The position numbers were made by a program, and so were the translations under genes. A DNA stretch of 64,000 nucleotides from Cellvibrio sp. 79. Its GTDB lineage: Bacteria; Pseudomonadota; Gammaproteobacteria; Pseudomonadales; Cellvibrionaceae. Each line of letters starts with the position of its first letter. Position 1 is the first letter of the stretch. The notes beneath the pieces are model-generated. The model had not been told where the DNA came from, did not search any database, and saw nothing but the letters and a program-made list of their open reading frames with translations. Shown here piece after piece: positions 1-64,000 of the stretch. Where the stretch lies: positions 186,001 through 250,000 of the forward strand of contig MVDH01000003.1 in the NCBI GenBank assembly GCA_003056245.1, written 5' to 3'.

Positions 1-2
1 GC

Positions 3-590
3 GTGGTTGGTCTCGCAATCGGTTGGGCCGGCGTCTGGGCGTTGTTTAGTCGATTGTTTAATGGCCACGCACGCTTTGGTCGCCACTTGTTAATCGTCAG
101 CAGCGGTTTAACCGTGCTGGAGCTGTGGGAGTTTTTCAGTGGCGCAATTGCTTATGCATTTAGCCTTGAATCACTCGCCACCTTTACATCACCGCCCGTT
201 ATTGTGATTTGTGCATTCGTGCTGTATTTCCATTTGCTCACCGCTGGCAACAAACGCCCGCAGCGCTTGCAATATTATTTGACCGGACTAGCAATCCTCG
301 GCATTGGCATCACGATGGCTAAACAATACCAAACCAGCAATCACCTGGCGGACGAACTCTACCTGAGTAACCTTTATCCACCTGCACTGCGAATTAGCAG
401 CGATAAATCGCTGGAAACTTTTACCGCGAATATGAATGCGCTCAAAGCCAAAGTAGATGAGGAGCGCAAGGAAAACCCGGAAAAAGATACCGACAAAAAT
501 GCCATCGAGAAAATGATAGATAGCGACACCGGGGAAGATACAGCGACTAGCTCTGAACCAACATCAAGCGCTGTACCACCACCGACATAA
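3..590 (+). CDS. C-terminal part of a membrane protein (truncated at window edge)
   Basis: The frame is open to the left edge, so the GTG at base 3 is probably an internal valine codon and the gene starts outside the window. The visible 195 residues begin with about three hydrophobic segments (roughly residues 1-20, 28-50 and 60-80, with a fourth near 88-105). A soluble tail follows, rich in Lys/Glu and ending in a Thr/Ser/Pro-rich stretch. I cannot name the family with certainty. Membrane proteins with an N-terminal FHA domain can have this type of hydrophobic C-terminal half, but no FHA sequence is visible here. A hairpin terminator follows before gcvT, so it is probably not co-transcribed with the glycine cleavage genes. 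Confidence 0.6.
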   Translation: MVGLAIGWAGVWALFSRLFNGHARFGRHLLIVSSGLTVLELWEFFSGAIAYAFSLESLATFTSPPVIVICAFVLYFHLLTAGNKRPQRLQYYLTGLAILGIGITMAKQYQTSNHLADELYLSNLYPPALRISSDKSLETFTANMNALKAKVDEERKENPEKDTDKNAIEKMIDSDTGEDTATSSEPTSSAVPPPT

Positions 591-643
591 TCCGACATCT
601 CAATCGCCGGTTGCATCAAACCGGCCATACGATTGGACAGCGC

Positions 644-674
644 AGGGGCGCCCGCCTAGAATGGCGCCCCTTTT
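644..674 (+). terminator. Intrinsic terminator or attenuator directly upstream of gcvT
   Basis: A perfect 9-bp stem (AGGGGCGCC at 644-652 with GGCGCCCCT at 663-671) runs into a short T tract. It ends the upstream membrane-protein gene, but it lies only 27 bases before the gcvT start codon. The gcvT promoter must therefore overlap it, or it acts as an attenuator in the gcvT leader. A second small hairpin (GCCGGTT/AACCGGC, 606-625) precedes it. Confidence 0.65.
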
Positions 675-701
675 GTTCACCCTCATCCAGCAGGTAATCC
701 C

Positions 702-1790
702 ATGGGCAATAAAACCGCTCTTTACGCCACCCATCAAGCCATGGGCGGCAAACTCGTGGACTTTGGTGGCTGGGACATGCCACTGCATTACGGCTCGCAG
801 ATTGAAGAGCACCATAAAGTGCGCCAGCATGCGGGCATGTTTGATGTATCGCATATGACCGTAATCGACGTTACCGGCACAGATGCCAAATCCTACCTGC
901 AATACCTGCTTGCCAATGATGTGGCCAAGCTGGACTCCCTATATGGCAAAGCCCTGTACAGCGGCATGCTCACTCCCGAAGGTGGCGTTATTGATGACCT
1001 GATTGTTTACAACCTGGGTGATTGGTATCGCGTGGTAGTGAACTGCAGTACCCGCGAAAAAGATTTGGCGTGGATGAATAAAATTGCCGCTAACTACAAC
1101 GTGACCCTCACCGAGCGCGCCGAACTCGCAATGATTGCAATCCAGGGCCCGCAAGCAATCGCCATTACCAAATCCCTGGTTGGCAGCGATAAAGTGACCG
1201 TGATCGACCAGTTGAAAATATTCCAGGGGCTACCTGCTGGTGACTGGTTTATTGGTCGCACTGGCTATACCGGTGAAGATGGCCTGGAAATAATGCTCCC
1301 CAATGAACAAGCTGCTGAGTTCTGGAATGCCCTCGCCAATGCAGGCGTAGCGCCTAGCGGCCTGGGTGCACGCGATACCCTGCGCCTGGAAGCAGGTATG
1401 AATTTGTACGGCCATGAGATGGATGAATCGGTATCACCACTAGCCGCCAATATGGGCTGGACCATCGCCTGGCAACCGACGGAGCGCGACTTTATTGGCC
1501 GCACCGTATTGGAGGAACAAAAAGCCGCGGGCAAACTCCACAAGCTGGTGGGATTGGTACTGCGCGAGCGCGGTGTATTGCGTGCAGAACAAGTTGTTAG
1601 CGTTGACGGTAGCGACGAAAAAGGCGTTATCACCAGCGGGACATTTTCACCCAGCTTGGGCTATTCTATTGCATTAGCGCGCGTCCCCGCCGCTATCGGC
1701 AGTCACTGCCAGGTAGAAATGCGCGGCAAACAAGTAACCGTTGAAGTTGTCGCCCCCAATTTTGTGCGCAACGGCAAAGCCCTGATTTGA
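702..1790 (+). CDS. gcvT: Aminomethyltransferase, glycine cleavage T protein
   Basis: T protein of the cytoplasmic glycine cleavage system. It takes the aminomethyl group from lipoylated H protein and gives ammonia and 5,10-methylenetetrahydrofolate. The 362-residue product has the usual family length. It starts near the conserved 'GGWDMPL' and 'GMFDVSHM' motifs and contains '[10 protein letters not shown]' in the folate-binding core and '[12 protein letters not shown]' further on. The C-terminal barrel contains 'VTSGTFSP'-like residues (here '[11 protein letters not shown]'). The ATG at 702 directly precedes the conserved N-terminus. gcvH follows 86 bases downstream on the same strand. The P protein (gcvP) and L protein genes are not in this window. 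Confidence 0.97.
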
Positions 1791-1876
1791 TAAAACCTGA
1801 TGTAAACAAACAGCGTAAAAACTTGATACGTTTTTATTAAAAGCATTCGTTAAAAAATTTTTACAGGAAAAAGATC

Positions 1877-2269
1877 ATGAGCGATATTCGCAAAGAACTG
1901 AAATATTTAAGTAGCCACGAATGGGCCCGCGTTGAAGAAGACGGCACTGTCACCATCGGCATTACCGACCATGCTCAAGACGCGTTAGGCGATGTCGTAT
2001 ATGTAGAAACTCCAGAAGTTGGCTCACGCGTGGCGGTAGGAGAAGAAGCTGGTGTAGTGGAATCGGTAAAAGCGGCTTCCGATATCTACACACTCGTGTC
2101 TGGCGAAGTGATCGCGGTTAACGATGCCCTGCAAGATGCACCGGAAACTGTAAATAGCTCGCCCTATGACGATGGCTGGTTCTTTCGTGTTAAGCCAGAT
2201 GACTTGTCCGAGCTGGAGGAAGCGCTTGACGCCGCTGATTATCGCGACCTGCTCGAAAGCGAAGAATAA
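1877..2269 (+). CDS. gcvH: Glycine cleavage system H protein
   Basis: Lipoate-carrying shuttle of the glycine cleavage system, moving the methylamine group between the P, T and L proteins. The 130-residue length is standard. The lipoylation lysine is Lys65 in the '[11 protein letters not shown]' motif, and the N-terminus '[11 protein letters not shown]' is typical of the family. An AT-rich 86-base gap separates it from gcvT and could hold a second promoter. A GGAAAAAG purine run lies upstream of the ATG. A bidirectional terminator follows 22 bases after the stop. Confidence 0.98.
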
Positions 2270-2291
2270 TTTCATCGACCTTTTCTCCAAT

Positions 2292-2319
2292 AAAAAACGC
2301 GGCAATTGCCGCGTTTTTT
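2292..2319. terminator. Bidirectional intrinsic terminator between gcvH and damX
   Basis: A perfect 28-base palindrome: A6, then CGCGGCAATTGCCGCG, then T6. The convergent genes gcvH (plus) and the DamX-like gene (minus) end on either side, so it can stop transcription from both directions. Confidence 0.92.
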
Positions 2320-2339
2320 ATTGATAGATACAACCTGCA

Positions 2340-4100
2340 CTACATAGCTGTTTTAATTTCCGACTGAATAGTTTTTGCATCGCGTGGCCAGGGTCCCGCA
2401 TCACGCTGCGCAGCAGGCAATGTTTTAATCGCTTGACGTGCCTGCGCAGAATTCGCGAAGCGACCGGTAATCACCACAAACCAATCTTTTCCCGCGCGTT
2501 TGCTTTTAAACATCAATAGTTCACTTTTATTTGGTTGCGCCGCAATAAAATCGAGCGCCGCTTTTTGATTGCTTACACCAACCAATTGAATAGTGTATTC
2601 ACTTGGCTTCCAGGAGAGGATATTGCGCTCCTGTGTGCTGCCGCTTGTTTGCTGGGCCGGTTTACTTGCAGGTTTAGCAGAAACAGGTTCCGGCTTTGCT
2701 ACCGCAGATGCGGGTGCAGCCGTTGAAGCAACTTTTGCAGAAGGCGCAGCAACCTCTTGTGCAGGCTTGGTCGGATTGCTTGCAGGTACAGACTGGATTT
2801 GACCCGCAGGCTTTGGGGGAGCTGTTGGTAGTTGTGCCAAAGGTACAACTTCTTCTTTAGCAATTTCGCTCGTCACAGGTTCTACGGCAGGTTCACTGGT
2901 AGTGGGCTGCGCTACCGGAGGAGTCTCTTGCACAGCCGGAGGGCTAGTATCAGCAACTTGCGCTTGCTGTGTCGATGCCTGCTGCACCTGCTGATTGGGT
3001 TGTTGTGGCTGCGGCAAACTCTGCATCAAGGGCTGCACTGGCGTTTGGGTCGATGCCAATTCAATCGAACTACTTGCCACAGTTGGTGCTGCAGAAGCTG
3101 GAGCAGGTTTAACAGCAACTGCCGGCGGTTGCGCTTGTTCGTCATCCCCCATATACAGGAACGCAACACCCACAACTGCAATCAATAATGAAATGGCCAC
3201 AATGTGAACCACGGGCAACGGCCTTTTGCTCAACGTTCTTGCAGGTGTTACTGATTCCAGTAAATGCTCTTCAGCGAGTCCATGCAATACATTTAATTGC
3301 CCCTGGGCCTGGCTCCACCAGGAATCTACTTTGGATTCTGAAAAAATTTCCGGACCGAGGTAATCAGCCATCTCCATTCTGAAATTCAGATAATCAACCG
3401 CTTCCGGCAAAGTAAAAGCCTGCAGATAAAAATCATTGCACAATAAGCTTTCCGGGCTCAATCGCTCCAGGCGTCGCATAAGCGGAGGTTCGCCAAACAG
3501 CGCCAAATGCAAGCGATTTTGTTGCGGGAAATTATTCAGCAATGACGTAAGAACAGAGATAGACTGATCATCCAGCAGATGGGCATTATCCAACACCACC
3601 ACAGCCAAACCGTCATCTTCAGAAAGCGCCTCTTCGGCAATAAAGGCCTCTAATCCAGCCAACAAGCTTTCTGTAGACGGAATATCATTTGCTGGAATTT
3701 CAAACGCCTGATTTGCTGACAGCAATATTTGTTCAAGCGTTTGGCCGGCACGAACGCTAATAAAACAAATCTGGTCATGATCCGACAGCGAATCCATAAA
3801 TGCATGCGCAACACGGGTTTTACCAACCCCGTTCTCACCGAGCACCACCAATACGCTATTGCTAAATTGGCATAAGTGCAGCAATTGATCCAGCAATTGA
3901 CGCCGGCCAGCACCAGTGAATAAAGGAAAGGAATAATCATGAGCAAAAGGATCTTCGGATAAACCATAACGCTGGCGATAATCAGAAAGTAATTGATCGT
4001 CTTTTTGCTCATCAAGACCATCAAACAAATAACCCTGTTGCGAATCCTGATCGAGAATTCGACTATCCGGTTGTGCACGAAGTGGAGATTCGTCTGTCAT
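2340..4100 (-). CDS. damX: DamX-like protein: AAA ATPase domain, membrane segment, SPOR domain
   Basis: A 586-residue inner-membrane protein with a cytoplasmic ATPase domain (Walker A 'GENGVGKT' at residues 88-95, Walker B 'AVVVLDNAHLL'). One transmembrane helix lies near residues 298-318. A long Pro/Ala/Gln/Ser-rich periplasmic linker leads to a C-terminal SPOR domain (about 500-580, starting 'YTIQLVGVSNQKAALDFIA'). SPOR domains bind denuded glycan at the division septum. The order aroK-aroB-damX matches Escherichia coli and Pseudomonas, which supports the name. E. coli DamX is shorter and its ATPase region is degenerate, whereas this copy keeps a good P-loop. It is last in the minus-strand series, 23 bases after aroB. 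Confidence 0.85.
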   Translation of the reverse strand: MTDESPLRAQPDSRILDQDSQQGYLFDGLDEQKDDQLLSDYRQRYGLSEDPFAHDYSFPLFTGAGRRQLLDQLLHLCQFSNSVLVVLGENGVGKTRVAHAFMDSLSDHDQICFISVRAGQTLEQILLSANQAFEIPANDIPSTESLLAGLEAFIAEEALSEDDGLAVVVLDNAHLLDDQSISVLTSLLNNFPQQNRLHLALFGEPPLMRRLERLSPESLLCNDFYLQAFTLPEAVDYLNFRMEMADYLGPEIFSESKVDSWWSQAQGQLNVLHGLAEEHLLESVTPARTLSKRPLPVVHIVAISLLIAVVGVAFLYMGDDEQAQPPAVAVKPAPASAAPTVASSSIELASTQTPVQPLMQSLPQPQQPNQQVQQASTQQAQVADTSPPAVQETPPVAQPTTSEPAVEPVTSEIAKEEVVPLAQLPTAPPKPAGQIQSVPASNPTKPAQEVAAPSAKVASTAAPASAVAKPEPVSAKPASKPAQQTSGSTQERNILSWKPSEYTIQLVGVSNQKAALDFIAAQPNKSELLMFKSKRAGKDWFVVITGRFANSAQARQAIKTLPAAQRDAGPWPRDAKTIQSEIKTAM

Positions 4101-4123
4101 GATTTCAATCTCTTACAAGCAAA

Positions 4124-5206
4124 TTAATCGGCTTTACATGCATCAAAAGTTTGCTGCAATAAATCAGCATCAATATCGCTAGTGATAATGGCTTTGCCCA
4201 TTGCCTCCAATAAAACCAGACGCAAACGACCATCCAATACTTTTTTATCAACACCCATTAATAATTTGAATGCGTCAGGGCTCATATCTGCCGGCGCTCT
4301 GGTTGGTAAATTAGCTTGTTCGAGCAGATTAACAATCCGCATCAAATCTTCTTTACTGATTGCGCCGCGACGCCAGGATAAATCGGCCGCCATTACCATT
4401 CCCGCGGAGACAGCTTCACCATGCAACCAATTGCCGTAACCCTGTGCCGTTTCAATGGCGTGACCAAAAGTGTGGCCAAGATTCAATATTGCACGCAGCC
4501 CTCCTTCGCGTTCATCCTGGGCAACGACATCTGCTTTATTTTCACAAGAACGCTTTACCGCATACGCCAGGGCTTCCTTATCTCCTGACATAAGTTTTGC
4601 AATATTGTTTTCCAGCCAGACAAAAAAATCGTAATCAGAAATCAAGCCGTATTTCACAACTTCAGCGATGCCCGCTGAAAGTTCGCGCGGCGGCAGGCTG
4701 GCTAATAACGATGTATCAGCCAATACACATTGGGGCTGATAAAATGCACCAATCATATTTTTGCCGAGAGGATGATTAACACCAGTTTTCCCCCCCACAG
4801 AGGAGTCAACCATAGAAAGCAAGGTGGTGGGTATCTGAATAAAATTAACACCACGTTGATAACAGGCAGCAGCAAAACCTGTCATATCACCCACCACGCC
4901 CCCGCCCAATGCAATTAGCGTAGTAGTGCGATTGTGGCGAGCGCTGAGTAATTTATCAAAGATACTTGCCCAGACTTCAATCGTTTTATAACTCTCACCA
5001 TCAGGCAGAATTACTGACTCCACATCAAAACCGGTCAGCACTTGTGTTAACCCGTCGAGATATAACGGCGCGACAGTTTCGTTGGTAACAACACAGACTT
5101 GCTTACCCGTTATATGTCGAGTAATCAGATCAGCACGTGATAAGAGTTGCTCACCGATATAGATTGGATAACTGCGATCATCCAGATTAACGGTTAAAAC
5201 CTGCAT
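4124..5206 (-). CDS. aroB: 3-dehydroquinate synthase
   Basis: Second step of the shikimate pathway: converts DAHP to 3-dehydroquinate with NAD and a divalent metal. The 360-residue length is standard. Visible signatures are the NAD-binding '[19 protein letters not shown]', '[20 protein letters not shown]', '[11 protein letters not shown]' with metal-ligand histidines, and '[11 protein letters not shown]'. It sits with aroK upstream and damX downstream, as in many gammaproteobacteria. A strong hairpin lies in the 103-base gap after aroK, so it may have its own promoter or be attenuated. Confidence 0.97.
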
Positions 5207-5228
5207 AACGAAAGACCTTTAGGGGCAA

Positions 5229-5269
5229 AAAAACAGCCGGCACTTTATCATAAAGTGCCGGCTGTTTTT
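5229..5269 (-). terminator. Hairpin terminator between aroK and aroB
   Basis: A perfect 19-bp stem (5229-5247 with 5251-5269, loop of three bases), with an A tract at one end and a T tract at the other, so either strand would give a terminator-like RNA. On the minus strand it would end or attenuate pilM-aroK transcription just before aroB. Confidence 0.8.
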
Positions 5270-5309
5270 AGAGGAAAGGAATAACGCCCTGCGGGTAATA
5301 TCAGAATAA

Positions 5310-5825
5310 TCAGGCGTTCAGAACCAAAGATGCAATCTCTTGCGCAACAGACTTCGGTGAACGCCGATCAGTATTAACAATAAAATCGGCGGCATCCTGA
5401 TAAAGGGGATCGCGTAACGCCAGGAGATCAATAATTTTCTGGCGCGGATTTTCTACTTGCAGCAAAGGGCGCTTTTTATCACGCGCAGTCCGCTCCACTA
5501 ACTGATCAATTGAGGCAGTTAAGTAGCATACAAAACCTGCTGATTTCATCAATGATCGATTTTTTTCGCGCAACACAATGCCACCACCAGTCGCCACCAC
5601 ACTGCTTGTCTCTACCGCTAACTCTTGCAAAACAGCAGACTCACGCTCCCGAAACCCTTCCTCCCCTTCCATATCAAAAATCCAGGGAATATCAGCACCC
5701 GTGCGCTCTTCGATGACTCGATCACTATCGCGAAAATTAAAACTTAACTCAGCAGCCAGCAATCGGCCGATGGTAGATTTGCCGGCCCCCATGGGGCCGA
5801 CAAGAAAGACAAGTGACTTACTCAT
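5310..5825 (-). CDS. aroK: Shikimate kinase
   Basis: Phosphorylates shikimate to shikimate 3-phosphate with ATP. The 171 residues carry the P-loop 'GPMGAGKST' (residues 11-19), the shikimate-binding '[11 protein letters not shown]', the '[10 protein letters not shown]' motif and 'RPLL' in the lid ('[13 protein letters not shown]'). Its start overlaps the pilQ stop, which implies co-transcription and translational coupling with the pilus operon, the usual arrangement in Pseudomonas-like genomes. Confidence 0.96.
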
Positions 5826-8002
5826 TAGTTAGACAGATTTTCCGATATCAACTTGGGGGTAACAAAGATAAGCAATTCAGTTTTAAATTGGTTATCAATC
5901 GTTTTCTTAAACAGTCGCCCTAAGTAGGGAATATCACCCAACACAGGAACCTTGTTTTCTGTTTTATTGCCTTCAACGGAGAAAACACCACCAAGCACCA
6001 CGGTTTGCGCATTATTAACAAGAACTTTCGTTTGCAGACGAGTGATATCCAATGTAGGGCGACCAGATACCTCAACACTCGCGACGGAGTCTTTCCACAC
6101 ATTCAAATCCATAATAATTCTATTGTCAGGTGTGATTTGCGGAGTAACTTCCAACTTCAACACTGCCTCACGGAAACCCGTAGTAGTACCACCACTAGGT
6201 GCAGTTTCAAGGAAGCCAATTTCTTTACCCGACTTGATAATCGCCAATTGTTTATCGCTGGTAATTACCTTGGGCTGAGAAACAATTTCTGCATAACCGG
6301 AATTTTCCAACGCGCTCAGTTCCAAATCCAGATAGGTATTATCGGTCAATACGCCAATAGCCGCGCTGGCATAAGGACTGGCAACTCCCAAATCAACTAC
6401 ATCATTTTCATCATGCATACCTTGAGAAATAGTTGGGTTATTTGGACTGGTTACAAACCAATCACGTGGACTCGTACTAATTGTATCGTCCAAACCTTGC
6501 TTGGAGCCGGCAAAATCAATAATCCGATCCTTATTTTCGTTGTAACCAAAACCACCCCAGCGCACACCTAATTCACGCTCAAAATCAGTATTGGCGATAA
6601 CAATTCTTGCTTCAATCATCACCTGACGAATAGGAATATCAATCTGCTCGACCAAACGTTTGAATGCTTCAATACGCTCTGCGGTATCGGTAATGATTAT
6701 CGAGTTTGTACGCTCATCAACAACACCTTGACCACGCTCCGATAAAACACTACCCGTAGCACGACTGCCACCATTACCACCACCGCTGCCGCCGCCGCCA
6801 GAGTCACCTCTAAATAACTCAAACATCTCTTTGGCATTTGCGTAACGCACGCGAATATATTCTGTGCGCAATGGAGCAAGCTCTTCCAGTTGTTTCTTGG
6901 TTGTTATTTCCTGGCGCTCGCGCTCAGCAATTTCAGCAGCAGGAGCCACCATTAATACATTGCCAACCTGGCGCTTATCCAATCCTTTATTTTTCAAAAC
7001 CATTTCGAGAGCTTGATCCCATGGAACATTTTGCAAACGCAGGGTGATTCGCCCTTGTACAGTATCACTGGCAACCAGATTCAACTCGGTAAAGTCCGCA
7101 ATAATCTGCAGCACTGCACGGACCTCAATGTCCTGGAAGTCTAATGACAATTTTTCACCGGTGTATTCAAAGTCTTTTTTCTTTTCCTGTTTTTCCTGCT
7201 CTGTCAATGGCTTGATGCTAACCACATATTCGTTGTCAGTCTGATAGGCCAAATAATCAAAATCACCGCCAGCACTTATATTTAATACCGAAGCTTCACC
7301 TTCTTGTGTAGCTGCAACCAGCGATACAGGAGTCGCAAAATCAACCACATCCAATCTACGGCGCAATTCAGGAGGCAACCACGCATCTTTAAATGACAAT
7401 CGCACACCAGCACCAGTGCCAACCATATCAGCACTTACCTTTGGATTTGATAGGGTAACGACTACACGCCCCTCACCTGCAGTGCCACGCCTGAAATCAA
7501 TATTAGTAATGCGGGTTTGGCTACCAAAAGAATCTTTCTCAGTTTGCGAAGCAGTTTTCGCAACCTCAACAGATGGTCGCGCAACCTGGGCCTTCTCGGC
7601 ACCTTTAACAGCGCCAACCTCGACAACAAAACTATTGCCATCGGCACGAGTTGTATAAGTTGCCAAATCATTCAAATTCAGAATAAGACGTGTGCGTCCT
7701 TCACTCGTCAAAACCATCGCACTTTGACCATTATCAACAGCCAGAGGAAAGCGGCGCTCTTTCAATCCGCTAACAACATCCGGGAAATCGAGAACAATAC
7801 GAGCAGGCTTTTCGATGGTGTAACCTTTCGGTTCTGGTGGAGCCGAATCAAAAGCCATGCGCACTTCAAAGCGCTCGCCTGGTAATTGCGAAAAATCAAT
7901 TGTCTTGAGAGTATTAGCCCACAAGAAAGGGGAGGCCATTACGCCAATCAGTGCCAAAGCAAATTTACGCATATTCAACCCCGGAGTGAATAGAGCACAC
8001 AT
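5825..8002 (-). CDS. pilQ: Type IV pilus secretin PilQ
   Basis: Outer-membrane secretin through which the type IV pilus fibre exits. From N- to C-terminus: a signal peptide, AMIN domains that bind peptidoglycan ('[17 protein letters not shown]', then a second copy near 160-250), an STN/N0 domain ('[21 protein letters not shown]'), an N1 domain, a Gly/Ser-rich insert (near 400-415) and the secretin pore domain ending in '[15 protein letters not shown]'. Two starts are possible. The ATG at 8002 has AAGGA ten bases upstream. The ATG at 7972 gives a cleaner signal peptide ([13 protein letters not shown]). The longer form is listed. It lies 6 bases after pilP. Confidence 0.95.
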
Positions 8003-8008
8003 GTCCGC

Positions 8009-8533
8009 TTATTCCTTCTCTTCTAATTTAATAATTCTGGGACGTTCAACCCAACCATTGGAACCATCAGCAACAATCTCCATCACTTCAATTTGCGATG
8101 AGCTGGTTGAAATAATTTTTCCGTGATTCATCCCCAAGTAATTGCCCACTGTCGCGGGCACCACACTGTTTTCACCATTATCGATCAGCGCCCACAACTG
8201 GCCGCCTTTTGCAATAGTGCCCACCATTTTTAATGAGGTCACATTAAAACCTTCAAGAAATTCTCGTTCACGCGTTAAGTCCGGAGCAACCGCGCGCCCA
8301 CCCTTTGCCGCAGACTCATCCACAGGAATTGGTTTCTCAAACGGGCTGCGTAATGTCATCGCACTGTAGGCAAAAGGTTGATAAGGACTAAAAGTAGGCA
8401 AAGGTTCAATTTGCCCCTTTGGACGACGCTTCGTCTCCTCCATAAAATCAACTAGATCTTGTTGGGAAGACTGCCCGCAACCAACTAATGCCAATACGCA
8501 AAATATTTGCGCCAGTAATAGTGACCGTTTCAT
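8009..8533 (-). CDS. pilP: Type IV pilus assembly lipoprotein PilP
   Basis: Inner-membrane lipoprotein that links the PilMNO alignment complex to the PilQ secretin. The 174 residues start with a lipoprotein signal peptide whose lipobox is 'LVGC' (Cys19). A flexible linker and a small beta-domain follow, with 'SLKMVGTIAKGGQLWALI' and 'VVPATVGNYLGMNHGKI', typical of PilP. Its start overlaps the pilO stop by 4 bases (ATGA type), indicating translational coupling. Confidence 0.95.
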   Translation of the reverse strand: MKRSLLLAQIFCVLALVGCGQSSQQDLVDFMEETKRRPKGQIEPLPTFSPYQPFAYSAMTLRSPFEKPIPVDESAAKGGRAVAPDLTREREFLEGFNVTSLKMVGTIAKGGQLWALIDNGENSVVPATVGNYLGMNHGKIISTSSSQIEVMEIVADGSNGWVERPRIIKLEEKE

Positions 8534-9150
8534 TTCGTCGCGGCCTCCTGTGATTTATAGCGATAGGTTTTTGCTGATATTTGCAGATTCAACACGCGGC
8601 TTTCTTTGGCTGACTTAATGGAAAAATCATGCAGAGTCACTATACGAGGCATACCTGCAACACCACTCACAAAACCGCCCATATCGTGATAACCACCATT
8701 AACGGAAATACTTATAGGCACTTCAATATAATATTCAGCAACCACATCCGGTTGGAAATTTATATTGGCATTAGTCAAGCCACTCTCTGTACCACGCGTA
8801 CCTATATCCTCAAGCAATCCCGGCACTTCTGTTTTAGCAGGCAAGCGAGAGAGTAAAGACTCAAATGTAACCTTCATCTCCTCCATTTGCGCTTTGTATG
8901 CATCGAGATTAGCGGCTTCAAAGCTGCGCTTTTCGAATGTGGTGCGTAATGTTTGCTCCTGGGCAGTAACTGACTCCAGTTGCAGATTCAAATCGCTAAT
9001 TTTTATGTAATAAGTAGCTATAAAAATTAACGCCACCAACAACAAACAGACAAACAATTTTGCTGGCAGAGGCCATACACCGATTTTGTCAAAATCGATA
9101 TTATTTAGATCAAAGTCTTTTAGCTGCTCAAGTGAGTCCTGTAATGACAT
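8530..9150 (-). CDS. pilO: Type IV pilus inner-membrane protein PilO
   Basis: Bitopic inner-membrane protein that pairs with PilN in the alignment subcomplex. The 206 residues have a short cytoplasmic N-terminus, one transmembrane helix at about residues 28-48, a coiled-coil segment (about 50-95) and a periplasmic ferredoxin-like domain ('YYIEVPISISVNGGYHDMGGFVSGVAGMPRIV'). Its start codon shares a base with the pilN stop. Confidence 0.95.
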   Translation of the reverse strand: MSLQDSLEQLKDFDLNNIDFDKIGVWPLPAKLFVCLLLVALIFIATYYIKISDLNLQLESVTAQEQTLRTTFEKRSFEAANLDAYKAQMEEMKVTFESLLSRLPAKTEVPGLLEDIGTRGTESGLTNANINFQPDVVAEYYIEVPISISVNGGYHDMGGFVSGVAGMPRIVTLHDFSIKSAKESRVLNLQISAKTYRYKSQEAATK

Positions 9151-9736
9151 TATTTTGCTCCTCCTGCGGCTTTAGCTGCTTCGGCAGCAGGGTCTACAGG
9201 CGCAGAAGTTTCTACGGTCATTTTAAAAGTACTGGCATCCTCACCCTCTGCAGGCGCAGCCTGCACTGAGGATAAGCTAGGTGCCGCGTACCAATCGGAA
9301 GATTCAAGGTTCCGCATAAAACTGGCAACCCTGTTATAGGATTCAGCGACACCTTCTATAGTAAGGACATTGCCTTTGCGCTCCACCGAGTTCACCCAAA
9401 CACCATCTGGAATAGCTCTGGCTAACTCATCAAAATAACGCACAATAACAGGGCGAGTTCCTTCCAGATCGGTAATAACCTTTATGCGTGCGAGCAAATC
9501 ATCTCTCACTTTTTTGATCTCACTGATTTCCTTTACCTGTGCATCAAGCTTGTTGATTTCCTGAGTAAGCAACTGATTTCGCGCATTTTGGTTCTCGATA
9601 GCCGATTGAACGCTGGACACCCAAAGATATGCAGCAAATGCAGTAACAAGCCCAACCCCAAAAATAATCCCCAAGAATTCGCGCTTCTTTTCTTCGCGAT
9701 AGACCTGACGCCAGGGCAATAAGTTAATTTTGGCCA

Positions 9737-9737
<1 letters not shown>
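9150..9737 (-). CDS. pilN: Type IV pilus inner-membrane protein PilN
   Basis: Partner of PilM and PilO. The extreme N-terminus 'MAKINLLPWRQ' contains the conserved INLLPWR motif that docks into PilM. A transmembrane helix (about 22-44), a coiled coil and a periplasmic domain with 'GVWVNSVERKGNVLTIEGVAES' follow. The end is Ala/Glu-rich. It overlaps both neighbours by one base, so pilMNO is a tightly coupled unit. Confidence 0.96.
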
Positions 9738-10825
<1,088 letters not shown>

Positions 10826-10903
10826 TTAGACGTTGTTTATGTTATAGCACTTTAACTTAAGCCTGCAACAAACCGATGAATATGTAAACAGGCAAAAAGC
10901 CCG

Positions 10904-10909
10904 TATAAT
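10904..10909 (+). promoter_or_regulatory. Likely -10 box of the mrcA promoter
   Basis: A perfect TATAAT hexamer lies 49 bases before the mrcA ATG at 10959. The -35 region 17 bases upstream (TATGTA) is weak. The hexamer itself creates an in-frame upstream ATG at 10908, which argues that this earlier ATG is not the translation start. Confidence 0.55.
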
Positions 10910-10958
10910 GCGCGCCTCTTCCTGCGAATTCGCTAACCCATTAATTCACATAGAAAAA

Positions 10959-13352
10959 ATGTTCAGTAAAAAATCCTTGTTCGGCATTATTTTTTGGCTG
11001 TTACTGGCTGGTACCAGTGTTACCCTGGTGACATTTGCGGGCCTGTATCTCTACCTAAGCCCCAAACTACCTTCGGTTGAATCCTTGAGGGAGGTTAAAT
11101 TACAGACCCCGTTACGGGTTTATTCAAGCGACGGCAAACTTATTGGTGAATTTGGCGAACAACGTCGCACTCCGCTCACCTATGATCAAATACCGCCTCT
11201 TTATATAAAAGCTCTCCTCTCCGCCGAAGATGCAGAGTTCTTTGAGCATCATGGGGTTTCTCTAAAAGGCATGTTGCGCGCCGCATCACAAATTCTAAAG
11301 TCCGGCGCCATCCAATCCGGCGGAAGCACTATTACTCAACAGTTGGCGCGTGATTTCTTTCTCACTCGCCAACAAATCTTCTCACGCAAGTTTAACGAAA
11401 TTCTCTTATCCATTGAAATTGAAAGAAAATTTACCAAGGAAGAAATCCTTGAATTGTTCAACAATAAAATGTTCTTTGGCAATAGAGCTTATGGCCTTCA
11501 AGCGGCGGCCCAAATTTATTATGGCAAGAATATTGAGGAGCTCAGTGTCGCCCAATACGCAATGATTGTAGGTGTCCTTAAAGCGCCATCCGCTTACAAT
11601 CCGTTAGCTAACCTGAAGCGGGCGATGATTCGCCGCAATTGGATTATCGGGCGCATGTATGAACTCAAACATATTGACCAGGTAACTTACGAAGCGGCGA
11701 TCAATGAGCCGAACACTGCAAGTTACCACGGCACCACCCTGGATGTTCAGGCACCTTACATCGCCGAAATGGCACGCCAGGAAGTTCTGGATCGCTTTGG
11801 CGACAAAGCTTATGTGCAGGGTTACAAGGTTTACACCACAGTAGACAGTGCCGCACAAGCAACTGCCCAGGCAGCAGTTCTTAAAGGGTTGATGGATTAC
11901 GACCGCCGCCATGGTTACCGCGGGCCGGAGCGAAAACTAAACCCATCACAGGAATCAGACCTTGCAGATTGGCAAGATGAGTTACAAACCATTCCCATTT
12001 TAGGTGGCCTGGAGCCCGCTGCGGTAGTGGATATCGCAGATAAGTCCATTAAAGTGTTAATGAGCAACGGCGATTTTATCGATCTTGGCTGGGAACAAGG
12101 GTTATCCAACGTACGCCCTTATATCACCGAGGATAGCCGTGGCGCCGCCTATTCTACTGTCCATAGCTTTTTAAAACCGGGCGATGTAGTCCGCATAATT
12201 AAAGATAATGATGACCAATGGCACTTCAGCCAGGTTCCGGCCATCCAAGCCGCATTGGTTTCATTAGACCCAATCGATGGCGCAATTCGCTCGCTCATTG
12301 GCGGCTTCGATTTCAACCAAAGCCATTACAATCGCGCCATCCAGGGCGCACGCCAACCTGGCTCAAGCTTCAAGCCGTTGCTCTATACGGCGGCACTGGA
12401 AAACGGCTTTACTCCGGCATCGATTATCAACGATGCACCGATTGTTATTGAGAACACCAGCACCGGCATAGCCTGGCGACCTGAAAATGATGACGGAAAA
12501 TTTGCCGGACCAATGCGCATGCGCCAGGCACTTTATCGCTCGCGCAATCTGGTATCTATCCGCTTGTTACGCAGCATCGGTATGCAGACTGCGTTGGACA
12601 GTCTGGCTCGCTTTGGTTTTAACCCCAAAGAGTTTCCACGTGACCTGACCCTGGCACTAGGAAGCCATGCACTAACTCCAATGCAAATGGCAACCGCTTA
12701 CGCCAGCTTTGCTAATGGTGGTTTCAAGATAGATCCTTATCTGGTGACACGAATTGAGGAAGATAGCGGCAAGATTGTTTATGAAGCCAACCCCAAAAGG
12801 GTTTGCAAAGAATGTAGCACTACTGTTGGCGGCCCCGTAACAGTACCAGCGACAAACACTCAACCATTAGCGCCTCGAATTATTGATGCGCGCATTGCCT
12901 ATCTGATTGATTCGATGCTGCGCGATGTAGTTGATAAAGGAACCGGTCGCCTTGCCAAGCAGCTTGGGCGTCAGGATCTGGCCGGCAAAACCGGTACGAC
13001 CAATGGTCCCCGCGACACCTGGTTTTCCGGTTATAACCCCAACATCACCACAACGGTCTGGGTTGGCTTTGATGCAAATACGCTGCTGGGCAGAAAAGAG
13101 TTTGGTAACTCGGCACCCTTGCCAATCTGGATCGACTTTATGCGTACAGCTCTGGAAGGCCTGCCGGATCAATTACCCCGCCAGCCGGAAGGCATTGTTA
13201 CAGTGCGCATCAATCCGGATACCGGCAAACCTGCTATGCCCGGTGATCCCGATGCAATTTTTGAAGTGTTTTTAGGTGAGGATACAGGGCGTACATCAGC
13301 AGCAGGAAATGAAACCAGCGAACAAGTCACCCTGCCCGAAGAAATTTTCTAA
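10959..13352 (+). CDS. mrcA: Penicillin-binding protein 1A, bifunctional transglycosylase/transpeptidase
   Basis: Class A PBP (also called PonA) that polymerises glycan strands and cross-links peptides in the periplasm. The start at 10959 gives 797 residues and puts the membrane anchor (about residues 7-32) at the N-terminus. The longer frame from 10908 begins inside a TATAAT box. Visible motifs include glycosyltransferase 'SAEDAEFFEHHG' and 'GGSTITQQLARDFFL', and the transpeptidase Ser-x-x-Lys in 'QPGSSFKP', 'SRN' and 'KTGTTN'. Family length is about 800-850. Divergent placement next to pilM matches Pseudomonas. Confidence 0.96.
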   Translation: MFSKKSLFGIIFWLLLAGTSVTLVTFAGLYLYLSPKLPSVESLREVKLQTPLRVYSSDGKLIGEFGEQRRTPLTYDQIPPLYIKALLSAEDAEFFEHHGVSLKGMLRAASQILKSGAIQSGGSTITQQLARDFFLTRQQIFSRKFNEILLSIEIERKFTKEEILELFNNKMFFGNRAYGLQAAAQIYYGKNIEELSVAQYAMIVGVLKAPSAYNPLANLKRAMIRRNWIIGRMYELKHIDQVTYEAAINEPNTASYHGTTLDVQAPYIAEMARQEVLDRFGDKAYVQGYKVYTTVDSAAQATAQAAVLKGLMDYDRRHGYRGPERKLNPSQESDLADWQDELQTIPILGGLEPAAVVDIADKSIKVLMSNGDFIDLGWEQGLSNVRPYITEDSRGAAYSTVHSFLKPGDVVRIIKDNDDQWHFSQVPAIQAALVSLDPIDGAIRSLIGGFDFNQSHYNRAIQGARQPGSSFKPLLYTAALENGFTPASIINDAPIVIENTSTGIAWRPENDDGKFAGPMRMRQALYRSRNLVSIRLLRSIGMQTALDSLARFGFNPKEFPRDLTLALGSHALTPMQMATAYASFANGGFKIDPYLVTRIEEDSGKIVYEANPKRVCKECSTTVGGPVTVPATNTQPLAPRIIDARIAYLIDSMLRDVVDKGTGRLAKQLGRQDLAGKTGTTNGPRDTWFSGYNPNITTTVWVGFDANTLLGRKEFGNSAPLPIWIDFMRTALEGLPDQLPRQPEGIVTVRINPDTGKPAMPGDPDAIFEVFLGEDTGRTSAAGNETSEQVTLPEEIF

Positions 13353-13358
13353 CACAGA

Positions 13359-14168
13359 TTAATCAATCACCTTCAAGGATGAAGGTGTACGCACCCCCAT
13401 CACCAGCGACTTAAACCGGCGCTTGCCATTTTGACTACCCTTGTCTTTTCGAGCCGTAATCCATCCGCGAACTTCCACAGTTTTACCCTGCAACGATTGC
13501 CAATCATTGCGCCCAAAGGTTCGCCAATCAGATTTTTTTATTTGCGCGACCAAATCCCCATCAAACTCAATCCACACCGATGAATTCACATCAACGCGCA
13601 TAACCTTGCCCCGCACCAGCCGAAAACCGGTATCGCCTACTGTTAATGATGTCGAGGGAAAGCTACTCCAATACGAGTTGCTCCAAACACCGGAAGGTTT
13701 TTTGCGCGCGCGGGATTCAATGGAGTAAAGACAAGATTCTTGCGCGCCATTGGGCGGGACACTGACCTGAAGCGCCATTCCTGCACGAATTTGTTCCGCC
13801 GCCAGGCTGCGGCCGGATTTATCATATACATGAGCCAACCAGCGCCCGTAATGATCGCGCTTTTCAGCATCAAACCCCAAACGAACTTCGCCCCCTGCGC
13901 GCGCAACAAACTGGCGTGCACTCGCCAGCGACTCCTGCCCCAGCGGTTGGCCACGCTTTTGACCGATAGTAATTTCGGGGGCATTGATCCCCAGGACTCG
14001 CACCGAGCGACCATCGCTGAGCTTTAGGGTATCCCCATCCTGCACCTTAGCCACTTTAATAGCAGTGCTTTCGGGGTGGCCGCATTCAGCCAATACAAAT
14101 GAGGAAGATAACAGGCATAAAAAAACGCCGGTAAGCAACCTTACCGGCGTTTTTCTGGATTGTTGCAT
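13359..14168 (-). CDS. Secreted staphylococcal-nuclease-like (SNase/thermonuclease) protein
   Basis: Predicted periplasmic or secreted nuclease of the SNase OB-fold family. The start at 14168 gives 269 residues with a signal peptide (MQQSRKTPVRLLTGVFLCLL, cleavage probably after 'FVLA'). A longer frame starting at 14264 would overlap rpmE and is rejected. The catalytic core shows 'VQDGDTLKLSDGRSVRVLGINAPE', 'GQESLASARQFV' and 'DHYGRWLAHVYD', matching the calcium- and substrate-binding residues of the family. The C-terminal 100 residues form an extra domain with 'VMRVDVNSSVWIEFDGDL' resembling an OB-like extension. The signal peptide is encoded by a perfect terminator hairpin (14121-14154), which is unusual. 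Confidence 0.85.
   Translation of the reverse strand: MQQSRKTPVRLLTGVFLCLLSSSFVLAECGHPESTAIKVAKVQDGDTLKLSDGRSVRVLGINAPEITIGQKRGQPLGQESLASARQFVARAGGEVRLGFDAEKRDHYGRWLAHVYDKSGRSLAAEQIRAGMALQVSVPPNGAQESCLYSIESRARKKPSGVWSNSYWSSFPSTSLTVGDTGFRLVRGKVMRVDVNSSVWIEFDGDLVAQIKKSDWRTFGRNDWQSLQGKTVEVRGWITARKDKGSQNGKRRFKSLVMGVRTPSSLKVID
14121..14154 (-). terminator. rpmE terminator lying inside the start of the nuclease gene
   Basis: A perfect 15-bp stem (14121-14135 with 14140-14154, loop CAAC) with a 3' T run on the minus strand (A's just below 14121). It lies 40-73 bases after the rpmE stop, within codons 5-16 of the nuclease gene. rpmE transcripts should mostly stop here. Confidence 0.85.
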
Positions 14169-14193
14169 CAGCTTAAGCTGCAAGGCGCACCAA

Positions 14194-14415
14194 TTATTTC
14201 TTGGCGCCACCGATACGGCTGCCGAAACGCTTGGTGAAGCGGTCAATACGACCACCGGTATCAACGATTTTTTGCTTGCCAGTGTAGAAAGGGTGGCATT
14301 GGCCGCACACGTCTACGTGGAAAGATTTACCCAGGGTTGAACGGGTAGTGAAGTTGTTGCCGCAGCTGCAGTTAACAGCTACTTCAACGTAATTTGGATG
14401 AATGTCTGCTTTCAT
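14194..14415 (-). CDS. rpmE: 50S ribosomal protein L31, zinc-binding type
   Basis: Large-subunit ribosomal protein of 73 residues, starting '[20 protein letters not shown]'. The ATG at 14415 is preferred over an upstream in-frame ATG at 14469 because it matches the conserved N-terminus. Cys16, Cys18 and the later 'CGQCHP' pair form the zinc site, so this is the C+ form rather than the zinc-free paralogue. It is divergent from priA, the usual neighbourhood in gammaproteobacteria. Confidence 0.96.
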
Positions 14416-14676
14416 GATGAATGCCTTCGTAAGCTGTGCCGCCACCGGGTCTATTGCCTGGCACCGCACATAGGTTAAAAAAAACGGCTGTTTTTGAAGA
14501 GCGGCGATACTATCAGAAAAAAATCCCGGCGCAACCGCAAAGCGCGGTTTTGCCTAAAAAATCATCAGGCACATGCTATTTCCCTCTTCCAACTTACAAA
14601 ACTACCTCCCTGCTTTGTCACGGCGATATAGGTTATCCTTCCCGCCAAACGCCGCCTTAGCAGAACAACACCAACA

Positions 14677-16896
14677 ATGCACGAACCACGACTACTTGAG
14701 ATTGCCCTGCCCGTTCCCTTGAGGCGCAACTTCGACTATTTATCTCCCATAGACTTTCCCGCAGATGCGTTGGACTCGCTGCAAGTAGGTACATTAGTTC
14801 GCGTTCCTTTCGGTCATCAGGAGCTCATCGGCATATTGCTTGACGTTAAATCCGTTAGCGCTTACCAACCGGCAAAACTGCGCCCTGCGCTGGGGATTAT
14901 CGATCATCAACCCGTACTGGATACCGAACTACTGGAGCTTTGCCGCTGGGCAGCCGACTATTACCAGTCACCTTTAGGTGAGGCACTGCAAACCGCCTTA
15001 CCGGTTTTATTGCGACAAGGCGAACCCGCGCGATTAAAAGGTGAACCCGTCTTTGTATTAACAGCGGAAGGCAAAGGCTTGCCCGAAGGCGCCTTGAAAC
15101 GCGCGCGCAAACAAGCCGAATTACTGGCCGCACTACAAAAAGCCCCTCATTTAACACGGGCCGATCTGGATTCGCTGGAAATCCCCCGCTCTATTGCCAA
15201 AAACCTCATCGATAAAGGCCTGGTAAAAATTGAAGAGTTGGCACTATCCACAAACAACCAAATCACCCAATTGTTGCGCGAGCCCCCGCTCACCCTGAGT
15301 GACGAACAACGACACGCATTTGAGCAAATCGACTTTTCCGGTTTCAAAACCTGGTTACTCGACGGTGCCACCGGCAGTGGTAAAACCGAAATCTATTTAC
15401 AGGCAATTGAGCGAAGCCTTCACCAAGGCAAGCAGGCCCTGGTGCTGGTGCCAGAAATCGGCCTTACGCCGCAAACCATCCAGCGTTTCCAGCGGCGGTT
15501 TGCCGTTCCGGTTGCGGCGCTGCATTCGAGGTTAAATGATAGAGAAAGACTGGAAGCCTGGTTGCAAGCCCGTGCCGGCATTGCACGCATAGTAATTGGT
15601 ACTCGCTCAGCACTCTTTACGCCCTTCCAGTCACTGGGAATTATCATTATTGATGAAGAGCACGATGGCTCGTTTAAACAGCAGGATGGCTTTCGTTATT
15701 CCGCCCGCGATCTCGCCGCCGTACGTGCCCATCGTTTGAACATCCCACTGATTCTCGGCTCGGCAACGCCTTCGCTGGAAACCTTGCACAATGCACTGCA
15801 GGGCCGTTCCCATCACTTGCAACTTAAAGCGCGCGCAGGCAGTGCCAGACCACCGGAAATTCAATTGCTGGATATTCGCGGCGAAATACTTCACGAAGGT
15901 TTTGCCCAGGCCAGTATTGATGCCATTGGCGAAACCCTCGCACGTGGCAACCAGGTTCTGGTGTTTCTAAATCGCCGTGGTTACGCCCCCACACTGGAAT
16001 GCCACGATTGTGGCTGGCTGGCGAACTGCAATTTTTGCGATGCGCGCATGACGGTACACCAAACCCCGCGCCATTTACATTGCCACCATTGCGATCACCA
16101 ACGTGCGTTACCGCGTCGTTGCCCGCACTGCAATTCCAGCCATTTACAACCTATTGGCCAGGGAACAGAACGCAGCGAAATTGTGCTGCAACAATTATTT
16201 CCCGACCAAAAAATTATTCGTGTAGACCGCGATTCCACCCGCAATAAAAATGCGATGCAGAAATTACTGGAAGAGGTTCACACCGGTGAGCCCTGCATCC
16301 TCGTGGGAACCCAGATGCTCGCCAAAGGCCATCATTTTGCCGATGTAACCCTGGTGGTCATCATCGACGCCGACGCCGGTTTATTCAGCACGGATTTTCG
16401 CGGACCGGAACGCATGGGCCAACTTCTCCTGCAAGTTGCCGGACGCGCCGGACGTGCAGAAAAACCGGGGCGCGTAATATTGCAGAGCCATCATACCGAT
16501 CACCCTTTGGTGCAAACGCTTGTCACGCGCGGTTATCACGCACTGGCCGATTTGATTTTGCATGAACGCCAACTCACCGGCTTGCCCCCTTATCGCCAAC
16601 TCGCATTGATGCGTGCTGAAAGCAAATTCCCCCAGAAAGCCACTGACTTTCTGGCCTATGCCCGCCAGCAAGCAGAAACTCTCGCGCCTGCAAGCCCGGT
16701 ATTGAGTTATCTCGGGCCGCTTCCTGCATTTATGGAAAAACGAGGCGATCGTTTTCGCTACCAATTGCAAATCAGCAGCGCCCAACGCAAACCATTACAG
16801 CAACTTCTCACCGAATTGGCGATGAAACTTGAATCCAGTCCGCTTGCCAAAGCGGTACGCTGGTCGATTGATGTCGATCCACAAGAGATGGGCTGA
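14677..16896 (+). CDS. priA: Primosomal protein N', replication restart helicase PriA
   Basis: 3'-5' helicase that reloads DnaB at stalled forks. The 739 residues have an N-terminal 3'-fork-binding domain, Walker A 'GATGSGKTEIYLQAIE', the DEAH-like box 'IIIDEEHDGSFKQ' and the zinc-binding insert with four CxxC pairs ('CHDCGWLANCNFC', 'CHHC', 'CPHC'). Helicase motifs V-VI are 'GTQMLAKGHHF' and 'LQVAGRAGRAEKPG'. The ATG at 14677 fits the family N-terminus. The FtsN-like gene follows 79 bases later. Confidence 0.97.
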   Translation: MHEPRLLEIALPVPLRRNFDYLSPIDFPADALDSLQVGTLVRVPFGHQELIGILLDVKSVSAYQPAKLRPALGIIDHQPVLDTELLELCRWAADYYQSPLGEALQTALPVLLRQGEPARLKGEPVFVLTAEGKGLPEGALKRARKQAELLAALQKAPHLTRADLDSLEIPRSIAKNLIDKGLVKIEELALSTNNQITQLLREPPLTLSDEQRHAFEQIDFSGFKTWLLDGATGSGKTEIYLQAIERSLHQGKQALVLVPEIGLTPQTIQRFQRRFAVPVAALHSRLNDRERLEAWLQARAGIARIVIGTRSALFTPFQSLGIIIIDEEHDGSFKQQDGFRYSARDLAAVRAHRLNIPLILGSATPSLETLHNALQGRSHHLQLKARAGSARPPEIQLLDIRGEILHEGFAQASIDAIGETLARGNQVLVFLNRRGYAPTLECHDCGWLANCNFCDARMTVHQTPRHLHCHHCDHQRALPRRCPHCNSSHLQPIGQGTERSEIVLQQLFPDQKIIRVDRDSTRNKNAMQKLLEEVHTGEPCILVGTQMLAKGHHFADVTLVVIIDADAGLFSTDFRGPERMGQLLLQVAGRAGRAEKPGRVILQSHHTDHPLVQTLVTRGYHALADLILHERQLTGLPPYRQLALMRAESKFPQKATDFLAYARQQAETLAPASPVLSYLGPLPAFMEKRGDRFRYQLQISSAQRKPLQQLLTELAMKLESSPLAKAVRWSIDVDPQEMG

Positions 16897-16975
16897 TAGC
16901 GTGTAGTGACGGCAATAGCCATACCCTTTACAATCGCGCCCTTATTTTTAGCCAACCGATTATGTAAAACATTTC

Positions 16976-17530
16976 ATGAGCAGAGATTTCGCCAAAAAAG
17001 GCCGCGCACCGGCCAAGCGCAGCAGCGGCAACAGCAGCGGTGGCCAGACACCCGCGTGGTTGTGGTTTATCGCAGGCCTGGTCATGGGTGCGTTTGCGGC
17101 GAGTTATTACTTTATTAAACATCCGGTTGAAGCTCCCGCGCCCAAAGAGGACCCGAAACCGAAAGTTGTCGAAAACAAAACGCCGAAACCGCGCTTTGAT
17201 TTCTACAAGCTCCTGCAAGAAAGCGAAACCATAGTCCCCGCTAGCGAAGCAACCGGTGAAGACAAACCCGCACCGCAGGAAGCAGGAATCGAATATCTGA
17301 TTCAAGTGGGATCATTTCCCAAAGCCGAAGATGCCGATAAATTGCGTGCACAACTGATTTTGCTTAACCTGGATGCCGGCATCGAAAAAGTGGAAATCCG
17401 CAAAGGCGAGATCTGGCATCGCGTAGTGGTCGGTCCTTTCGACAATCAAAATGCGTTGACCAGCGCTCGCTCGCAACTCGTAAAAAATGAGTACAACGCA
17501 CTCGTACTCAAACGCGCCAAAGCCAAGTAA
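16976..17530 (+). CDS. ftsN: FtsN-like SPOR-domain cell division protein
   Basis: A bitopic membrane protein of 184 residues. It has a basic cytoplasmic tail ('MSRDFAKKGRAPAKRSSGN'), a transmembrane helix near residues 22-43, a Pro/Lys-rich linker and a C-terminal SPOR domain from about residue 104 ('YLIQVGSFPKAEDADKLRAQ'). Position between priA and hslVU matches ftsN in E. coli and Pseudomonas. FtsN triggers septal peptidoglycan synthesis. The assignment relies on synteny, since SPOR proteins look alike. Confidence 0.88.
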   Translation: MSRDFAKKGRAPAKRSSGNSSGGQTPAWLWFIAGLVMGAFAASYYFIKHPVEAPAPKEDPKPKVVENKTPKPRFDFYKLLQESETIVPASEATGEDKPAPQEAGIEYLIQVGSFPKAEDADKLRAQLILLNLDAGIEKVEIRKGEIWHRVVVGPFDNQNALTSARSQLVKNEYNALVLKRAKAK

Positions 17531-17669
17531 AACGGCTTGTCATACTACATTCGAAAATAAGGGTACCGCTTGAAAAAGCCGTGCCCATCCCCATCTCGAT
17601 TATTCCTGTTGCGATACCGCACAGCACATGTTCTGCATGTGTTTGTATTGATTATTTAAAGGAAGTCCT

Positions 17670-18194
17670 GTGACTACGATTCTTTCTGTTCGCCGCGAAG
17701 GCCAGGTAGTAATTGGTGGCGACGGCCAGGTATCACTTGGCAACACCGTGATGAAAGGCAATGCGCGCAAAGTGCGCCGCTTGTATAAAAACCAGGTATT
17801 GGCCGGGTTCGCCGGCGGCACTGCCGATGCATTTACTTTGTTCGAACGCTTTGAAGCAAAACTGGAAGCGCATAACGGCCAACTTACACGCGCCGCTGTT
17901 GAACTCGCCAAAGACTGGCGAACGGATCGCAGCTTGCGGCGTTTGGAGGCACTGCTCGCAGTTGCCGATAAAGAAGCATCGTTAATCATTACCGGCAATG
18001 GCGATGTAATCCAACCTGAAGATGATTTAATTGCGATTGGTTCAGGCGGCAATTATGCGCAAGCTGCGGCCCGCGCCTTGCTGGAAAATACATCGCTTGA
18101 TGCGCGCAGCATTGTTGAAAAAGGTTTGAAAATCGCTGGCGATATTTGTGTTTTTACCAACCAGAATCACACCATTGAAGTGCTCGATTATTAA
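17670..18194 (+). CDS. hslV: ATP-dependent protease subunit HslV
   Basis: Proteasome-related threonine peptidase that forms a dodecamer capped by HslU. The start is GTG at 17670 with AAAGGAAG upstream. After removal of Met1 the N-terminal Thr2 is the nucleophile ('[24 protein letters not shown]'). Other family marks are '[17 protein letters not shown]' and '[16 protein letters not shown]'. At 174 residues it is family length. hslU follows after 59 bases. Confidence 0.97.
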
Positions 18195-18253
18195 TTGCTT
18201 ATATCAGCCCACCCAAATAGCTACCAATGCACAAAGAAATTAAAGAGTTTTTT

Positions 18254-19576
18254 ATGTCTTCTATGACCCCGCGCGAAATCGTGCATGAATTGGATAAACA
18301 TATCGTCGGCCAACAAAACGCCAAGCGCGCTGTCGCCATTGCATTGCGCAATCGCTGGCGCCGCATGCAAGTACCCGCTGATATGCGCAATGAGATTACC
18401 CCGAAAAATATTTTGATGATCGGCCCCACCGGTGTCGGTAAAACTGAAATTGCCCGGCGCCTGGCAAAACTTGCCAACGCACCATTTATTAAAGTGGAAG
18501 CCACTAAATTTACTGAAGTTGGTTATGTCGGTCGCGATGTGGAATCCATTATTCGCGATCTCGTCGATGTCGCAATTAAAATGCGCCGTGAACAAGCCGT
18601 GAAATCAGTTCAGCACCGCGCGGCAGAAGCCGCAGAAGATCGCATCCTTGATGCATTGCTACCACCTGCACGCGACTTATCCGCGGAGGAAAGTAAACAT
18701 GAATCCGGCACCCGCCAGATTTTCCGTAAGAAATTGCGCGAAGGCGAACTGGACGATAAAGAAATTGAAATTGATTTAGCCGCGACCAGCGTGGGCGTAG
18801 AAATTATGGCCCCACCCGGCATGGAAGAAATGACCAACCAGCTGCAAAGCATGTTCTCATCGCTGGGGCGCGACAAAACCAAAAAAACCAAAACCACTGT
18901 TAAAAAAGCCTTCAAACAATTACAGGATGAAGAAGCGGCAAAACTGGTCAGCGAAGACGATATCAAAACCCAGGCGATTGAGGCGGCCGAACAAAACGGT
19001 ATTGTGTTTATCGATGAAATTGACAAAGTCGCACGCCGTGGCAATGTGAGCGGTGCCGATGTATCGCGCGAAGGTGTACAACGTGATTTGCTGCCGTTAA
19101 TTGAGGGCTGCACCGTGACCACTAAACATGGCATGATCAAAACCGATCATATTTTGTTTATCACGTCCGGCGCGTTCCATTTGAGCAAGCCATCAGATTT
19201 AATCCCGGAGCTGCAAGGCCGCTTGCCAATTCGCGTGGAATTACAGGCGCTAACGCCCGATGATTTCGAACGCATCCTTACTGAGCCTAAAGCATCGCTG
19301 ACGGAACAACAGCAAGCACTGCTTAAAACTGAAGGTGTTGATGTTTCCTTTACCAAAGATGGTATTCGCCGTATTGCAGAAACTGCATTTGATGTAAATG
19401 AACGCACTGAAAATATTGGCGCGCGCCGTTTGCACACAATTCTGGAACGCTTGCTGGAAGATGTTTCGTTTGATGCTGGCAACGGTAACAACAGTGTAGA
19501 AATTAATGCAGACTATGTTGAGAAACATTTGGGCGAGCTGGCGAAAAATGAAGACTTGAGCCGGTATATTCTCTGA
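18254..19576 (+). CDS. hslU: ATP-dependent protease ATPase subunit HslU
   Basis: AAA+ unfoldase that feeds substrates to HslV. The ATG at 18254 gives 440 residues and the conserved N-terminus '[20 protein letters not shown]'. An upstream ATG at 18227 lacks a ribosome site and would add nine residues. Walker A is '[15 protein letters not shown]', Walker B 'IVFIDEIDK', and the C-terminus 'LSRYIL' inserts into HslV pockets. The stop overlaps the next start (TGATG), so the DUF971 gene is probably coupled. Confidence 0.96.
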
Positions 19577-19968
19577 TGAATGCAGATGCAAGCAAAGTTC
19601 CCAGCAAAATAAAGTTGCACAAACAATCACAGCAACTCGAATTGCATTTTGATGGCGAGCAATTCTTATTCCCCGCCGAACTCTTGCGCGTTTATTCGCC
19701 CAGCGCCGAAGTCAAAGGTCACGGACCGGGGCAAGAAGTGCTGCAATTTGGAAAGAAAGACGTTGCGATCACTGGTATCGAGCGCGCAGGCAACTATGCC
19801 CTCAAATTAATTTTCAGTGATGGGCACGACAGCGGTATTTTTACCTGGAGTTATTTTTACGATCTGGGGAAAAATCAGGAACAGCTTTGGACTGAATATC
19901 TGCAAAAATTACACGACGCTGGTAAAAGCCGCGAGAAAGATACCAGCGTCGTGAAGTTTATTAACTAA
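19576..19968 (+). CDS. DUF971 (GBBH-like N-terminal domain) protein
   Basis: A 130-residue protein whose core matches the small GBBH-like beta-domain: 'LELHFDGEQFLFPAELLRVYSPSAEV' near the N-terminus and 'YALKLIFSDGHDSGIFTWSYFYDLG' in the middle. It is the free-standing form of the domain found at the N-terminus of gamma-butyrobetaine hydroxylases and in some Fe-S scaffold-related proteins. The ATG overlaps the hslU stop by one base, a linkage found in many proteobacteria. Biochemical role unknown. Confidence 0.85.
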   Translation: MNADASKVPSKIKLHKQSQQLELHFDGEQFLFPAELLRVYSPSAEVKGHGPGQEVLQFGKKDVAITGIERAGNYALKLIFSDGHDSGIFTWSYFYDLGKNQEQLWTEYLQKLHDAGKSREKDTSVVKFIN

Positions 19969-20004
19969 TTTTTTATGCACCAGCTTTTATCATTGGTGTC
20001 AATT

Positions 20005-20829
20005 TTATTCAGCACCACTCCAACTCACCACACCGGTGTAAGCGGTAATTAATATCACCAGACCAAAGGCAATACGATACCAGGCAAAGATTTCATAGGT
20101 GTGATTTGCCACAAAACGCACCAGCGTTCTCACCGCCAGCCATGCCGCAAAAAATGCGGTAATAAATCCTGCGGCAAACATCGGCAAATCACTTGTGTGC
20201 AATAAATCGCGATGCTTGTAAATATCGTAAAACGTTGCTGCAAACATGGTGGGAACCGCGAGAAAAAATGAAAACTCGGCGGCAACTTTACGATCCAGGC
20301 CAATGAACAAGCCACCGATAATAGTCGCGCCGGAGCGCGAGGTTCCAGGAACCATAGACACCACCTGGAACAATCCGACTTTCAGTGCATCCTTCCAACT
20401 CATATCATCCACATTGTGTACGCGGACCTGATGAGTGCGACGCTCCGCCCACAGAATGACAATGCCACCGAGAATCAACATAGTAGCTACGCTGATCGGG
20501 TTGAATAAATAGGTTTTGATCAGAGAAATAAATAGCACACCCATAATCGCCGCCGGCAAAAACGCAACCAGCAAGTTGGCAATAAAACGCTGGGCCTTCG
20601 TGTCATTGAACATGCCCAGGGCTACACCAATAAAGCGCTGCCGATATTCCACGACTACCGCCAAAATCGCGCCCAATTGAATCGCAATTTCAAACACACG
20701 GCCATCATTATGAAAATTGATCAGATCGGCTGCCACAATCAAATGGCCGGTACTGGAAATTGGTAAAAACTCGGTGAGGCCTTCCACTACACCCAATACA
20801 ATTGCTTTAAAAATCAGTAAAAAATCCAC
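20005..20829 (-). CDS. uppP: Undecaprenyl-diphosphatase UppP (BacA)
   Basis: Polytopic inner-membrane enzyme that recycles undecaprenyl pyrophosphate to the monophosphate lipid carrier for peptidoglycan synthesis. I prefer the GTG at 20829, which has GGGAG six bases upstream and gives 274 residues, the family size. The longer frame from 20907 adds 26 residues and runs into the neighbouring promoter. Signature motifs are '[18 protein letters not shown]' and '[17 protein letters not shown]'. Confidence 0.95.
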
Positions 20830-20961
20830 AATCAACTCCCGGATCAATATAAAAAAAGCGGGCGCAGTCTGCGCCAGTTCCACAAGGTTTGCAAACTCTG
20901 TGCCCATAAATTGGGCGATGCTGGGTTATAATCCCTTCTACCATACCTGGAGGACAGATTC

Positions 20962-21507
20962 ATGATGCTGAATATTTCCCGCCTGCTGGCAATTGCCGCA
21001 TTGTTGTTACTCGGCGCTTGCGCCCAGACTCGCTATAGCGATGACTTTAAATCCGGTACCGAGTTTACCGGTTTGAAAACCTATCAATGGCGTAGCGTCA
21101 CAACCGATATTGGCGGAACCGATAAAGATTTCCTGCAACAACTGGCGGACTCACAATTGCGCGCACAAGGTTTCATCCCCGCCGATAAAGCCCCGGATTT
21201 ATTGCTGGATTTACAAGCCTTTTCCCGTGTTAGCACCGGCGGCAACACGAGCATCGGTATAGGTATCGGAATGCCCGTCGGCCGTCATGGGAGCGTTGGC
21301 CTCGGCACAGGCAAAATTCTGGGCCAGGGAAAACAGGAAGGAGTAATTGTTGTGGACGTAACACAAACAACATCCAATACCCTGATTTGGCGCGGCACCG
21401 CTGAAGGTATACCGCTGATTAATTTCTCATTGAAAGCCCAGCACAAACTGGGGGAAAGTTTTGCGCAATTGCTGCAACAGTTTCCACCCAAAGCATCGAC
21501 CAAATAA
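20962..21507 (+). CDS. DUF4136 lipoprotein
   Basis: An outer-envelope lipoprotein of 181 residues. The signal peptide ends in the lipobox 'LGAC' (about Cys20). The core 'YSDDFKSGTEFTGLKTYQW' and a Gly-rich 'TSIGIGIGMPVGRHGSVGLG' stretch, followed by 'LIWRGTAEG', are typical of DUF4136. The ribosome site GGAGGA lies 7 bases before the ATG, and a TATAAT is at 20927-20932. Function unknown. A hairpin terminator follows. Confidence 0.85.
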   Translation: MMLNISRLLAIAALLLLGACAQTRYSDDFKSGTEFTGLKTYQWRSVTTDIGGTDKDFLQQLADSQLRAQGFIPADKAPDLLLDLQAFSRVSTGGNTSIGIGIGMPVGRHGSVGLGTGKILGQGKQEGVIVVDVTQTTSNTLIWRGTAEGIPLINFSLKAQHKLGESFAQLLQQFPPKASTK

Positions 21508-21549
21508 TATTCCGTCACGAATAATTTTTTGACCTATAGCCTGGTGAGT

Positions 21550-21593
21550 TAACGCGGGTTCTATTTTTTTCTGGAATCCGCGTTATTTATTTT
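21550..21593 (+). terminator. Intrinsic terminator after the DUF4136 gene
   Basis: The stem TAACGCGG (21550-21557) pairs with CCGCGTTA (21578-21585), with a T-rich loop, and is followed by TTTATTTT. Confidence 0.7.
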
Positions 21594-21634
21594 CTCTCGC
21601 AATAAATATTCCTGCCAAACCAAGTGATGTATCC

Positions 21635-22582
21635 ATGCCGAATTCTTCCTCTCGCCTTTCAACTGAAGGTATTTTGTTATTAATTGGTTTAGCGATTGGA
21701 TGGGGCATTAACTGGCCCATCATGAAATTTATTATTGCCGACATTCCACCGCTGAGTTTTCGCGGACTCTGTTTGATGCTGGGGGGCTTGGGTATTCTCG
21801 GTTTAGCGCGTATTTCCGGTCTATCGCTGCGAATACCAAAGGGCTACATACAAAAAATTTTATGGGTTTGCCTGCTAAATATTATTGGCTGGAATGTGTT
21901 CGCAACATATGGGTTAAGTCTCCTGCCCGCCGGACGCTCGGCACTATTAGGTTACACCATGCCAATCTGGGCAGTGCTGCTCTCTATTTGGGTATTACGC
22001 GATAAATTTACTGCACGCGTTGGTATTGCGTTATTGCTAGGGGCCGGCGGCATATTGGCATTGATGAGCGAATCCTTATTGAGTTGGTTTGGTGGACCGT
22101 TTAATAGCGATTTATTAACAGGCGCGCTATTGATGATTGTGGCTGCGTGGAGTTGGGCCACCGGAACAGTATTGATGAAGCACTGGAAAATTCCGATGAA
22201 TAGTGTCGCATTAACGGGCTGGCTTTTATTGTTGGCCAGTATTCCAGTTTTAATTGCGGCATTTTTTATCGATGGATTGCCACAAAAAATGCCATCGACA
22301 ATGGTGCTGTGGGGCCTTATTTACAACGTATTTATCGCGTTCATGTTTTGCTATTGGGCCTGGGTTCGCTTGGTTAGCCTGGTGCCGGTCAGCGTTTCTT
22401 CGCTCTCATCCCTGATAACACCGTTGATTGGAATTATTTCGGGAATACTGATATTGGGCGAGGAGCCCGGCTGGCCGGAATTCATAGCAACGTTTTTAAT
22501 TTTGGGTGCGGTCGCGGTCGTCAATTCAGGCGCAGTAAAAACACCAGCCAGAAATCATCAAACCTCAACCGGCAACGAGTGA
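21635..22582 (+). CDS. EamA/DMT-family transporter
   Basis: A 315-residue inner-membrane protein with ten predicted transmembrane helices arranged as two EamA repeats (about residues 12-145 and 165-305). The signatures 'GWGINWPIMKFIIADIPP' and 'LVPVSVSSLSSLITPLIGIISGILILGE' are typical of drug/metabolite exporters. Substrate cannot be read from the sequence. The 3' end overlaps sfsA on the opposite strand by 25 bases. Confidence 0.9.
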   Translation: MPNSSSRLSTEGILLLIGLAIGWGINWPIMKFIIADIPPLSFRGLCLMLGGLGILGLARISGLSLRIPKGYIQKILWVCLLNIIGWNVFATYGLSLLPAGRSALLGYTMPIWAVLLSIWVLRDKFTARVGIALLLGAGGILALMSESLLSWFGGPFNSDLLTGALLMIVAAWSWATGTVLMKHWKIPMNSVALTGWLLLLASIPVLIAAFFIDGLPQKMPSTMVLWGLIYNVFIAFMFCYWAWVRLVSLVPVSVSSLSSLITPLIGIISGILILGEEPGWPEFIATFLILGAVAVVNSGAVKTPARNHQTSTGNE

Positions 22583-23268
22583 ACCAACGCAATACGATTT
22601 TGCTGCGGCAGAATTTCTGCCGCATAGGCAATCACTTCAACACCAGCAGCAATTGCCTCGCGCATCGTCGCCCCGTACACAACATCAATATGGTCCGCAG
22701 GGCTAACTTTTTTAATTCCGGTATGCTGCACACAAAACAATAAAACCGCACGGTGCCCCTGCCGCACCATCGCCATTAGTTCGCGCAAATGTTTGCTGCC
22801 GCGCTGGCTAACCGCATCAGGAAAAAAACCGTCGCCATCGGCTTCCATCAAGGTCACGTTTTTAACCTCCACATAACAAAGCCGTTCATCTGTGGAATGA
22901 TTACTCAACAAAAAATCAACACGCGATTTTTCCTCACCATAAACCACTTCCCGTTTTAACAATGAGTAGCCCTGCAACTCGGTGATAATTCCCGCTGTTA
23001 TTGCGGTTTCGACCAACGCATTTGCACGCGCTGTATTAATGCCAGCCAGATAGCCGCCCGGCGTACTGACAACTTCCAGCGTTTGCGGGTATTTGCGGGT
23101 TTTGCTCTCGCTTACCGAATACCAGCAGGCACTATCGGATACCACGCAATTTTTCATGGAACCGGTGTTGGGGCAATGGATAGTGAGTTCGGTTTTATCG
23201 GTCAGGACAATATCGGCCAGGAAGCGTTTATAGCGTTTACTCAACAGGGCGGGATGCAACAGAATCAT
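22558..23268 (-). CDS. sfsA: SfsA family DNA-binding/sugar fermentation stimulation protein
   Basis: Family conserved across bacteria and archaea, first found through effects on maltose gene expression in E. coli; biochemical role unsettled. About 236 residues from the ATG at 23268 (a GTG two codons earlier is an alternative). Motifs: 'RYKRFLADIVL', 'HCPNTGSMKNCV', 'TPGGYLAGINTARANALVETAI', 'SRVDFLLSNHSTDERLCYVEVKNVTL' with a nuclease-like E-x-K, and 'FPDAVSQRGSKHLREL'. In E. coli sfsA also lies next to dksA, as here. Confidence 0.94.
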   Translation of the reverse strand: MILLHPALLSKRYKRFLADIVLTDKTELTIHCPNTGSMKNCVVSDSACWYSVSESKTRKYPQTLEVVSTPGGYLAGINTARANALVETAITAGIITELQGYSLLKREVVYGEEKSRVDFLLSNHSTDERLCYVEVKNVTLMEADGDGFFPDAVSQRGSKHLRELMAMVRQGHRAVLLFCVQHTGIKKVSPADHIDVVYGATMREAIAAGVEVIAYAAEILPQQNRIALVHSLPVEV

Positions 23269-23540
23269 AAGCACGGTTTCAGAGTCAAATTCGGAAATGA
23301 CAGATTTACGACAGATTGAACCACAAACGCGCCATTTTGGGGCTATAGTTTTTGTTTGTAGTTGCTCGGCCCCGGAGTTCAGGTATCGAATGAGTTATCG
23401 CCAGTTTTCAATGAGATAGCCGTGAAAAAAACGCTAGCACTCCCATTTGTTATCTGATAGCTTGCTCCCCCTTCTAATTCTGCCCGCCTGTTCGAGGCAG
23501 AGAATGATGATCCAGGAAGTCTTACGAGGCGCTACCCATT

Positions 23541-23984
23541 ATGGCGAAAAAATCACCCTCTACTGAAACCTTCGCGCTGCGTCCTTTTACTCCGTACGTG
23601 GAGAAAAAAGGCGAAGAGTACATGAACGATAGCCAAAAGCTGCATTTTAGAAATTTGCTGCTCAACTGGCGTTCAGAGCTGATGGAAGAAGTAGACCGCA
23701 CAGTGAGCCACATGAAAGATGAAGCGGCTAACTTCCCAGACCCAGCTGACCGCGCCAGCCAGGAAGAAGAATTCAGCCTTGAGCTGCGTACTCGTGACCG
23801 CGAGCGCAAGCTGATCAAAAAAATCGACAGCACCCTTGAGTTGATTGAAAACAATGATTATGGCTATTGCGATGCCTGCGGTGTAGAAATCGGCATTCGC
23901 CGTTTGGAAGCCCGCCCGACCGCTACTCTTTGTGTGGATTGCAAAACCCTCGCAGAGATCAAAGAAAAGCAAATCGGCGGTTAA
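23541..23984 (+). CDS. dksA: RNA polymerase-binding transcription factor DksA
   Basis: Cofactor of ppGpp that enters the RNA polymerase secondary channel and regulates rRNA and amino-acid promoters. The 147 residues contain the coiled coil with the tip 'DPADRASQEEE' (the key Asp residues are present) and the C4 zinc finger 'CDACGVEIGIRRLEARPTA' followed by 'CVDCKTLAEI'. It precedes gluQ as in E. coli and Pseudomonas. Confidence 0.97.
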   Translation: MAKKSPSTETFALRPFTPYVEKKGEEYMNDSQKLHFRNLLLNWRSELMEEVDRTVSHMKDEAANFPDPADRASQEEEFSLELRTRDRERKLIKKIDSTLELIENNDYGYCDACGVEIGIRRLEARPTATLCVDCKTLAEIKEKQIGG

Positions 23985-23998
23985 TTCCGCCCATCCCG

Positions 23999-24018
23999 GA
24001 GGTGGGCTCGCCCACCTC
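23999..24018 (+). promoter_or_regulatory. Hairpin covering the purine-rich region before gluQ
   Basis: GAGGTGGG (23999-24006) pairs with CCCACCTC (24011-24018), extended by C24007-G24010. The only Shine-Dalgarno-like sequence near the gluQ start (GGAGG, 23998-24002) is inside the stem. There is no T tract, so it is more likely a translational or processing element than a terminator. Confidence 0.4.
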
Positions 24019-24024
24019 GATGCA

Positions 24025-24951
24025 ATGCCCTCCCCCATTTCATCCCGAACAGCAATCCCCTATATCGGCAGATTTGCCCCTTCGCCTTCAGGCCCTTTGC
24101 ATTTTGGTTCCCTGGTAACTGCGCTGGCCAGCCATCTGGATGCCAAAGCAAGTAACGGCCAATGGCTGGTACGCATGGAAGACCTGGACCCACCGCGCGA
24201 ACAACCCGGCGCCGCCGATGACATATTGCGCTGCCTCGAAGGTCACGGCCTGGATTGGGACGGGGAGGTGATTTACCAAAGCAATCGTCATGACACCTAT
24301 CAAAATTGCCTCAATGATTTAATTGCCCGTGATTGGGCGTATCCATGCAGCTGCTCACGCCAGGATCTGGCCAGCATGGGGGGAATTTACGACGGTCGCT
24401 GTCGCCATAAACAGGTGGACTTATCCAAACCGCACTCGCTACGGCTCAAACTGTACGATATTGATGACCACCCGAGTGCAGACGAAATCCACTTCCATGA
24501 CCTGATTCAGGGCTCGCAAGCACAAAACCTGCGCACGCAAGCCGGGGATCAAATACTGAAGCGGCGCGATGGGTTCTACGCTTACCAGCTTGCGGTTGTG
24601 GTTGATGACATCGCACAAGGAATCACCCACATCATTCGCGGTAGCGATTTGCTGGATGTCACCGGTCGGCAGCTATTCTTCTTTAACCTGCTCGGATCGC
24701 AGCAACCCGCCTTTGGCCATGTGCCACTTGCGGTACAAGCCAATGGGCAAAAGTTGAGCAAGCAAAATCACGCACGGGCAATAGAGATTAAAGAAGCAAG
24801 CAGGAACCTGTGGCGTGGGCTAGAGTTTTTAGGGCAAAATCCGCCCGCCGATTTGGCGGGTGCATCGACCAACGAAATTCTGGACTGGGGATTGCATTAC
24901 TGGCGCAGGGATAAGATCAGAGGCCTAAGCCACTTGTATCGTGAAGATTAA
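24025..24951 (+). CDS. gluQ: Glutamyl-Q tRNA(Asp) synthetase
   Basis: Paralogue of the glutamyl-tRNA synthetase catalytic domain that attaches glutamate to queuosine in tRNA(Asp). The ATG at 24025 gives 309 residues starting 'MPSPISSRTAIPYIGRFAPS'. Motifs: class I 'RFAPSPSGPLHFGSLVTA' and 'GQKLSKQN' (KMSKS-like). Cysteines of the small zinc site are in 'YPCSCSRQ' and 'GRCRHKQ'. It lacks the anticodon-binding domain, as expected. An in-frame ORF reaching back to 23932 overlaps dksA and is not the start. Confidence 0.95.
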   Translation: MPSPISSRTAIPYIGRFAPSPSGPLHFGSLVTALASHLDAKASNGQWLVRMEDLDPPREQPGAADDILRCLEGHGLDWDGEVIYQSNRHDTYQNCLNDLIARDWAYPCSCSRQDLASMGGIYDGRCRHKQVDLSKPHSLRLKLYDIDDHPSADEIHFHDLIQGSQAQNLRTQAGDQILKRRDGFYAYQLAVVVDDIAQGITHIIRGSDLLDVTGRQLFFFNLLGSQQPAFGHVPLAVQANGQKLSKQNHARAIEIKEASRNLWRGLEFLGQNPPADLAGASTNEILDWGLHYWRRDKIRGLSHLYRED

Positions 24952-25030
24952 ACCATCGCGATAACCAAACAGGCCCTGAAACAATAACACCAACCCGGTT
25001 GCGCACTTGCGTCACCCAGGAAGTAGAGTC

Positions 25031-25213
25031 ATGAACAATCAACGCCTGGTTATCTTACTGCTGCTGATTGCCTATATATTTTCCCCGACACTATTTAACT
25101 GGATTATCAATCCGGAGGGTGCGTGGTACCGGCCGTATATCGTCTGGATACTGGTGATAGCGATTGCCTTTGCGATGCAGTTACGTCGCAAGAAATACAA
25201 CGACCTCGACTAG
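25031..25213 (+). CDS. Small membrane protein in front of cbrA (CbrX-like)
   Basis: A 60-residue protein with two hydrophobic helices (about 6-22 and 34-52) and a basic C-terminus ending 'LRRKKYNDLD'. The ATG at 25031 has an AGGAAG ribosome site nine bases upstream. It ends 46 bases before cbrA on the same strand. A short ORF in the same place in Pseudomonas, called cbrX, is reported to be co-transcribed and translationally coupled with cbrA. I infer equivalence from position and size only. Confidence 0.7.
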   Translation: MNNQRLVILLLLIAYIFSPTLFNWIINPEGAWYRPYIVWILVIAIAFAMQLRRKKYNDLD

Positions 25214-25259
25214 CTCCCCGTAGTCTGACTATCAACTTATAACGACATAAGAACCCACA

Positions 25260-28226
25260 ATGACTTTTGACCTCGGCCAAGTTGCACTGATAGGAATCGG
25301 CTACCTGCTGCTGTTATTTGGTATCGCCTGGATTACCGAACGCGGCTGGATTCCAGAATCAGTTACCTCCCATCCCATCACTTATATTTTGTCACTCGGT
25401 ATTTTTGCGAGCGCCTGGGCGTTCTACGGCGTAATCGATCTGGCATTCCAATATGGTTACGGGGCGCTGGCTTATTACCTGGGAACAGGAGCGCTGTTCC
25501 TGTTTGCGCCAGTCGCGCTGGCACCGCTTGCCGAGTTGGCGCGCCGCCATCAGGTTCACTCCCTGGCAGATTTACTGGTATTTCGCTACCACAGCCACAG
25601 CGTAGGCGCGCTGACCACATTGTGTATGCTGTGCGGGATTTTGCCGCTGCTCGCCCTGCAAATTCAGGCAATTGCCGACACCATGCATATCCTGACAGTG
25701 AGCGGAAATCCCTCGCTACCACTGGAAACCGGCCTCACCTTTAAAGACATCATGGCGCTGTGCTATTGCGCTATCCTGGCGTTCTTTACCATTTCTTTTG
25801 GTGCCAACCGCGACCAACACCGCGGGCTTGTTACCGCAATGGCATTTGAGTCGCTGTTGAAAGTTTGTGCGCTATGCGCGGTTGGACTGGTGTCTGTTTA
25901 TGGCGTCTTTGATGGCCTTGATGGCCTTGACCAGTGGCTGCTGGACCACCCTGAAAATCTGGCCTTATTGCACACCCCGATTCACACTGACTCAGCCCAT
26001 ACCTTGTTGCTGGTATTCGTCGCTACGGCGGTAACCATGCCCCATATTTTCCATTTGGGGCTGGCGGAAAATCCGCTGATGCGCAACTCACACACTGTGA
26101 CCTGGGCGTTCCCTCTGTTCCTACTGCTCATGGCACTGCCGATTTTCCCGATCCTATGGGCAGGCACCGAACTGTCAGTACCTTTGCCACCACAATATTA
26201 TTCACTCGGCGTTCCGATCCTGTTTGACTCGCCCGGCCTAACCCTGCTGGCATTCCTTGGCGGCCTCTCTGCGGCGACTGGCGCCATGGTAATCATCTCA
26301 CTTGCATTGGCGACCATGGTAATGAACCATTGGCTGCTTCCCAGCCTTAAGCTGCGTACACGTACAGACTTATACAGCCAACTGATCTGGCTGCGCCGGA
26401 TCATTATCGCGGCCATTTTCGCCGGTGGTTATGTGTTTTATTGGGTTCTGGACAATCGCTTCAGTCTCGCCCATCTAGCCATGACAGCATTTATTGAAAC
26501 GCTGCAATTCCTGCCCGGTACATTTGCGATTGTGTTCTGGAGCAAAGGCAATAAACGCGGCCTGATTGCGGGTTTATCGGTCGGCACCAGCATTTGGGCG
26601 CTGGGGCTTTTGCTGCCAATCCTCACTGGAATCGAGCACCTTCATCTCCCACTGGGAAACATCAATATTCCCGTTGGCATTGAATATTGGAATCATGTCA
26701 CGTTGATTTCACTTGGCCTTAACACCTTTTTCTTCGTGGTGATCTCACTGCTAACACGTCAAACTGACGATGAACAATACAGTGCCGAGGTTTGTGCCGC
26801 CGATGAACTCAGCCATCCGGTACGCCAGGCGCTGGATGTTCACTCTGCCTCCGAATTCAAGCATCGCCTCGCCAAACCATTAGGCAAAGTCACCGCCAGC
26901 CGCGAAGTAGACATCGCCTTACAGGAACTCAACCTCACTATTGATGAGCGCCGCCCTTACGCATTGCGCCGTTTACGCGATCAGATTGAAGGTAATCTTT
27001 CCAGTTTGATGGGCATTCATGTCGCCAGCGAGATCATGGATAAATACATCCCCCATGTCACCGCCGAAACCCAAAGCACGGTTGATATCAACCTGATCGA
27101 AAACCGCCTCTCCCAATACCGTGACCACCTCACCGGAATGGCGGCGGAATTGAATACGCTGCGCCTTTACCATCGTAAAACCCTTGAAGAACTGCCTATG
27201 GCGGTATGCTCATTGGGGCGGGACATGGAAGTGCTGATGTGGAACCGGGCGATGGCCAGCCTGACCCAGATTCCCACCGAAGACGTGACCGGGTCCTATC
27301 TGGAAGATATCCCGGAACCCTGGTGCAGTCTGTTAATCGACTTCAGCCAAAGCAAGGAGCCGCACTTCTATCGCCGCGAGATCGAACTCAACAATCGCCC
27401 CCACTGGATCAGCCTGCACAAAGCCAACATTGAAGGTCCTATCACCGCCGGCGTTTATGATCAGGTAATGCTGTTGGAAGATGTAACTGAAACCCAATTG
27501 CTGGAGCAGGAACTGGTGCACTCCGAACGACTGGCCTCTGTCGGGCGGTTGGCGGCAGGCGTTGCCCATGAAATCGGCAACCCTATCACCGGCATCGCTT
27601 GTTTGGCACAAAACCTTAAATACGACTCCAGCGACCCGAAAGAAGTGCTCGAAACTGCTGAGCAAATCCTCAGCCAGACAGATCGCGTCGGCCGGATCGT
27701 GCAGTCACTGGTAAGCTTCTCCCACGCTGGCCATGCCAGCAAAACAGAATTTGAAGCTGTTTCCATTCGTGACTGCGCCAACGAAGCAATCCACCTTCTA
27801 TCCCTGCAAAAAGAGAAAAATCAAGTCCTTTTCTGCAACGACATCCCCAAAACCGCCATCATCGCTGGCGATGCACAACGTATGATTCAGGTTTTTATAA
27901 ATCTTTTATCTAACGCACGGGATGCCAGCCCGGAGCAAGGGCGTGTTATGCTTGAAAGTAACGAAGATGAGGATTCGGTAACAGTTTCTGTTACCGATGA
28001 GGGCCACGGTATCCCTCCAGAGCTAATCGAGCGAATTCTCGAACCTTTCTTCACCACCAAAGAACCGGGTGAAGGTACAGGTTTGGGCTTGGCCATGGTT
28101 TACAGCATTATCGAAGACCACAGCGGCCATATGGACATTATCAGTCCCGCCGACCCGGTTCATAATCGCGGCGCACAATTTGTAATAACACTGCCGCGTC
28201 ATCTTGATGCATTCATGGACGCCTGA
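25260..28226 (+). CDS. cbrA: Sensor histidine kinase CbrA with N-terminal solute-symporter domain
   Basis: A 988-residue hybrid of transporter and kinase. Residues 1 to about 500 form a multi-helix sodium/solute symporter-like domain. A linker (STAC-like) follows, then a PAS domain near 625-745 ('[25 protein letters not shown]'). The HisKA domain has the phospho-acceptor His770 ('[14 protein letters not shown]'). The HATPase has 'NLLSNARDA' and '[21 protein letters not shown]'. In Pseudomonas CbrA with CbrB controls carbon/nitrogen balance and histidine and proline use, and activates crcZ. The same neighbours, including the RNA behind cbrB, are present here. Confidence 0.94.
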
Positions 28227-28298
28227 CAGGAATAACTCGCGACCCGGCGCAGCTCGCTGCATTGGGTCAAAACACCAACACGCAAGACCCGGATAGCT

Positions 28299-29711
28299 AT
28301 GAGCAAGATTCTGATTGTTGAAGACGAGACTATTATCCGCAATGCCCTGCGCAAACTGCTAGAGCGCAACCAGTACGAGGTCAGCGAGGCCCCATCGGTA
28401 AAAGAGGCAACCTCCAAATTCCAACTCAAGGACTTTGATCTGATTGTCAGCGACCTGCGCCTGCCGGGTGCTCCGGGTACTGATTTGATCAAGCTGGCGG
28501 GCGATACTCCCGTCTTAATCATGACCAGTTACGCCAGCTTGCGCTCAGCGGTAGATTCCATGCGCATGGGCGCAGTCGACTATATCGCAAAACCATTCGA
28601 TCACGATGAAATGGTTAACGCCGTTAAACGCGTTATCGGTAAGGCCAAGGCAGCCAACAAAGTTGCCGCTGCCTCAAACCAGGCAGCCAGTAGCGCTATT
28701 GCCGGGATGATCGGCGCCAGCGATGTAATGCAGGATCTCTATAACCGCATCCATAAAGTCGCACCAACCAACGCCACCGTATTAATCCATGGCGAAACAG
28801 GAACTGGTAAAGAGCTTGTTGCCCGTGCGCTACATGAAGAAAGCAACCGCAACAACCATTTAATGATTTCCGTTAACTGCGCAGCCATTCCCGACACGCT
28901 GATCGAGTCAGAACTCTTCGGTTACGAAAAAGGCGCATTTACCGGCGCCGCCAACAACCGCGAAGGCCTGGTTGCCGCTGCTGATGGCGGAACCTTATTC
29001 CTCGATGAAATCGGTGAACTCCCGCTGGAAGCGCAAGCGCGTTTGCTACGCGTATTGCAGGAAGGTGAAGTTCGGCCATTGGGATCGGTAGAGTCGCGCA
29101 AAGTCGATGTGCGCCTGGTAGCGGCGACTCACCGCGACCTGCGCAAACTCTCCAAAGAAGGCAAGTTCCGCGAAGACCTCTATTTCCGTATCAATGTGGT
29201 TCAGTTAGAGCTGCCGCCATTACGTGAGCGTGGGCGCGATATCATCAATATTGCCGAATCCTTACTGCAACGGTATTGCGGTCAATTCGGCAAGCCACAG
29301 CTCAAACTCTCATCATCGGCCATGGATGCCATTATGAGTTATAACTGGCCCGGAAATGTTCGCGAACTGGAAAACGCCATGCAACGTGCGGTTATTCTTT
29401 GTGAAGACAGCACTGAAATTGGCGACCACCTGTTATCTATTGATATGGATGCGCGCGATCTGGATGACAACACCGGCACATCCCTAATTGAAGCTCCACG
29501 TCTTGCTGGCCGGAGTAGTCGCCAGGACACAAGCGAAGATTTGTCCTTAGAGGATTACTTCCAACGCTTCGTCCTTGAGCATCAGGACACCATGAGCGAA
29601 ACCGAACTTGCCCGTAAACTCGGGGTGAGCCGAAAATGCCTCTGGGAGCGCCGTCAACGCCTTGGCATTCCACGCACCAAGGCTTCCGCAACTGCTACAA
29701 ACGCCAAATAA
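28299..29711 (+). CDS. cbrB: Sigma-54-dependent response regulator CbrB
   Basis: NtrC-family activator of 470 residues. The receiver domain has the phospho-acceptor Asp52 ('[11 protein letters not shown]') and 'MTSYAS'. The AAA+ domain has Walker A '[15 protein letters not shown]', the sigma-54-contacting loop 'GAFTGA' and '[12 protein letters not shown]'. A C-terminal Fis-type helix-turn-helix ('[20 protein letters not shown]') completes it. It lies 72 bases after cbrA. A terminator, then a sigma-54 promoter with phased repeats, lie immediately downstream and are likely its main target. Confidence 0.95.
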
Positions 29712-29733
29712 CATTTTTAATTTTTTCGATTTA

Positions 29734-29770
29734 AAAAATCCCCGTTATGCCCAAAGCAGCGGGGATTTTT
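29734..29770 (+). terminator. Terminator after cbrB
   Basis: AAAAATCCCCG (29734-29744) pairs with CGGGGATTTTT (29760-29770), ending in a T run. It separates cbrB from the downstream RNA gene. Confidence 0.85.
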
Positions 29771-29827
29771 GTTTGCAGTGACATTTTTATTAATCAATGC
29801 GCCAAAAAAGTTACTTCGACGCCAAAC

Positions 29828-29914
29828 TGTTACCCCCAAACACGAGAGTGTTACCGTAAAAAAACTGTTACTTTCACTACCCACCAGTAACAAATTTGCT
29901 ACCGATCTGTAACC
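29828..29914 (+). promoter_or_regulatory. Phased GTTAC repeats, putative CbrB enhancer
   Basis: TGTTAC occurs at 29828, 29849 and 29866, and its inverse GTAAC(A/C) at 29887 and 29909. Successive spacings are 21, 17, 21 and 22 bases, close to two helical turns for three of the four. A further GTTAC is at 29810. The cluster lies about 75-160 bases upstream of a sigma-54 promoter, the normal place for an activator of the NtrC type. That CbrB binds here is inferred. Confidence 0.6.
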
Positions 29915-29988
29915 GTTCGAAATAACAAAAAGAAATAAGAACCCATCAAAAAATACTAAGCAATTGTTTTTATTGAACATTTTAAAAC

Positions 29989-30004
29989 TGGCACAAGACC
30001 TGCT
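29989..30004 (+). promoter_or_regulatory. Sigma-54 promoter of the CrcZ-like RNA
   Basis: TGGCACAAGACCTGCT fits the -24/-12 consensus (TGGCAC-N5-TTGCW) at every specified base except one (C for T). The GG and GC pairs have the required spacing. Transcription is predicted to start near 30015. Confidence 0.8.
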
Positions 30005-30014
30005 CTATGTCGGC

Positions 30015-30409
30015 CATAACAAAAACAAACAATAAGAATTAATTAACAAAATCTAATAACAACAACAAATAATAAAAAACGTAAAAGCTTAAAAATAACA
30101 ACAATAGACAATAAGAAACTGAAACAAACGAATAACAACAAGAAACAATAAAAAACTGAAAGATATAGAACATAACAACAAGAAATAATAACAACAGAAT
30201 GTATATAACAATAACGAAAACAATAACTTAGATTGACCACGCTAGAAGACAAGAGCAATAAGACAGTAAAATAAAGCGGACTACTGACTAGGCACAGGAT
30301 GGGATAGCACGCGAGATTGGATGTTTGCCATGGAGGCAACCCATTGAGATGCCAGAATGCAGCACCTTGGTGCTACCCTCCAGCGGGAAAGCGAAAGCTT
30401 TCCCGTTTT
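30015..30409 (+). ncRNA. crcZ: CrcZ-like catabolite-repression RNA (Hfq/Crc decoy)
   Basis: An RNA of about 395 nt is predicted between the sigma-54 promoter and a terminator. The first 200 nt are strikingly A-rich and carry AACAACAA at 30058 (extended to a 12-mer AACAACAACAAA), 30097, 30134 and 30174, plus near matches at 30190 and 30207 and several other AANAANAA runs. AANAANAA motifs are the known Hfq/Crc target, and CrcZ in Pseudomonas (about 400 nt, five such motifs) lies between cbrB and pcnB, activated by CbrB through sigma-54. Position, promoter, motifs, length and terminator all agree. The 3' third is more ordinary and ends in small hairpins (AGCACC/GGTGCT at 30361-30374). No plausible protein gene exists here; a 98-codon frame on the other strand is a by-product of the A-rich sequence. 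Confidence 0.85.
30384..30409 (+). terminator. Terminator of the CrcZ-like RNA
   Basis: CGGGAAAGC (30384-30392), a GAAA tetraloop and GCTTTCCCG (30397-30405) form a perfect 9-bp stem followed by TTTT. Confidence 0.85.
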
Positions 30410-30557
30410 GCTTTCTGAGGAACTATGACGCTCAATGTTTAAGATATCAACTTACGCGACAAGTTCCTTGAACAAGCGCGATGTCGTAAAAAACCCTGAT
30501 CATCTGCTAAACTCGCCGCTTTCTTGCAACTGACTGCCTAAACACCAGCGAGACACC

Positions 30558-31946
30558 ATGCTCAAACGCTTGCTCAACCTATTCACCTCCAAGGATTCCG
30601 GAAAAGCCTCCGGCCACCGCACTAGCGATGGAGCCATATCCATCCCCCGCGATCAGCACAATATTTCCCGTAAAAATATCAGCCAGGCGGCGATAAAAAT
30701 CATTAAGCAACTGGAAGATGCCGGCTATTCTGCTTATCTGGTTGGCGGTGGTGTACGCGATTTATTACTCGGCAATCATCCCAAGGATTTTGACGTCGCC
30801 ACTAACGCGAAACCTGAAGAGGTTAAACGCCTGTTCCGCAGTGCGCGAATTGTTGGTCGCCGTTTCCAGATAGTCCATGTGCGCATGGGCCGCGAAGTAA
30901 TTGAAGTTACCACCTTCCGCGGCCACCATGAAGACAGTTCCCAGCATGCATCCCGCAGTGAAGACGGCATGCTGCTGCGCGACAATGTCTATGGCACCCT
31001 GGAAACCGATGCCATGCGCCGCGACTTTACTGTCAATGCCCTCTATTACACACTGAAAGACTTTTCGGTGATCGACTACTGCAAAGGTGTAGAAGATTTG
31101 AAAAATCGCACCCTGCGGATGATTGGAGATCCGGAAACCCGCTATAAGGAAGACCCGGTACGCATACTCCGTGCATTACGTTTTGCCGCCAAATTGGGAT
31201 TTACCATCGACCCCAAGACGGCCAAACCCATTAGCGAACTAGGCAATTTGCTACTGAATGTATCTGACGCGCGCTTGTTTGAAGAAGTACTCAAGCTATT
31301 CCTCGGCGGCTCGGCCACCGCCACCTTCAATTTGCTGCGCGATCACAATTTACTGCTACACCTGTTTCCTGGAACCGATGCTGCGCTTAAAGCAAACGAT
31401 GAACTGGGCGCAAACCTGATCGAGCAATGCATGATCAATACAGATAAGCGTATCCGTGCAGATAAAACCGTCACCCCTGCGTTTATCTACGCAGCCCTGC
31501 TTTGGCCTGCCTTGCAACAGCAATTCAAATTGCTTTCCAGCCAGATGACGCCTGCCCAAGCCTGGGTACAGGCAGGCACCAATGTTATCAACCAGCAACT
31601 GACCCGCACAGCAATTCCCAAACGCTTCCTGATTCCCATGCGCGAGATCTGGGATTTACAGCAACGCTTGCCCAATCGCCTTGGGTTGCGCGCCCTGCGA
31701 ACGCTTGATCACCCCCGATTCCGGGCAGCCTACGATTTCCTATTGATGCGTGAAGCCGCAGGAGAAGCACTCGATGGGCTGGGCGTTTGGTGGACCAATT
31801 ACCAGACAGCCAACGATGACGACCGTGAGCGCATGGTTAAAGACCTTGCGAGACAAGGTGGCCCTAAAGCGGGAGCAAATAAACCTCGCCGCCGTCGCGG
31901 GCCGCGTAAGCCAAAAACTGATACCACTAACAGCGGGAACGAATAA
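30558..31946 (+). CDS. pcnB: Poly(A) polymerase I
   Basis: Adds 3' A tails that promote RNA decay. The 462 residues belong to the class II nucleotidyltransferase family that also contains the CCA enzyme. They show the 'LVGGGVRDLLLG' motif, the metal-binding 'DFDVAT', 'VTTFRG', 'RRDFTVNALYY' and 'EDPVRILRALRFAAKLGF'. A strongly basic C-terminal tail rich in Arg/Lys, typical of PcnB rather than CCA enzymes, is present. folK starts four bases after the stop. An N-terminal extension of about 45 residues with Ser/Lys precedes the catalytic core. Confidence 0.95.
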   Translation: MLKRLLNLFTSKDSGKASGHRTSDGAISIPRDQHNISRKNISQAAIKIIKQLEDAGYSAYLVGGGVRDLLLGNHPKDFDVATNAKPEEVKRLFRSARIVGRRFQIVHVRMGREVIEVTTFRGHHEDSSQHASRSEDGMLLRDNVYGTLETDAMRRDFTVNALYYTLKDFSVIDYCKGVEDLKNRTLRMIGDPETRYKEDPVRILRALRFAAKLGFTIDPKTAKPISELGNLLLNVSDARLFEEVLKLFLGGSATATFNLLRDHNLLLHLFPGTDAALKANDELGANLIEQCMINTDKRIRADKTVTPAFIYAALLWPALQQQFKLLSSQMTPAQAWVQAGTNVINQQLTRTAIPKRFLIPMREIWDLQQRLPNRLGLRALRTLDHPRFRAAYDFLLMREAAGEALDGLGVWWTNYQTANDDDRERMVKDLARQGGPKAGANKPRRRRGPRKPKTDTTNSGNE

Positions 31947-31950
31947 TTTT

Positions 31951-32445
31951 ATGGTGGTGGCCTATATAGGTCTGGGCAGTAACCTGGAAGATCCACTGGA
32001 TCAAGTCCAACGCGCATTTGATGAACTGGATTCACTAGCCAGCACTCGCTTGCTCAAACGCTCTTCACTCTACCAAAGCCGCGCAATAGGCCCGGAGCAG
32101 CCAGACTACATCAACGCGGTTGCGCAACTGGAGACCAACCTTGCGCCACTGGAGCTGCTGGATGCATTGCAAACCATAGAGCAAACACATCGGCGCGTCC
32201 GCTTGCAACATTGGGGACCGCGAACTCTGGATCTGGATTTATTGCTCTACAACAATGAAACCATCCAGCATCCACGCCTGTCAGTTCCCCACCCTTATCT
32301 AACCCAGCGCGGTTTTGTGCTTTACCCGTTGGCAGACTTAGACCCGAATTTACATTTCCCGGATGGCAAGTCCCTGCAAGCACTGTTAAAACAATGCCCG
32401 TTTGAAGGGCTGGTACGCTTGCCAGAGAATCGCCAGCCGGCGTAA
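31951..32445 (+). CDS. folK: 2-amino-4-hydroxy-6-hydroxymethyldihydropteridine pyrophosphokinase
   Basis: Transfers pyrophosphate from ATP to 6-hydroxymethyl-7,8-dihydropterin in folate synthesis. The ATG at 31951 gives 164 residues starting 'MVVAYIGLGSNLEDP', the conserved family start. A longer in-frame ORF from 31750 lies inside pcnB and is rejected. Motifs: 'GPEQPDYINAVAQLET', 'WGPRTLDLDLLLY' (metal-binding Asp pair) and 'PHPYLTQRGFVLYPLADL'. pcnB-folK adjacency is standard. Confidence 0.96.
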   Translation: MVVAYIGLGSNLEDPLDQVQRAFDELDSLASTRLLKRSSLYQSRAIGPEQPDYINAVAQLETNLAPLELLDALQTIEQTHRRVRLQHWGPRTLDLDLLLYNNETIQHPRLSVPHPYLTQRGFVLYPLADLDPNLHFPDGKSLQALLKQCPFEGLVRLPENRQPA

Positions 32446-32454
32446 GGAGTTACT

Positions 32455-33138
32455 GTGGACGCTGTATTTGAAGAACTGGGCCTCGACTTAACTAATACCA
32501 AATTGCCGCGTTATATCGCCGTAGAAGGCTGCATTGGTGTAGGGAAGACCACCCTCGCGCGCAACATTGCACGTTTATTTAATTACGACATGCTGCTGGA
32601 GCAACCGGAAGAAAATCCATTTCTGGAGCGCTTTTATCGCGATCCAAAATCCACGGCATTACCCACCCAATTATTTTTTTTGTTCCAGCGCGCCAACCAA
32701 TTACAAAACCTGAAGCAGGGCGATATTTTTGAACCGGTGCGTGTAGCTGATTTCCTCATTGAAAAAGATCAGCTCTTCGCACGAGTCACCTTGGATGACG
32801 ATGAATTGAATATTTATCGTCAGGTTTATGACAAGCTGGTCATCAACGCTCCGCAGCCGGATCTGGTAATCTATTTGCAAGCGCCGCTGGATGTATTGCT
32901 TGACCGTATCCGCCATCGCGGGATTAGCGCAGAACAACATATCAGCGCCGATTATTTAAAAGCGCTTAATAATGCGTACACCGAATTTTTTCATTTTTAC
33001 GATGGCGCACCATTATTGATTGTGAATGCCAAGGATTTAAATCTGGCTAAAAATCGTGACCATTTCAAGCAACTGGTGGAATATATCCTCACTATCAAAA
33101 GTGGTCGTCACTACTACAATCCGGTGCCTGCGCTTTAA
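32455..33138 (+). CDS. Deoxynucleoside kinase (deoxyguanosine/deoxyadenosine kinase type)
   Basis: Predicted nucleoside-salvage kinase of 227 residues in the dNK/thymidine-kinase-2 superfamily. The start is GTG at 32455 with AAGGAG nine bases before it. Walker A is 'VEGCIGVGKTTLARNIA'. Substrate-site motifs include 'EQPEENPFLERFYRDP' and 'DRIRHRG' (lid). A gene of this type between folK and panB is common in Pseudomonas-like bacteria. Exact base specificity cannot be read from the sequence. Confidence 0.88.
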   Translation: MDAVFEELGLDLTNTKLPRYIAVEGCIGVGKTTLARNIARLFNYDMLLEQPEENPFLERFYRDPKSTALPTQLFFLFQRANQLQNLKQGDIFEPVRVADFLIEKDQLFARVTLDDDELNIYRQVYDKLVINAPQPDLVIYLQAPLDVLLDRIRHRGISAEQHISADYLKALNNAYTEFFHFYDGAPLLIVNAKDLNLAKNRDHFKQLVEYILTIKSGRHYYNPVPAL

Positions 33139-33148
33139 TCATTTCAAC

Positions 33149-33180
33149 TGCGCACTTCTTCTAAAGTGCGCAATTATTTT
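33149..33180 (+). terminator. Hairpin between the deoxynucleoside kinase gene and panB
   Basis: TGCGCACTT (33149-33157) pairs with AAGTGCGCA (33164-33172) and is followed by ATTATTTT, a modest terminator. Confidence 0.55.
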
Positions 33181-33230
33181 CCATGCAATTTTATTTCTTT
33201 TTATTGCCGCTTTTTACAGAGATTACTGCC

Positions 33231-34070
33231 ATGCCCTACGGAACTATCAACAGCACTTCCACAGCAGACACAGCACTCACCAAAAGTGTCACGATCAATA
33301 CTCTCAACAAGTTAAAAAGTAGCGGTGAAAAATTTGTTGTTATTTCACTTTACGACGCACATATGGCAGCCATGGCCCAACGCTGTGGTGTTGAAGTGGT
33401 ATTGATAGGCGATTCACTCGGTATGACAGTGCTCGGTTACGACAGTACGATTCCCGTCACCATGGAACAAATGATTTATCACGTGGAAGCAGTGGCGCGC
33501 GGTAATAAAAAATCATTAATTATTGGTGATTTGCCCTTTATGACTTACGCCACGCCTGATGATGCAATGCGTAATTGCATGCGCATCATGCAGGCCGGTG
33601 CGCACATGGTAAAACTGGAAGGCGGCGCCTGGTTAGCAGATACAGTACGTATGCTGGCAGAACGCGGTGTCCCAGTCTGCGCGCATTTAGGATTAACACC
33701 ACAATCGGTGAATAAATTTGGAGGATTCCGCGTGCAAGGCCGCGATCAGGAAGGCGCAGAAAAAATTCTCGCTGACGCAAAATTACTTGCTGAAGCCGGC
33801 GCCGACTTACTGGTACTGGAATGTGTTCCCGCCGCTCTCGGGGCACAAATTACACGCGAAATCGCCATTCCAACAATTGGCATTGGTGCAGGCCGCGATA
33901 CCGATGCACAAGTATTGGTAATCAACGACATTCTCGGTTTAACTGAACAACCCCCGAAGTTTTCCAAAAATTTTTTACTGGAAGCAAACGACATTCCCGG
34001 CGCAATGCAAAAATATGTAGCCGATGTTAAAGCAGGCACTTTCCCTGGTGAAGGCAATATTTTTAATTAA
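33231..34070 (+). CDS. panB: 3-methyl-2-oxobutanoate hydroxymethyltransferase (ketopantoate synthase)
   Basis: First committed step of pantothenate and CoA synthesis, using methylenetetrahydrofolate. The ATG at 33231 gives 279 residues; an upstream in-frame ATG at 33183 adds a hydrophobic stretch not found in the family. Motifs: 'VVISLYDAHMAAMAQRCGV', 'VLIGDSLGMTVLGYDSTIPV' (metal Asp), 'KLEGGAW', 'AHLGLTPQSVNKFGGFRVQG' and 'TIGIGAG'. panC usually follows panB but is absent here; a terminator follows instead. Confidence 0.96.
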   Translation: MPYGTINSTSTADTALTKSVTINTLNKLKSSGEKFVVISLYDAHMAAMAQRCGVEVVLIGDSLGMTVLGYDSTIPVTMEQMIYHVEAVARGNKKSLIIGDLPFMTYATPDDAMRNCMRIMQAGAHMVKLEGGAWLADTVRMLAERGVPVCAHLGLTPQSVNKFGGFRVQGRDQEGAEKILADAKLLAEAGADLLVLECVPAALGAQITREIAIPTIGIGAGRDTDAQVLVINDILGLTEQPPKFSKNFLLEANDIPGAMQKYVADVKAGTFPGEGNIFN

Positions 34071-34101
34071 TATAAATTGTACTGATATAACTGGGACACT
34101 T

Positions 34102-34130
34102 AAAAATGCCGCACTATAGCGGCATTTTTT
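34102..34130 (+). terminator. Terminator after panB
   Basis: AAAAATGCCGC (34102-34112) pairs with GCGGCATTTTT (34119-34129) and ends in a T run. Confidence 0.9.
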
Positions 34131-34300
34131 ATTTCAATGCCATAGTTGCATCATGCGTAAACCCAGCCTCTGTCACAATCAGCAACTATCTATTAATCAG
34201 ATTGTCTCCCTAATAGAACCCTGACTTAAACATTCGTCGTGGACTAAACGTTATCCATTAAATATCACTCACAATTAATTCATAAATTGACGTGCAATAA

Positions 34301-34750
34301 TTATTGTCCGTCGCTCGACCATACTTTCATACTCTGGATTGCCAATAACTTGCAAGCCCCTTTTACATCGACATATGTGCGCATCACTTGATAGCGGGCA
34401 GTGCGAAAGTTTTTTCCATCCGCATTCCATTTGTCCACGCTACTTAAACCTTCTACTACTGCCGTATTGTCCAATATGCGCACACTTAAATCGTGGGAGC
34501 GACGCGCTTTGGGCTTTTCTTCTTTCTGGAGACGAGCAAGCAATTGTGTTTTATTTTCCTTAAGGCTTGCCAGATTGTGCACCCAATAAAATTCATCGGC
34601 GAGCAATCCACTTAAAAATTTAATATCGGCTTGCTGTACAGCGATCTCATATTGCTGATCAAGGGCAATCAATTTTTCCTTTTCCAGGCAGGAGCCAGCA
34701 TAGGTTGGAGTTGCTATCAATAGTGCGGTCATTACTGTAATTTTTTTCAT
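34301..34750 (-). CDS. Secreted DUF4440/SnoaL-like (NTF2-fold) protein
   Basis: A 149-residue exported protein. A signal peptide (about residues 1-18, ending 'TPTYA') is followed by an NTF2-like domain with 'LIALDQQYEIAVQQADIKFL' and 'LLADEFYWVHNLA', the typical DUF4440 beginning, then 'VRILDNTAVVEGLSSVD' and 'GKNFRTARYQVMRTYV'. Function unknown; related domains bind small molecules or act as isomerases. A structured region and a strong terminator lie 69-245 bases upstream on the same strand, which suggests control in the leader. Confidence 0.75.
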   Translation of the reverse strand: MKKITVMTALLIATPTYAGSCLEKEKLIALDQQYEIAVQQADIKFLSGLLADEFYWVHNLASLKENKTQLLARLQKEEKPKARRSHDLSVRILDNTAVVEGLSSVDKWNADGKNFRTARYQVMRTYVDVKGACKLLAIQSMKVWSSDGQ

Positions 34751-34818
34751 TGTTTTTACCGTTTAACTTTTTATTAAAAAATCAGAAGCATTGAAAGTAA
34801 CATATATTTTTTTATCGC

Positions 34819-34850
34819 AAAAAAAAAGCCGACACCAAAACGATGCCGGC
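34819..34850 (-). terminator. Strong intrinsic terminator upstream of the DUF4440 gene (minus strand)
   Basis: Read on the minus strand, GCCGGCATC pairs with GGTGTCGGC (plus positions 34842-34850 and 34828-34836), with two G-U pairs, followed by a run of nine T's. It stands 69 bases before the DUF4440 start codon, so it ends an RNA that comes from further upstream. Confidence 0.75.
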
Positions 34851-34912
34851 CAAGACCATACTAGATTACAAATAAAGGGGAGTTCCAAACTGGGCTAAGA
34901 GAAAAAACCCAA

Positions 34913-34994
34913 CGGTAACTTTCACAACCTCCCTAAATCAATAAGCTGACCAATCGCAACACCACCGTCAGCTCACAGGGAGAAACCGTTACCG
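34913..34994 (-). other. Unexplained multi-helix RNA element (possible sRNA or leader)
   Basis: Three nested perfect inverted repeats: CGGTAAC/GTTACCG (34913-34919, 34988-34994), CTCCCT/AGGGAG (34929-34934, 34977-34982) and AGCTGAC/GTCAGCT (34944-34950, 34967-34973). They stack into one 82-nt stem with internal loops. On the minus strand it is followed by another small stem and then the terminator at 34819-34850. The order helix, terminator, gene resembles a riboswitch or attenuator leader, but a free-standing sRNA or the 3' UTR of the gene at 35100 is equally possible. It matches no riboswitch consensus that I recognise. Confidence 0.45.
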
Positions 34995-35099
34995 GTAGTT
35001 TCAGTATTGTTCAGTTTTCAACCGTTGCCAGTTTTTATATGATCATTTTTAAATTATTTGGTGATAACCGACTAATCCTGATTATGAATCGCTATAAAG

Positions 35100-35435
35100 C
35101 TACGAGATCCTGCTAATTAACACCAAAACCTCATTAATTAACTGGTCCAAACGGCCCGCCGTTGTTGAACGTAATGCAAAATCATCGATCAGTTTCAGCA
35201 AGCGATTAAGCTTGGGGCGCGCCGCCCGAAACTCCTCGGTAACAGGTTCATAAAGCAGATCATGGTCCTGCACACTTAACTTACCCAGCTCGGCCAATTC
35301 GGCATGGAGCGCGCTGATCAAATCGTAGAAAAAGTCTTTGCGATCCAGGCTATTTGCCTCCCAATAAGCCTGATCCAACCCCGCCTGCAATCCCTCCAGA
35401 ACCGGAATTGCATTGGAAATACTGTTACACGCCAT
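35100..35435 (-). CDS. Hypothetical helical cytoplasmic protein
   Basis: A 111-residue protein without signal peptide or membrane segments. The sequence is mostly helix-forming, acidic in the middle ('ALHAELAELGKLSVQDHDLL') and ends in a leucine-rich helix ('RLDQLINEVLVLISRIS'). I do not recognise the family. It stands alone, with the structured RNA element downstream and a LysE-family gene divergent upstream. Confidence 0.6.
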   Translation of the reverse strand: MACNSISNAIPVLEGLQAGLDQAYWEANSLDRKDFFYDLISALHAELAELGKLSVQDHDLLYEPVTEEFRAARPKLNRLLKLIDDFALRSTTAGRLDQLINEVLVLISRIS

Positions 35436-35556
35436 AACACACCTTCACATTAACTAACCTTAATCGTTTGAGTATAGGAGACTTTAACGTCGCCGCGACT
35501 GCTCTGTTACACTGCAAACGACCATCCCCCTGACTTGCGTAAATCACCTTATATAA

Positions 35557-36171
35557 ATGTCGCTCGAACAACTTTGGCTGTTTATCACGCTTACGTTCAT
35601 TGTCTCTGCCAGCCCTGGCCCGGTAATGCTGTCATGCATGGCTGATGCTGGCCGCTTCGGCTTTGCCAAATCCATTTATACGATGCTCGGAGCCAGTACC
35701 GGCAACCTGGTGCTGATGTTGTTATCGGCCGTTGGTCTGGGATTGCTGGTAGGGGAGGCTGAGTGGATCTTCCATACCATTAAATGGATAGGCGCCGCTT
35801 ATTTGGTGTATTTAGGTATCGCCCTATTCCTTGCCGCTCCGAATAACCTGCAAGACGAACTGCCAACGATTCGTAGCAGCCACCTATTCTGGAAATCCCT
35901 CCTGGTGGCCGTGACCAATCCCAAAGGATTGATTTATTTCGGCGCCCTCTTTCCGCAATTTATTGATATTCACCGCCCCATGACCTCCCAGTTCACGCTA
36001 CTGACGTTGATTTTCCTGGCTACCGATTTGCTGTGGATGGCTATTTATGCCTTGGGTGGCAGCGCCATTATGCGTTGGTTAAAGTCGCCCACCCACCAAC
36101 GCTGGTTCAATCGTATTTCCGGGGGAGCGTTAGTTGCTGCAGGAATCGCCCTGGCGTTCACCCGGCTATAG
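35557..36171 (+). CDS. LysE/RhtB-family amino acid exporter
   Basis: A 204-residue inner-membrane protein with about six hydrophobic helices. The N-terminus 'FITLTFIVSASPGPVMLSCM' is the LysE signature, and 'FWKSLLVAVTNPKGLIYFGALFPQF' is the conserved second motif. The family exports amino acids or their derivatives with the proton gradient. The substrate is not predictable here and no adjacent regulator is present. Confidence 0.9.
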   Translation: MSLEQLWLFITLTFIVSASPGPVMLSCMADAGRFGFAKSIYTMLGASTGNLVLMLLSAVGLGLLVGEAEWIFHTIKWIGAAYLVYLGIALFLAAPNNLQDELPTIRSSHLFWKSLLVAVTNPKGLIYFGALFPQFIDIHRPMTSQFTLLTLIFLATDLLWMAIYALGGSAIMRWLKSPTHQRWFNRISGGALVAAGIALAFTRL

Positions 36172-36319
36172 CACCGGTCTATCGTCACTATCAACGCAAT
36201 GGCATTCCAAATTCTGGTGGATATGAACGCAATTTCGATATAAGCAAAGAAAAAACAATTCTTTTTCAAGCTGTATAAAAATCCCTAAGCTGCACTCATC
36301 AACTTATGGAGACAGCAGC

Positions 36320-36922
36320 ATGTCCAGCGTAAATTCTTTTTTCCCTCAATCATTGTGCAATCAACCGGTATTGATCGTGCCCGGCCTGCGCAATAGCGAT
36401 GAAAACCACTGGCAGAGCCGCTGGGAAGAAAAACTCCCTGGCAGCAAACGTATTGAGCTCACGGAATGGGATACACCTGATCTGGAAAAGTGGAAGCAAG
36501 GCATTCGTGATCAATTGCAAAATGCCGATAGGCCCGTAGTCATTATTGCTCACAGTTTTGGCACTCTGGCGAGTGCAAGTATTGCGCAAGAGTTTCCGGA
36601 AAAAATTGCAGCGCTATTTTTAGTGGCACCAGCAGATCCGGATAAATTCAATATTGCTGCACAATTGCCGCAGCACTCATTGCCAGTGCCAGCACAAATT
36701 ATTGCGAGCAGTAATGACCCCTGGTTGACTGAAGCTAAAGCGGCTTATTGGGCATTGCTATGGGGTGCAGATTATTTGCGCTTTAAAAATGTTGGCCATA
36801 TCAATAGCGCATCAAACCTTGGCGACTGGCAGGACGGTATTACCCAATTGCAACGGTTGTTACGCAAAGCAAATGCACGCCGCAACGCAGTGATAATCCA
36901 ACAGAATTCGAAAGCCGCCTGA
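36320..36922 (+). CDS. RBBP9/YdeN-type alpha/beta hydrolase
   Basis: A 200-residue small serine hydrolase. The conserved start 'LIVPGLRNSDENHWQSRWE', the nucleophile elbow 'IIAHSFGTLAS' (serine), 'IIASSNDPWL' (acid) and 'FKNVGHINSASNLGDW' (histidine) are all present, so the catalytic triad looks intact. The physiological substrate is unknown. GGAGA lies upstream of the ATG. It is monocistronic. Confidence 0.88.
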   Translation: MSSVNSFFPQSLCNQPVLIVPGLRNSDENHWQSRWEEKLPGSKRIELTEWDTPDLEKWKQGIRDQLQNADRPVVIIAHSFGTLASASIAQEFPEKIAALFLVAPADPDKFNIAAQLPQHSLPVPAQIIASSNDPWLTEAKAAYWALLWGADYLRFKNVGHINSASNLGDWQDGITQLQRLLRKANARRNAVIIQQNSKAA

Positions 36923-37279
36923 CGTTGACATTAACGCAACAGATAGGGATATCACGTTGTGTATTTAATTCCTCACAACCAATGAACAACTTCACAAATC
37001 CTGCGCAGGCTTTTGCTTGCGTTTTCAAACTCCAGTAAATTGCGTAGCGAGCATCACCGCCACTAGTTGGTGTTGACTCGCCAACACTAATAATAATTAC
37101 CTGGCAATCATCGCATCTTCATTGTTGCTTCTCTTTACTGTGTTTTCGTTAATGACACCCGCAGCCCGGATTCATAGCGTTTAGATTTTTACTGATAAAC
37201 AACAATACAATTCCTGACAGTTAACAGCAGTATCATTAACCGGATGCGGTAGGACCCAGGTCTACTGGAAATCCTTCCT
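36923..37279. other. Intergenic stretch without recognised gene
   Basis: 357 bases between the hydrolase and the aminotransferase. I see no convincing ORF, tRNA or terminator. It probably holds the aminotransferase promoter. Confidence 0.5.
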
Positions 37280-38488
37280 ATGAAAGACAACACACCAACA
37301 TCGGCATCATCAATACAAACGGCATCAATACCAACTGGTTTCGATACCAGCCTTTTTGCCAAAACGACACACAACCCATCGTTTGCCAGCCTTACGAAAC
37401 AATTTACCGAGATAAATGGATTACGCGATTATTGCATTCCGGTTAACCCTTATTTTCCACCCGTAGCAGTGATGGAAAAGTTACAGGAGCGAATTGCGTT
37501 TGCGCTGAAATATTATCCCGGCTCCAATGAAAATATCGCTGAAAATATTGCACAGTTTTCCGGCGTTCATAATCCAAAAACGATTATCGCAGGCAATGGT
37601 TCCACCGAAATTATTTCCTGGCTGAATTCACTGTTTATTAAAGACAGCTTATTTGTTCCGGTTCCATCATTTGGCCGCTGGATTGAAGAGCCCCAAGGCT
37701 TGGGTATTGAACTACATACTTATCAATATCATGACTCACAAAACCAATATGTTGCGCCCGAACAATTGTTTGCAGAGGTAATGGCATCCGGCGCGCGTAA
37801 TCTGGTGATTTGCAACCCGAATAATCCCACCGGTTCTATTTTTTCGCGCGAACAAATTTTATGGCTTCTGGAGGAGCTTGCGCATCTCGATAATATTATT
37901 ATCGATGAATCTTTTATCGATTTTTCCGGCGCAGAACCGCCCAGCATCAAAAATGATGTAGCAAATTATCGCAATGCATGGGTACTAAAAAGCCTGGGCA
38001 AAAATGTTGGCCTGCATGGCTTGCGCATGGGCTTTGCCATTAGCAATGAAAACAATATTGCCAAATTACGCAAACACCTGCCCTATTGGAATGTGAATGG
38101 CGTTACCGAAATGCTATTGCACCTAATTAAAGACGAACATGCCAGCTATCACCAAAGCCGCATGAAAACTATTGCTGATGCAATTTATTTATCCGAGCGT
38201 TTTGAAGAGTTGCCTGATTTTACGGTTTACCCAACCCATTCCAATTTTATCTTCGTTAAACTAACGGATGATATTAACGGTACAGAACTGCGCGACCGCG
38301 TATTGCAAAACCACGGTTGTTTTATTCGCAACTGTGGCAATAAGCTGGGATCTAGTGCGCAGTATTTCCGCATCGCGGCGCGCCCGGCGGAAGATATAAA
38401 CCACTTGGTAAATGCCTTTAAAATAGAGCTGGCCAGTATGAAAATGATTAATAGCAAATCGACAAATGAGAAATCTGGCATCTATTAA
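37280..38488 (+). CDS. Class I/II PLP-dependent aminotransferase (HisC/CobD-like)
   Basis: A fold-type I enzyme of 402 residues. Signatures: 'YYPGSNENIAENIAQFSGV', 'IIAGNGSTEIISWL' (phosphate-binding), 'NLVICNPNNPTGSIFSREQ', 'IIIDESFIDF' (pyridine-N Asp) and 'LKSLGKNVGLHGLRMGF' with the Schiff-base lysine. It resembles histidinol-phosphate aminotransferases and threonine-phosphate decarboxylases, but no histidine or cobalamin genes are adjacent, so its substrate is open. The first 30 residues are low-complexity Ser/Thr and outside the family core. Confidence 0.85.
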   Translation: MKDNTPTSASSIQTASIPTGFDTSLFAKTTHNPSFASLTKQFTEINGLRDYCIPVNPYFPPVAVMEKLQERIAFALKYYPGSNENIAENIAQFSGVHNPKTIIAGNGSTEIISWLNSLFIKDSLFVPVPSFGRWIEEPQGLGIELHTYQYHDSQNQYVAPEQLFAEVMASGARNLVICNPNNPTGSIFSREQILWLLEELAHLDNIIIDESFIDFSGAEPPSIKNDVANYRNAWVLKSLGKNVGLHGLRMGFAISNENNIAKLRKHLPYWNVNGVTEMLLHLIKDEHASYHQSRMKTIADAIYLSERFEELPDFTVYPTHSNFIFVKLTDDINGTELRDRVLQNHGCFIRNCGNKLGSSAQYFRIAARPAEDINHLVNAFKIELASMKMINSKSTNEKSGIY

Positions 38489-38541
38489 TCCAATATTTGC
38501 TAATTTCGACATGTATAAATAAAGAAATCTGTAAAGACAGA

Positions 38542-38569
38542 AACCTGCGCAGCTACAGCTGCGCAGGTT
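38542..38569. terminator. Long palindromic hairpin between convergent genes
   Basis: AACCTGCGCAGCT (38542-38554) pairs perfectly with AGCTGCGCAGGTT (38557-38569), with a two-base spacer. There is no clear T tract, but its place between converging genes suggests a terminator. Confidence 0.55.
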
Positions 38570-38588
38570 CTCTCGATCCCCGCATCTT

Positions 38589-40154
38589 TTATTGTGGCAC
38601 GCTGGTGCGGATTAAATAATCAAAAGCACCCAGCGAAGCGGTAGCACCTGCACCCATTGCAATAATAATTTGCTTGTAAGGCACATTAGTGCAATCCCCT
38701 GCGGCAAATACACCCGGCACAGACGTTTCACCGCGCGCATTGATTTCAATTTCACCGCGATTCGTCAGCTGCACAGTACCTTTGATGAAATCAGTATTCG
38801 GTAACAAACCAATTTGCACAAAAATACCTTCCAGTTCTACCGTAACAATTGCATCAGTATTGCGGCTTTTGTATTTCAATGCAGTTACTTTTTTACCATC
38901 ACCGACGACCTCCGAAGTTAGCGCTTCGGTAATAACCGTTACGTTATGCAAACTGAATAATTTGCGCTGTAACACTGCATCGGCACGCAATTTTGAGTCA
39001 AATTCAATCAATGTTACATGAGCAACGATTCCCGCCAAATCAATGGCCGCTTCAACGCCCGAATTACCACCACCGATAACAGCAACACGTTTGCCTTTGA
39101 ATAACGGGCCATCGCAATGCGGACAATACGCAACGCCTTTGCCGCGATATTCTTTTTCACCGGGTACATTCATTTCCCTCCAACGCGCACCGGTAGCGAG
39201 AATTATGCTTTTACTTTTCAAGCTGGCACCGCTGACAAGTTTTACTTCCACCAAATCGCCGGGATTATCACCAAGAATAACGTCGCTGGCTTTTTGCAAA
39301 TTAATAACGTCCACATCGTATTCTTTAACATGTTGCTCCAACGCCATTGCCAATTTCGGACCTTCTGTAGCTTTTACGGAAATAAAATTTTCGATTCCTA
39401 CAGTGTCCATCACCTGGCCACCAAAACGTTCGGCAATAACACCGGTGCGAATGCCTTTACGTGCGGAATAAATTGCTGCCGCTGCACCTGCGGGGCCACC
39501 GCCAATAACCAACACATCGAAAGGATCTTTTTCGCTGAGCGCCGCTGCATCGCGTTCGGCAGCTCCGGTATCAATTTTGGCAATAATTTCTTCCAGGCTC
39601 ATACGCCCCTGGCCAAAATGTTCACCATTTAAATAAATGCTGGGTACCGCCATGACTTGACGCTTATCAACTTCGCTCTGGAACAATGCACCATCAATCA
39701 TGGTTGCCGAAAAATTCGGGTTGAGTGCGGCGAGTAAATTTACCGCCTGTACAACATCCGGGCAGTTATGGCAGGAAAGTGAAACAAACACTTCAAAATG
39801 AAATCTGCCTTTCATCGCTTTAATTTGTTCAATGGTTTTTGCATCCACTTTCGGCGGATGAGCACCGGAATGCAATAACGCCAATACTAATGATGTGAAT
39901 TCATGGCCCATGGGAATACCCGCAAATTCAATTCGTGGCGGCTCACCTTGAGCGGCAACAGAAAATGACGGGCGATAATTCGCATTGCCCTGCTCGCTAA
40001 TACTGACTTTGTCAGACAGTGTAGAAATTTCTTGCAGGAGAGTTTTTAATTCCTGCGCTTTTGCACTCCCATCCAGGCTGGCCACCAGTTGGATCGGGCG
40101 TTGCAGTTTTTCCAAATAGGCTTTGAGTTGACCTTTGATCGCGGCATCTAACAT
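38589..40154 (-). CDS. ahpF: Alkyl hydroperoxide reductase subunit F
   Basis: NADH-dependent flavoprotein disulfide reductase that recharges AhpC. The 521 residues comprise a double thioredoxin-like N-terminal domain with the redox pair Cys128-His-Asn-Cys131 ('[13 protein letters not shown]'). The thioredoxin-reductase-like body has '[19 protein letters not shown]' (FAD), '[20 protein letters not shown]' (active-site CPHC and NAD) and '[17 protein letters not shown]'. It lies 79 bases downstream of ahpC on the same strand. Confidence 0.97.
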
Positions 40155-40233
40155 GGTGTGTGCTCCGGGAGATTTTTTGGTAAAGCCCGCCTTGTGAGCG
40201 AGCTTTTTTATTTAGGAAAATCGTGAATACGAA

Positions 40234-40797
40234 TTAGATTTTTCCAACCAAATCCAATGAAGGCGCCAAGGTCGCTTCACCTTCTTTCCACTTCGCCGGG
40301 CACACTTCTCCCGGGTGCGCCGCAACATATTGCGCGGCTTTTACTTTGCGCAACAGTTCAGACGCATCGCGACCAATTCCACCGGCATTCACTTCGATGA
40401 TCTGGATTTTGCCTTCCGGATCAATCACAAAAGTACCCCGCTCAGCCAGACCTTCGGATTCAATCATCACGCCGAAATTGCGTGTAATAGTGCCGGTTGG
40501 ATCACCAATCATCGGGTATTGGATCTTGCCGATGGTTTCAGAGCTGTCATGCCAGGCCTTGTGGGTGAAGTGGGTATCGGTAGATACGGAATAAATTTCC
40601 ACACCGAGTTTTTTGAATTCGGCATAGTTGTCTGCCAGATCACCCAATTCGGTCGGGCATACAAAGGTGAAGTCGGCCGGGTAGAAGAAAACAACGGACC
40701 ATTTACCTTTCAGGTCTGCATCGCTCACCGGAACGAATTGACCTTTATGGTAAGCCTGGGCATTGAAAGGTTTGATTTCTGAATTGATAGTAGCCAT
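40234..40797 (-). CDS. ahpC: Alkyl hydroperoxide reductase subunit C (2-Cys peroxiredoxin)
   Basis: Reduces hydrogen peroxide and organic peroxides. The ATG at 40797 gives 187 residues starting '[20 protein letters not shown]', the E. coli-like N-terminus; a longer frame from 40866 lacks support. Peroxidatic Cys47 is in '[14 protein letters not shown]' and resolving Cys166 in '[10 protein letters not shown]'. An AGGAGT ribosome site is close upstream. I did not find a convincing OxyR site in the AT-rich upstream region. Confidence 0.97.
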
Positions 40798-40955
40798 GTG
40801 TGGACTCCTGATATCTGTGGTTGGTTGATGTATTCGTTGGGCACAGATTAGGGAGTTGAGCGCCATGCGGCTAATTGAATGTCGCCATGCTGTTAATATA
40901 TAAATTTTATCGAAAACAAAATATTGATTTTAATTAGCTATCAAAAAGGAACGAA

Positions 40956-40990
40956 AAAACCGCAGTCTCCATCCCGGAAACGGCGGTTTT
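40956..40990 (-). terminator. Terminator of the secreted repeat-protein gene
   Basis: AAAACCGC (40956-40963) pairs with GCGGTTTT (40983-40990). Read on the minus strand it is followed by a T run and lies 35 bases beyond the stop of the gene at 41025. Confidence 0.65.
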
Positions 40991-41024
40991 GCTGAAAACA
41001 GAGTGAGTGGTTCAGCGGCTACGG

Positions 41025-41417
41025 TTAAACCGATCTGCCATGACGATCAATGATCAGGCCACCGGCAATGTGTCTGTCGATGATCAAACCGCCGCTAAGC
41101 AGCTTTATACCACCTCGCTCCAGAATTACGCCGCCGCCGCGATTTGGTACAGGTGATTTTTCGATGACCAGATCACCCGCATCGTGTGAGTCGGCGGATT
41201 TTTCAATCACTAAACCGCCCGCCACTTTATTCTGGAGAATAATGCCCTTCTCCAGAATCTGGCCACCGTTATCGGCCGGCTTTTCCAACATCACAGAACT
41301 ATTTAACGATTGATCAATTTGAGCTGACGATTGGTTCTCAAGAATAACGCCGCCGGCAGACGCTAATTGGGCAGCAAACAATAAAGAGATAAACAGCGCA
41401 GATTTAGATTTCAACAT
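41025..41417 (-). CDS. Secreted protein of short Gly-Gly-(I/V)-I-(L/I)-(E/D) repeats
   Basis: A 130-residue exported protein with a clear signal peptide (about residues 1-21, ending 'AQLASA'). The mature part is built from about nine degenerate repeats of 8-14 residues around the core GG-(V/L/Q)-(I/V)-(L/I)-(E/D)-(K/R). Examples are 'GGVILEN', 'GGQILEKG', 'GGLVIEKSADS', 'GDLVIEKSP', 'GGVILERG', 'GGLIIDRHIA' and 'GGLIIDRHG'. Such alternating hydrophobic/charged repeats suggest stacked beta-strands, as in beta-solenoids or amyloid-type proteins. I know of no named family. It has its own terminator, and palindromic sites lie in the divergent upstream region. Confidence 0.7.
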   Translation of the reverse strand: MLKSKSALFISLLFAAQLASAGGVILENQSSAQIDQSLNSSVMLEKPADNGGQILEKGIILQNKVAGGLVIEKSADSHDAGDLVIEKSPVPNRGGGVILERGGIKLLSGGLIIDRHIAGGLIIDRHGRSV

Positions 41418-41633
41418 GATTGCATCCTCGCAATAATTTCACAGTTAACCTGCCGTGTGGCAAGCCAGTTTGAGTTTCCTTTCGGAAGTTAAATGAACAA
41501 GGTTCCCTACACTTTCGCGACCGCCATGTCGTTTGTTCATGTAGCCATAATAGGGCGGATGTTTGTCAGAACTATGCCGTAATGGAAGAGATTTGTTGCA
41601 ATTGTGTCAGCGCTATCGATGTTATGCGTTATA

Positions 41634-41651
41634 TTGTTCAGCGCTGAACAA
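41634..41651. promoter_or_regulatory. 18-bp perfect palindrome TTGTTCA-GCGC-TGAACAA
   Basis: A perfect dyad in the divergent region between the repeat-protein gene (minus) and the PNPOx-family gene (plus). Its 7-bp half-site occurs again as TGAACAA at 41494-41500 and TTGTTCA at 41533-41539. The dyad lies 26 bases before the ATG at 41678, next to a TATATT, so it looks like an operator. The regulator is unknown. Confidence 0.5.
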
Positions 41652-41677
41652 CGATGCCCAACCAAAGGATCACCGCA

Positions 41678-42256
41678 ATGGAAAACCCGATAGAAAAATT
41701 TCAAGCTTGGTGGAACCAAGCAACCACCAACTCACCGTTGCAACAAAAAAGTGCCGTCTGTATTTCTACTATCGATGAAAACGGCTTTCCCTCAGGCAGA
41801 TTTGTGGACTTGAAGTCGGCTGATGAAAATGGTTTTGTATTTTGTACTTATCTGGATTCAGCAAAAGGAAAACACATTCAACAAAACCCGAAAGTAGCCT
41901 TGACGGTATGGTGGGACCATGTGGGTTATCAAGTCAGAGTGATTGGTGAAGCGCAGGCAATCAGCGACGCAGAAGCAGTTGAAATCTGGCAAACCAGAAA
42001 ACGCAGTGCGCAACTCATCACCACCGCGTTTCAACAGAGCCAGCCATTAATAGAGCAAGAAGAATTACAAACAAGAATATTGGATGCATCCGAACAATTT
42101 GCGGAAAAGGAAGTGCCCAAACCATCAACCTGGGGTGGTTACAGAATTAAACCGGTATCGATTGAGTTTCTCACCTTCGCGGAGAGCAGATTGCATTTTC
42201 GCGAATTATTTAGCTGGGAAGGAAATATCTGGATTAAAAGCCTGCTTCAACCTTGA
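41678..42256 (+). CDS. Pyridoxamine 5'-phosphate oxidase family protein (PdxH-like)
   Basis: FMN-binding split-barrel protein of 192 residues starting 'MENPIEKFQAWWNQA' (AAGGA 9 bases upstream). It follows the PdxH pattern over its whole length: 'AVCISTIDENGFPSGRFVDLKSAD', 'FVFCTYLDSAKGKHIQQNP', the aromatic 'ALTVWWDHVGYQVRVIG' and the end motif 'PKPSTWGGYRIKPVSIEF'. The terminal 'RLHFRELF' replaces the usual 'RLHDRxxF'. It may be the pyridoxal phosphate-forming oxidase or a related flavin enzyme. Confidence 0.8.
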   Translation: MENPIEKFQAWWNQATTNSPLQQKSAVCISTIDENGFPSGRFVDLKSADENGFVFCTYLDSAKGKHIQQNPKVALTVWWDHVGYQVRVIGEAQAISDAEAVEIWQTRKRSAQLITTAFQQSQPLIEQEELQTRILDASEQFAEKEVPKPSTWGGYRIKPVSIEFLTFAESRLHFRELFSWEGNIWIKSLLQP

Positions 42257-42284
42257 GCTTAACTCAAGGTTGAATGATTAATTT

Positions 42285-43550
42285 TTACCGCGGAACAAAA
42301 TCCAACACAGTTGCGTTGATGCAATAGCGCGGCTTTCCGTTGGGGCCATCATCAAACACATGCCCCAAATGGATTCCGGAAACTTTTGCGCGAATTTCAG
42401 TGCGCTGCATACCGTGGCTGTTATCGGGAATTTCAATCACGGAACCATCAACCGGTTTGGTAAATGAAAGCCAGCCACTGCCGGAGTTAAACCGGTCGCG
42501 CGTATCAAATAACGCAGCACCACTGAGCTTATCGACAAATACACCATCGGGCGTGTTTTTGAAAATTTCGTATTGCTTGCAAAAACGCGCATCCGTGCTT
42601 TCTTCAAACGCAACATTGAATGCTTCGCTCTCACCCAGCTTGAATTTACCAAGCAGTAAATAAAACTGTTCCGGAGTCATGTAACCCTGGCGACCAAATA
42701 CTTCTTTGCCATCCTGCAACAAAATAATAGTCGGCGTAGCCCAGGTCGGTGTTTTTAAACTTAATTTATCTAACTGGTTGGCGAAGCGAAAATGCATGGG
42801 AATATCCCCTTTGTAGCCCTGGGCCACATCCGCTTTAAATTTTTTGCAGTAAGGGCAAAACTCTTCTACGTCGATCACCAGGATATGTTTGCCTTTGAGC
42901 AAAGCAGAATTATCGGCAACCACAATTTGCGCATTGCTATTTTGCTCAAACTTCACTCCAGTAGAATGATCGGGGCAATAGCCATTGGGATTTTTTGCCA
43001 GATAATCCTGATGGTATTTTTCAGCGGGATAAAATTTTTCCAGCGGCTTTATTTTCGTCGTGACTTCACCGTAACCCGCTTTGGTTAATAACGCTTGATA
43101 AGCAGCAAGCACTTGTTGCGCTGCATCCGTTTGCGCCTGACTATTAGTTAGTATCGTGGAGCGATATTGGGTACCTACATCATTGCCTTGCCGATTCAGC
43201 TGCGTAGGATCATGCATTTCAAAATAGCGCTGCAACAATTGCTTCACATTGACTACAGCAGGGTTGAACGTAATTTTCACCACTTCCGCATAATTGTTCG
43301 GGTTCTGTTTATTTTTGTACTGTGTGATCGCCTCGTAATTAGGTTCGATGCCCTTACCATCAGCATAACCGGAGACAGCATCCACCACTCCATTGATTGC
43401 CTCGAAACGCTTTTCCACCCCCCAGAAACAGCCAGCACCCACCACGACAGTGTCCAGATGGTTTGTCGCTGGCATGGATTCCGCAAAAGAGTGGCCACTC
43501 AAGGCTAACGTGAATAAAACAAGGGTTTTAAAAAATCGGGAGAGAGCCAT
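42285..43550 (-). CDS. msrAB: Exported three-domain methionine sulfoxide reductase (MsrA - thioredoxin-like - MsrB)
   Basis: A 421-residue exported protein (signal peptide about 1-23). MsrA occupies about 33-195 with catalytic Cys41 ('GAGCFWGVEKRFE') and the 'KYHQDYL' motif. A thioredoxin-like domain spans about 205-310 with CPYC at 232-235 and a cis-Pro in 'WATPTIILLQDG'. MsrB spans about 325-420 with 'FNSGSGWLSF', 'GIHLGHVFDDGP' and catalytic Cys410 ('PRYCINATVLDF'). It should repair both methionine-S- and R-oxides in the periplasm. The better-known Neisseria PilB has the order thioredoxin-MsrA-MsrB, so the central reductase here is less usual. Confidence 0.9.
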   Translation of the reverse strand: MALSRFFKTLVLFTLALSGHSFAESMPATNHLDTVVVGAGCFWGVEKRFEAINGVVDAVSGYADGKGIEPNYEAITQYKNKQNPNNYAEVVKITFNPAVVNVKQLLQRYFEMHDPTQLNRQGNDVGTQYRSTILTNSQAQTDAAQQVLAAYQALLTKAGYGEVTTKIKPLEKFYPAEKYHQDYLAKNPNGYCPDHSTGVKFEQNSNAQIVVADNSALLKGKHILVIDVEEFCPYCKKFKADVAQGYKGDIPMHFRFANQLDKLSLKTPTWATPTIILLQDGKEVFGRQGYMTPEQFYLLLGKFKLGESEAFNVAFEESTDARFCKQYEIFKNTPDGVFVDKLSGAALFDTRDRFNSGSGWLSFTKPVDGSVIEIPDNSHGMQRTEIRAKVSGIHLGHVFDDGPNGKPRYCINATVLDFVPR

Positions 43551-43839
43551 TGCTACCTCATCAGGTTTAATCAGGAAATTGCATTGTCATCATATAGAGT
43601 TGTCGTATAGATAGAGTAAAGATTTGGATATTTGTTACGCCCGTCTGGCAGTATTTTAGTAACAGGTACTGCAAAGAACAGGTGTAACCAAGCTACATAT
43701 GAAGGGCAACACAATCATTTGTCCATGAAACCAAGTCAAATAAACTGACAAGACTTTACAACTGTGAATTTATTGGCTGTTACAACAAATACTAATTCCC
43801 ATTTATTCAGAAATGGCGATTCATTAAATCTAAAATATT

Positions 43840-44235
43840 TCAGTGCCCGTGAACAGATGAAATTCTGCAAATCATCTCGGTGCGCCTGAGTGAAAAACTA
43901 CTACCCAGAGCACTGTTATACACTACCACGCTCATAATTCTTAACGGAGCTTCACCCACAATTTCTTTCAGGGCCGCCACGTGCCCGTTAAACGCTTTAC
44001 GTCCTGCAGGCGATAGCGATAACCAGGTACGCTGCTGCCCTTCACTGGTTTTTTTATTAATAACCACATAATCCGCATCCACCAGCGATTTAATATGCTT
44101 GGAAAGCACAGAATCACTCACGCCCAGCTGTTCGCATAACACTATAAATTCCAGTGATGCAACCGGAGCCAACAACGCGCATATTTTTAATCGGTTGCGT
44201 GCGTGGATCAGTTCATCGAAACTAGCACTACTCAT
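43840..44235 (-). CDS. Winged-helix transcriptional regulator (MarR/ArsR-like)
   Basis: A 131-residue protein whose first 95 residues form a winged helix: 'ARNRLKICALLAPVASLEF', the recognition helix 'LGVSDSVLSKHIKSLVDADYV' and the wing 'KKTSEGQQRTWLSLSPAGRKAF'. Small regulators of this type usually end near 'ALKEIVG'; here about 35 further residues follow without family resemblance, perhaps a lost stop codon. No target is evident. The gene to the right starts on the opposite strand 144 bases away. Confidence 0.78.
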   Translation of the reverse strand: MSSASFDELIHARNRLKICALLAPVASLEFIVLCEQLGVSDSVLSKHIKSLVDADYVVINKKTSEGQQRTWLSLSPAGRKAFNGHVAALKEIVGEAPLRIMSVVVYNSALGSSFSLRRTEMICRISSVHGH

Positions 44236-44379
44236 CGTCGCCCAGCTTTTCCTTCGTGCCTATCGCTTTACATCAACGCCTTTTGCATCCAGTGGCCGAC
44301 CAAAATGAAAACAGTAAGGCAGGATCAGTGTATTAAGAACACCGGCGCTGATCTGGACATAATTCAAATGGAGGTACTT

Positions 44380-44679
44380 ATGGATTTTGGAAAAATAAAA
44401 AGAATTGTTGGTGAAATAGCGCATGAAGAGTGGAGTAATTTTATTTTCAACCATGATTATCTTGAGCAAGCCCAAGATCGCAAAGGAATCAATCCCTTTA
44501 CCCATGAGGAAATAATATTTCCAGGCCAAAGTATGGCATATTATTGTGAAATGGGCCAAAGGGTGGGCAATATATGCCTGCAAGAAGGAATACTGCTTAC
44601 GACAGGTGTTCCTGAATCAGTTTGCATTGAAATAGCAAAAAGTTTTAATGCAGTTCTATCCGAGGATGATCGTAACTAA
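44380..44679 (+). CDS. Hypothetical small cytoplasmic protein
   Basis: A 99-residue protein. The start at 44380 is fixed by GGAGGT four bases upstream; the frame is open further back to 44203 but without a ribosome site. The N-terminal helix is 'MDFGKIKRIVGEIAHEEWSN' and the C-terminal half 'GQRVGNICLQEGILLTTGVPES'. No signal peptide, no membrane segment and no family that I recognise. It opens the low-GC accessory region and may belong with the next small genes. Confidence 0.6.
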   Translation: MDFGKIKRIVGEIAHEEWSNFIFNHDYLEQAQDRKGINPFTHEEIIFPGQSMAYYCEMGQRVGNICLQEGILLTTGVPESVCIEIAKSFNAVLSEDDRN

Positions 44680-44767
44680 CTGGTAGCCTGGGATGCTCGT
44701 TAACGTGAGTAGAGTTGGGTGCACAAGAAACTTATAAGTAACCGTCGGCTTAACCATGGAGAAAAAA

Positions 44768-45214
44768 ATGATTACATCAAATGCAGAGAGAACATGGCAC
44801 ACTGCGGAAGCAGAATACGATTCACTTCCCATTTTATTCAGGAAACCTTACATAAAAGTTTCAGAGTTTTCTTATCTCTCAAAAGACTACCCAGTCTTAC
44901 TAATTTTAAAGCACCATCTGCAAGTTGTTAAAAGTGATGGGCTTCCAGAAGGTGGATACAATCAATCACTAGAAGAGTTTGATCTTTCCATTACTGCACC
45001 ATTTAAAATAGACACCAATGGAATTGTTGGGCTAATTGAGACCTATGCCGGGAAAAGAACCTATTACATTTACATCACAGAGTTCTTTAAGGTTTCAGAG
45101 TTTGTTGAAACCTTGCGCAACAGATTTCCCGGTGAAAACTGTACCGTTGAAGTTGAACCAGATAGCACTTGGAGACTGTTGAATGGCTATGCCAGAGATT
45201 TTGGATTCCCTTGA
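44768..45214 (+). CDS. DUF695-like protein
   Basis: A 148-residue soluble protein. The ATG at 44768 is preferred because GGAG lies six bases upstream; an ATG at 44756 has no such site. 'TWHTAEAEYDSLPILFR' at the start, 'NRFPGENCTVEVEPDSTWRL' in the C-terminal part and a beta-rich middle resemble DUF695 proteins, which often occur among immunity genes and integron cassettes. Function unknown; the family call is from memory of the motif pattern. Confidence 0.6.
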   Translation: MITSNAERTWHTAEAEYDSLPILFRKPYIKVSEFSYLSKDYPVLLILKHHLQVVKSDGLPEGGYNQSLEEFDLSITAPFKIDTNGIVGLIETYAGKRTYYIYITEFFKVSEFVETLRNRFPGENCTVEVEPDSTWRLLNGYARDFGFP

Positions 45215-45243
45215 TAGGCAATAACAATGACACTACTCAGGCA

Positions 45244-45570
45244 ATGGACAAGGGAACAAAGGCAACATTTTGGTTAGGGGCGCTTACATTTTTTCTGTTT
45301 GCGTTCATGCTATTTTTTAGAGCCTTTATCTATGCAGATATGTATATTGAGCCGGGTGCCCCCTACGGAATATCAGACATTATTGAACTTCTATTGGCCT
45401 GCATATTTCTGCTCTTAATAATTATTTCAGTATGTTTTGCTGTAGTCCTGCTAGTAAAACGTAAAACGCAAAGTAAAAAAGCAGCCCTGTATCTTGTTGC
45501 CTTCTGTACTCTACTTTTTGCGGCATATTCACCCTTACACACTCTTGCGGCCAGACTGGGTAGTTCATAG
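45244..45570 (+). CDS. Small membrane protein with three helices
   Basis: A 108-residue protein starting at the ATG at 45244, 30 bases after the preceding gene. Hydrophobic segments lie near residues 9-28, 46-68 and 80-98. There is a short basic loop ('KRKTQSKKA') between helices two and three. No recognised family. Four bases separate it from the next gene, so the two are probably co-translated. Confidence 0.6.
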   Translation: MDKGTKATFWLGALTFFLFAFMLFFRAFIYADMYIEPGAPYGISDIIELLLACIFLLLIIISVCFAVVLLVKRKTQSKKAALYLVAFCTLLFAAYSPLHTLAARLGSS

Positions 45571-45573
45571 CAA

Positions 45574-45918
45574 ATGAAACTAAATTTATTAGTTTTGCGA
45601 TGTGCAAACATTGAAGACTCCAGGAATTTCTATCAATTGCTTGGCTTAACATTTGTAAAGGAAAAGCATGGTAACGGACCTGAGCATTATGCTTCTCATA
45701 TCGATCGTTTAGTGTTTGAAATTTACCCGTTAAAATCTGGGGAAACACCATGCAATACAAGGTTAGGCTTTTCCGTTCAATCTGTTGCACCCGTTATTGA
45801 ACGCATCCATATTCATGAACAATATGAATATGATGGAAAAATCACTTACATCGCATTAGACCCTGACGGCAGAAAGATAGAAATTTCCTTATACGCAACA
45901 GATACGGACAACACATGA
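45574..45918 (+). CDS. Glyoxalase/bleomycin-resistance (VOC) superfamily protein
   Basis: A 114-residue single VOC domain. The start 'MKLNLLVLRCANIEDSRNFY' and 'LGLTFVKEKHG', 'LVFEIYPL' and 'ALDPDGRKIEISL' (metal-ligand Glu) match small glyoxalase-fold proteins. Substrate unknown. The start follows the membrane-protein stop by three bases. Confidence 0.82.
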   Translation: MKLNLLVLRCANIEDSRNFYQLLGLTFVKEKHGNGPEHYASHIDRLVFEIYPLKSGETPCNTRLGFSVQSVAPVIERIHIHEQYEYDGKITYIALDPDGRKIEISLYATDTDNT

Positions 45919-46048
45919 CGGACGAAAAACTGAACTGCAGTAGCTGCGCCAGGCTGTCAAGCCGACATGGAGATCAGCAACATGACAATTGGACATTTAT
46001 AAAAGGGCAATAAAACAAATCACAACCCCATGATCAAAAGGAAAAACT

Positions 46049-46447
46049 ATGAACGGTAGCTGTCTGTGCGGTGGTGTTAAATTCCATTTTGAAAAATTCG
46101 ATTCGTCAATTGCAAATTGCCATTGCTCCATGTGCAGAAAATTCAGCGGCGCCGCCTACGGAACGTTTGGAACCGTAAATTCCGAAAAGATGAATTGGGA
46201 ATCCGGGTTTGAACTGATTAAAATCTTCTACTCTTCCCAGAAAGCACACCGAGGCTTTTGTTCAACCTGCGGTTCAAGCATCTTTTACAGATTAACAACG
46301 CCTAACGCCCCATTTGAAATCGCGCTTGGCTTACTGGAAACAGAACCAACTAAACCGGTATCCGCCAATATATATTGCGCGCATCGGCCGGATTGGCCAC
46401 GCAATATTGGTGCGATACCAGATTTTGAAGAATCCAGGAATTTATAG
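46049..46447 (+). CDS. GFA-family zinc protein
   Basis: A 132-residue protein of the family named after the glutathione-dependent formaldehyde-activating enzyme. Zinc-binding cysteines are seen in 'GSCLCGGV', 'CHCSMCRKFSGAAYGTF' and 'GFCSTCGSSIFYR'. Most relatives have no proven activity. AAGG precedes the ATG by nine bases. A decayed gene fragment overlaps its 3' end on the other strand. Confidence 0.85.
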   Translation: MNGSCLCGGVKFHFEKFDSSIANCHCSMCRKFSGAAYGTFGTVNSEKMNWESGFELIKIFYSSQKAHRGFCSTCGSSIFYRLTTPNAPFEIALGLLETEPTKPVSANIYCAHRPDWPRNIGAIPDFEESRNL

Positions 46448-46630
46448 CTCAAATATTGATGGCGAAATTTTATCGTTATCTACATCCGTTACAACTGGCA
46501 CTGGCTTGCTGAACACTACGATCACATCGCCAGTCGGCAAACAAATTTCAATACGTGTTTTTGATAAAACGCGTATTGAAACTTATAGAGCTTAATAATA
46601 CCAATGGAGGGGAGTTGTGTTATCGGCAAT
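46447..46630 (-). pseudogene. Frameshifted N-terminal fragment of the gene at 52082-52399
   Basis: The minus strand can be aligned with the intact small gene at 52082-52399. It keeps 'DNTTP' without a start codon, then a short deletion, then 'YKFQYAFYQKHVL' in one frame. A frameshift follows and 'EICLPTGDVIVVFSKPVPVV' continues in another frame (intact copy: 'EIRSPTGEAITVLSRPVPVV'). Similarity ends near 46455. The lost start and the frameshift make it a pseudogene. Confidence 0.8.
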
Positions 46631-46644
46631 CTTTCACCGTTTTA

Positions 46645-47481
46645 TCAAAGCAACCCTTTAATAAGGAAAAAACATCCAACGCTAAATAACAGCACGGCAA
46701 AACATTTTTTAAGCATTACCGGGGATAGTGTATGCGCTGCTTTAGCGCCCAGCTTTGCAGTAAAGAAACTCATTATGCTAATGCCCAGAAAAGCATAAAT
46801 ATGCACAAAGCCAATACTATTCGGAACAGTTACTTGCCCCTTCATGCCAAAAAAAATAAATCCAAAAGCACCGGCAATCGCTATAGGTAAACCGCATGCG
46901 GCTGATGTTCCAACAGCTTTTTGCATTACCACGCCGTAATGATTCAAATAAGGCACAGTTAAGCTTCCTCCTCCAATGCCGAATATTGCAGATGCCACGC
47001 CTATTCCTGTACCTGCACAAAATTGCTTAAGCGCTGATGGTAAAGCGGCATGCTCATTTATCACATGACTGGTAGCAAACATCATTTTGTAAGCAACCCA
47101 GATTACAAAAACGCCGATGATCAGTTGCAAATTTGCTCCGGAAAGCAACCCGGCAACACCCGCCCCTAAAAAAGATCCTATTACCAGTGCAGGCGCCAGA
47201 TTCCGGAATACGGACCATATAACTGCACCATTTTTATGGTGTGCAATTGATGAGCTAATGGAGGTCACAATGATTGTTGCTAATGAAGTTCCCAAAGCCA
47301 TATGCATAATAACGTCAGGCGAGTAACCCATTTGTGTAAAAACCACATACAAGAGTGGGACAATGATTAACCCACCACCAATACCAAAGATTCCAGCAGT
47401 AAATCCTGCCAGTGCACCTATTACTAAGAAAATTATTAATTCCACGACACGTTTACTTGCGAGATTGATGTTAAATAACAT
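46645..47481 (-). CDS. TauE/SafE (TSUP) family anion/sulfite permease
   Basis: A 278-residue inner-membrane protein with about eight helices. The duplicated signature is clear: 'GFTAGIFGIGGGLIIVPLL' in the first half and 'GVASAIFGIGGGSLTVPYL' in the second. The family moves sulfite, sulfonates or other small anions. The first 11 residues may not be translated, since a GTG at 47445 gives a more typical start. It lies 38 bases downstream of the flavin reductase gene, so a link with sulfur metabolism is plausible. Confidence 0.87.
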   Translation of the reverse strand: MLFNINLASKRVVELIIFLVIGALAGFTAGIFGIGGGLIIVPLLYVVFTQMGYSPDVIMHMALGTSLATIIVTSISSSIAHHKNGAVIWSVFRNLAPALVIGSFLGAGVAGLLSGANLQLIIGVFVIWVAYKMMFATSHVINEHAALPSALKQFCAGTGIGVASAIFGIGGGSLTVPYLNHYGVVMQKAVGTSAACGLPIAIAGAFGFIFFGMKGQVTVPNSIGFVHIYAFLGISIMSFFTAKLGAKAAHTLSPVMLKKCFAVLLFSVGCFFLIKGLL

Positions 47482-47519
47482 TGGGTGTTAAGCAAATTTT
47501 GCGTTAGGTAACAGCGACT

Positions 47520-48011
47520 TTAAGCAAGAGCTGCTTGCCCTACATGATGGTAAGCTCGATTAAAATAAGCTAAACCGTGATCTTGTTGAGTTTTTTGAAT
47601 AGCTACGATCCGACAAATAAAAATATCATGCGTGCCGACTTCTTGAGCTTGCTCAAGCTGACAATCAAAACTCACTAAAGCATCTTTTAAAACTGGCGAA
47701 CCCGTTTTTAATTCCGTCCAAACGCCATGCTTAAACCGCTCTTCTGAATTCAATTTTGACGAGAACACGTTTGAAATGATTTGGTGGTGTGCACCTAATA
47801 CATTCACAGTTAAAATTTTATTTTCTATAAAATGTGCATGTGAGTATGAAGCTCTATTCATACAAACTAACAGTGTCGGCGGCGTATCAGTAACACTGCA
47901 CACGGCGGATGCCGTGAATCCATAACGACCAGATACCCCTGTCGTAGTCACAACACTTACCGCACTTGTTAATAAAGACATTGCATTTCTAAAGTCTGTT
48001 GCTTCAATCAT
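47520..48011 (-). CDS. Flavin reductase (NAD(P)H:FMN type)
   Basis: A 163-residue flavin-reductase-like split-barrel protein (HpaC/RutF type). The start at 48011 has GGAGG nine bases upstream; the longer frame from 48083 has none. Motifs: 'DFRNAMSLLTSAVSVVTT', 'YGFTASAVCSVTDTPPTLLV' (flavin-binding), 'SYSHAHFIENKILTVNVL' and 'LAYFNRAYHHVG'. Such enzymes supply reduced flavin to partner monooxygenases. The mesD-mesX pair begins 192 bases upstream on the same strand, so it may supply that system. Confidence 0.88.
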   Translation of the reverse strand: MIEATDFRNAMSLLTSAVSVVTTTGVSGRYGFTASAVCSVTDTPPTLLVCMNRASYSHAHFIENKILTVNVLGAHHQIISNVFSSKLNSEERFKHGVWTELKTGSPVLKDALVSFDCQLEQAQEVGTHDIFICRIVAIQKTQQDHGLAYFNRAYHHVGQAALA

Positions 48012-48203
48012 TACACTGCCTCCACATTTGGTCGTAGTATTTTTCCTGAATGTAGCTGTACCACGCGAACATACAATAGACACATAATCTGGATGAATTC
48101 CGAGTAGAAATGATGGCCTCTTACTTAAAGGATGAGCTACCCGGTTTGATCAACAATACCAATCGAACCAGGTAACCGCTTACGCATCAAGAAGCAGTGA
48201 GTG

Positions 48204-49232
48204 CTAGCGAGCGAGTTCTTTTCGGACGATTTCTGCTCCTGCCGCTAAAGCATTTAGCTTGCCCCTTGCTACTCCGCGAGATAAAGGTGTCATACCACAG
48301 TTAGTGCAAGGATAAAGTTTGTCAGCATCTACAAACTGCAGTGCTTTGCGTAGGGTATTTGCAACTTCCTCGGGTGTCTCAATGGTATTACTTGCTACAT
48401 CAATAGCTCCTACCATCACTTTTTTGCCGCGAATGAGTTCAAGTAACTCCATTGGAACATGAGAGTTGTGACATTCCAGCGAAATGATATCGATATTAGA
48501 TTTTTGCAGCTTGGGGAAAATTTCTTCGTATTGTCTCCATTCTGATCCCAAGGTTTTTTTCCATTCGGTATTAGCCTTGATGCCATAGCCGTAGCAAATA
48601 TGCACGGCAGTTTCACACTGAAGCCCTTCAATTGCTTTTTCTAACGTCGCAATTCCCCAATCATTCACCTCATCAAAAAACACATTAAATGCGGGCTCAT
48701 CGAATTGGATAATATCAACACCAACCGCTTCTAATTCTCTGGCTTCCTGATTGAGGATTTTGGCAAATTCCCAAGCTAATTTTTCGCGACTTTTATAATG
48801 CGCATCATAAAGCGTATCGATCATAGTCATGGGGCCAGGCAGGGCCCATTTAATGGGCTTATCTGTTTGCTGACGTAAAAATTTTGCGTCTTCAACAAAA
48901 ACCGGCTTTTGGCGAGACACGGGACCGATCACCGTCGGCACACTTGCATCATAGCGATCACGAATTCTAACGGTCTCACGTTTTTCAAAATCAACACCGT
49001 CGAGATGCTCAATAAACGTAGTGACAAAGTGTTGGCGCGATTGCTCGCCATCACCAACAATATCAATACCTGCTTGTTGCTGTTCTTGAAGTGACAAATA
49101 CAAAGCATCTTGTTTGCCATCAATTAATTCTTCACCTTGTAATTTCCAGGGTGACCAAAGTGTCTCAGGTTGTGCAAGCCAGGAAGGTTTAGGTAAGCTG
49201 CCCGCAGTTGACGTGGGTAATAATTTTTTCAT
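48204..49232 (-). CDS. mesD: Core (folate-independent) methionine synthase MesD
   Basis: A 342-residue protein that matches only the C-terminal catalytic half of MetE, without the N-terminal folate-binding half. Visible parts are 'TAGSLPKPSW' at the start, 'DIVGDGEQSR', 'DIIQFDEPAF', and the zinc-site residues in 'AVHICYGYG', 'SLECHNSH' and 'YPCTNCGMTPLSRG'. Together with the adjacent DUF1852 gene this fits the MesD family of aerobic bacteria, reported to need neither methyl-folate nor cobalamin but to require the DUF1852 protein and oxygen. The methyl donor is unknown. Confidence 0.85.
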   Translation of the reverse strand: MKKLLPTSTAGSLPKPSWLAQPETLWSPWKLQGEELIDGKQDALYLSLQEQQQAGIDIVGDGEQSRQHFVTTFIEHLDGVDFEKRETVRIRDRYDASVPTVIGPVSRQKPVFVEDAKFLRQQTDKPIKWALPGPMTMIDTLYDAHYKSREKLAWEFAKILNQEARELEAVGVDIIQFDEPAFNVFFDEVNDWGIATLEKAIEGLQCETAVHICYGYGIKANTEWKKTLGSEWRQYEEIFPKLQKSNIDIISLECHNSHVPMELLELIRGKKVMVGAIDVASNTIETPEEVANTLRKALQFVDADKLYPCTNCGMTPLSRGVARGKLNALAAGAEIVRKELAR

Positions 49233-49278
49233 AATAAATAATCTTGCCCAAATAAATGATCGTGTAGATATCGGTTAA

Positions 49279-50262
49279 TTAAAGTGCGTAATTAGCAGAC
49301 CATTGCTCGAGAATAGTTTGGTATGGCTTGATGAAATTCTCTTCAGCAAATTTTCCTTGTTCAATAGCCAACCGGCTGCGCTCTTCCCGATCATAAACAA
49401 TTCGAGTTAATGAATAATCCTGGTGCTGCAAACTGGGTTGATAGGATTTCCCTGCCACAGAATTCGCGTTGTAAATTTCAGGTCGGTAAATTTTCTGGAA
49501 AGTATCCATCGTGCTGATTGTGCTGATAAGCTCAAGATTGGTGTAATCACCCAGCAAATCACCGGAAAAATAAAAAGCGAGCGGTGCAACACTATTTGGC
49601 GGCATGAAATAGCGAACCTGTAACCCCATTTTTTTGAAGTATTCATCGGTCAAAGAATATTCATCCTGCAGATATTCAATACCCAATACAGGATGCTGGT
49701 TTTCAGTTCGATAATACGTCTTGCTACTTGAAACACTCAGGCAGATAACCGGTGGCTTATTAAAGTGCTTTTTGTAGGTGTCTGAATGCACGAAAGACTT
49801 AAATAATTTTGCATGCAAATCGCCAAAATTATCCGGGGTGCTAAATGTAGATTGATTCTTGTTATGCTCTAAAAGCCGTACGCTAAAATCATAATCTCGT
49901 ACATAAGAGGAAAAATTATTTCCTACGATACCGGCAATACGTTCATTAGTTTGGTGATCAACAATATTTGTTTTCAGTATTTCAATCAAAGGGAGAGCGT
50001 CACCATTCCTTTCAGCCGCAATATCCATCTCCACGGAAATGATTTCAAGTTCAACAGAATAACGATCACCCTTGGGGTTATCCCAATGTGCCAGGGCATT
50101 GAAACGATTGTTGATCATCCTCAACGTGTTGCGCAAATTCTCCTGGCGACTATTTCCTCGCGCTAAATTAGCGAAGTTGGTAGTGATGCGCGTATTATCC
50201 GAGGGACGATAATTTTCATCGAAACAAATGCTCTTGATAGTAAATCTGAAGTCTTTTTTCAT
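49279..50262 (-). CDS. mesX: DUF1852 protein MesX, partner of MesD
   Basis: A 327-residue soluble protein of the DUF1852 family ('FRFTIKSICFDENYRPSDNT' at the start, 'NLRNTLRMINNRFNALAHWD' near residue 42). It precedes mesD by 46 bases in the same operon. In other bacteria this protein is needed for MesD activity; its chemistry is unknown. Upstream lies a 39-bp palindrome with a MetR-like core, suggesting methionine-dependent control. Confidence 0.85.
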   Translation of the reverse strand: MKKDFRFTIKSICFDENYRPSDNTRITTNFANLARGNSRQENLRNTLRMINNRFNALAHWDNPKGDRYSVELEIISVEMDIAAERNGDALPLIEILKTNIVDHQTNERIAGIVGNNFSSYVRDYDFSVRLLEHNKNQSTFSTPDNFGDLHAKLFKSFVHSDTYKKHFNKPPVICLSVSSSKTYYRTENQHPVLGIEYLQDEYSLTDEYFKKMGLQVRYFMPPNSVAPLAFYFSGDLLGDYTNLELISTISTMDTFQKIYRPEIYNANSVAGKSYQPSLQHQDYSLTRIVYDREERSRLAIEQGKFAEENFIKPYQTILEQWSANYAL

Positions 50263-50434
50263 CGCGATTTTGCAACCTGATTCCTGAGATAAAACCTGAA
50301 TTTTTTCATTGCCCTTACTTCACGGTCTTCTTTGATGCGCGCTTAATAGCCTTTAAGCGCCGACTGTGATTGCCTGTAATTAAGAGCAAGGTGTGTTTTA
50401 TACCTGAATCATTACATGAATAAAAATGACTTTA

Positions 50435-50473
50435 TTTCACCAAAGCATGAATTTTATTCATGTTTTGGTGAAA
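50435..50473. promoter_or_regulatory. Palindrome with MetR-like core upstream of mesX
   Basis: TTTCACCAAA (50435-50444) and TTTGGTGAAA (50464-50473) flank TGAATTTTATTCA (50448-50460), centred on 50454. The core fits the MetR consensus TGAA-N5-TTCA. It lies 173-211 bases before the mesX start on the minus strand. A partly similar TGAAT..ATGA sequence is at 50417-50429. Confidence 0.55.
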
Positions 50474-50475
50474 TC

Positions 50476-50559
50476 TTACATTAATAGCCGTTTCTTAAGA
50501 TGTGCATCAATCCTGCCCATCACCCGCGCAACACTATTAATGGCCCACTGCGGTATGAC
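50476..50559 (-). pseudogene. C-terminal fragment of the gene at 52082-52399
   Basis: The minus strand reads 'PQWAINSVARVMGRIDAHLK' plus a short tail ending in a stop at 50476, against 'PQWAINSVARVIDRIDAHLK' at the C-terminus of the intact gene. About 26 codons remain, with no start or upstream part. Confidence 0.8.
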
Positions 50560-50628
50560 ACACCTCCCAAATCCTAAACCATGACGACCATGAGATTTCC
50601 AATTACCTAACCCCAAGGAGATCTCATT

Positions 50629-50821
50629 ATGAAAAAGCCAGATTCATCTTCTGAACCCGGCTTTTCAGTTAATCGATTAGCTGATCAAGCTGAATTAATT
50701 GCAGGATTGCAATGAGGTGGTAGCTATTTTTATGGCTGGCTTGAACAGCACCGAACACTTGGTGGCGGGATTGAATGCTGGCGGAGAGGGCTATGCGATA
50801 AAACCAATTGACCTTGACTAA
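50629..50821 (+). pseudogene. Remnant of a response-regulator receiver domain with a 28-codon leader frame
   Basis: An ATG at 50629 with AAGGAG upstream opens a 28-codon frame that stops at 50713-50715. From 50714 a different frame reads 'VVAIFMAGLNSTEHLVAGLN' then 'AGGEGYAIKPIDLD' and a stop at 50819-50821. This closely follows the end of CheY-like receiver domains (switch residue region, 'GL-x-AGG-x-DY-x-x-KPI', with the conserved Lys-Pro). The phospho-acceptor half and any output domain are missing, so it is gene debris. Confidence 0.6.
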
Positions 50822-51410
50822 TAAATCGCATGTATCACGCAGACGGAATAGAAACATTTAAAATTTTTTTATTTTTCTATAACACCTACTTAATTAAGTA
50901 AAGCCATCCTTATAAAAAATTCTATTTTCTCATTATAATTATTGCGAAATGTTTTTTGTAATACAAAAAATTTAATGAAGATTTATGTGCCGGAAATTTA
51001 TTTGAGCGTCGCAGGGTTGCATTACATAAGATGAACTAGCCTCTTTGCACAGAAATGAGATTGAAATTATTCTTATTGCCGGTAAAAACACATTATTAAA
51101 AAGCGGAAAAGTAAAACGAATATATAAAGCAGGTCGTATCTTATTTTAACAATCAGGGTAAAGGCGAAATACATATCTACCTATCCAAAACACCGCCAGT
51201 ATTACTTGATGGAAAGATGGATTAACTAACGATACAAAATGCTCTATACACATTTTATATCAGTACCTAACTAACCAATTCAAATTTGATACTTTAAAGG
51301 AGAAGTAATCGAGATGACGCAGGCTAACGCCATCTTTGCACAAGGCAAAATTGTGCCGACAAAGGATATCTGGCCAAAACCAAAATAACCGTTTAAAGGA
51401 AAAAACTACT
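50822..51410. other. Low-GC intergenic stretch without recognised gene
   Basis: About 590 AT-rich bases between gene remnants and the secreted protein at 51411. I see only short frames without ribosome sites and no clear RNA or repeat. It probably contains further decayed sequence and the promoter of the next gene. Confidence 0.5.
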
Positions 51411-51755
51411 ATGAGAACTTCATCTATTGCTTCATTTGTTGCCATACTTGGATTAGTCGCAGCATCTAGCCAGGCGTTTGCAGGGGCTAAAGTAGCAGAG
51501 TTTGGCGACCCGCAAATAGGCAACTCGTATCGCAACTGCACATGGACCCCGACCTACAGCACCGGAGGTGCTGGGTATGAATACTGGCAATATAATGTTT
51601 CGTGCCCCGCATCGAATGGGATACCTGCTATCAGCATAACTGCAAGCGTTTCCATTACTAAAAGTTCACCCACAGAAACTTGTACTTTCTCCGTACCTGC
51701 AGGCTATTACACGTCTTACAACAGCTGCCGTAACTGGAGAATTTATTTAAACTAA
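51411..51755 (+). CDS. Small secreted cysteine-containing protein
   Basis: A 114-residue exported protein. The ATG at 51411 has AAGGA upstream and gives a good signal peptide (about 1-24, ending 'SSQAFA'); an in-frame ORF reaching back to 51336 adds an unlikely leader. The mature part has four cysteines ('NCTWTP', 'VSCPAS', 'ETCTFSV', 'NSCRNW') that could form two disulfides, and is rich in Tyr/Ser/Thr. I recognise no family. It has its own terminator. Confidence 0.65.
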   Translation: MRTSSIASFVAILGLVAASSQAFAGAKVAEFGDPQIGNSYRNCTWTPTYSTGGAGYEYWQYNVSCPASNGIPAISITASVSITKSSPTETCTFSVPAGYYTSYNSCRNWRIYLN

Positions 51756-51783
51756 GCGGCTCCTGAAAAACCCACGACATATT

Positions 51784-51814
51784 AAAAATCCGGCGCTGAT
51801 AACGCCGGATTTTT
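51784..51814 (+). terminator. Terminator of the secreted-protein gene
   Basis: AAAAATCCGGCG (51784-51795) pairs with CGCCGGATTTTT (51803-51814), ending in T's. Confidence 0.85.
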
Positions 51815-52042
51815 CAAAAAATGTTTCGCTCTCGCCTTGAAACCTTGAAACGCGTAGGCTTTCCATTCAGACTCAGCCTATTCCTCTCCTGCCGATAAGC
51901 TTTGATTCCTTCCTCACCTTTATTTCCGCCCAGTTATTTAACTGCACGCGCAATGAGCCCATCCCTTTGGAAATAAAATAGTATGTAGTTTGGTGCGGGT
52001 TGAAGCCACTAAGTTAATCTGGCAAGTGAGTTTTGATCCAGC

Positions 52043-52083
52043 AATACAGGCGGCTTTATAGTCATAGCCGCCTGTATTTTTTT
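52043..52083 (+). terminator. Terminator-like hairpin facing the small minus-strand gene
   Basis: AATACAGGCGGCT (52043-52055) pairs with AGCCGCCTGTATT (52066-52078) and runs into a T tract on the plus strand. It lies just past the stop of the minus-strand gene at 52082. The T tract favours plus-strand termination, although no plus-strand gene lies between it and the previous terminator. Confidence 0.65.
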
Positions 52084-52399
52084 ACATCGACAACTGTTTC
52101 TTAAGATGTGCATCAATCCTGTCTATCACCCGCGCAACACTATTAATTGCCCACTGCGGTAATTTCACGCGCTCATTAACTTCATACAACAACACCTCTA
52201 ATACAAGCGTCTGACAATAGAGTTGATGAATCGCATCCTCATCCGTTACGACTGGTACTGGCCTGCTAAGTACAGTAATCGCTTCGCCGGTGGGCGAACG
52301 AATTTCAAGACGGGATTTTTTATAAAATGCGTATTGGAGTTGATCGAGTTTTATAACGCAGGTATTGGGGAACGGGGGAGGAGGAGTTGTATTATCCAT
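52082..52399 (-). CDS. Small hypothetical protein, intact member of a locally repeated family
   Basis: A 105-residue soluble protein starting 'MDNTTPPPPFPNTCVIKLDQ'. The middle is 'EIRSPTGEAITVLSRPVPVV' and the end is a helix 'LPQWAINSVARVIDRIDAHL'. I do not recognise a named family. Two broken copies lie at 46447-46630 and 50476-50559 on the same strand. A GC-rich 37-codon ORF ends 22 bases upstream. Confidence 0.65.
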   Translation of the reverse strand: MDNTTPPPPFPNTCVIKLDQLQYAFYKKSRLEIRSPTGEAITVLSRPVPVVTDEDAIHQLYCQTLVLEVLLYEVNERVKLPQWAINSVARVIDRIDAHLKKQLSM

Positions 52400-52421
52400 A
52401 ATAAAATCTCAAGCTAAGTTT

Positions 52422-52535
52422 TTAAACCACCACCATGAAGTCGTAATTCATGGGGGCGGACTGAACGGGGTTACGACCACCGGCCCTAGCTACACCGGCC
52501 CACCCGAAGGTGGCCCCGCCCAGCCGCCATAACAT
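52422..52535 (-). CDS. GC-rich small ORF upstream of the repeated-family gene
   Basis: A 37-codon frame starting at ATG 52535 and rich in Gly/Ala/Arg ('RLGGATFGWAGVARAGGRNP', then 'QSAPMNYDFMVVV'). Its GC content is much higher than its surroundings. No ribosome site is obvious. It could be a leader peptide for the downstream gene or only a structured GC-rich element; a small CATGAA/TTCATG hairpin lies in its 3' end. Confidence 0.3.
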   Translation of the reverse strand: MLWRLGGATFGWAGVARAGGRNPVQSAPMNYDFMVVV

Positions 52536-52839
52536 CAGGCAAAGCTGTACGAGGACACGTAATGCGTAGAAAAAACGCAGTGTGCCAGCTAGGGATTCGG
52601 GGTCGTAGTCCCGACTGCGGGTTTTACCGCAGCGTTGGCAGGTTATGGGATGGAGGTGGGGTTGTCAACGCGAGACAACAAAAGAAATGTGGTGGTGTTT
52701 TAATCCTTTACAACATGGCTTATGCTTCATCAAACCAGATGCAAATATCGAATAATAGTTTTTTGCGTTAAAATTACTATCTTGTTGGAATGACAGCCAC
52801 TTTTAAGTAAATCTTCGTAAAAAATTTCTGGGTAAGCGA
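52536..52839. other. Intergenic stretch before the HEPN gene
   Basis: About 300 bases with no gene that I can support. Sequence changes from GC-rich at the left to AT-rich at the right, and probably contains the promoter of the HEPN gene. Confidence 0.45.
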
Positions 52840-53520
52840 ATGGGGATAAAATTGAAAAACTTAATAAGTAAAAGATTTCAAGAGCTCGAAGATCAAATTC
52901 AGACTGTATTACAGACGAAAAGGATAAGCTCACCTGATTCTCCTTTTGGTAGCCAAGAATATTATGATTCAGACACCATTCTCGGCTGGGCCGTTAAAGT
53001 AAAGAACTTATTAGTTAAAGTAGCTGGAGAAAACTCCGAACATTATAAAAGTTTTCTGCAAAGCGAAAAATCGTCTTCGTTTTCAAATGTATCAAAATTT
53101 AATGAGTATAAAGCTATATTTTTGGCTGCAAAAGAAGACTATGAGGGAGGTTATCTTTCTTCTTACAAATCTATAGTTCAAGCTGAAGTCTTTGACTCAG
53201 AGCTTGAGCAAGCTATCGAGCTTTTAAACAACGGCTACTATGTAGCTGCGGCAGTTATTGCTGGTACCGTAATGGAAACGGCAATTCGTGAATTATGCCT
53301 CAAAAATGAAGTTACTCCTGGAAAACTGGAAAGAATGAATGCGGACCTTGCAAAAGAAAACATTTATAACATTAACGTGCAGAAACAAGTTACTGCACTT
53401 GCGGCCACCAGAAATAGCGCAGCACACGGGAAAACCACCGAGTTCAATCACTCTGATGTAAAACAAATGATCGATACAATCCAATTACTTCTGACAACAC
53501 ACCTATCAGTAAATGTATAA
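52840..53520 (+). CDS. HEPN/DUF4145-like domain protein
   Basis: A 226-residue soluble protein. The C-terminal half has the helical pattern of DUF4145/HEPN proteins: 'GYYVAAAVIAGTVMETAIRE' followed by 'AATRNSAAHGKTTEF', with an R-x4-H motif (Arg191, His196) like that of HEPN ribonucleases. The N-terminal 110 residues are helical and of unknown role. HEPN proteins are frequent in toxin-antitoxin and anti-phage systems. Two small genes follow on the same strand and could be partners. Function here is inferred from the motif only. Confidence 0.7.
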   Translation: MGIKLKNLISKRFQELEDQIQTVLQTKRISSPDSPFGSQEYYDSDTILGWAVKVKNLLVKVAGENSEHYKSFLQSEKSSSFSNVSKFNEYKAIFLAAKEDYEGGYLSSYKSIVQAEVFDSELEQAIELLNNGYYVAAAVIAGTVMETAIRELCLKNEVTPGKLERMNADLAKENIYNINVQKQVTALAATRNSAAHGKTTEFNHSDVKQMIDTIQLLLTTHLSVNV

Positions 53521-53630
53521 ATTTTTAATTTTAAAGATATTGAATAGCCAATTTTCAACTGTATCGATAAAAATAAAAACACACCACTGTAAAAACGGCA
53601 TTCAAATTAATCTACACAAGGAGAATAAAA

Positions 53631-53987
53631 TTGCTAAATATTGCACAACACCAATTAAAAATCACTACAGGAGGATATGAAGTAATAGCCTCTGGTATTG
53701 TTCATTTAACTGAGTCGGAGCTTAAATTTTATATAGGAGGCCTTACAATTAAATATAGATTTAATTCGGACAATGAAGGTGAACGCTTCGAGGCAGAAAT
53801 AATTAATAATGAATTAATCATTAAACTATTCAACTTTTCCAATCCATTGGGACAAGGAAGAATTGATCCTGTTGAACTTGGGATTATTAACGGACGAAAA
53901 TTGTTTGCCACATTCTGGGTAGACACTCCCGACTTAATGAGTAATCACCGCCAATTTAGTTATACATTTCTGCTCGCGGAGCAATAA
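53631..53987 (+). CDS. Hypothetical beta-rich protein
   Basis: A 118-residue soluble protein. The start is probably TTG at 53631, since AAGGAG lies seven bases upstream and no ATG is available. The sequence alternates hydrophobic and polar residues ('ELKFYIGGLTIKYRFNSDN', 'RKLFATFWVDTP'), suggesting a beta-sandwich. No recognised family. The next gene starts two bases after its stop, so the two are translated together. Confidence 0.6.
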   Translation: MLNIAQHQLKITTGGYEVIASGIVHLTESELKFYIGGLTIKYRFNSDNEGERFEAEIINNELIIKLFNFSNPLGQGRIDPVELGIINGRKLFATFWVDTPDLMSNHRQFSYTFLLAEQ

Positions 53988-53989
53988 AT

Positions 53990-54310
53990 ATGGAAAACTC
54001 ATTAAAAATACCGGACAATTTAAAATCAAAAAATAACTCTAATGCAAGATCCTCATTTAAGAGTCAAGAAATTGCAGGAAGAATAACCAATCATATTGGA
54101 TCCGGGCGAAACGCCAAAGATTCATTCATTTGGATGACTATTACTTGGAGCTTTTATATCGCAGGCGGAATGAGTTTTCTTCTATTTGTAAGCACTTGGT
54201 TTGAAGTTGTTCCTGAAGAAAACCTGCTCGAGTCAATCACAAAAATATGGAGTACATTTATCCCGATTATAACCTTGGCTTTAGGTTATGCTTTTGGAAA
54301 AGGCGAATGA
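53990..54310 (+). CDS. Small membrane protein with two helices, paired with the preceding gene
   Basis: A 106-residue protein with a charged N-terminal 45 residues and two transmembrane helices (about 48-66 and 88-103), and a short end 'GYAFGKGE'. The hydrophilic head probably lies in the cytoplasm. Two bases separate it from the beta-rich gene upstream. Such a soluble/membrane pair beside a HEPN gene could be a defence or toxin module, but this is speculation. Confidence 0.6.
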   Translation: MENSLKIPDNLKSKNNSNARSSFKSQEIAGRITNHIGSGRNAKDSFIWMTITWSFYIAGGMSFLLFVSTWFEVVPEENLLESITKIWSTFIPIITLALGYAFGKGE

Positions 54311-54426
54311 TTATTCAACAATGGATGCCAATCCTCTCATAGCATTCGCAGAACACTTTTCGCGGCTTTGTGGTTTTGCTATGCAAAAAGCCAAAAGTTA
54401 CAAACTGCCGTTGCGCGCGGCGTCAA

Positions 54427-54597
54427 GTGGATAGTATTGCAAAAGGAAAACTTACCTTGGCTGATATATCTAAAAGGCTTTTGGCCCAACGACTCAGAAA
54501 TAGAATTGTGGAAGTGCTTTCTATTTATTCTGCCGACGAAGATTGGGAGTGTTGGGTCCAGTATGTAGGTTGTGGTGAAGAACGAACCGCAACATGA
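54427..54597 (+). CDS. Possible small ORF or gene remnant
   Basis: A 56-codon frame from a GTG at 54427 ('KGKLTLADISKRLLAQRLRN', 'YSADEDWECWVQYVGCG'). The helical, charged composition looks protein-like, but there is no clear ribosome site. The frame stays open upstream through an unlikely Cys/Arg-rich stretch, so it may be the remaining end of a broken gene. Confidence 0.25.
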   Translation: MDSIAKGKLTLADISKRLLAQRLRNRIVEVLSIYSADEDWECWVQYVGCGEERTAT

Positions 54598-54930
54598 CCA
54601 TCTTGCCAAGTACAATAATAAAATCAACAGCAACATTACTTTATTAAACAATTACAACGCTTTCGGATATTACGAATGTTGGGGTTCGTAAACTCATCCC
54701 AACCTACACGATGAAGTAACGGCCATGCAGTTGCGACTTAACCAATATCAAGACTGTGTCTGTACCCGTAGTAGCGTATAAGTTTAAAGATTGAGATCGT
54801 GTATCTCAGGTTTTATTTAACCGGGTATCTTCACGCCAGCGAAGGTTGAAAGAATGACAGCCCTGATTACATAGCTAGGGGTTTATTTTTTTACGCGTAA
54901 GATCACCACATTTTGCAAAGGAATTAGTAA
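54598..54930. other. Intergenic stretch without recognised gene
   Basis: About 330 bases before the periplasmic-protein gene. No convincing ORF, repeat or terminator; probably promoter and leader sequence. Confidence 0.45.
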
Positions 54931-55398
54931 ATGAACGTGTTTCGTATTTTTTTGGTCAACTGTTTATTCATGTCTGGTGTTGCGTGCGTCGCTGAGTCGC
55001 CCAAAGAAAGCTTTAATGTGGAGAAAGCAGCGGGCTACAACCCTGTGATCCCTGCATTGAAATCGTATCTTGTAGCGCAAGACGCGACCAAGGGACAACA
55101 CCATATTTGCGTAATTGGTTATGTTGAGCCAATAAATGGCGGTGCTGGTAAAAATAATATAGCTTGGGTTTTTTGGCGTGAAGGTAATCGCTTAACTCTT
55201 TGGGAACCTGCTGCCGAAGGTTTTGAACCTAAAGACTCGCTCAAACATTCTCGTCGTGATTTAGATATTGCAAAAGATGTAACTGCTGCAACCGAAGAAA
55301 TTGGTAGCAGTACCTATAAAAAATCTGTTGCATGGGTTGAGAATGTAAAAAACGATTGCCAAAAACGTGGCAAGTCTTACGAAATATTAATTGATTAA
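54931..55398 (+). CDS. Periplasmic hypothetical protein, possible immunity partner
   Basis: A 155-residue exported protein with a signal peptide (about 1-21, ending 'GVACVA'). The mature protein includes 'HHICVIGYVEPINGGAGKNN' and 'WVFWREGNRLTLWEPA', and two cysteines that could pair. I recognise no family. AAAGGA precedes the ATG. It lies 23 bases before a gene resembling a cell-wall hydrolase. A periplasmic protein next to a wall-degrading enzyme is the usual layout of interbacterial effector-immunity pairs, so an inhibitor role is a reasonable guess. Confidence 0.6.
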   Translation: MNVFRIFLVNCLFMSGVACVAESPKESFNVEKAAGYNPVIPALKSYLVAQDATKGQHHICVIGYVEPINGGAGKNNIAWVFWREGNRLTLWEPAAEGFEPKDSLKHSRRDLDIAKDVTAATEEIGSSTYKKSVAWVENVKNDCQKRGKSYEILID

Positions 55399-55421
55399 AC
55401 TTTCATTTAAAGGACTTTATT

Positions 55422-56204
55422 GTGGCAACTTTTCAAACGATGGCGGGCGCTAAATTACCTCTACAATTGACACTATTTGTTGGCAATGTTTTAAAAATCA
55501 AGATTGTACCGGGGCCTGGTGAACTCGTTCCTTTTAAACTGAGCATTTCCCCTGACAAGTCATTATTGTTAATCAACGACGAAATCAGGGCGAAAGCTAA
55601 TTTTGAAATATATGAACTTAAAGCAAATAGCCCAGGGTTTGTGCGATTTCAAGCTCAGAACGCAAAAGGAACAAAAGCAGGCCCGATCTCCGTAACAATT
55701 AAACAACCATTGACCTTACCTACAGCCAACGCTGATCAACTAGCACTTATAAAGCTTTTATTAGCGGAAGCGCCTTCACCTTTTTCAGCTAATTATGATG
55801 CATCAACATCGAAAACCGGGCTGCAATGGATGCGCCTTGTTGTGCAAAACCGATTGATCATGAAGTCGGGAATTGTCGGATCGAAAGGTGCGACATCAAT
55901 GATTGATGTAATTAAATCGCCCGGACAATTTAAAGGTTTTGAACAATATCCGGTGCTTGGAAGCAAGCAGCGGGGAAATATCGAGGATATTTTAAATATC
56001 GCAAATGATGGAACTCACGCAAAGCAGCAACTTTTTTATAATCACGTTTCTGCTGCAATTGCAGCCGCTACCGAACCCGCAATTGTAGACCCGTGCACCA
56101 CAAAATTACTGTCGTGGCGTACAGCGGGAGCAGAGTCACCCGGTGGGGACTTTAAGTTTTACAAAAATTTTTCTGGTCAAGATTTCTATACAATTCCAAA
56201 GTAG
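55422..56204 (+). CDS. Putative cell-wall-hydrolase-like protein with Ig-like N-terminal domain
   Basis: A 260-residue protein without signal peptide. The start is GTG at 55422 with AAAGGA seven bases upstream. Residues 1-95 are beta-rich and Ig-like ('KANFEIYELKANSPGFVRF'). Residues 105-255 show a pattern like SleB/CwlJ-type hydrolases: 'LALIKLLLAEA' with a candidate catalytic Glu116, 'LQWMRLVVQNRL', 'SMIDVIKSPGQFKGF' and a C-terminal 'GGDFKFYKNF'. The lack of a signal peptide and the periplasmic neighbour upstream would fit a type VI secretion effector, but no secretion genes lie in the window. The similarity is weak and should be tested by profile search. Confidence 0.5.
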   Translation: MATFQTMAGAKLPLQLTLFVGNVLKIKIVPGPGELVPFKLSISPDKSLLLINDEIRAKANFEIYELKANSPGFVRFQAQNAKGTKAGPISVTIKQPLTLPTANADQLALIKLLLAEAPSPFSANYDASTSKTGLQWMRLVVQNRLIMKSGIVGSKGATSMIDVIKSPGQFKGFEQYPVLGSKQRGNIEDILNIANDGTHAKQQLFYNHVSAAIAAATEPAIVDPCTTKLLSWRTAGAESPGGDFKFYKNFSGQDFYTIPK

Positions 56205-56268
56205 TACGGAGAGATGGCACTTAAAAGCTGCAACTTAGCTGGGAGTTGAACATTATGAGAAGCATCAA

Positions 56269-56574
56269 ATGACCGATCAGAATACAAAAATAATTTATCG
56301 CGGCATATCAATGATAGAGGGATGGCCTGAAAAAATTAAAGCATCACAAGATATTCAAACTTGTATCGTAAATGACCAACAAGTTTCGCGTATACGCTAT
56401 GGTAACGAGCTTGATGATTGGGGTGCAGATCGGCAACCTTGTCATGATTGTGGAGTTATCAAAGGTGAATTTCACGTTGAAGGGTGTGACGTCGAACGCT
56501 GCCCTGGCTGTGATGGCCAAAGGTTTAACTGCGATTGCGAACCTTGCGAAGACGACGACACTGATGAAGCTTAA
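56269..56574 (+). CDS. Small zinc-ribbon-like protein
   Basis: A 101-residue soluble protein. The N-terminal half is 'TDQNTKIIYRGISMIEGWPE' and 'RIRYGNELDDWG'. The C-terminal half is dense in cysteine: 'CHDCGVIKGEFHVEGCDVER' then 'CPGCDGQRFNCDCEPC', followed by an acidic tail. Several CxxC pairs and His residues suggest one or two zinc sites. Similar short proteins are widespread in bacteria but lack a known function, as far as I recall. Confidence 0.65.
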   Translation: MTDQNTKIIYRGISMIEGWPEKIKASQDIQTCIVNDQQVSRIRYGNELDDWGADRQPCHDCGVIKGEFHVEGCDVERCPGCDGQRFNCDCEPCEDDDTDEA

Positions 56575-56639
56575 TAACTCATCCGAGTCGATCTCGCTTC
56601 GCAACGCAACGTGATTCAGACGTCAGGCATGAGGTGTGC

Positions 56640-56972
56640 ATGATGATAAAAGTCATTAATATCCCTGTAAAAAAGCTTCCAATTCCTTTTGGTGAAGCTC
56701 ATTTGGTTTTACGTGGTATCGGTGAATCAAGAGCCAAAGAGATAATAAGACACACTAAAGCAAAGATCATATTGGCTGATGCTGGACTTGATTTTGAATT
56801 GGTCAATTTCAGAAATTACTATGACATATTCAAAAATGAAATCACTCCAAGAATTTGCTCTGACCTTGAATGTATCGAATTATCTCGATATCCAGGCAAT
56901 TATTGTTATGTTTTATCTGAATGGCTTTGCGAAAAAGGAGAAATAATAATCCTGGCTGAGCGGTATCACTAA
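56640..56972 (+). CDS. Hypothetical small protein
   Basis: A soluble protein of about 110 residues. The ATG at 56640 follows GAGG by five bases; a GTG two codons earlier is less likely. The N-terminus 'MMIKVINIPVKKLPIPFGEA' and 'ESRAKEIIRHTKAKIILADA' suggest a small alpha/beta fold. No recognised family. It belongs to the plus-strand series of small orphan genes. Confidence 0.55.
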   Translation: MMIKVINIPVKKLPIPFGEAHLVLRGIGESRAKEIIRHTKAKIILADAGLDFELVNFRNYYDIFKNEITPRICSDLECIELSRYPGNYCYVLSEWLCEKGEIIILAERYH

Positions 56973-57088
56973 AACACCTACTAAAACTGCCAATCATCAC
57001 CGCGCCATGCAAAATTTAAGTCGATGCTTTACGGTTTTGCTGCGAAAAAAACTTACAAACTGTCATAGTATGTGGCTTTGGATTTTTT

Positions 57089-57415
57089 ATGTATAGTCAA
57101 AGTCTGGCTGCGTTGGCCAACAACACCAAGTGGAGCGAATTACAGAAATTTATGTCTGGCCTCGAACAAAGGGCACCTTATTGGCGAACTCGATCTATAA
57201 ATGGTTTTATTTACCCACCACAGGGCTGGGATGGTGATTGGTCTTATCACTTTCGCCTCGGTGAGTACAAAGATATTGAATGGTGCGAAATGCAGCCACG
57301 ACTCAACGACGAGGCGCTATCACAAGAAGAAGTTTTTACCGCGTGTAAAAACTTTGGTTTTGAAACAGAAAAAATAGAGTCCATTGTAAAAGTTATTGGC
57401 TACCGCCGACTCTAA
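57089..57415 (+). CDS. DUF6678-like protein
   Basis: A 108-residue soluble protein. 'NTKWSELQKFMSGLEQRAPY', 'RTRSINGF', 'WDGDWSYHFRLGEYKDIEW' and a final 'VKVIGYRRL' resemble DUF6678 proteins, small proteins often found among polymorphic-toxin immunity genes. The family call is from memory. The gene stands alone with 116 bases upstream. Confidence 0.6.
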   Translation: MYSQSLAALANNTKWSELQKFMSGLEQRAPYWRTRSINGFIYPPQGWDGDWSYHFRLGEYKDIEWCEMQPRLNDEALSQEEVFTACKNFGFETEKIESIVKVIGYRRL

Positions 57416-57498
57416 CTGATAGCTTTCAGGTTACGTCTTTTTAACAACATTAAAAATTAATTATTAAAGTTTGTTACATATTTCAAGGAATAAATGAA

Positions 57499-57741
57499 GT
57501 GGTAGTATTTGCAATTACCAGAGAAGGTTATCTTGAGCTTGAGCCAATTATCAAAACCTTAAATTACCCGCTGTGGGTCAGCGCCGGGGTTTTGTCTAAC
57601 AGTGAGCTTTCCGAATTACGGAGCTTAGGGGTTAATTTAACCAACTTCTCATACTCAATTGAACCGAATGATATGGAAACCATATTGGATGCGCTGGCTG
57701 ACATATCGCTACATCATCCAGGACATAGAATTTGGCTGTAG
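57499..57741 (+). CDS. Hypothetical small protein
   Basis: An 80-residue soluble protein starting at GTG 57499 with AAGGA nine bases upstream. Sequence features: 'ITREGYLELEPIIKTLNYPL', 'SNSELSELRSLGVNLTNF' and the end 'ISLHHPGHRIWL'. The regular alpha/beta pattern looks genuine, but I know no family name. Confidence 0.6.
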   Translation: MVVFAITREGYLELEPIIKTLNYPLWVSAGVLSNSELSELRSLGVNLTNFSYSIEPNDMETILDALADISLHHPGHRIWL

Positions 57742-57790
57742 TGCCAACCTGAATAATTTTTTGCATCGACATTAAGCGCCTGAGGAATAC

Positions 57791-58180
57791 ATGAAAGCAT
57801 TTTTCATAATATTTATATTTTTCACTAATACTACACATGCAGATGTACATAAATGCATGGGAGATGACGGGGTTTTGAAATTTTCAGACAGCCCATGTAA
57901 CGCCGTGGATAAAAAAGCTAGCTCTAGTCACATAAAAAATGAGAATAATAAAGACAAAAAATATCCGGGATATAACTAGGAAAAATATTTAAGCTTAAGC
58001 GCAGAAAAAAGGGCTGAAATATGCTCCATCAAGAAAAAATCATATGAAGAAATAATATCTAAGAAATGCTTGACCATGCTCAACTCCAAAACTAGAAAAA
58101 CGGATTGTTTGTCCGGTAAAAACTTAGAGCACGCAATTTTACTTGCCAAAAACGATTATGAATTTGCCTGCCAAATTTAA
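57791..58180 (+). pseudogene. DUF4124 periplasmic protein interrupted by an in-frame amber codon
   Basis: The first 62 codons give a signal peptide (about 1-17, ending 'TTHA') and a DUF4124 start ('DVHKCMGDDGVLKFSDSPCN'). A TAG follows at 57977-57979. The same frame then continues for 66 codons ('EKYLSLSAEKRAEICSIKKK', 'SKKCLTMLNS', 'KNLEHAILLAKNDYEFACQI') to a TAA at 58178-58180. The continuation has cysteines and charge typical of the C-terminal half of such proteins, so the original product was probably about 129 residues and was cut by a single point mutation. Confidence 0.7.
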
Positions 58181-58221
58181 CATGCAACTCGTTGCTCCAA
58201 CCCATTTTTAAATTAAGAGAT

Positions 58222-58530
58222 ATGTACGAACCAAAAGAATTAGGATTCTGGAGCAACGCAAAAGCTCCCAACTGCGGATCAAAACACCAATTTCTAATCT
58301 CAGGAAAGAAATATCGAGTTATAAAAGAGTTCACAGATTATGACCGTCACATTCATCCCGAAGGAGAAGAGTGGTTATTTTTGGGTTACTCATTTGCTCC
58401 TTATGATGATGGCCTCTCCTGGCTTATATCATTTGATGATAAACAAGAGTGGCACATTCCGATGCAATGGAGAGATGACGAGCAGGGAAAGGTGCTTGAT
58501 GCCTTAGAACAATTTATACAAGAAATTTAA
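58222..58530 (+). CDS. DUF3601 protein
   Basis: A 102-residue soluble protein. The ATG at 58222 is chosen over an in-frame TTG at 58192. The core 'ISGKKYRVIKEFTDYDRHIH', 'PEGEEWLFLGYSFAPYDDGL' and the C-terminal 'QGKVLDALEQFIQEI' fit DUF3601, a small family of unknown function often found alone among orphan genes and gene cassettes. Confidence 0.72.
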   Translation: MYEPKELGFWSNAKAPNCGSKHQFLISGKKYRVIKEFTDYDRHIHPEGEEWLFLGYSFAPYDDGLSWLISFDDKQEWHIPMQWRDDEQGKVLDALEQFIQEI

Positions 58531-58538
58531 TAACATCA

Positions 58539-58555
58539 CTGGTACTTCGTACCAG
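58539..58555 (+). terminator. Short perfect hairpin after the DUF3601 gene
   Basis: CTGGTAC (58539-58545), loop TTC, GTACCAG (58549-58555), nine bases after the stop. No T tract follows, so its role as a terminator is uncertain; it may protect the mRNA end. Confidence 0.4.
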
Positions 58556-58638
58556 AGCCGGATTAACATCATGTACAGTCCAGCCCCGAGATAAGCAGGA
58601 AATATTAAAAAAAATTTTACTACAGCTTAGGAAAAAAA

Positions 58639-59040
58639 GTGAAACTAAATTTCGATTTACTAAGAACATTATTAGTTATAGGTTCTATATTTTCCTGCGG
58701 CATGCTGGCACTTTGTATTTTGCAGATACCAAGCTACACATTCAGTCTTGAAGAAATTCCGTTTCGCTTTAAAATTATCATACCCATATGTCTACTGGTT
58801 CTTTTTTTGGCATCTTATTTTTCAGAAGCCCCAACGTGGAAAAATTTTCTTAAGCTAGTTGGTTATACAATTTGCATAACGCTGCTGGGTATTGTTGCAT
58901 ATGGCATTCGAACTGTAATTTATAATTTGTTCAACCTGTCTGTTAGCACAGAGACTGGGCATGGCTTACTGCTTATATGTTTAGGAGCAGGCGGTATATT
59001 TATTGTTATTAGATGCATTAAGTCAAAATGGTTGAATTAG
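58639..59040 (+). CDS. Small inner-membrane protein with four helices
   Basis: A 133-residue protein starting at GTG 58639, with an AGGAA ribosome site. Four hydrophobic helices lie near residues 8-28, 42-60, 70-92 and 108-126. No charged motif or known family is visible. Confidence 0.55.
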   Translation: MKLNFDLLRTLLVIGSIFSCGMLALCILQIPSYTFSLEEIPFRFKIIIPICLLVLFLASYFSEAPTWKNFLKLVGYTICITLLGIVAYGIRTVIYNLFNLSVSTETGHGLLLICLGAGGIFIVIRCIKSKWLN

Positions 59041-59117
59041 CACCGGACAAGCAGTGAGGCATTATTTCGCTGCGTTATAAGCTTTAACTTATGCAAATCT
59101 AAGTTCATGGAAAAATC

Positions 59118-59336
59118 ATGACAGGAATTAATAAACTATTAAGAAATGAAAGCAAAATTATGCTTTGGGTACTCATAGGACCAATTGCTATAGGGTTAAC
59201 CCTAGTGTTTTTGTTATCCCTGTTCGAAAACAGCATAGATGAATGCCTTGATGCAGGTGGTAGTTTTAACTATGAATCATGTGAATGCGACTTTAAAAAA
59301 TCACATACTGCTCCAATCCAGCATCATTGTAAGTAG
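59118..59336 (+). CDS. Small single-helix membrane protein
   Basis: A 72-residue protein with one transmembrane helix (about 15-36) and a short C-terminal domain with four cysteines ('DECLDAGGSFNYESCECDF' and a final 'HHCK'). Short exported proteins of this shape occur in many gammaproteobacteria and are of unknown function. Confidence 0.5.
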   Translation: MTGINKLLRNESKIMLWVLIGPIAIGLTLVFLLSLFENSIDECLDAGGSFNYESCECDFKKSHTAPIQHHCK

Positions 59337-59386
59337 AAATGTAATAAAGCAATCCAACAAATGGCTTTTAAGTTTATGGAAATCTG

Positions 59387-59764
59387 ATGAAACTGTATTG
59401 CACCAAAGACGAAGTATCGATTAACGGTAGCGTTTTGGAGTTACAAGAGATCAAATCAAAAATCGAAGCTATGAAGGAAGGAGATTTGATCCAATTACAA
59501 TTCGATACAACTGGCAATACGCAAGGCTTTGACATTCTTGAGTCAACTATGATCATTCGAGCAGGCAGCGGTCCTTCCTATACAAGCTATCAGAAAGGCA
59601 TCGGCATTACATTTACAGGCGGTATCGAAAGCCTGAAAGCATTTGCATCACTCTTCAATTTTGAAGAAGAATCTGAACTCGGCTGTCACTATCATTGGGA
59701 TGATGCTTGTGACTCAAACTATGTTGCTAGCGGCACCTTGCCCATAACAGTTGCAGTATCATAA
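59387..59764 (+). CDS. Imm32-like putative immunity protein
   Basis: A 125-residue soluble protein rich in beta-strands. The start 'LYCTKDEVSINGSVLELQEI' and the end 'HYHWDDACDSNYVASGTLPI' resemble Imm32-type immunity proteins, whose C-terminus usually reads H-x-[EHD]-[YW] ... S-x-P-L. No toxin gene is adjacent, as expected for an orphan immunity gene. Confidence 0.5.
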   Translation: MKLYCTKDEVSINGSVLELQEIKSKIEAMKEGDLIQLQFDTTGNTQGFDILESTMIIRAGSGPSYTSYQKGIGITFTGGIESLKAFASLFNFEEESELGCHYHWDDACDSNYVASGTLPITVAVS

Positions 59765-59863
59765 AAACATTTAGCAAAACGCAACATAGTGAAAAGTACG
59801 TAGACCACCGTACCAAGCACAAAAAATCAATAACACCAAAAGTTATTACGCAAAAGGTGAAAA

Positions 59864-60085
59864 ATGTCAGCTTTATTCGTTAAAAGCGCGAAGCATTTAA
59901 AGTCTCATATACTCGATATAGAATTTTCAGACGGGGCGCATCGGATTATAGACTTTGCCCCTTTTATCTTTTCAGTCGGGCACCCCGACTACGAACGTTA
60001 TAAATCTGAATCAGGATTTATTGGTTTTAAAATTGAAGATGGCAATTTAAATTGGGATGATTACACGATGATCTTTCCAACTTAA
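59864..60085 (+). CDS. DUF2442 protein
   Basis: A 73-residue protein with the DUF2442 pattern: 'HLKSHILDIEFSDGAHRIID' followed by a 'FAPFI' motif and a final 'DGNLNWDDYTMIFPT'. Members often lie next to a DUF4160 gene as a possible toxin-antitoxin pair; no DUF4160 gene is seen here. AAAGG precedes the ATG by about six bases. Confidence 0.75.
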   Translation: MSALFVKSAKHLKSHILDIEFSDGAHRIIDFAPFIFSVGHPDYERYKSESGFIGFKIEDGNLNWDDYTMIFPT

Positions 60086-60116
60086 GACCTGTATGCAGGA
60101 AACTTACTTCGCCAAC

Positions 60117-60150
60117 CAAAAAGCCGCCGCAGTTTTGCGACGGCTTTTTT
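60117..60150. terminator. Bidirectional terminator between the DUF2442 gene and the phosphatase cluster
   Basis: AAAAGCCG and CGCA pair with TGCG and CGGCTTTT around a GTTT loop, with one mismatch, and T's follow on the plus strand. Convergent genes lie on both sides. Confidence 0.75.
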
Positions 60151-60170
60151 ATTTTTGGAACAAGAAAAAA

Positions 60171-60866
60171 TTAATCCAGCAAATCCGAATAATCGCGAGA
60201 AAGGTAATTACCGAGCTGAGCCCAAGGTAAGGTTTTGGGGCTGGTTATTTCGCTGGCTTTGATGGTGCGGCCGGATAAGCCTTTTGAGTCTTTGGCGGTA
60301 ATGGTTTTTGCGTATTGCCCTTTAGGATTCCATACCAATGTTATTTGTTGGTTACCGCGTTGTATTTCGTAGGTTTCCAAACCATTTTCACTGACTGTTG
60401 TTGGCTTGAGTTTTTTTAAAGATTCCGGATCGGCCAGGTTCCAGCTTTCTACCCAGTGGCCATCAAACCCTACATTGGCGTAATAGGCTTCTGCGATTTC
60501 GATCACGCGCTTTTCGTGGCGGTCTACCAGTTTTACATCCAATTTACCTTGCGTATCGCGCACAATCCATAACGGGGCGCCGGTGACGTCGTCATGTTTA
60601 TGACCCAGGCCGCCGTGATGGTGTTCATCGTGTGAGGAGCGCTGCGCAGCTTCGGGGACTTCGCGTTCGATCCAGAGTGAATCGGGTTGGCGATAGAGTA
60701 ATTCGGAGTAGGACATTTCCTGGCGCACACCGTCTTTGCCTAGTTTCCATTGGTGATATTCCACGCGCAATGCATCGGCGGGTGCGGCCAATATGTGATT
60801 TGCAATCGTAAACAACGGCAGTAAAACAATGCTGCGTAATAGCAAATTAAAACCGGTTTTTTTCAT
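60171..60866 (-). CDS. Exported His-rich protein downstream of the alkaline phosphatases
   Basis: A 231-residue exported protein. The ATG at 60866 gives a signal peptide (about 1-26, ending 'HILAA'); a longer frame from 60953 begins inside a terminator hairpin and is rejected. Near residue 80 it has a His/Asp-rich loop ('HDEHHHGGLGHKHDD'), a likely metal site. 'GFDGHWVESWNLADPESLKK' and 'YEIQRGNQQITLVWNPKGQY' look like a periplasmic beta-rich domain similar in style to LolA-type or sensor domains. I know no family name. It follows phoA on the same strand after a terminator. Confidence 0.65.
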   Translation of the reverse strand: MKKTGFNLLLRSIVLLPLFTIANHILAAPADALRVEYHQWKLGKDGVRQEMSYSELLYRQPDSLWIEREVPEAAQRSSHDEHHHGGLGHKHDDVTGAPLWIVRDTQGKLDVKLVDRHEKRVIEIAEAYYANVGFDGHWVESWNLADPESLKKLKPTTVSENGLETYEIQRGNQQITLVWNPKGQYAKTITAKDSKGLSGRTIKASEITSPKTLPWAQLGNYLSRDYSDLLD

Positions 60867-60930
60867 CTTTGTAGCTCGCGTTAAAACAATGTTGTAAAAA
60901 AATCTGTAAAAACAAAACATGCATAAAACA

Positions 60931-60958
60931 AAAAGGTGGCCACTATGTGCCACCTTTT
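60931..60958 (-). terminator. Terminator after the first alkaline phosphatase gene
   Basis: AAAAGGTGGC (60931-60940) pairs perfectly with GCCACCTTTT (60949-60958). On the minus strand it follows the phosphatase stop by 16 bases and runs into T's. Confidence 0.85.
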
Positions 60959-60973
60959 CTCAGCAGGGGAAAA

Positions 60974-62386
60974 TTACAACCCCATCGCTTGTTTGATCAA
61001 ACCGTGAATGTCGGTGTTGTTCAGTGTGCCTTTGAAGCGCTGGCTGCCCGCACCACCGGCAGTCAGGCGAACATCGCCACCACCGTGGGTTTCTGAACCG
61101 GCACTGCCCAGTTTCACACCCACTTCCTGCAGGTAATCGTCCGCCAGTACATCGGCTTCAAGGAGTTCCGCGCGAGTTGCTTCACGTGGGCCACCACCAT
61201 TGCCGAATACCAGCGTGGTAAATGGCTTGCCTTGTTTATCTTTAGTGGTGTTGCCAGTGACGTAATCGCGCATCAGGCCAAGGATCGGGTTACCAATTTT
61301 GGAGTAACCGTTAAAGGCCATTACGTGATCGTGGTCGGCGGTAACGATGATCAGGGTGTTGCTCAGGTCAACCGATTCAACGGCCGCTTTAATAGCTGCG
61401 TCAAAGGCGAGAGTATCTTCCAGCGCGCGCTTGGCATTGGTGCCGTGCAATGCGTGGTCGATACGGCCACCTTCTACCATCAGGAAATAACCGGTTTGGT
61501 TGCGTGACAAAACTTGAATCGCGGCCTTGGTCATATCGGCAAGGCTTGGTTCGTTGATGCTGCTTTTCACGCGATCCAGATCGTAATTCAGGTCGCTGGC
61601 GTTAAACAGCCCGAGCAGTTTGTTGGTGGTCGCCAGATTAACGGCGCTCAACTCAGTGCCAGTGGTGACATAGGTGTAACCAGCGGTTTTCATTTCTTCA
61701 ACCAGATTACGGCTGTCGGTGCGGCGACCACCGCTAACAGTAGTCGGTAAAAAATGACGACGGCCGCCGCCGAGAACTACGTCCATACCATCGGTGCCCA
61801 ACCTGGTGTTGTAACCAGCACCGTTAGGAACCATTTGTGCAGCGATGGTGTTCTCAGCATTGCGATTACAGATGTGAGCATAAGTAGTCGCCGGTGTAGC
61901 GTGAGTGATGCGAGTGGTGCTCACGATACCAGTGCCGTAGTTTTTGGCTTTCAACGTTTCCAGCAAAGTTTCCACTGCTTGGCCATTGTTGGTTGTCGGG
62001 CAAGTGCTATCGCCATTTACCTGATAGGCATTGCCGGACGGATCGTTTGGGTTGGTGTCCGGCGTCATGGAAATCACTTCGTTTTTGGATTTTGAACCGG
62101 TGATGTAGCTCGCCATACCGGGTGCGCTGTCGGTAGTTTGCGCATCTTCCGAATAGGTTTTGATACGCGCGGCGTAACCCAGTTTTTCCATCGCCAATTT
62201 GTGCGTTTCAGGCACGGCCAACCCGGCTTTTTCACCAGCGTAAATACGCGCAGCAGTTTGCGTCACTGGACCCATACCATCGCCCAGGAAGAAAATAATA
62301 TTTTTCGCTTCTGCAGCGTGAAGGGTGTTGGCGCTCATCGCGGCTACACACGTTAAGATGGCGCCACTTAAAAAAGATCGTTTCAT
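60974..62386 (-). CDS. phoA: Alkaline phosphatase (periplasmic)
   Basis: PhoA-family phosphomonoesterase of 470 residues with a signal peptide (about 1-24, 'MSANTLHAAEA'). Metal and catalytic motifs are complete: 'IIFFLGDGMG' (Asp), 'TTDSAPGMASYITG' (nucleophile Ser), 'GYFLMVEGGRIDHALHG', 'VTADHDHVM' and 'GSETHGGGDV' (His). Four cysteines suggest disulfides ('STCP', 'HICNR'). It lies 24 bases downstream of a second, similar phosphatase gene, so both are probably in one operon. No Pho box was recognised within the window. Confidence 0.95.
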   Translation of the reverse strand: MKRSFLSGAILTCVAAMSANTLHAAEAKNIIFFLGDGMGPVTQTAARIYAGEKAGLAVPETHKLAMEKLGYAARIKTYSEDAQTTDSAPGMASYITGSKSKNEVISMTPDTNPNDPSGNAYQVNGDSTCPTTNNGQAVETLLETLKAKNYGTGIVSTTRITHATPATTYAHICNRNAENTIAAQMVPNGAGYNTRLGTDGMDVVLGGGRRHFLPTTVSGGRRTDSRNLVEEMKTAGYTYVTTGTELSAVNLATTNKLLGLFNASDLNYDLDRVKSSINEPSLADMTKAAIQVLSRNQTGYFLMVEGGRIDHALHGTNAKRALEDTLAFDAAIKAAVESVDLSNTLIIVTADHDHVMAFNGYSKIGNPILGLMRDYVTGNTTKDKQGKPFTTLVFGNGGGPREATRAELLEADVLADDYLQEVGVKLGSAGSETHGGGDVRLTAGGAGSQRFKGTLNNTDIHGLIKQAMGL

Positions 62387-62410
62387 TGCATTCTCCTACC
62401 TAAGGGCGAG

Positions 62411-63961
62411 TTATTCCAGATTGATGGATTTTTTGATCAGACCAAAAACTTCAACGTTATCGATTACGCCGTGGAAGTTTTCTGCACCCAATCCTTTTGC
62501 ACCCAGGAATACGTCACCGCCACCGTGGGTTTCGCTGTCTAACTGGATAACCGCTTCTTGCAGATAGTCTTTACCGCTGGTGGTCGCGTCATCGAGCGCG
62601 ATGCGAGTAGCCGGACGGTTAGGCCCGTTACCGAAGGCGAGAATGGTGTAGGGGTTGCCATCAACATCTTTTGTTGACTGACCTTTGCCCGGGCCGTTTG
62701 CATAGCTTTTTACAAGGCCCAAAACGCCGGCATTGCTATCGGTGGTTTTGCCGGTACGCTCGGCATAACCGTTAATGACCAGAGTGTGGTCATGGTCGGC
62801 AGTGACAACGACCAATGTATTTTTCAAACCAGGATCTACCGCTTCCATTTTTTCCAGCGCAAGTTTGATGGCGTTGTCAAACGCGATGCCGTCAGTCAGC
62901 GCACGTTTGGCGTTACTGGCGTGCAGGGCGTGATCGATACGACCCCCTTCTACCATCAGGAAGAAACCTTTATCGCGCTTGCTCAGAATGTCGATTGCTT
63001 TACCGGTCATCTCTGACAGGCTTGGTTCTGCGGTTGGATTGCGATCCAGCTCGTAGCTCATGTCGCTGCTATGGAACAGGCCAAGCAATTTGCTGGTGGT
63101 ATTTGCTGCTGCCAGCAGTTCGCTGGTGTTAGTGGCGTAGGTGTAACCAGCGGTTTTCATTTCTTCAACCAGGTTACGGCTGTCAGTACGACGACCACCG
63201 GTAACGGTGCTCGGTAAGAAGTGACGCAAACCGCCGCCAAGCACTACATCGATACCATTGCCGAGGGCAGTGTTAAATCCTGTACCACCTGGAACCATTT
63301 GCGCAGCGATGGTGTTTTCGCCGTTGCGGTTACACACGTGGGAATAGGTAGTTGCCGGTGTTGCGTGGGTGATGCGGGTGGTGCTCACCACACCCGTGGC
63401 ATAACCTTTGGCTTTCATTTGTTCGAGTAACGTTGGAACCGCTGTGCCATTGCCAGCTTCACAAGTGCTGTTGCCGCTGGCATCAACGAATTGTGTACCG
63501 TCCGGGCGATAGGCATTGGTGCCCGCCGACATGGAAATAACTTCGTTTTTCATTTTAACGCCGGTCATATAGGCCGCCATTGAAGGCGCACTATCAGTTA
63601 CCTGGCCGTCTTCAGAGTAGGTGCGAACAAATGCAGTCTCGGGCAGGGTATCGATGGTGATACTGCCAGCTTCACCCACTTCGTAAATACGCATCGCAGT
63701 CAGCGTGGTAATCCCCATACCATCGCCGAGGAAAAACAAGACATTCTTTTTCGCTACGGGCGCGGCACTGCTGCTACTGGAACTCGGGACACTGCTAGAT
63801 GCGGGCACACTGCTGGAGTTTGGTGTACTGCTGGAAGCGGGAGCGCTACTTGATGCAGGAATACTACTGGAGCTGCTCGAGTTATTTTTTTTGTTGTCGT
63901 CGCCACCGCAACCAGTCAATGCCATGGCCAGCGTCAAACTTGCCACTGTTAATCGTTTCAT
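62411..63961 (-). CDS. Alkaline phosphatase lipoprotein with polyserine linker
   Basis: A 516-residue paralogue of the neighbouring PhoA. The signal peptide ends in the lipobox 'LTGC' (about Cys18). It is followed by a Ser/Pro/Ala-rich linker (about residues 26-70) and then the catalytic domain with 'VLFFLGDGMG', 'VTDSAPSMAAYMTG', 'FFLMVEGGRIDHALH', 'VTADHDHTL' and 'DSETHGGGDV'. The anchor and flexible linker should display the enzyme on the outer membrane. Polyserine linkers of this kind are common in Cellvibrio and Saccharophagus secreted enzymes. Its start is 39 bases from the window edge. Confidence 0.94.
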   Translation of the reverse strand: MKRLTVASLTLAMALTGCGGDDNKKNNSSSSSSIPASSSAPASSSTPNSSSVPASSSVPSSSSSSAAPVAKKNVLFFLGDGMGITTLTAMRIYEVGEAGSITIDTLPETAFVRTYSEDGQVTDSAPSMAAYMTGVKMKNEVISMSAGTNAYRPDGTQFVDASGNSTCEAGNGTAVPTLLEQMKAKGYATGVVSTTRITHATPATTYSHVCNRNGENTIAAQMVPGGTGFNTALGNGIDVVLGGGLRHFLPSTVTGGRRTDSRNLVEEMKTAGYTYATNTSELLAAANTTSKLLGLFHSSDMSYELDRNPTAEPSLSEMTGKAIDILSKRDKGFFLMVEGGRIDHALHASNAKRALTDGIAFDNAIKLALEKMEAVDPGLKNTLVVVTADHDHTLVINGYAERTGKTTDSNAGVLGLVKSYANGPGKGQSTKDVDGNPYTILAFGNGPNRPATRIALDDATTSGKDYLQEAVIQLDSETHGGGDVFLGAKGLGAENFHGVIDNVEVFGLIKKSINLE

Positions 63962-64000
63962 GAGGGGATCCTGTTTCTAGGGTTATTGCTCGTGGCTTCA

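Follow-up and report, generated by a model that had tools for sequence, protein, structure and literature searches.

In the window, i.e., the whole 64,000-nt stretch of Cellvibrio DNA analysed here, the interval between a cbrB-type gene (28299-29711) and pcnB (30558-31946) very probably encodes a CrcZ-type decoy RNA that would be induced by CbrB from a sigma-54 promoter and would titrate Hfq and Crc. The best reading of the sequence is a positional ortholog of CrcZ that would carry a rearranged body. The kind of RNA, its place, its control, and its presumed action are known; the different body and the wider range would be new. A sequence-only reading had proposed such a decoy at this locus, and the sequence-level expectations for a decoy of this kind hold for the place, the promoter type, the CbrB subsites, the motif excess, the size, the terminator, and the presence of Hfq and Crc in the genome, but not for a match in Rfam. 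The sequence anatomy, its conservation in relatives, and the presence of the partner genes are direct observations. The interval comprises CbrB subsites, an IHF-like site, the sigma-54 promoter, an A-rich part, a structured part, and a terminator, which are listed here with the flanking genes:

25260-28226, + strand: cbrA-type gene, an ORF of 988 aa with a C-terminal histidine kinase by profiles
28299-29711, + strand: cbrB-type gene for a sigma-54-dependent response regulator, an ORF with NtrC-class profiles, located after cbrA in relatives
29828-29871 (29828, 29849, 29866), + strand: predicted CbrB F-type subsites TGTTAC, consensus from PMC6296734
29887-29892, + strand: CbrB R1-type subsite GTAACA, predicted by sequence
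29909-29913, + strand: predicted CbrB R2-type subsite GTAAC, at offset -80 and invariant in 19 aligned loci
29957-29969, - strand: IHF-like site TAAGCAATTGTTT with one mismatch, best site at offset -32
29989-30004, + strand: sigma-54 promoter TGGCACAAGACCTGCT, a pattern match conserved in relatives
30015-30409, + strand: predicted CrcZ-type RNA of ~395 nt, start inferred from promoter spacing
30015-30234, + strand: 5' array of putative Hfq/Crc sites, by repeats, motif excess, and folding energy
30235-30409, + strand: 3' structured domain, by folding, conserved in the genus
30325-30339, + strand: hairpin TTGCC-ATGGA-GGCAA with an ANGGA motif that is invariant in the alignment, a possible CsrA/RsmA site
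30382-30407, + strand: intrinsic terminator stem-loop with an 11-bp stem and a T-rich tail
30558-31946, + strand: pcnB, poly(A) polymerase, the downstream neighbour (TIGR01942, 556 bits against a cut-off of 306)

The cbrA and cbrB genes are named by architecture, order, and homology because none of the best 25 matches listed for each reaches its NCBIfam cut-off; the N-terminal part of the cbrA-type product is presumably a symporter, as in CbrA. Directly 3' of cbrB, a G+C-rich inverted repeat followed by a T-rich tail (29738-29766) probably terminates cbrB and would keep its transcription apart from that of crcZ.

The first 220 nt of the RNA are rich in adenine (138/220) and hold a dense array of motifs. 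Specifically, AAYAAYAA occurs 15 times in 30015-30234 against 1.72 expected from dinucleotide-preserving shuffles (0/2000 reach this count), AANAANAA 24 times against 9.4 (0/2000), and AACAACAA five times against 0.46 (2/2000). The four AACAACAA octamers read from the letters alone are all present at 30058, 30097, 30134, and 30174, but the count rises to five when overlaps are included, with an extra copy at 30061. Repeat analysis places the starts of the array modules near 30018, 30056, 30094, 30132, and 30172, at a pitch of 38-40 nt, the single pitch being a reading of repeat families D1 and D2. Outside the array peak, AAYAAYAA does not exceed two copies per 200-nt stretch on either strand of the whole window, and over 37 family loci the motif is found 487 times in sense and 3 times in antisense orientation. 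The segments 30015-30160 and 30090-30234, each folded alone, have a minimum energy of 0, and in the fold of the whole RNA the array takes part in a few weak pairs. A-R-N runs are ligands of the distal face of Hfq according to the excerpted text of PMC6422490, and the array has AAUAACAACAAGA in common with the amiE 18-mer that is bound by Hfq/Crc in the cryo-EM study of the same source. The expectation of a motif density at least as high as in the Pseudomonas model is borne out, with 24 copies of AANAANAA in the window locus against 11-16 in five Pseudomonadaceae-type loci (hereafter f20).

Upstream of the array, TGGCACAAGACCTGCT at 29989-30004 is the sole exact match to TGGCAC-N6-TGCW on either strand of the whole window. 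The window locus also contains four perfect CbrB hexamers against 0.23 expected (1/5000 shuffles), and their arrangement recurs in relatives: among the family promoters (n=37), F lies near -123 in 36/37, R1 near -102 in 36/37, and R2 near -80 in 37/37, and all three fall within a few bases of these offsets in 35/37 family and 4/5 f20 promoters, i.e., the offsets of the Cellvibrio locus are also kept in the Pseudomonadaceae-type loci. In the other families of the order, the complete F, R1, and R2 set is found in only 2/21 promoters, and R1 or R2 in 17/21. The crcZ gene of P. putida is driven by an F1, R1, and R2 arrangement, with 20-25 bp between the subsites, and by IHF, as described in the available part of PMC6296734. 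The best IHF-like site is at -32 in 27/37 family, 3/5 f20, and 8/21 other promoters, and the one in the window, with one mismatch, is not significant alone (48/200 shuffles are equally good).

A promoter model that covers the subsites, the IHF-like site, and the promoter, and that was derived from the window plus 18 loci of the family, matches 19 of the 26 in-order loci with an E of 1e-4 or less, among them all five f20 loci at 30-50 bits. It is weaker in L099, L107, and L110 and misses L095, L101, L114, and L115, the G305 and G155 loci being among those missed; outside the order, none of the 19 loci reaches E 1e-3, the best being a partial match at 0.004. As the model recognises the f20 crcZ promoters, the Cellvibrio locus is tied to Pseudomonas crcZ despite a body that is not matched by RF01675. 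Over the genome, the model finds one strong site, crcZ itself; among the 150 candidates scored out of 2219, no further crcZ copy that combines CbrB sites with motifs came to light. The next site (L204, about 1555 on the + strand, in G000:C9 near 431553) is sigma-54-like, scores 22 bits, and has neither CbrB subsites nor downstream AAYAAYAA.

The 3' part of the RNA is structured, with a fold of -51.3 kcal/mol for 30262-30409 (z -3.4), and is conserved within the genus. The terminator forms 10 consensus pairs in 19 aligned sequences, with two-sided changes at two pairs and one pair broken in one sequence, and it is the only element in the consensus fold of the 19 diverse 3' domains; a longer stem appears among 13 genus members, with almost no covariation outside the terminator. 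Nine ORFs of at least 20 aa overlap 29990-30420, measuring 23-48 aa on the + strand and up to 98 aa on the - strand. A coding function was rejected on the basis of the short + strand ORFs and of the indels of any length by which homologous units differ, in agreement with the initial impression that the RNA has no protein-coding signal. The proposed non-coding unit of ~395 nt with a terminator also stands in its size, with a predicted 5' end, and in the stem at 30382-30407. Among the ORFs of at least 150 aa in the window, 0/51 (overlapping ORFs counted; a small sample with no positive control) carry AANAANAA as a target motif just before the start (first 90 nt).

The body of the RNA is not recognised by the Rfam CrcZ model. 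Even with E values up to 10 allowed, RF01675 finds nothing in 29700-30560, and across the genome it has no match at E 0.001 (94 of 342 candidates scored), and the scan of the window with Rfam at gathering scores returns a C4 antisense RNA elsewhere as the only match. This element (RF01695, 52449-52534, - strand, 57.7 bits, above the cut-off) belongs to a prophage-type antisense RNA class. The five f20 loci served as the positive control for RF01675 and score 268-361 bits against a gathering score of 95 bits, and f20 is identified with the Pseudomonadaceae because all five loci score in this range; the built-in controls of the genome-wide search gave no signal. Hence the covariance-model check that had been suggested for this RNA fails for the RNA and for the genome, and works in the five Pseudomonadaceae-type loci. 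The cut-off is reached in 0/36 loci scanned outside f20: the 15 in-order loci outside f20 include five matches below it (L102, 67 bits; L109, 41; L111, 37; L101, 26; L107, 25), and the 20 family loci include one weak match (L070, 27.6 bits). Since RF01675 fails on the Cellvibrio RNA, the link to CrcZ is drawn from the position, the promoter, and the architecture of the motifs and not from the RNA body. In three Pseudomonadaceae-type loci (L090, L091, L092), a match to Rfam P36 (RF01679) lies in the interval that separates cbrB from the start of crcZ.

The distribution of the locus was examined through CbrA, which is matched in 100/100 genomes sampled from the family, own genome included (E 1e-150 or better), in 276/390 sampled from the order (E 1e-120), and in 39/369 sampled from the class, 35 of these 39 being outside the order. 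Stretches downstream of cbrB were fetched from 40 of the 99 remaining family genomes, from 28 genomes that represent 24 further families of the order, and from 19 of the 35 genomes outside it (20 had been requested). The choice leans to the better CbrA matches among those listed and, with f1, takes in 25 of the order's 47 family labels. AANAANAA motifs downstream of a sigma-54 site are present in 37/41 family loci (window counted), in 21/28 loci elsewhere in the order (5/5 f20 and 16/23 others), and in 0/19 outside, while pcnB lies downstream in 36/41 family and 5/5 f20 loci. In the 1.7-2.0 kb that follow cbrB outside the order, 0/19 loci contain pcnB or a motif-bearing stretch; a sigma-54-like site occurs there in two, of which one (G559) also has GTAAC at -78 and -56 but no motifs. 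Two of the family exceptions, G022 and G030, have one or no AAYAAYAA and no pcnB in reach, and the other two, G029 and G072, are rich in motifs and have CbrB subsites, with TGT as the -12 element of their TGGCAC promoter. The seven in-order misses consist of two stretches that end at a contig end (G100, G125), three that bear motifs without a strict promoter (G105, G370, G129), and two with neither (G115, G106). At G442, AANAANAA is clearly above chance (11 against 1.5), and AAYAAYAA not clearly so (1 against 0.14).

Named loci from the genome scan add organisms to this picture, although the set overlaps that of the sampled genomes and the two are therefore not independent. The interval is reached in 27 of 33 named loci, the six dropped being four that end in or before it and two in which cbrB was not found; 26 show the promoter, F and R subsites, and motifs, and belong to Cellvibrio, Marinimicrobium, Gilvimarinus, Pseudomaricurvus, Microbulbifer, Aestuariicella, Saccharophagus, and four metagenome bins without a genus name. 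Marinospirillum minutulum (Oceanospirillaceae) has the motifs and lacks the strict promoter. The suspicion that the organism lies outside Pseudomonas was correct, the closest named relative found being Cellvibrio mixtus J3-8 (Cellvibrionaceae), with a CbrA that is 98% identical.

Two variant forms of the locus were observed within the order. In L096 (G110), L097 (G165), L098 (G127), L106 (G172), and L117 (G237), the interval from cbrB to pcnB holds two tandem sigma-54 sites with AANAANAA motifs after each, which would represent apparent tandem CrcZ copies, unlike CrcY and CrcX of Pseudomonas, which are unlinked; the promoter model detects one of the two sites in L097 and both in the other four loci. 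In L105 (G121) and L112 (G174), the CrcZ-type units are very short, with a terminator-like stem that ends ~84-100 nt past the inferred start and 7-8 copies of AAYAAYAA.

Both presumed protein partners are encoded in the genome. Hfq is represented by one match, whose residues 1-72 are identical to those of P. aeruginosa Hfq at 66/72 positions. The Crc ortholog (L007) has 256 aa and is 48% identical to a Pseudomonas Crc (E 7e-75); it scores weakly in PF03372 and was found by direct comparison, and its gene adjoins a divergent gene that we take to be pyrE. At the six ExoIII catalytic positions, Crc reads S-D-N-Q-S-H against N-E-D-N-D-H in two nucleases of the same genome. The two strongest ExoIII-family matches of the genome (L001, L002) were rejected as Crc, as they keep the catalytic residues. 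Of the residues that touch RNA in P. aeruginosa Crc in the excerpted text of PMC6422490 (R140, R141, K155, W161, R162, R196), R140 and R141 are kept here, and K155, W161, R162, and R196 are not. Among aligned loci, Crc homologs have changed catalytic residues in the window genome, in 10/10 other family loci, in 5/5 f20 loci, and in 13/15 from other in-order families; outside the order, 10/10 keep N-E-D-N-D-H. In L185 (G155) and L196 (G123), the Crc homolog keeps N-E-D-N-D-H although the genome has a CrcZ-type locus, and these genomes are possible intermediates. Strong Crc matches left unaligned come from G103, G172, and G255 in the order and from G521, G671, and G790 outside, and the search gave a weak or no match in G115, G305, and G370 in the order and in six genomes outside. 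G305 has a motif-rich CrcZ-type locus (L101, 15 AAYAAYAA) in a 97% complete genome without a strong Crc ortholog (best E 6e-14).

The lost Crc contacts and the G305 genome would fit an RNA that titrates Hfq without Crc, as would the binding of A-R-N runs to the distal face of Hfq (excerpt of PMC6422490); however, the genome keeps a pyrE-linked Crc with a degenerate catalytic site, like that of Pseudomonas Crc, and with R140/R141 intact, and we regard a decoy for Hfq only as improbable. Somewhat better placed, albeit still unlikely, is an extension of the preferred reading that would not replace it, in which a dual decoy would engage Hfq/Crc at the 5' array and CsrA/RsmA at the ANGGA of the 3' hairpin, joining carbon control to Csr. 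A.GGA.GC is indeed invariant in 19/19 aligned 3' domains, the genome has two CsrA-family genes, and the CrcZ of P. aeruginosa carries just one ANGGA in its 3' part, to which RsmA binds in vitro, according to the available text of PMC6061880. Nevertheless, the single ANGGA of the window 3' domain is at about shuffle level (1 against 0.95 expected; GGA 5 against 3.14, p 0.13), the hairpin, which exposes ANGGA in its loop in 17/19 local folds, is not clearly better than with shuffled flanks (equally good in 6-47/200), and GGA is partly or wholly paired in the full-domain folds of L064, L065, and L067.

Two further explanations were considered. The structured 3' domain, conserved in the genus, could belong to an Hfq-dependent base-pairing sRNA whose A-rich part merely loads Hfq, but five modules exceed the need for loading one Hfq, and the place, the promoter type, and the motif excess recur with very different 3' parts, including the very short G121 and G174 units, which makes this explanation very unlikely. 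It is hardly credible that, instead of a free RNA, the unit forms an attenuated pcnB leader: pcnB does follow in the same orientation ~150 nt past the terminator, yet a conserved terminator closes the unit, and we know of no link of such motifs or of CbrB sites to pcnB control.

A CrcZ-type decoy for Hfq/Crc remains the preferred reading, and for it transcription control, Hfq/Crc binding, and derepression are inferred from the work on Pseudomonas. On exhaustion of the preferred carbon source, CbrA/CbrB would activate the sigma-54 promoter via the upstream TGTTAC/GTAACA subsites, probably with the assistance of IHF, and the resulting RNA of ~395 nt would end at its own terminator before pcnB. 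The decoy would then take Hfq/Crc off the ribosome-binding sites of catabolic mRNAs, lifting catabolite repression. The 3' structured domain would probably serve to stabilise the RNA and to terminate it, and it may bear a site for a second protein. Several observations count against full equivalence to CrcZ: the Crc contact residues that are lost, the absent Rfam match, the lack of a candidate target in the window, and G305.

The switch appears to be common to a larger bacterial group than Pseudomonas and its close kin. By their sampled distribution (samples, not a tree), CbrA/CbrB and the Crc-like enzyme look older, and both the RNA and the loss of catalysis appear to be traits of the order. 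A more specific scenario, to which we give slightly less than even chances given that 25 of the order's 47 family labels were covered, is that CrcZ would be no speciality of Pseudomonas but a device ancestral to the GTDB order of Pseudomonas and Cellvibrio and lost in places, that it arose between cbrB and pcnB at about the time when a pyrE-linked exonuclease III homolog turned into Crc through the loss of its catalytic residues, and that in Cellvibrio the RNA has become divided into an Hfq/Crc array and a separate 3' domain with possible CsrA binding. Its grounds are the greater age of CbrA/CbrB and, in the genomes sampled outside the order, the complete catalytic set of the nearest Crc homologs and a cbrB locus that is without the RNA.

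If the preferred reading is true, post-transcriptional catabolite repression by Hfq, Crc, and CrcZ would also operate in Cellvibrio, Saccharophagus, Gilvimarinus, Microbulbifer, and others. Several of these genera are polysaccharide degraders, and how they regulate the use of secondary carbon sources matters in practice. The system would also offer a comparison case for the conversion of a nuclease into a translational co-repressor. As a caution, RF01675 overlooks such RNAs, as seen in the loci outside f20. The Cbr system is stated to be exclusive to Pseudomonads or unique to the Pseudomonadaceae in the excerpted texts of PMC6296734 and PMC8871633, and in the open-licence PMC literature no paper was found on Cellvibrio with CbrA and CbrB, nor on Cellvibrio with Crc.

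Among known systems, the likeness to RNAs of the RsmY/RsmZ type is that of a regulated RNA that titrates a global RNA-binding protein. These RNAs are CsrA decoys, and RsmZ has multiple GGA hairpins, whereas the main motif of the Cellvibrio RNA is one for Hfq and its 3' domain has one ANGGA; membership in this class was rejected, as it requires several ANGGA hairpins. The amiE Hfq/Crc operator 18-mer, as given in the excerpt of PMC6422490, shares A-R-N repeats and AAUAACAACAAGA with the window array; it is a site in a target mRNA, whereas the Cellvibrio modules are several and lie in a non-coding unit. The closest counterpart is CrcZ of Pseudomonas (RF01675, with CrcY/CrcX), which in P. aeruginosa measures 407 nt, has six A-rich stretches, and titrates Hfq/Crc, according to the available text of PMC4063720. 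The two RNAs are alike in their place after cbrB and before pcnB, the sigma-54 promoter, the F/R1/R2 offsets, a length of ~400 nt, the many copies of AANAANAA, and the Hfq and Crc partners, and they differ in the body, which in Cellvibrio goes unrecognised by RF01675. The difference extends to the layout of the motifs: the 11-16 copies of AANAANAA in the Pseudomonadaceae-type loci are spread from about +3 to about +330, whereas all 24 copies of the Cellvibrio RNA lie in a modular arrangement within its first 220 nt.
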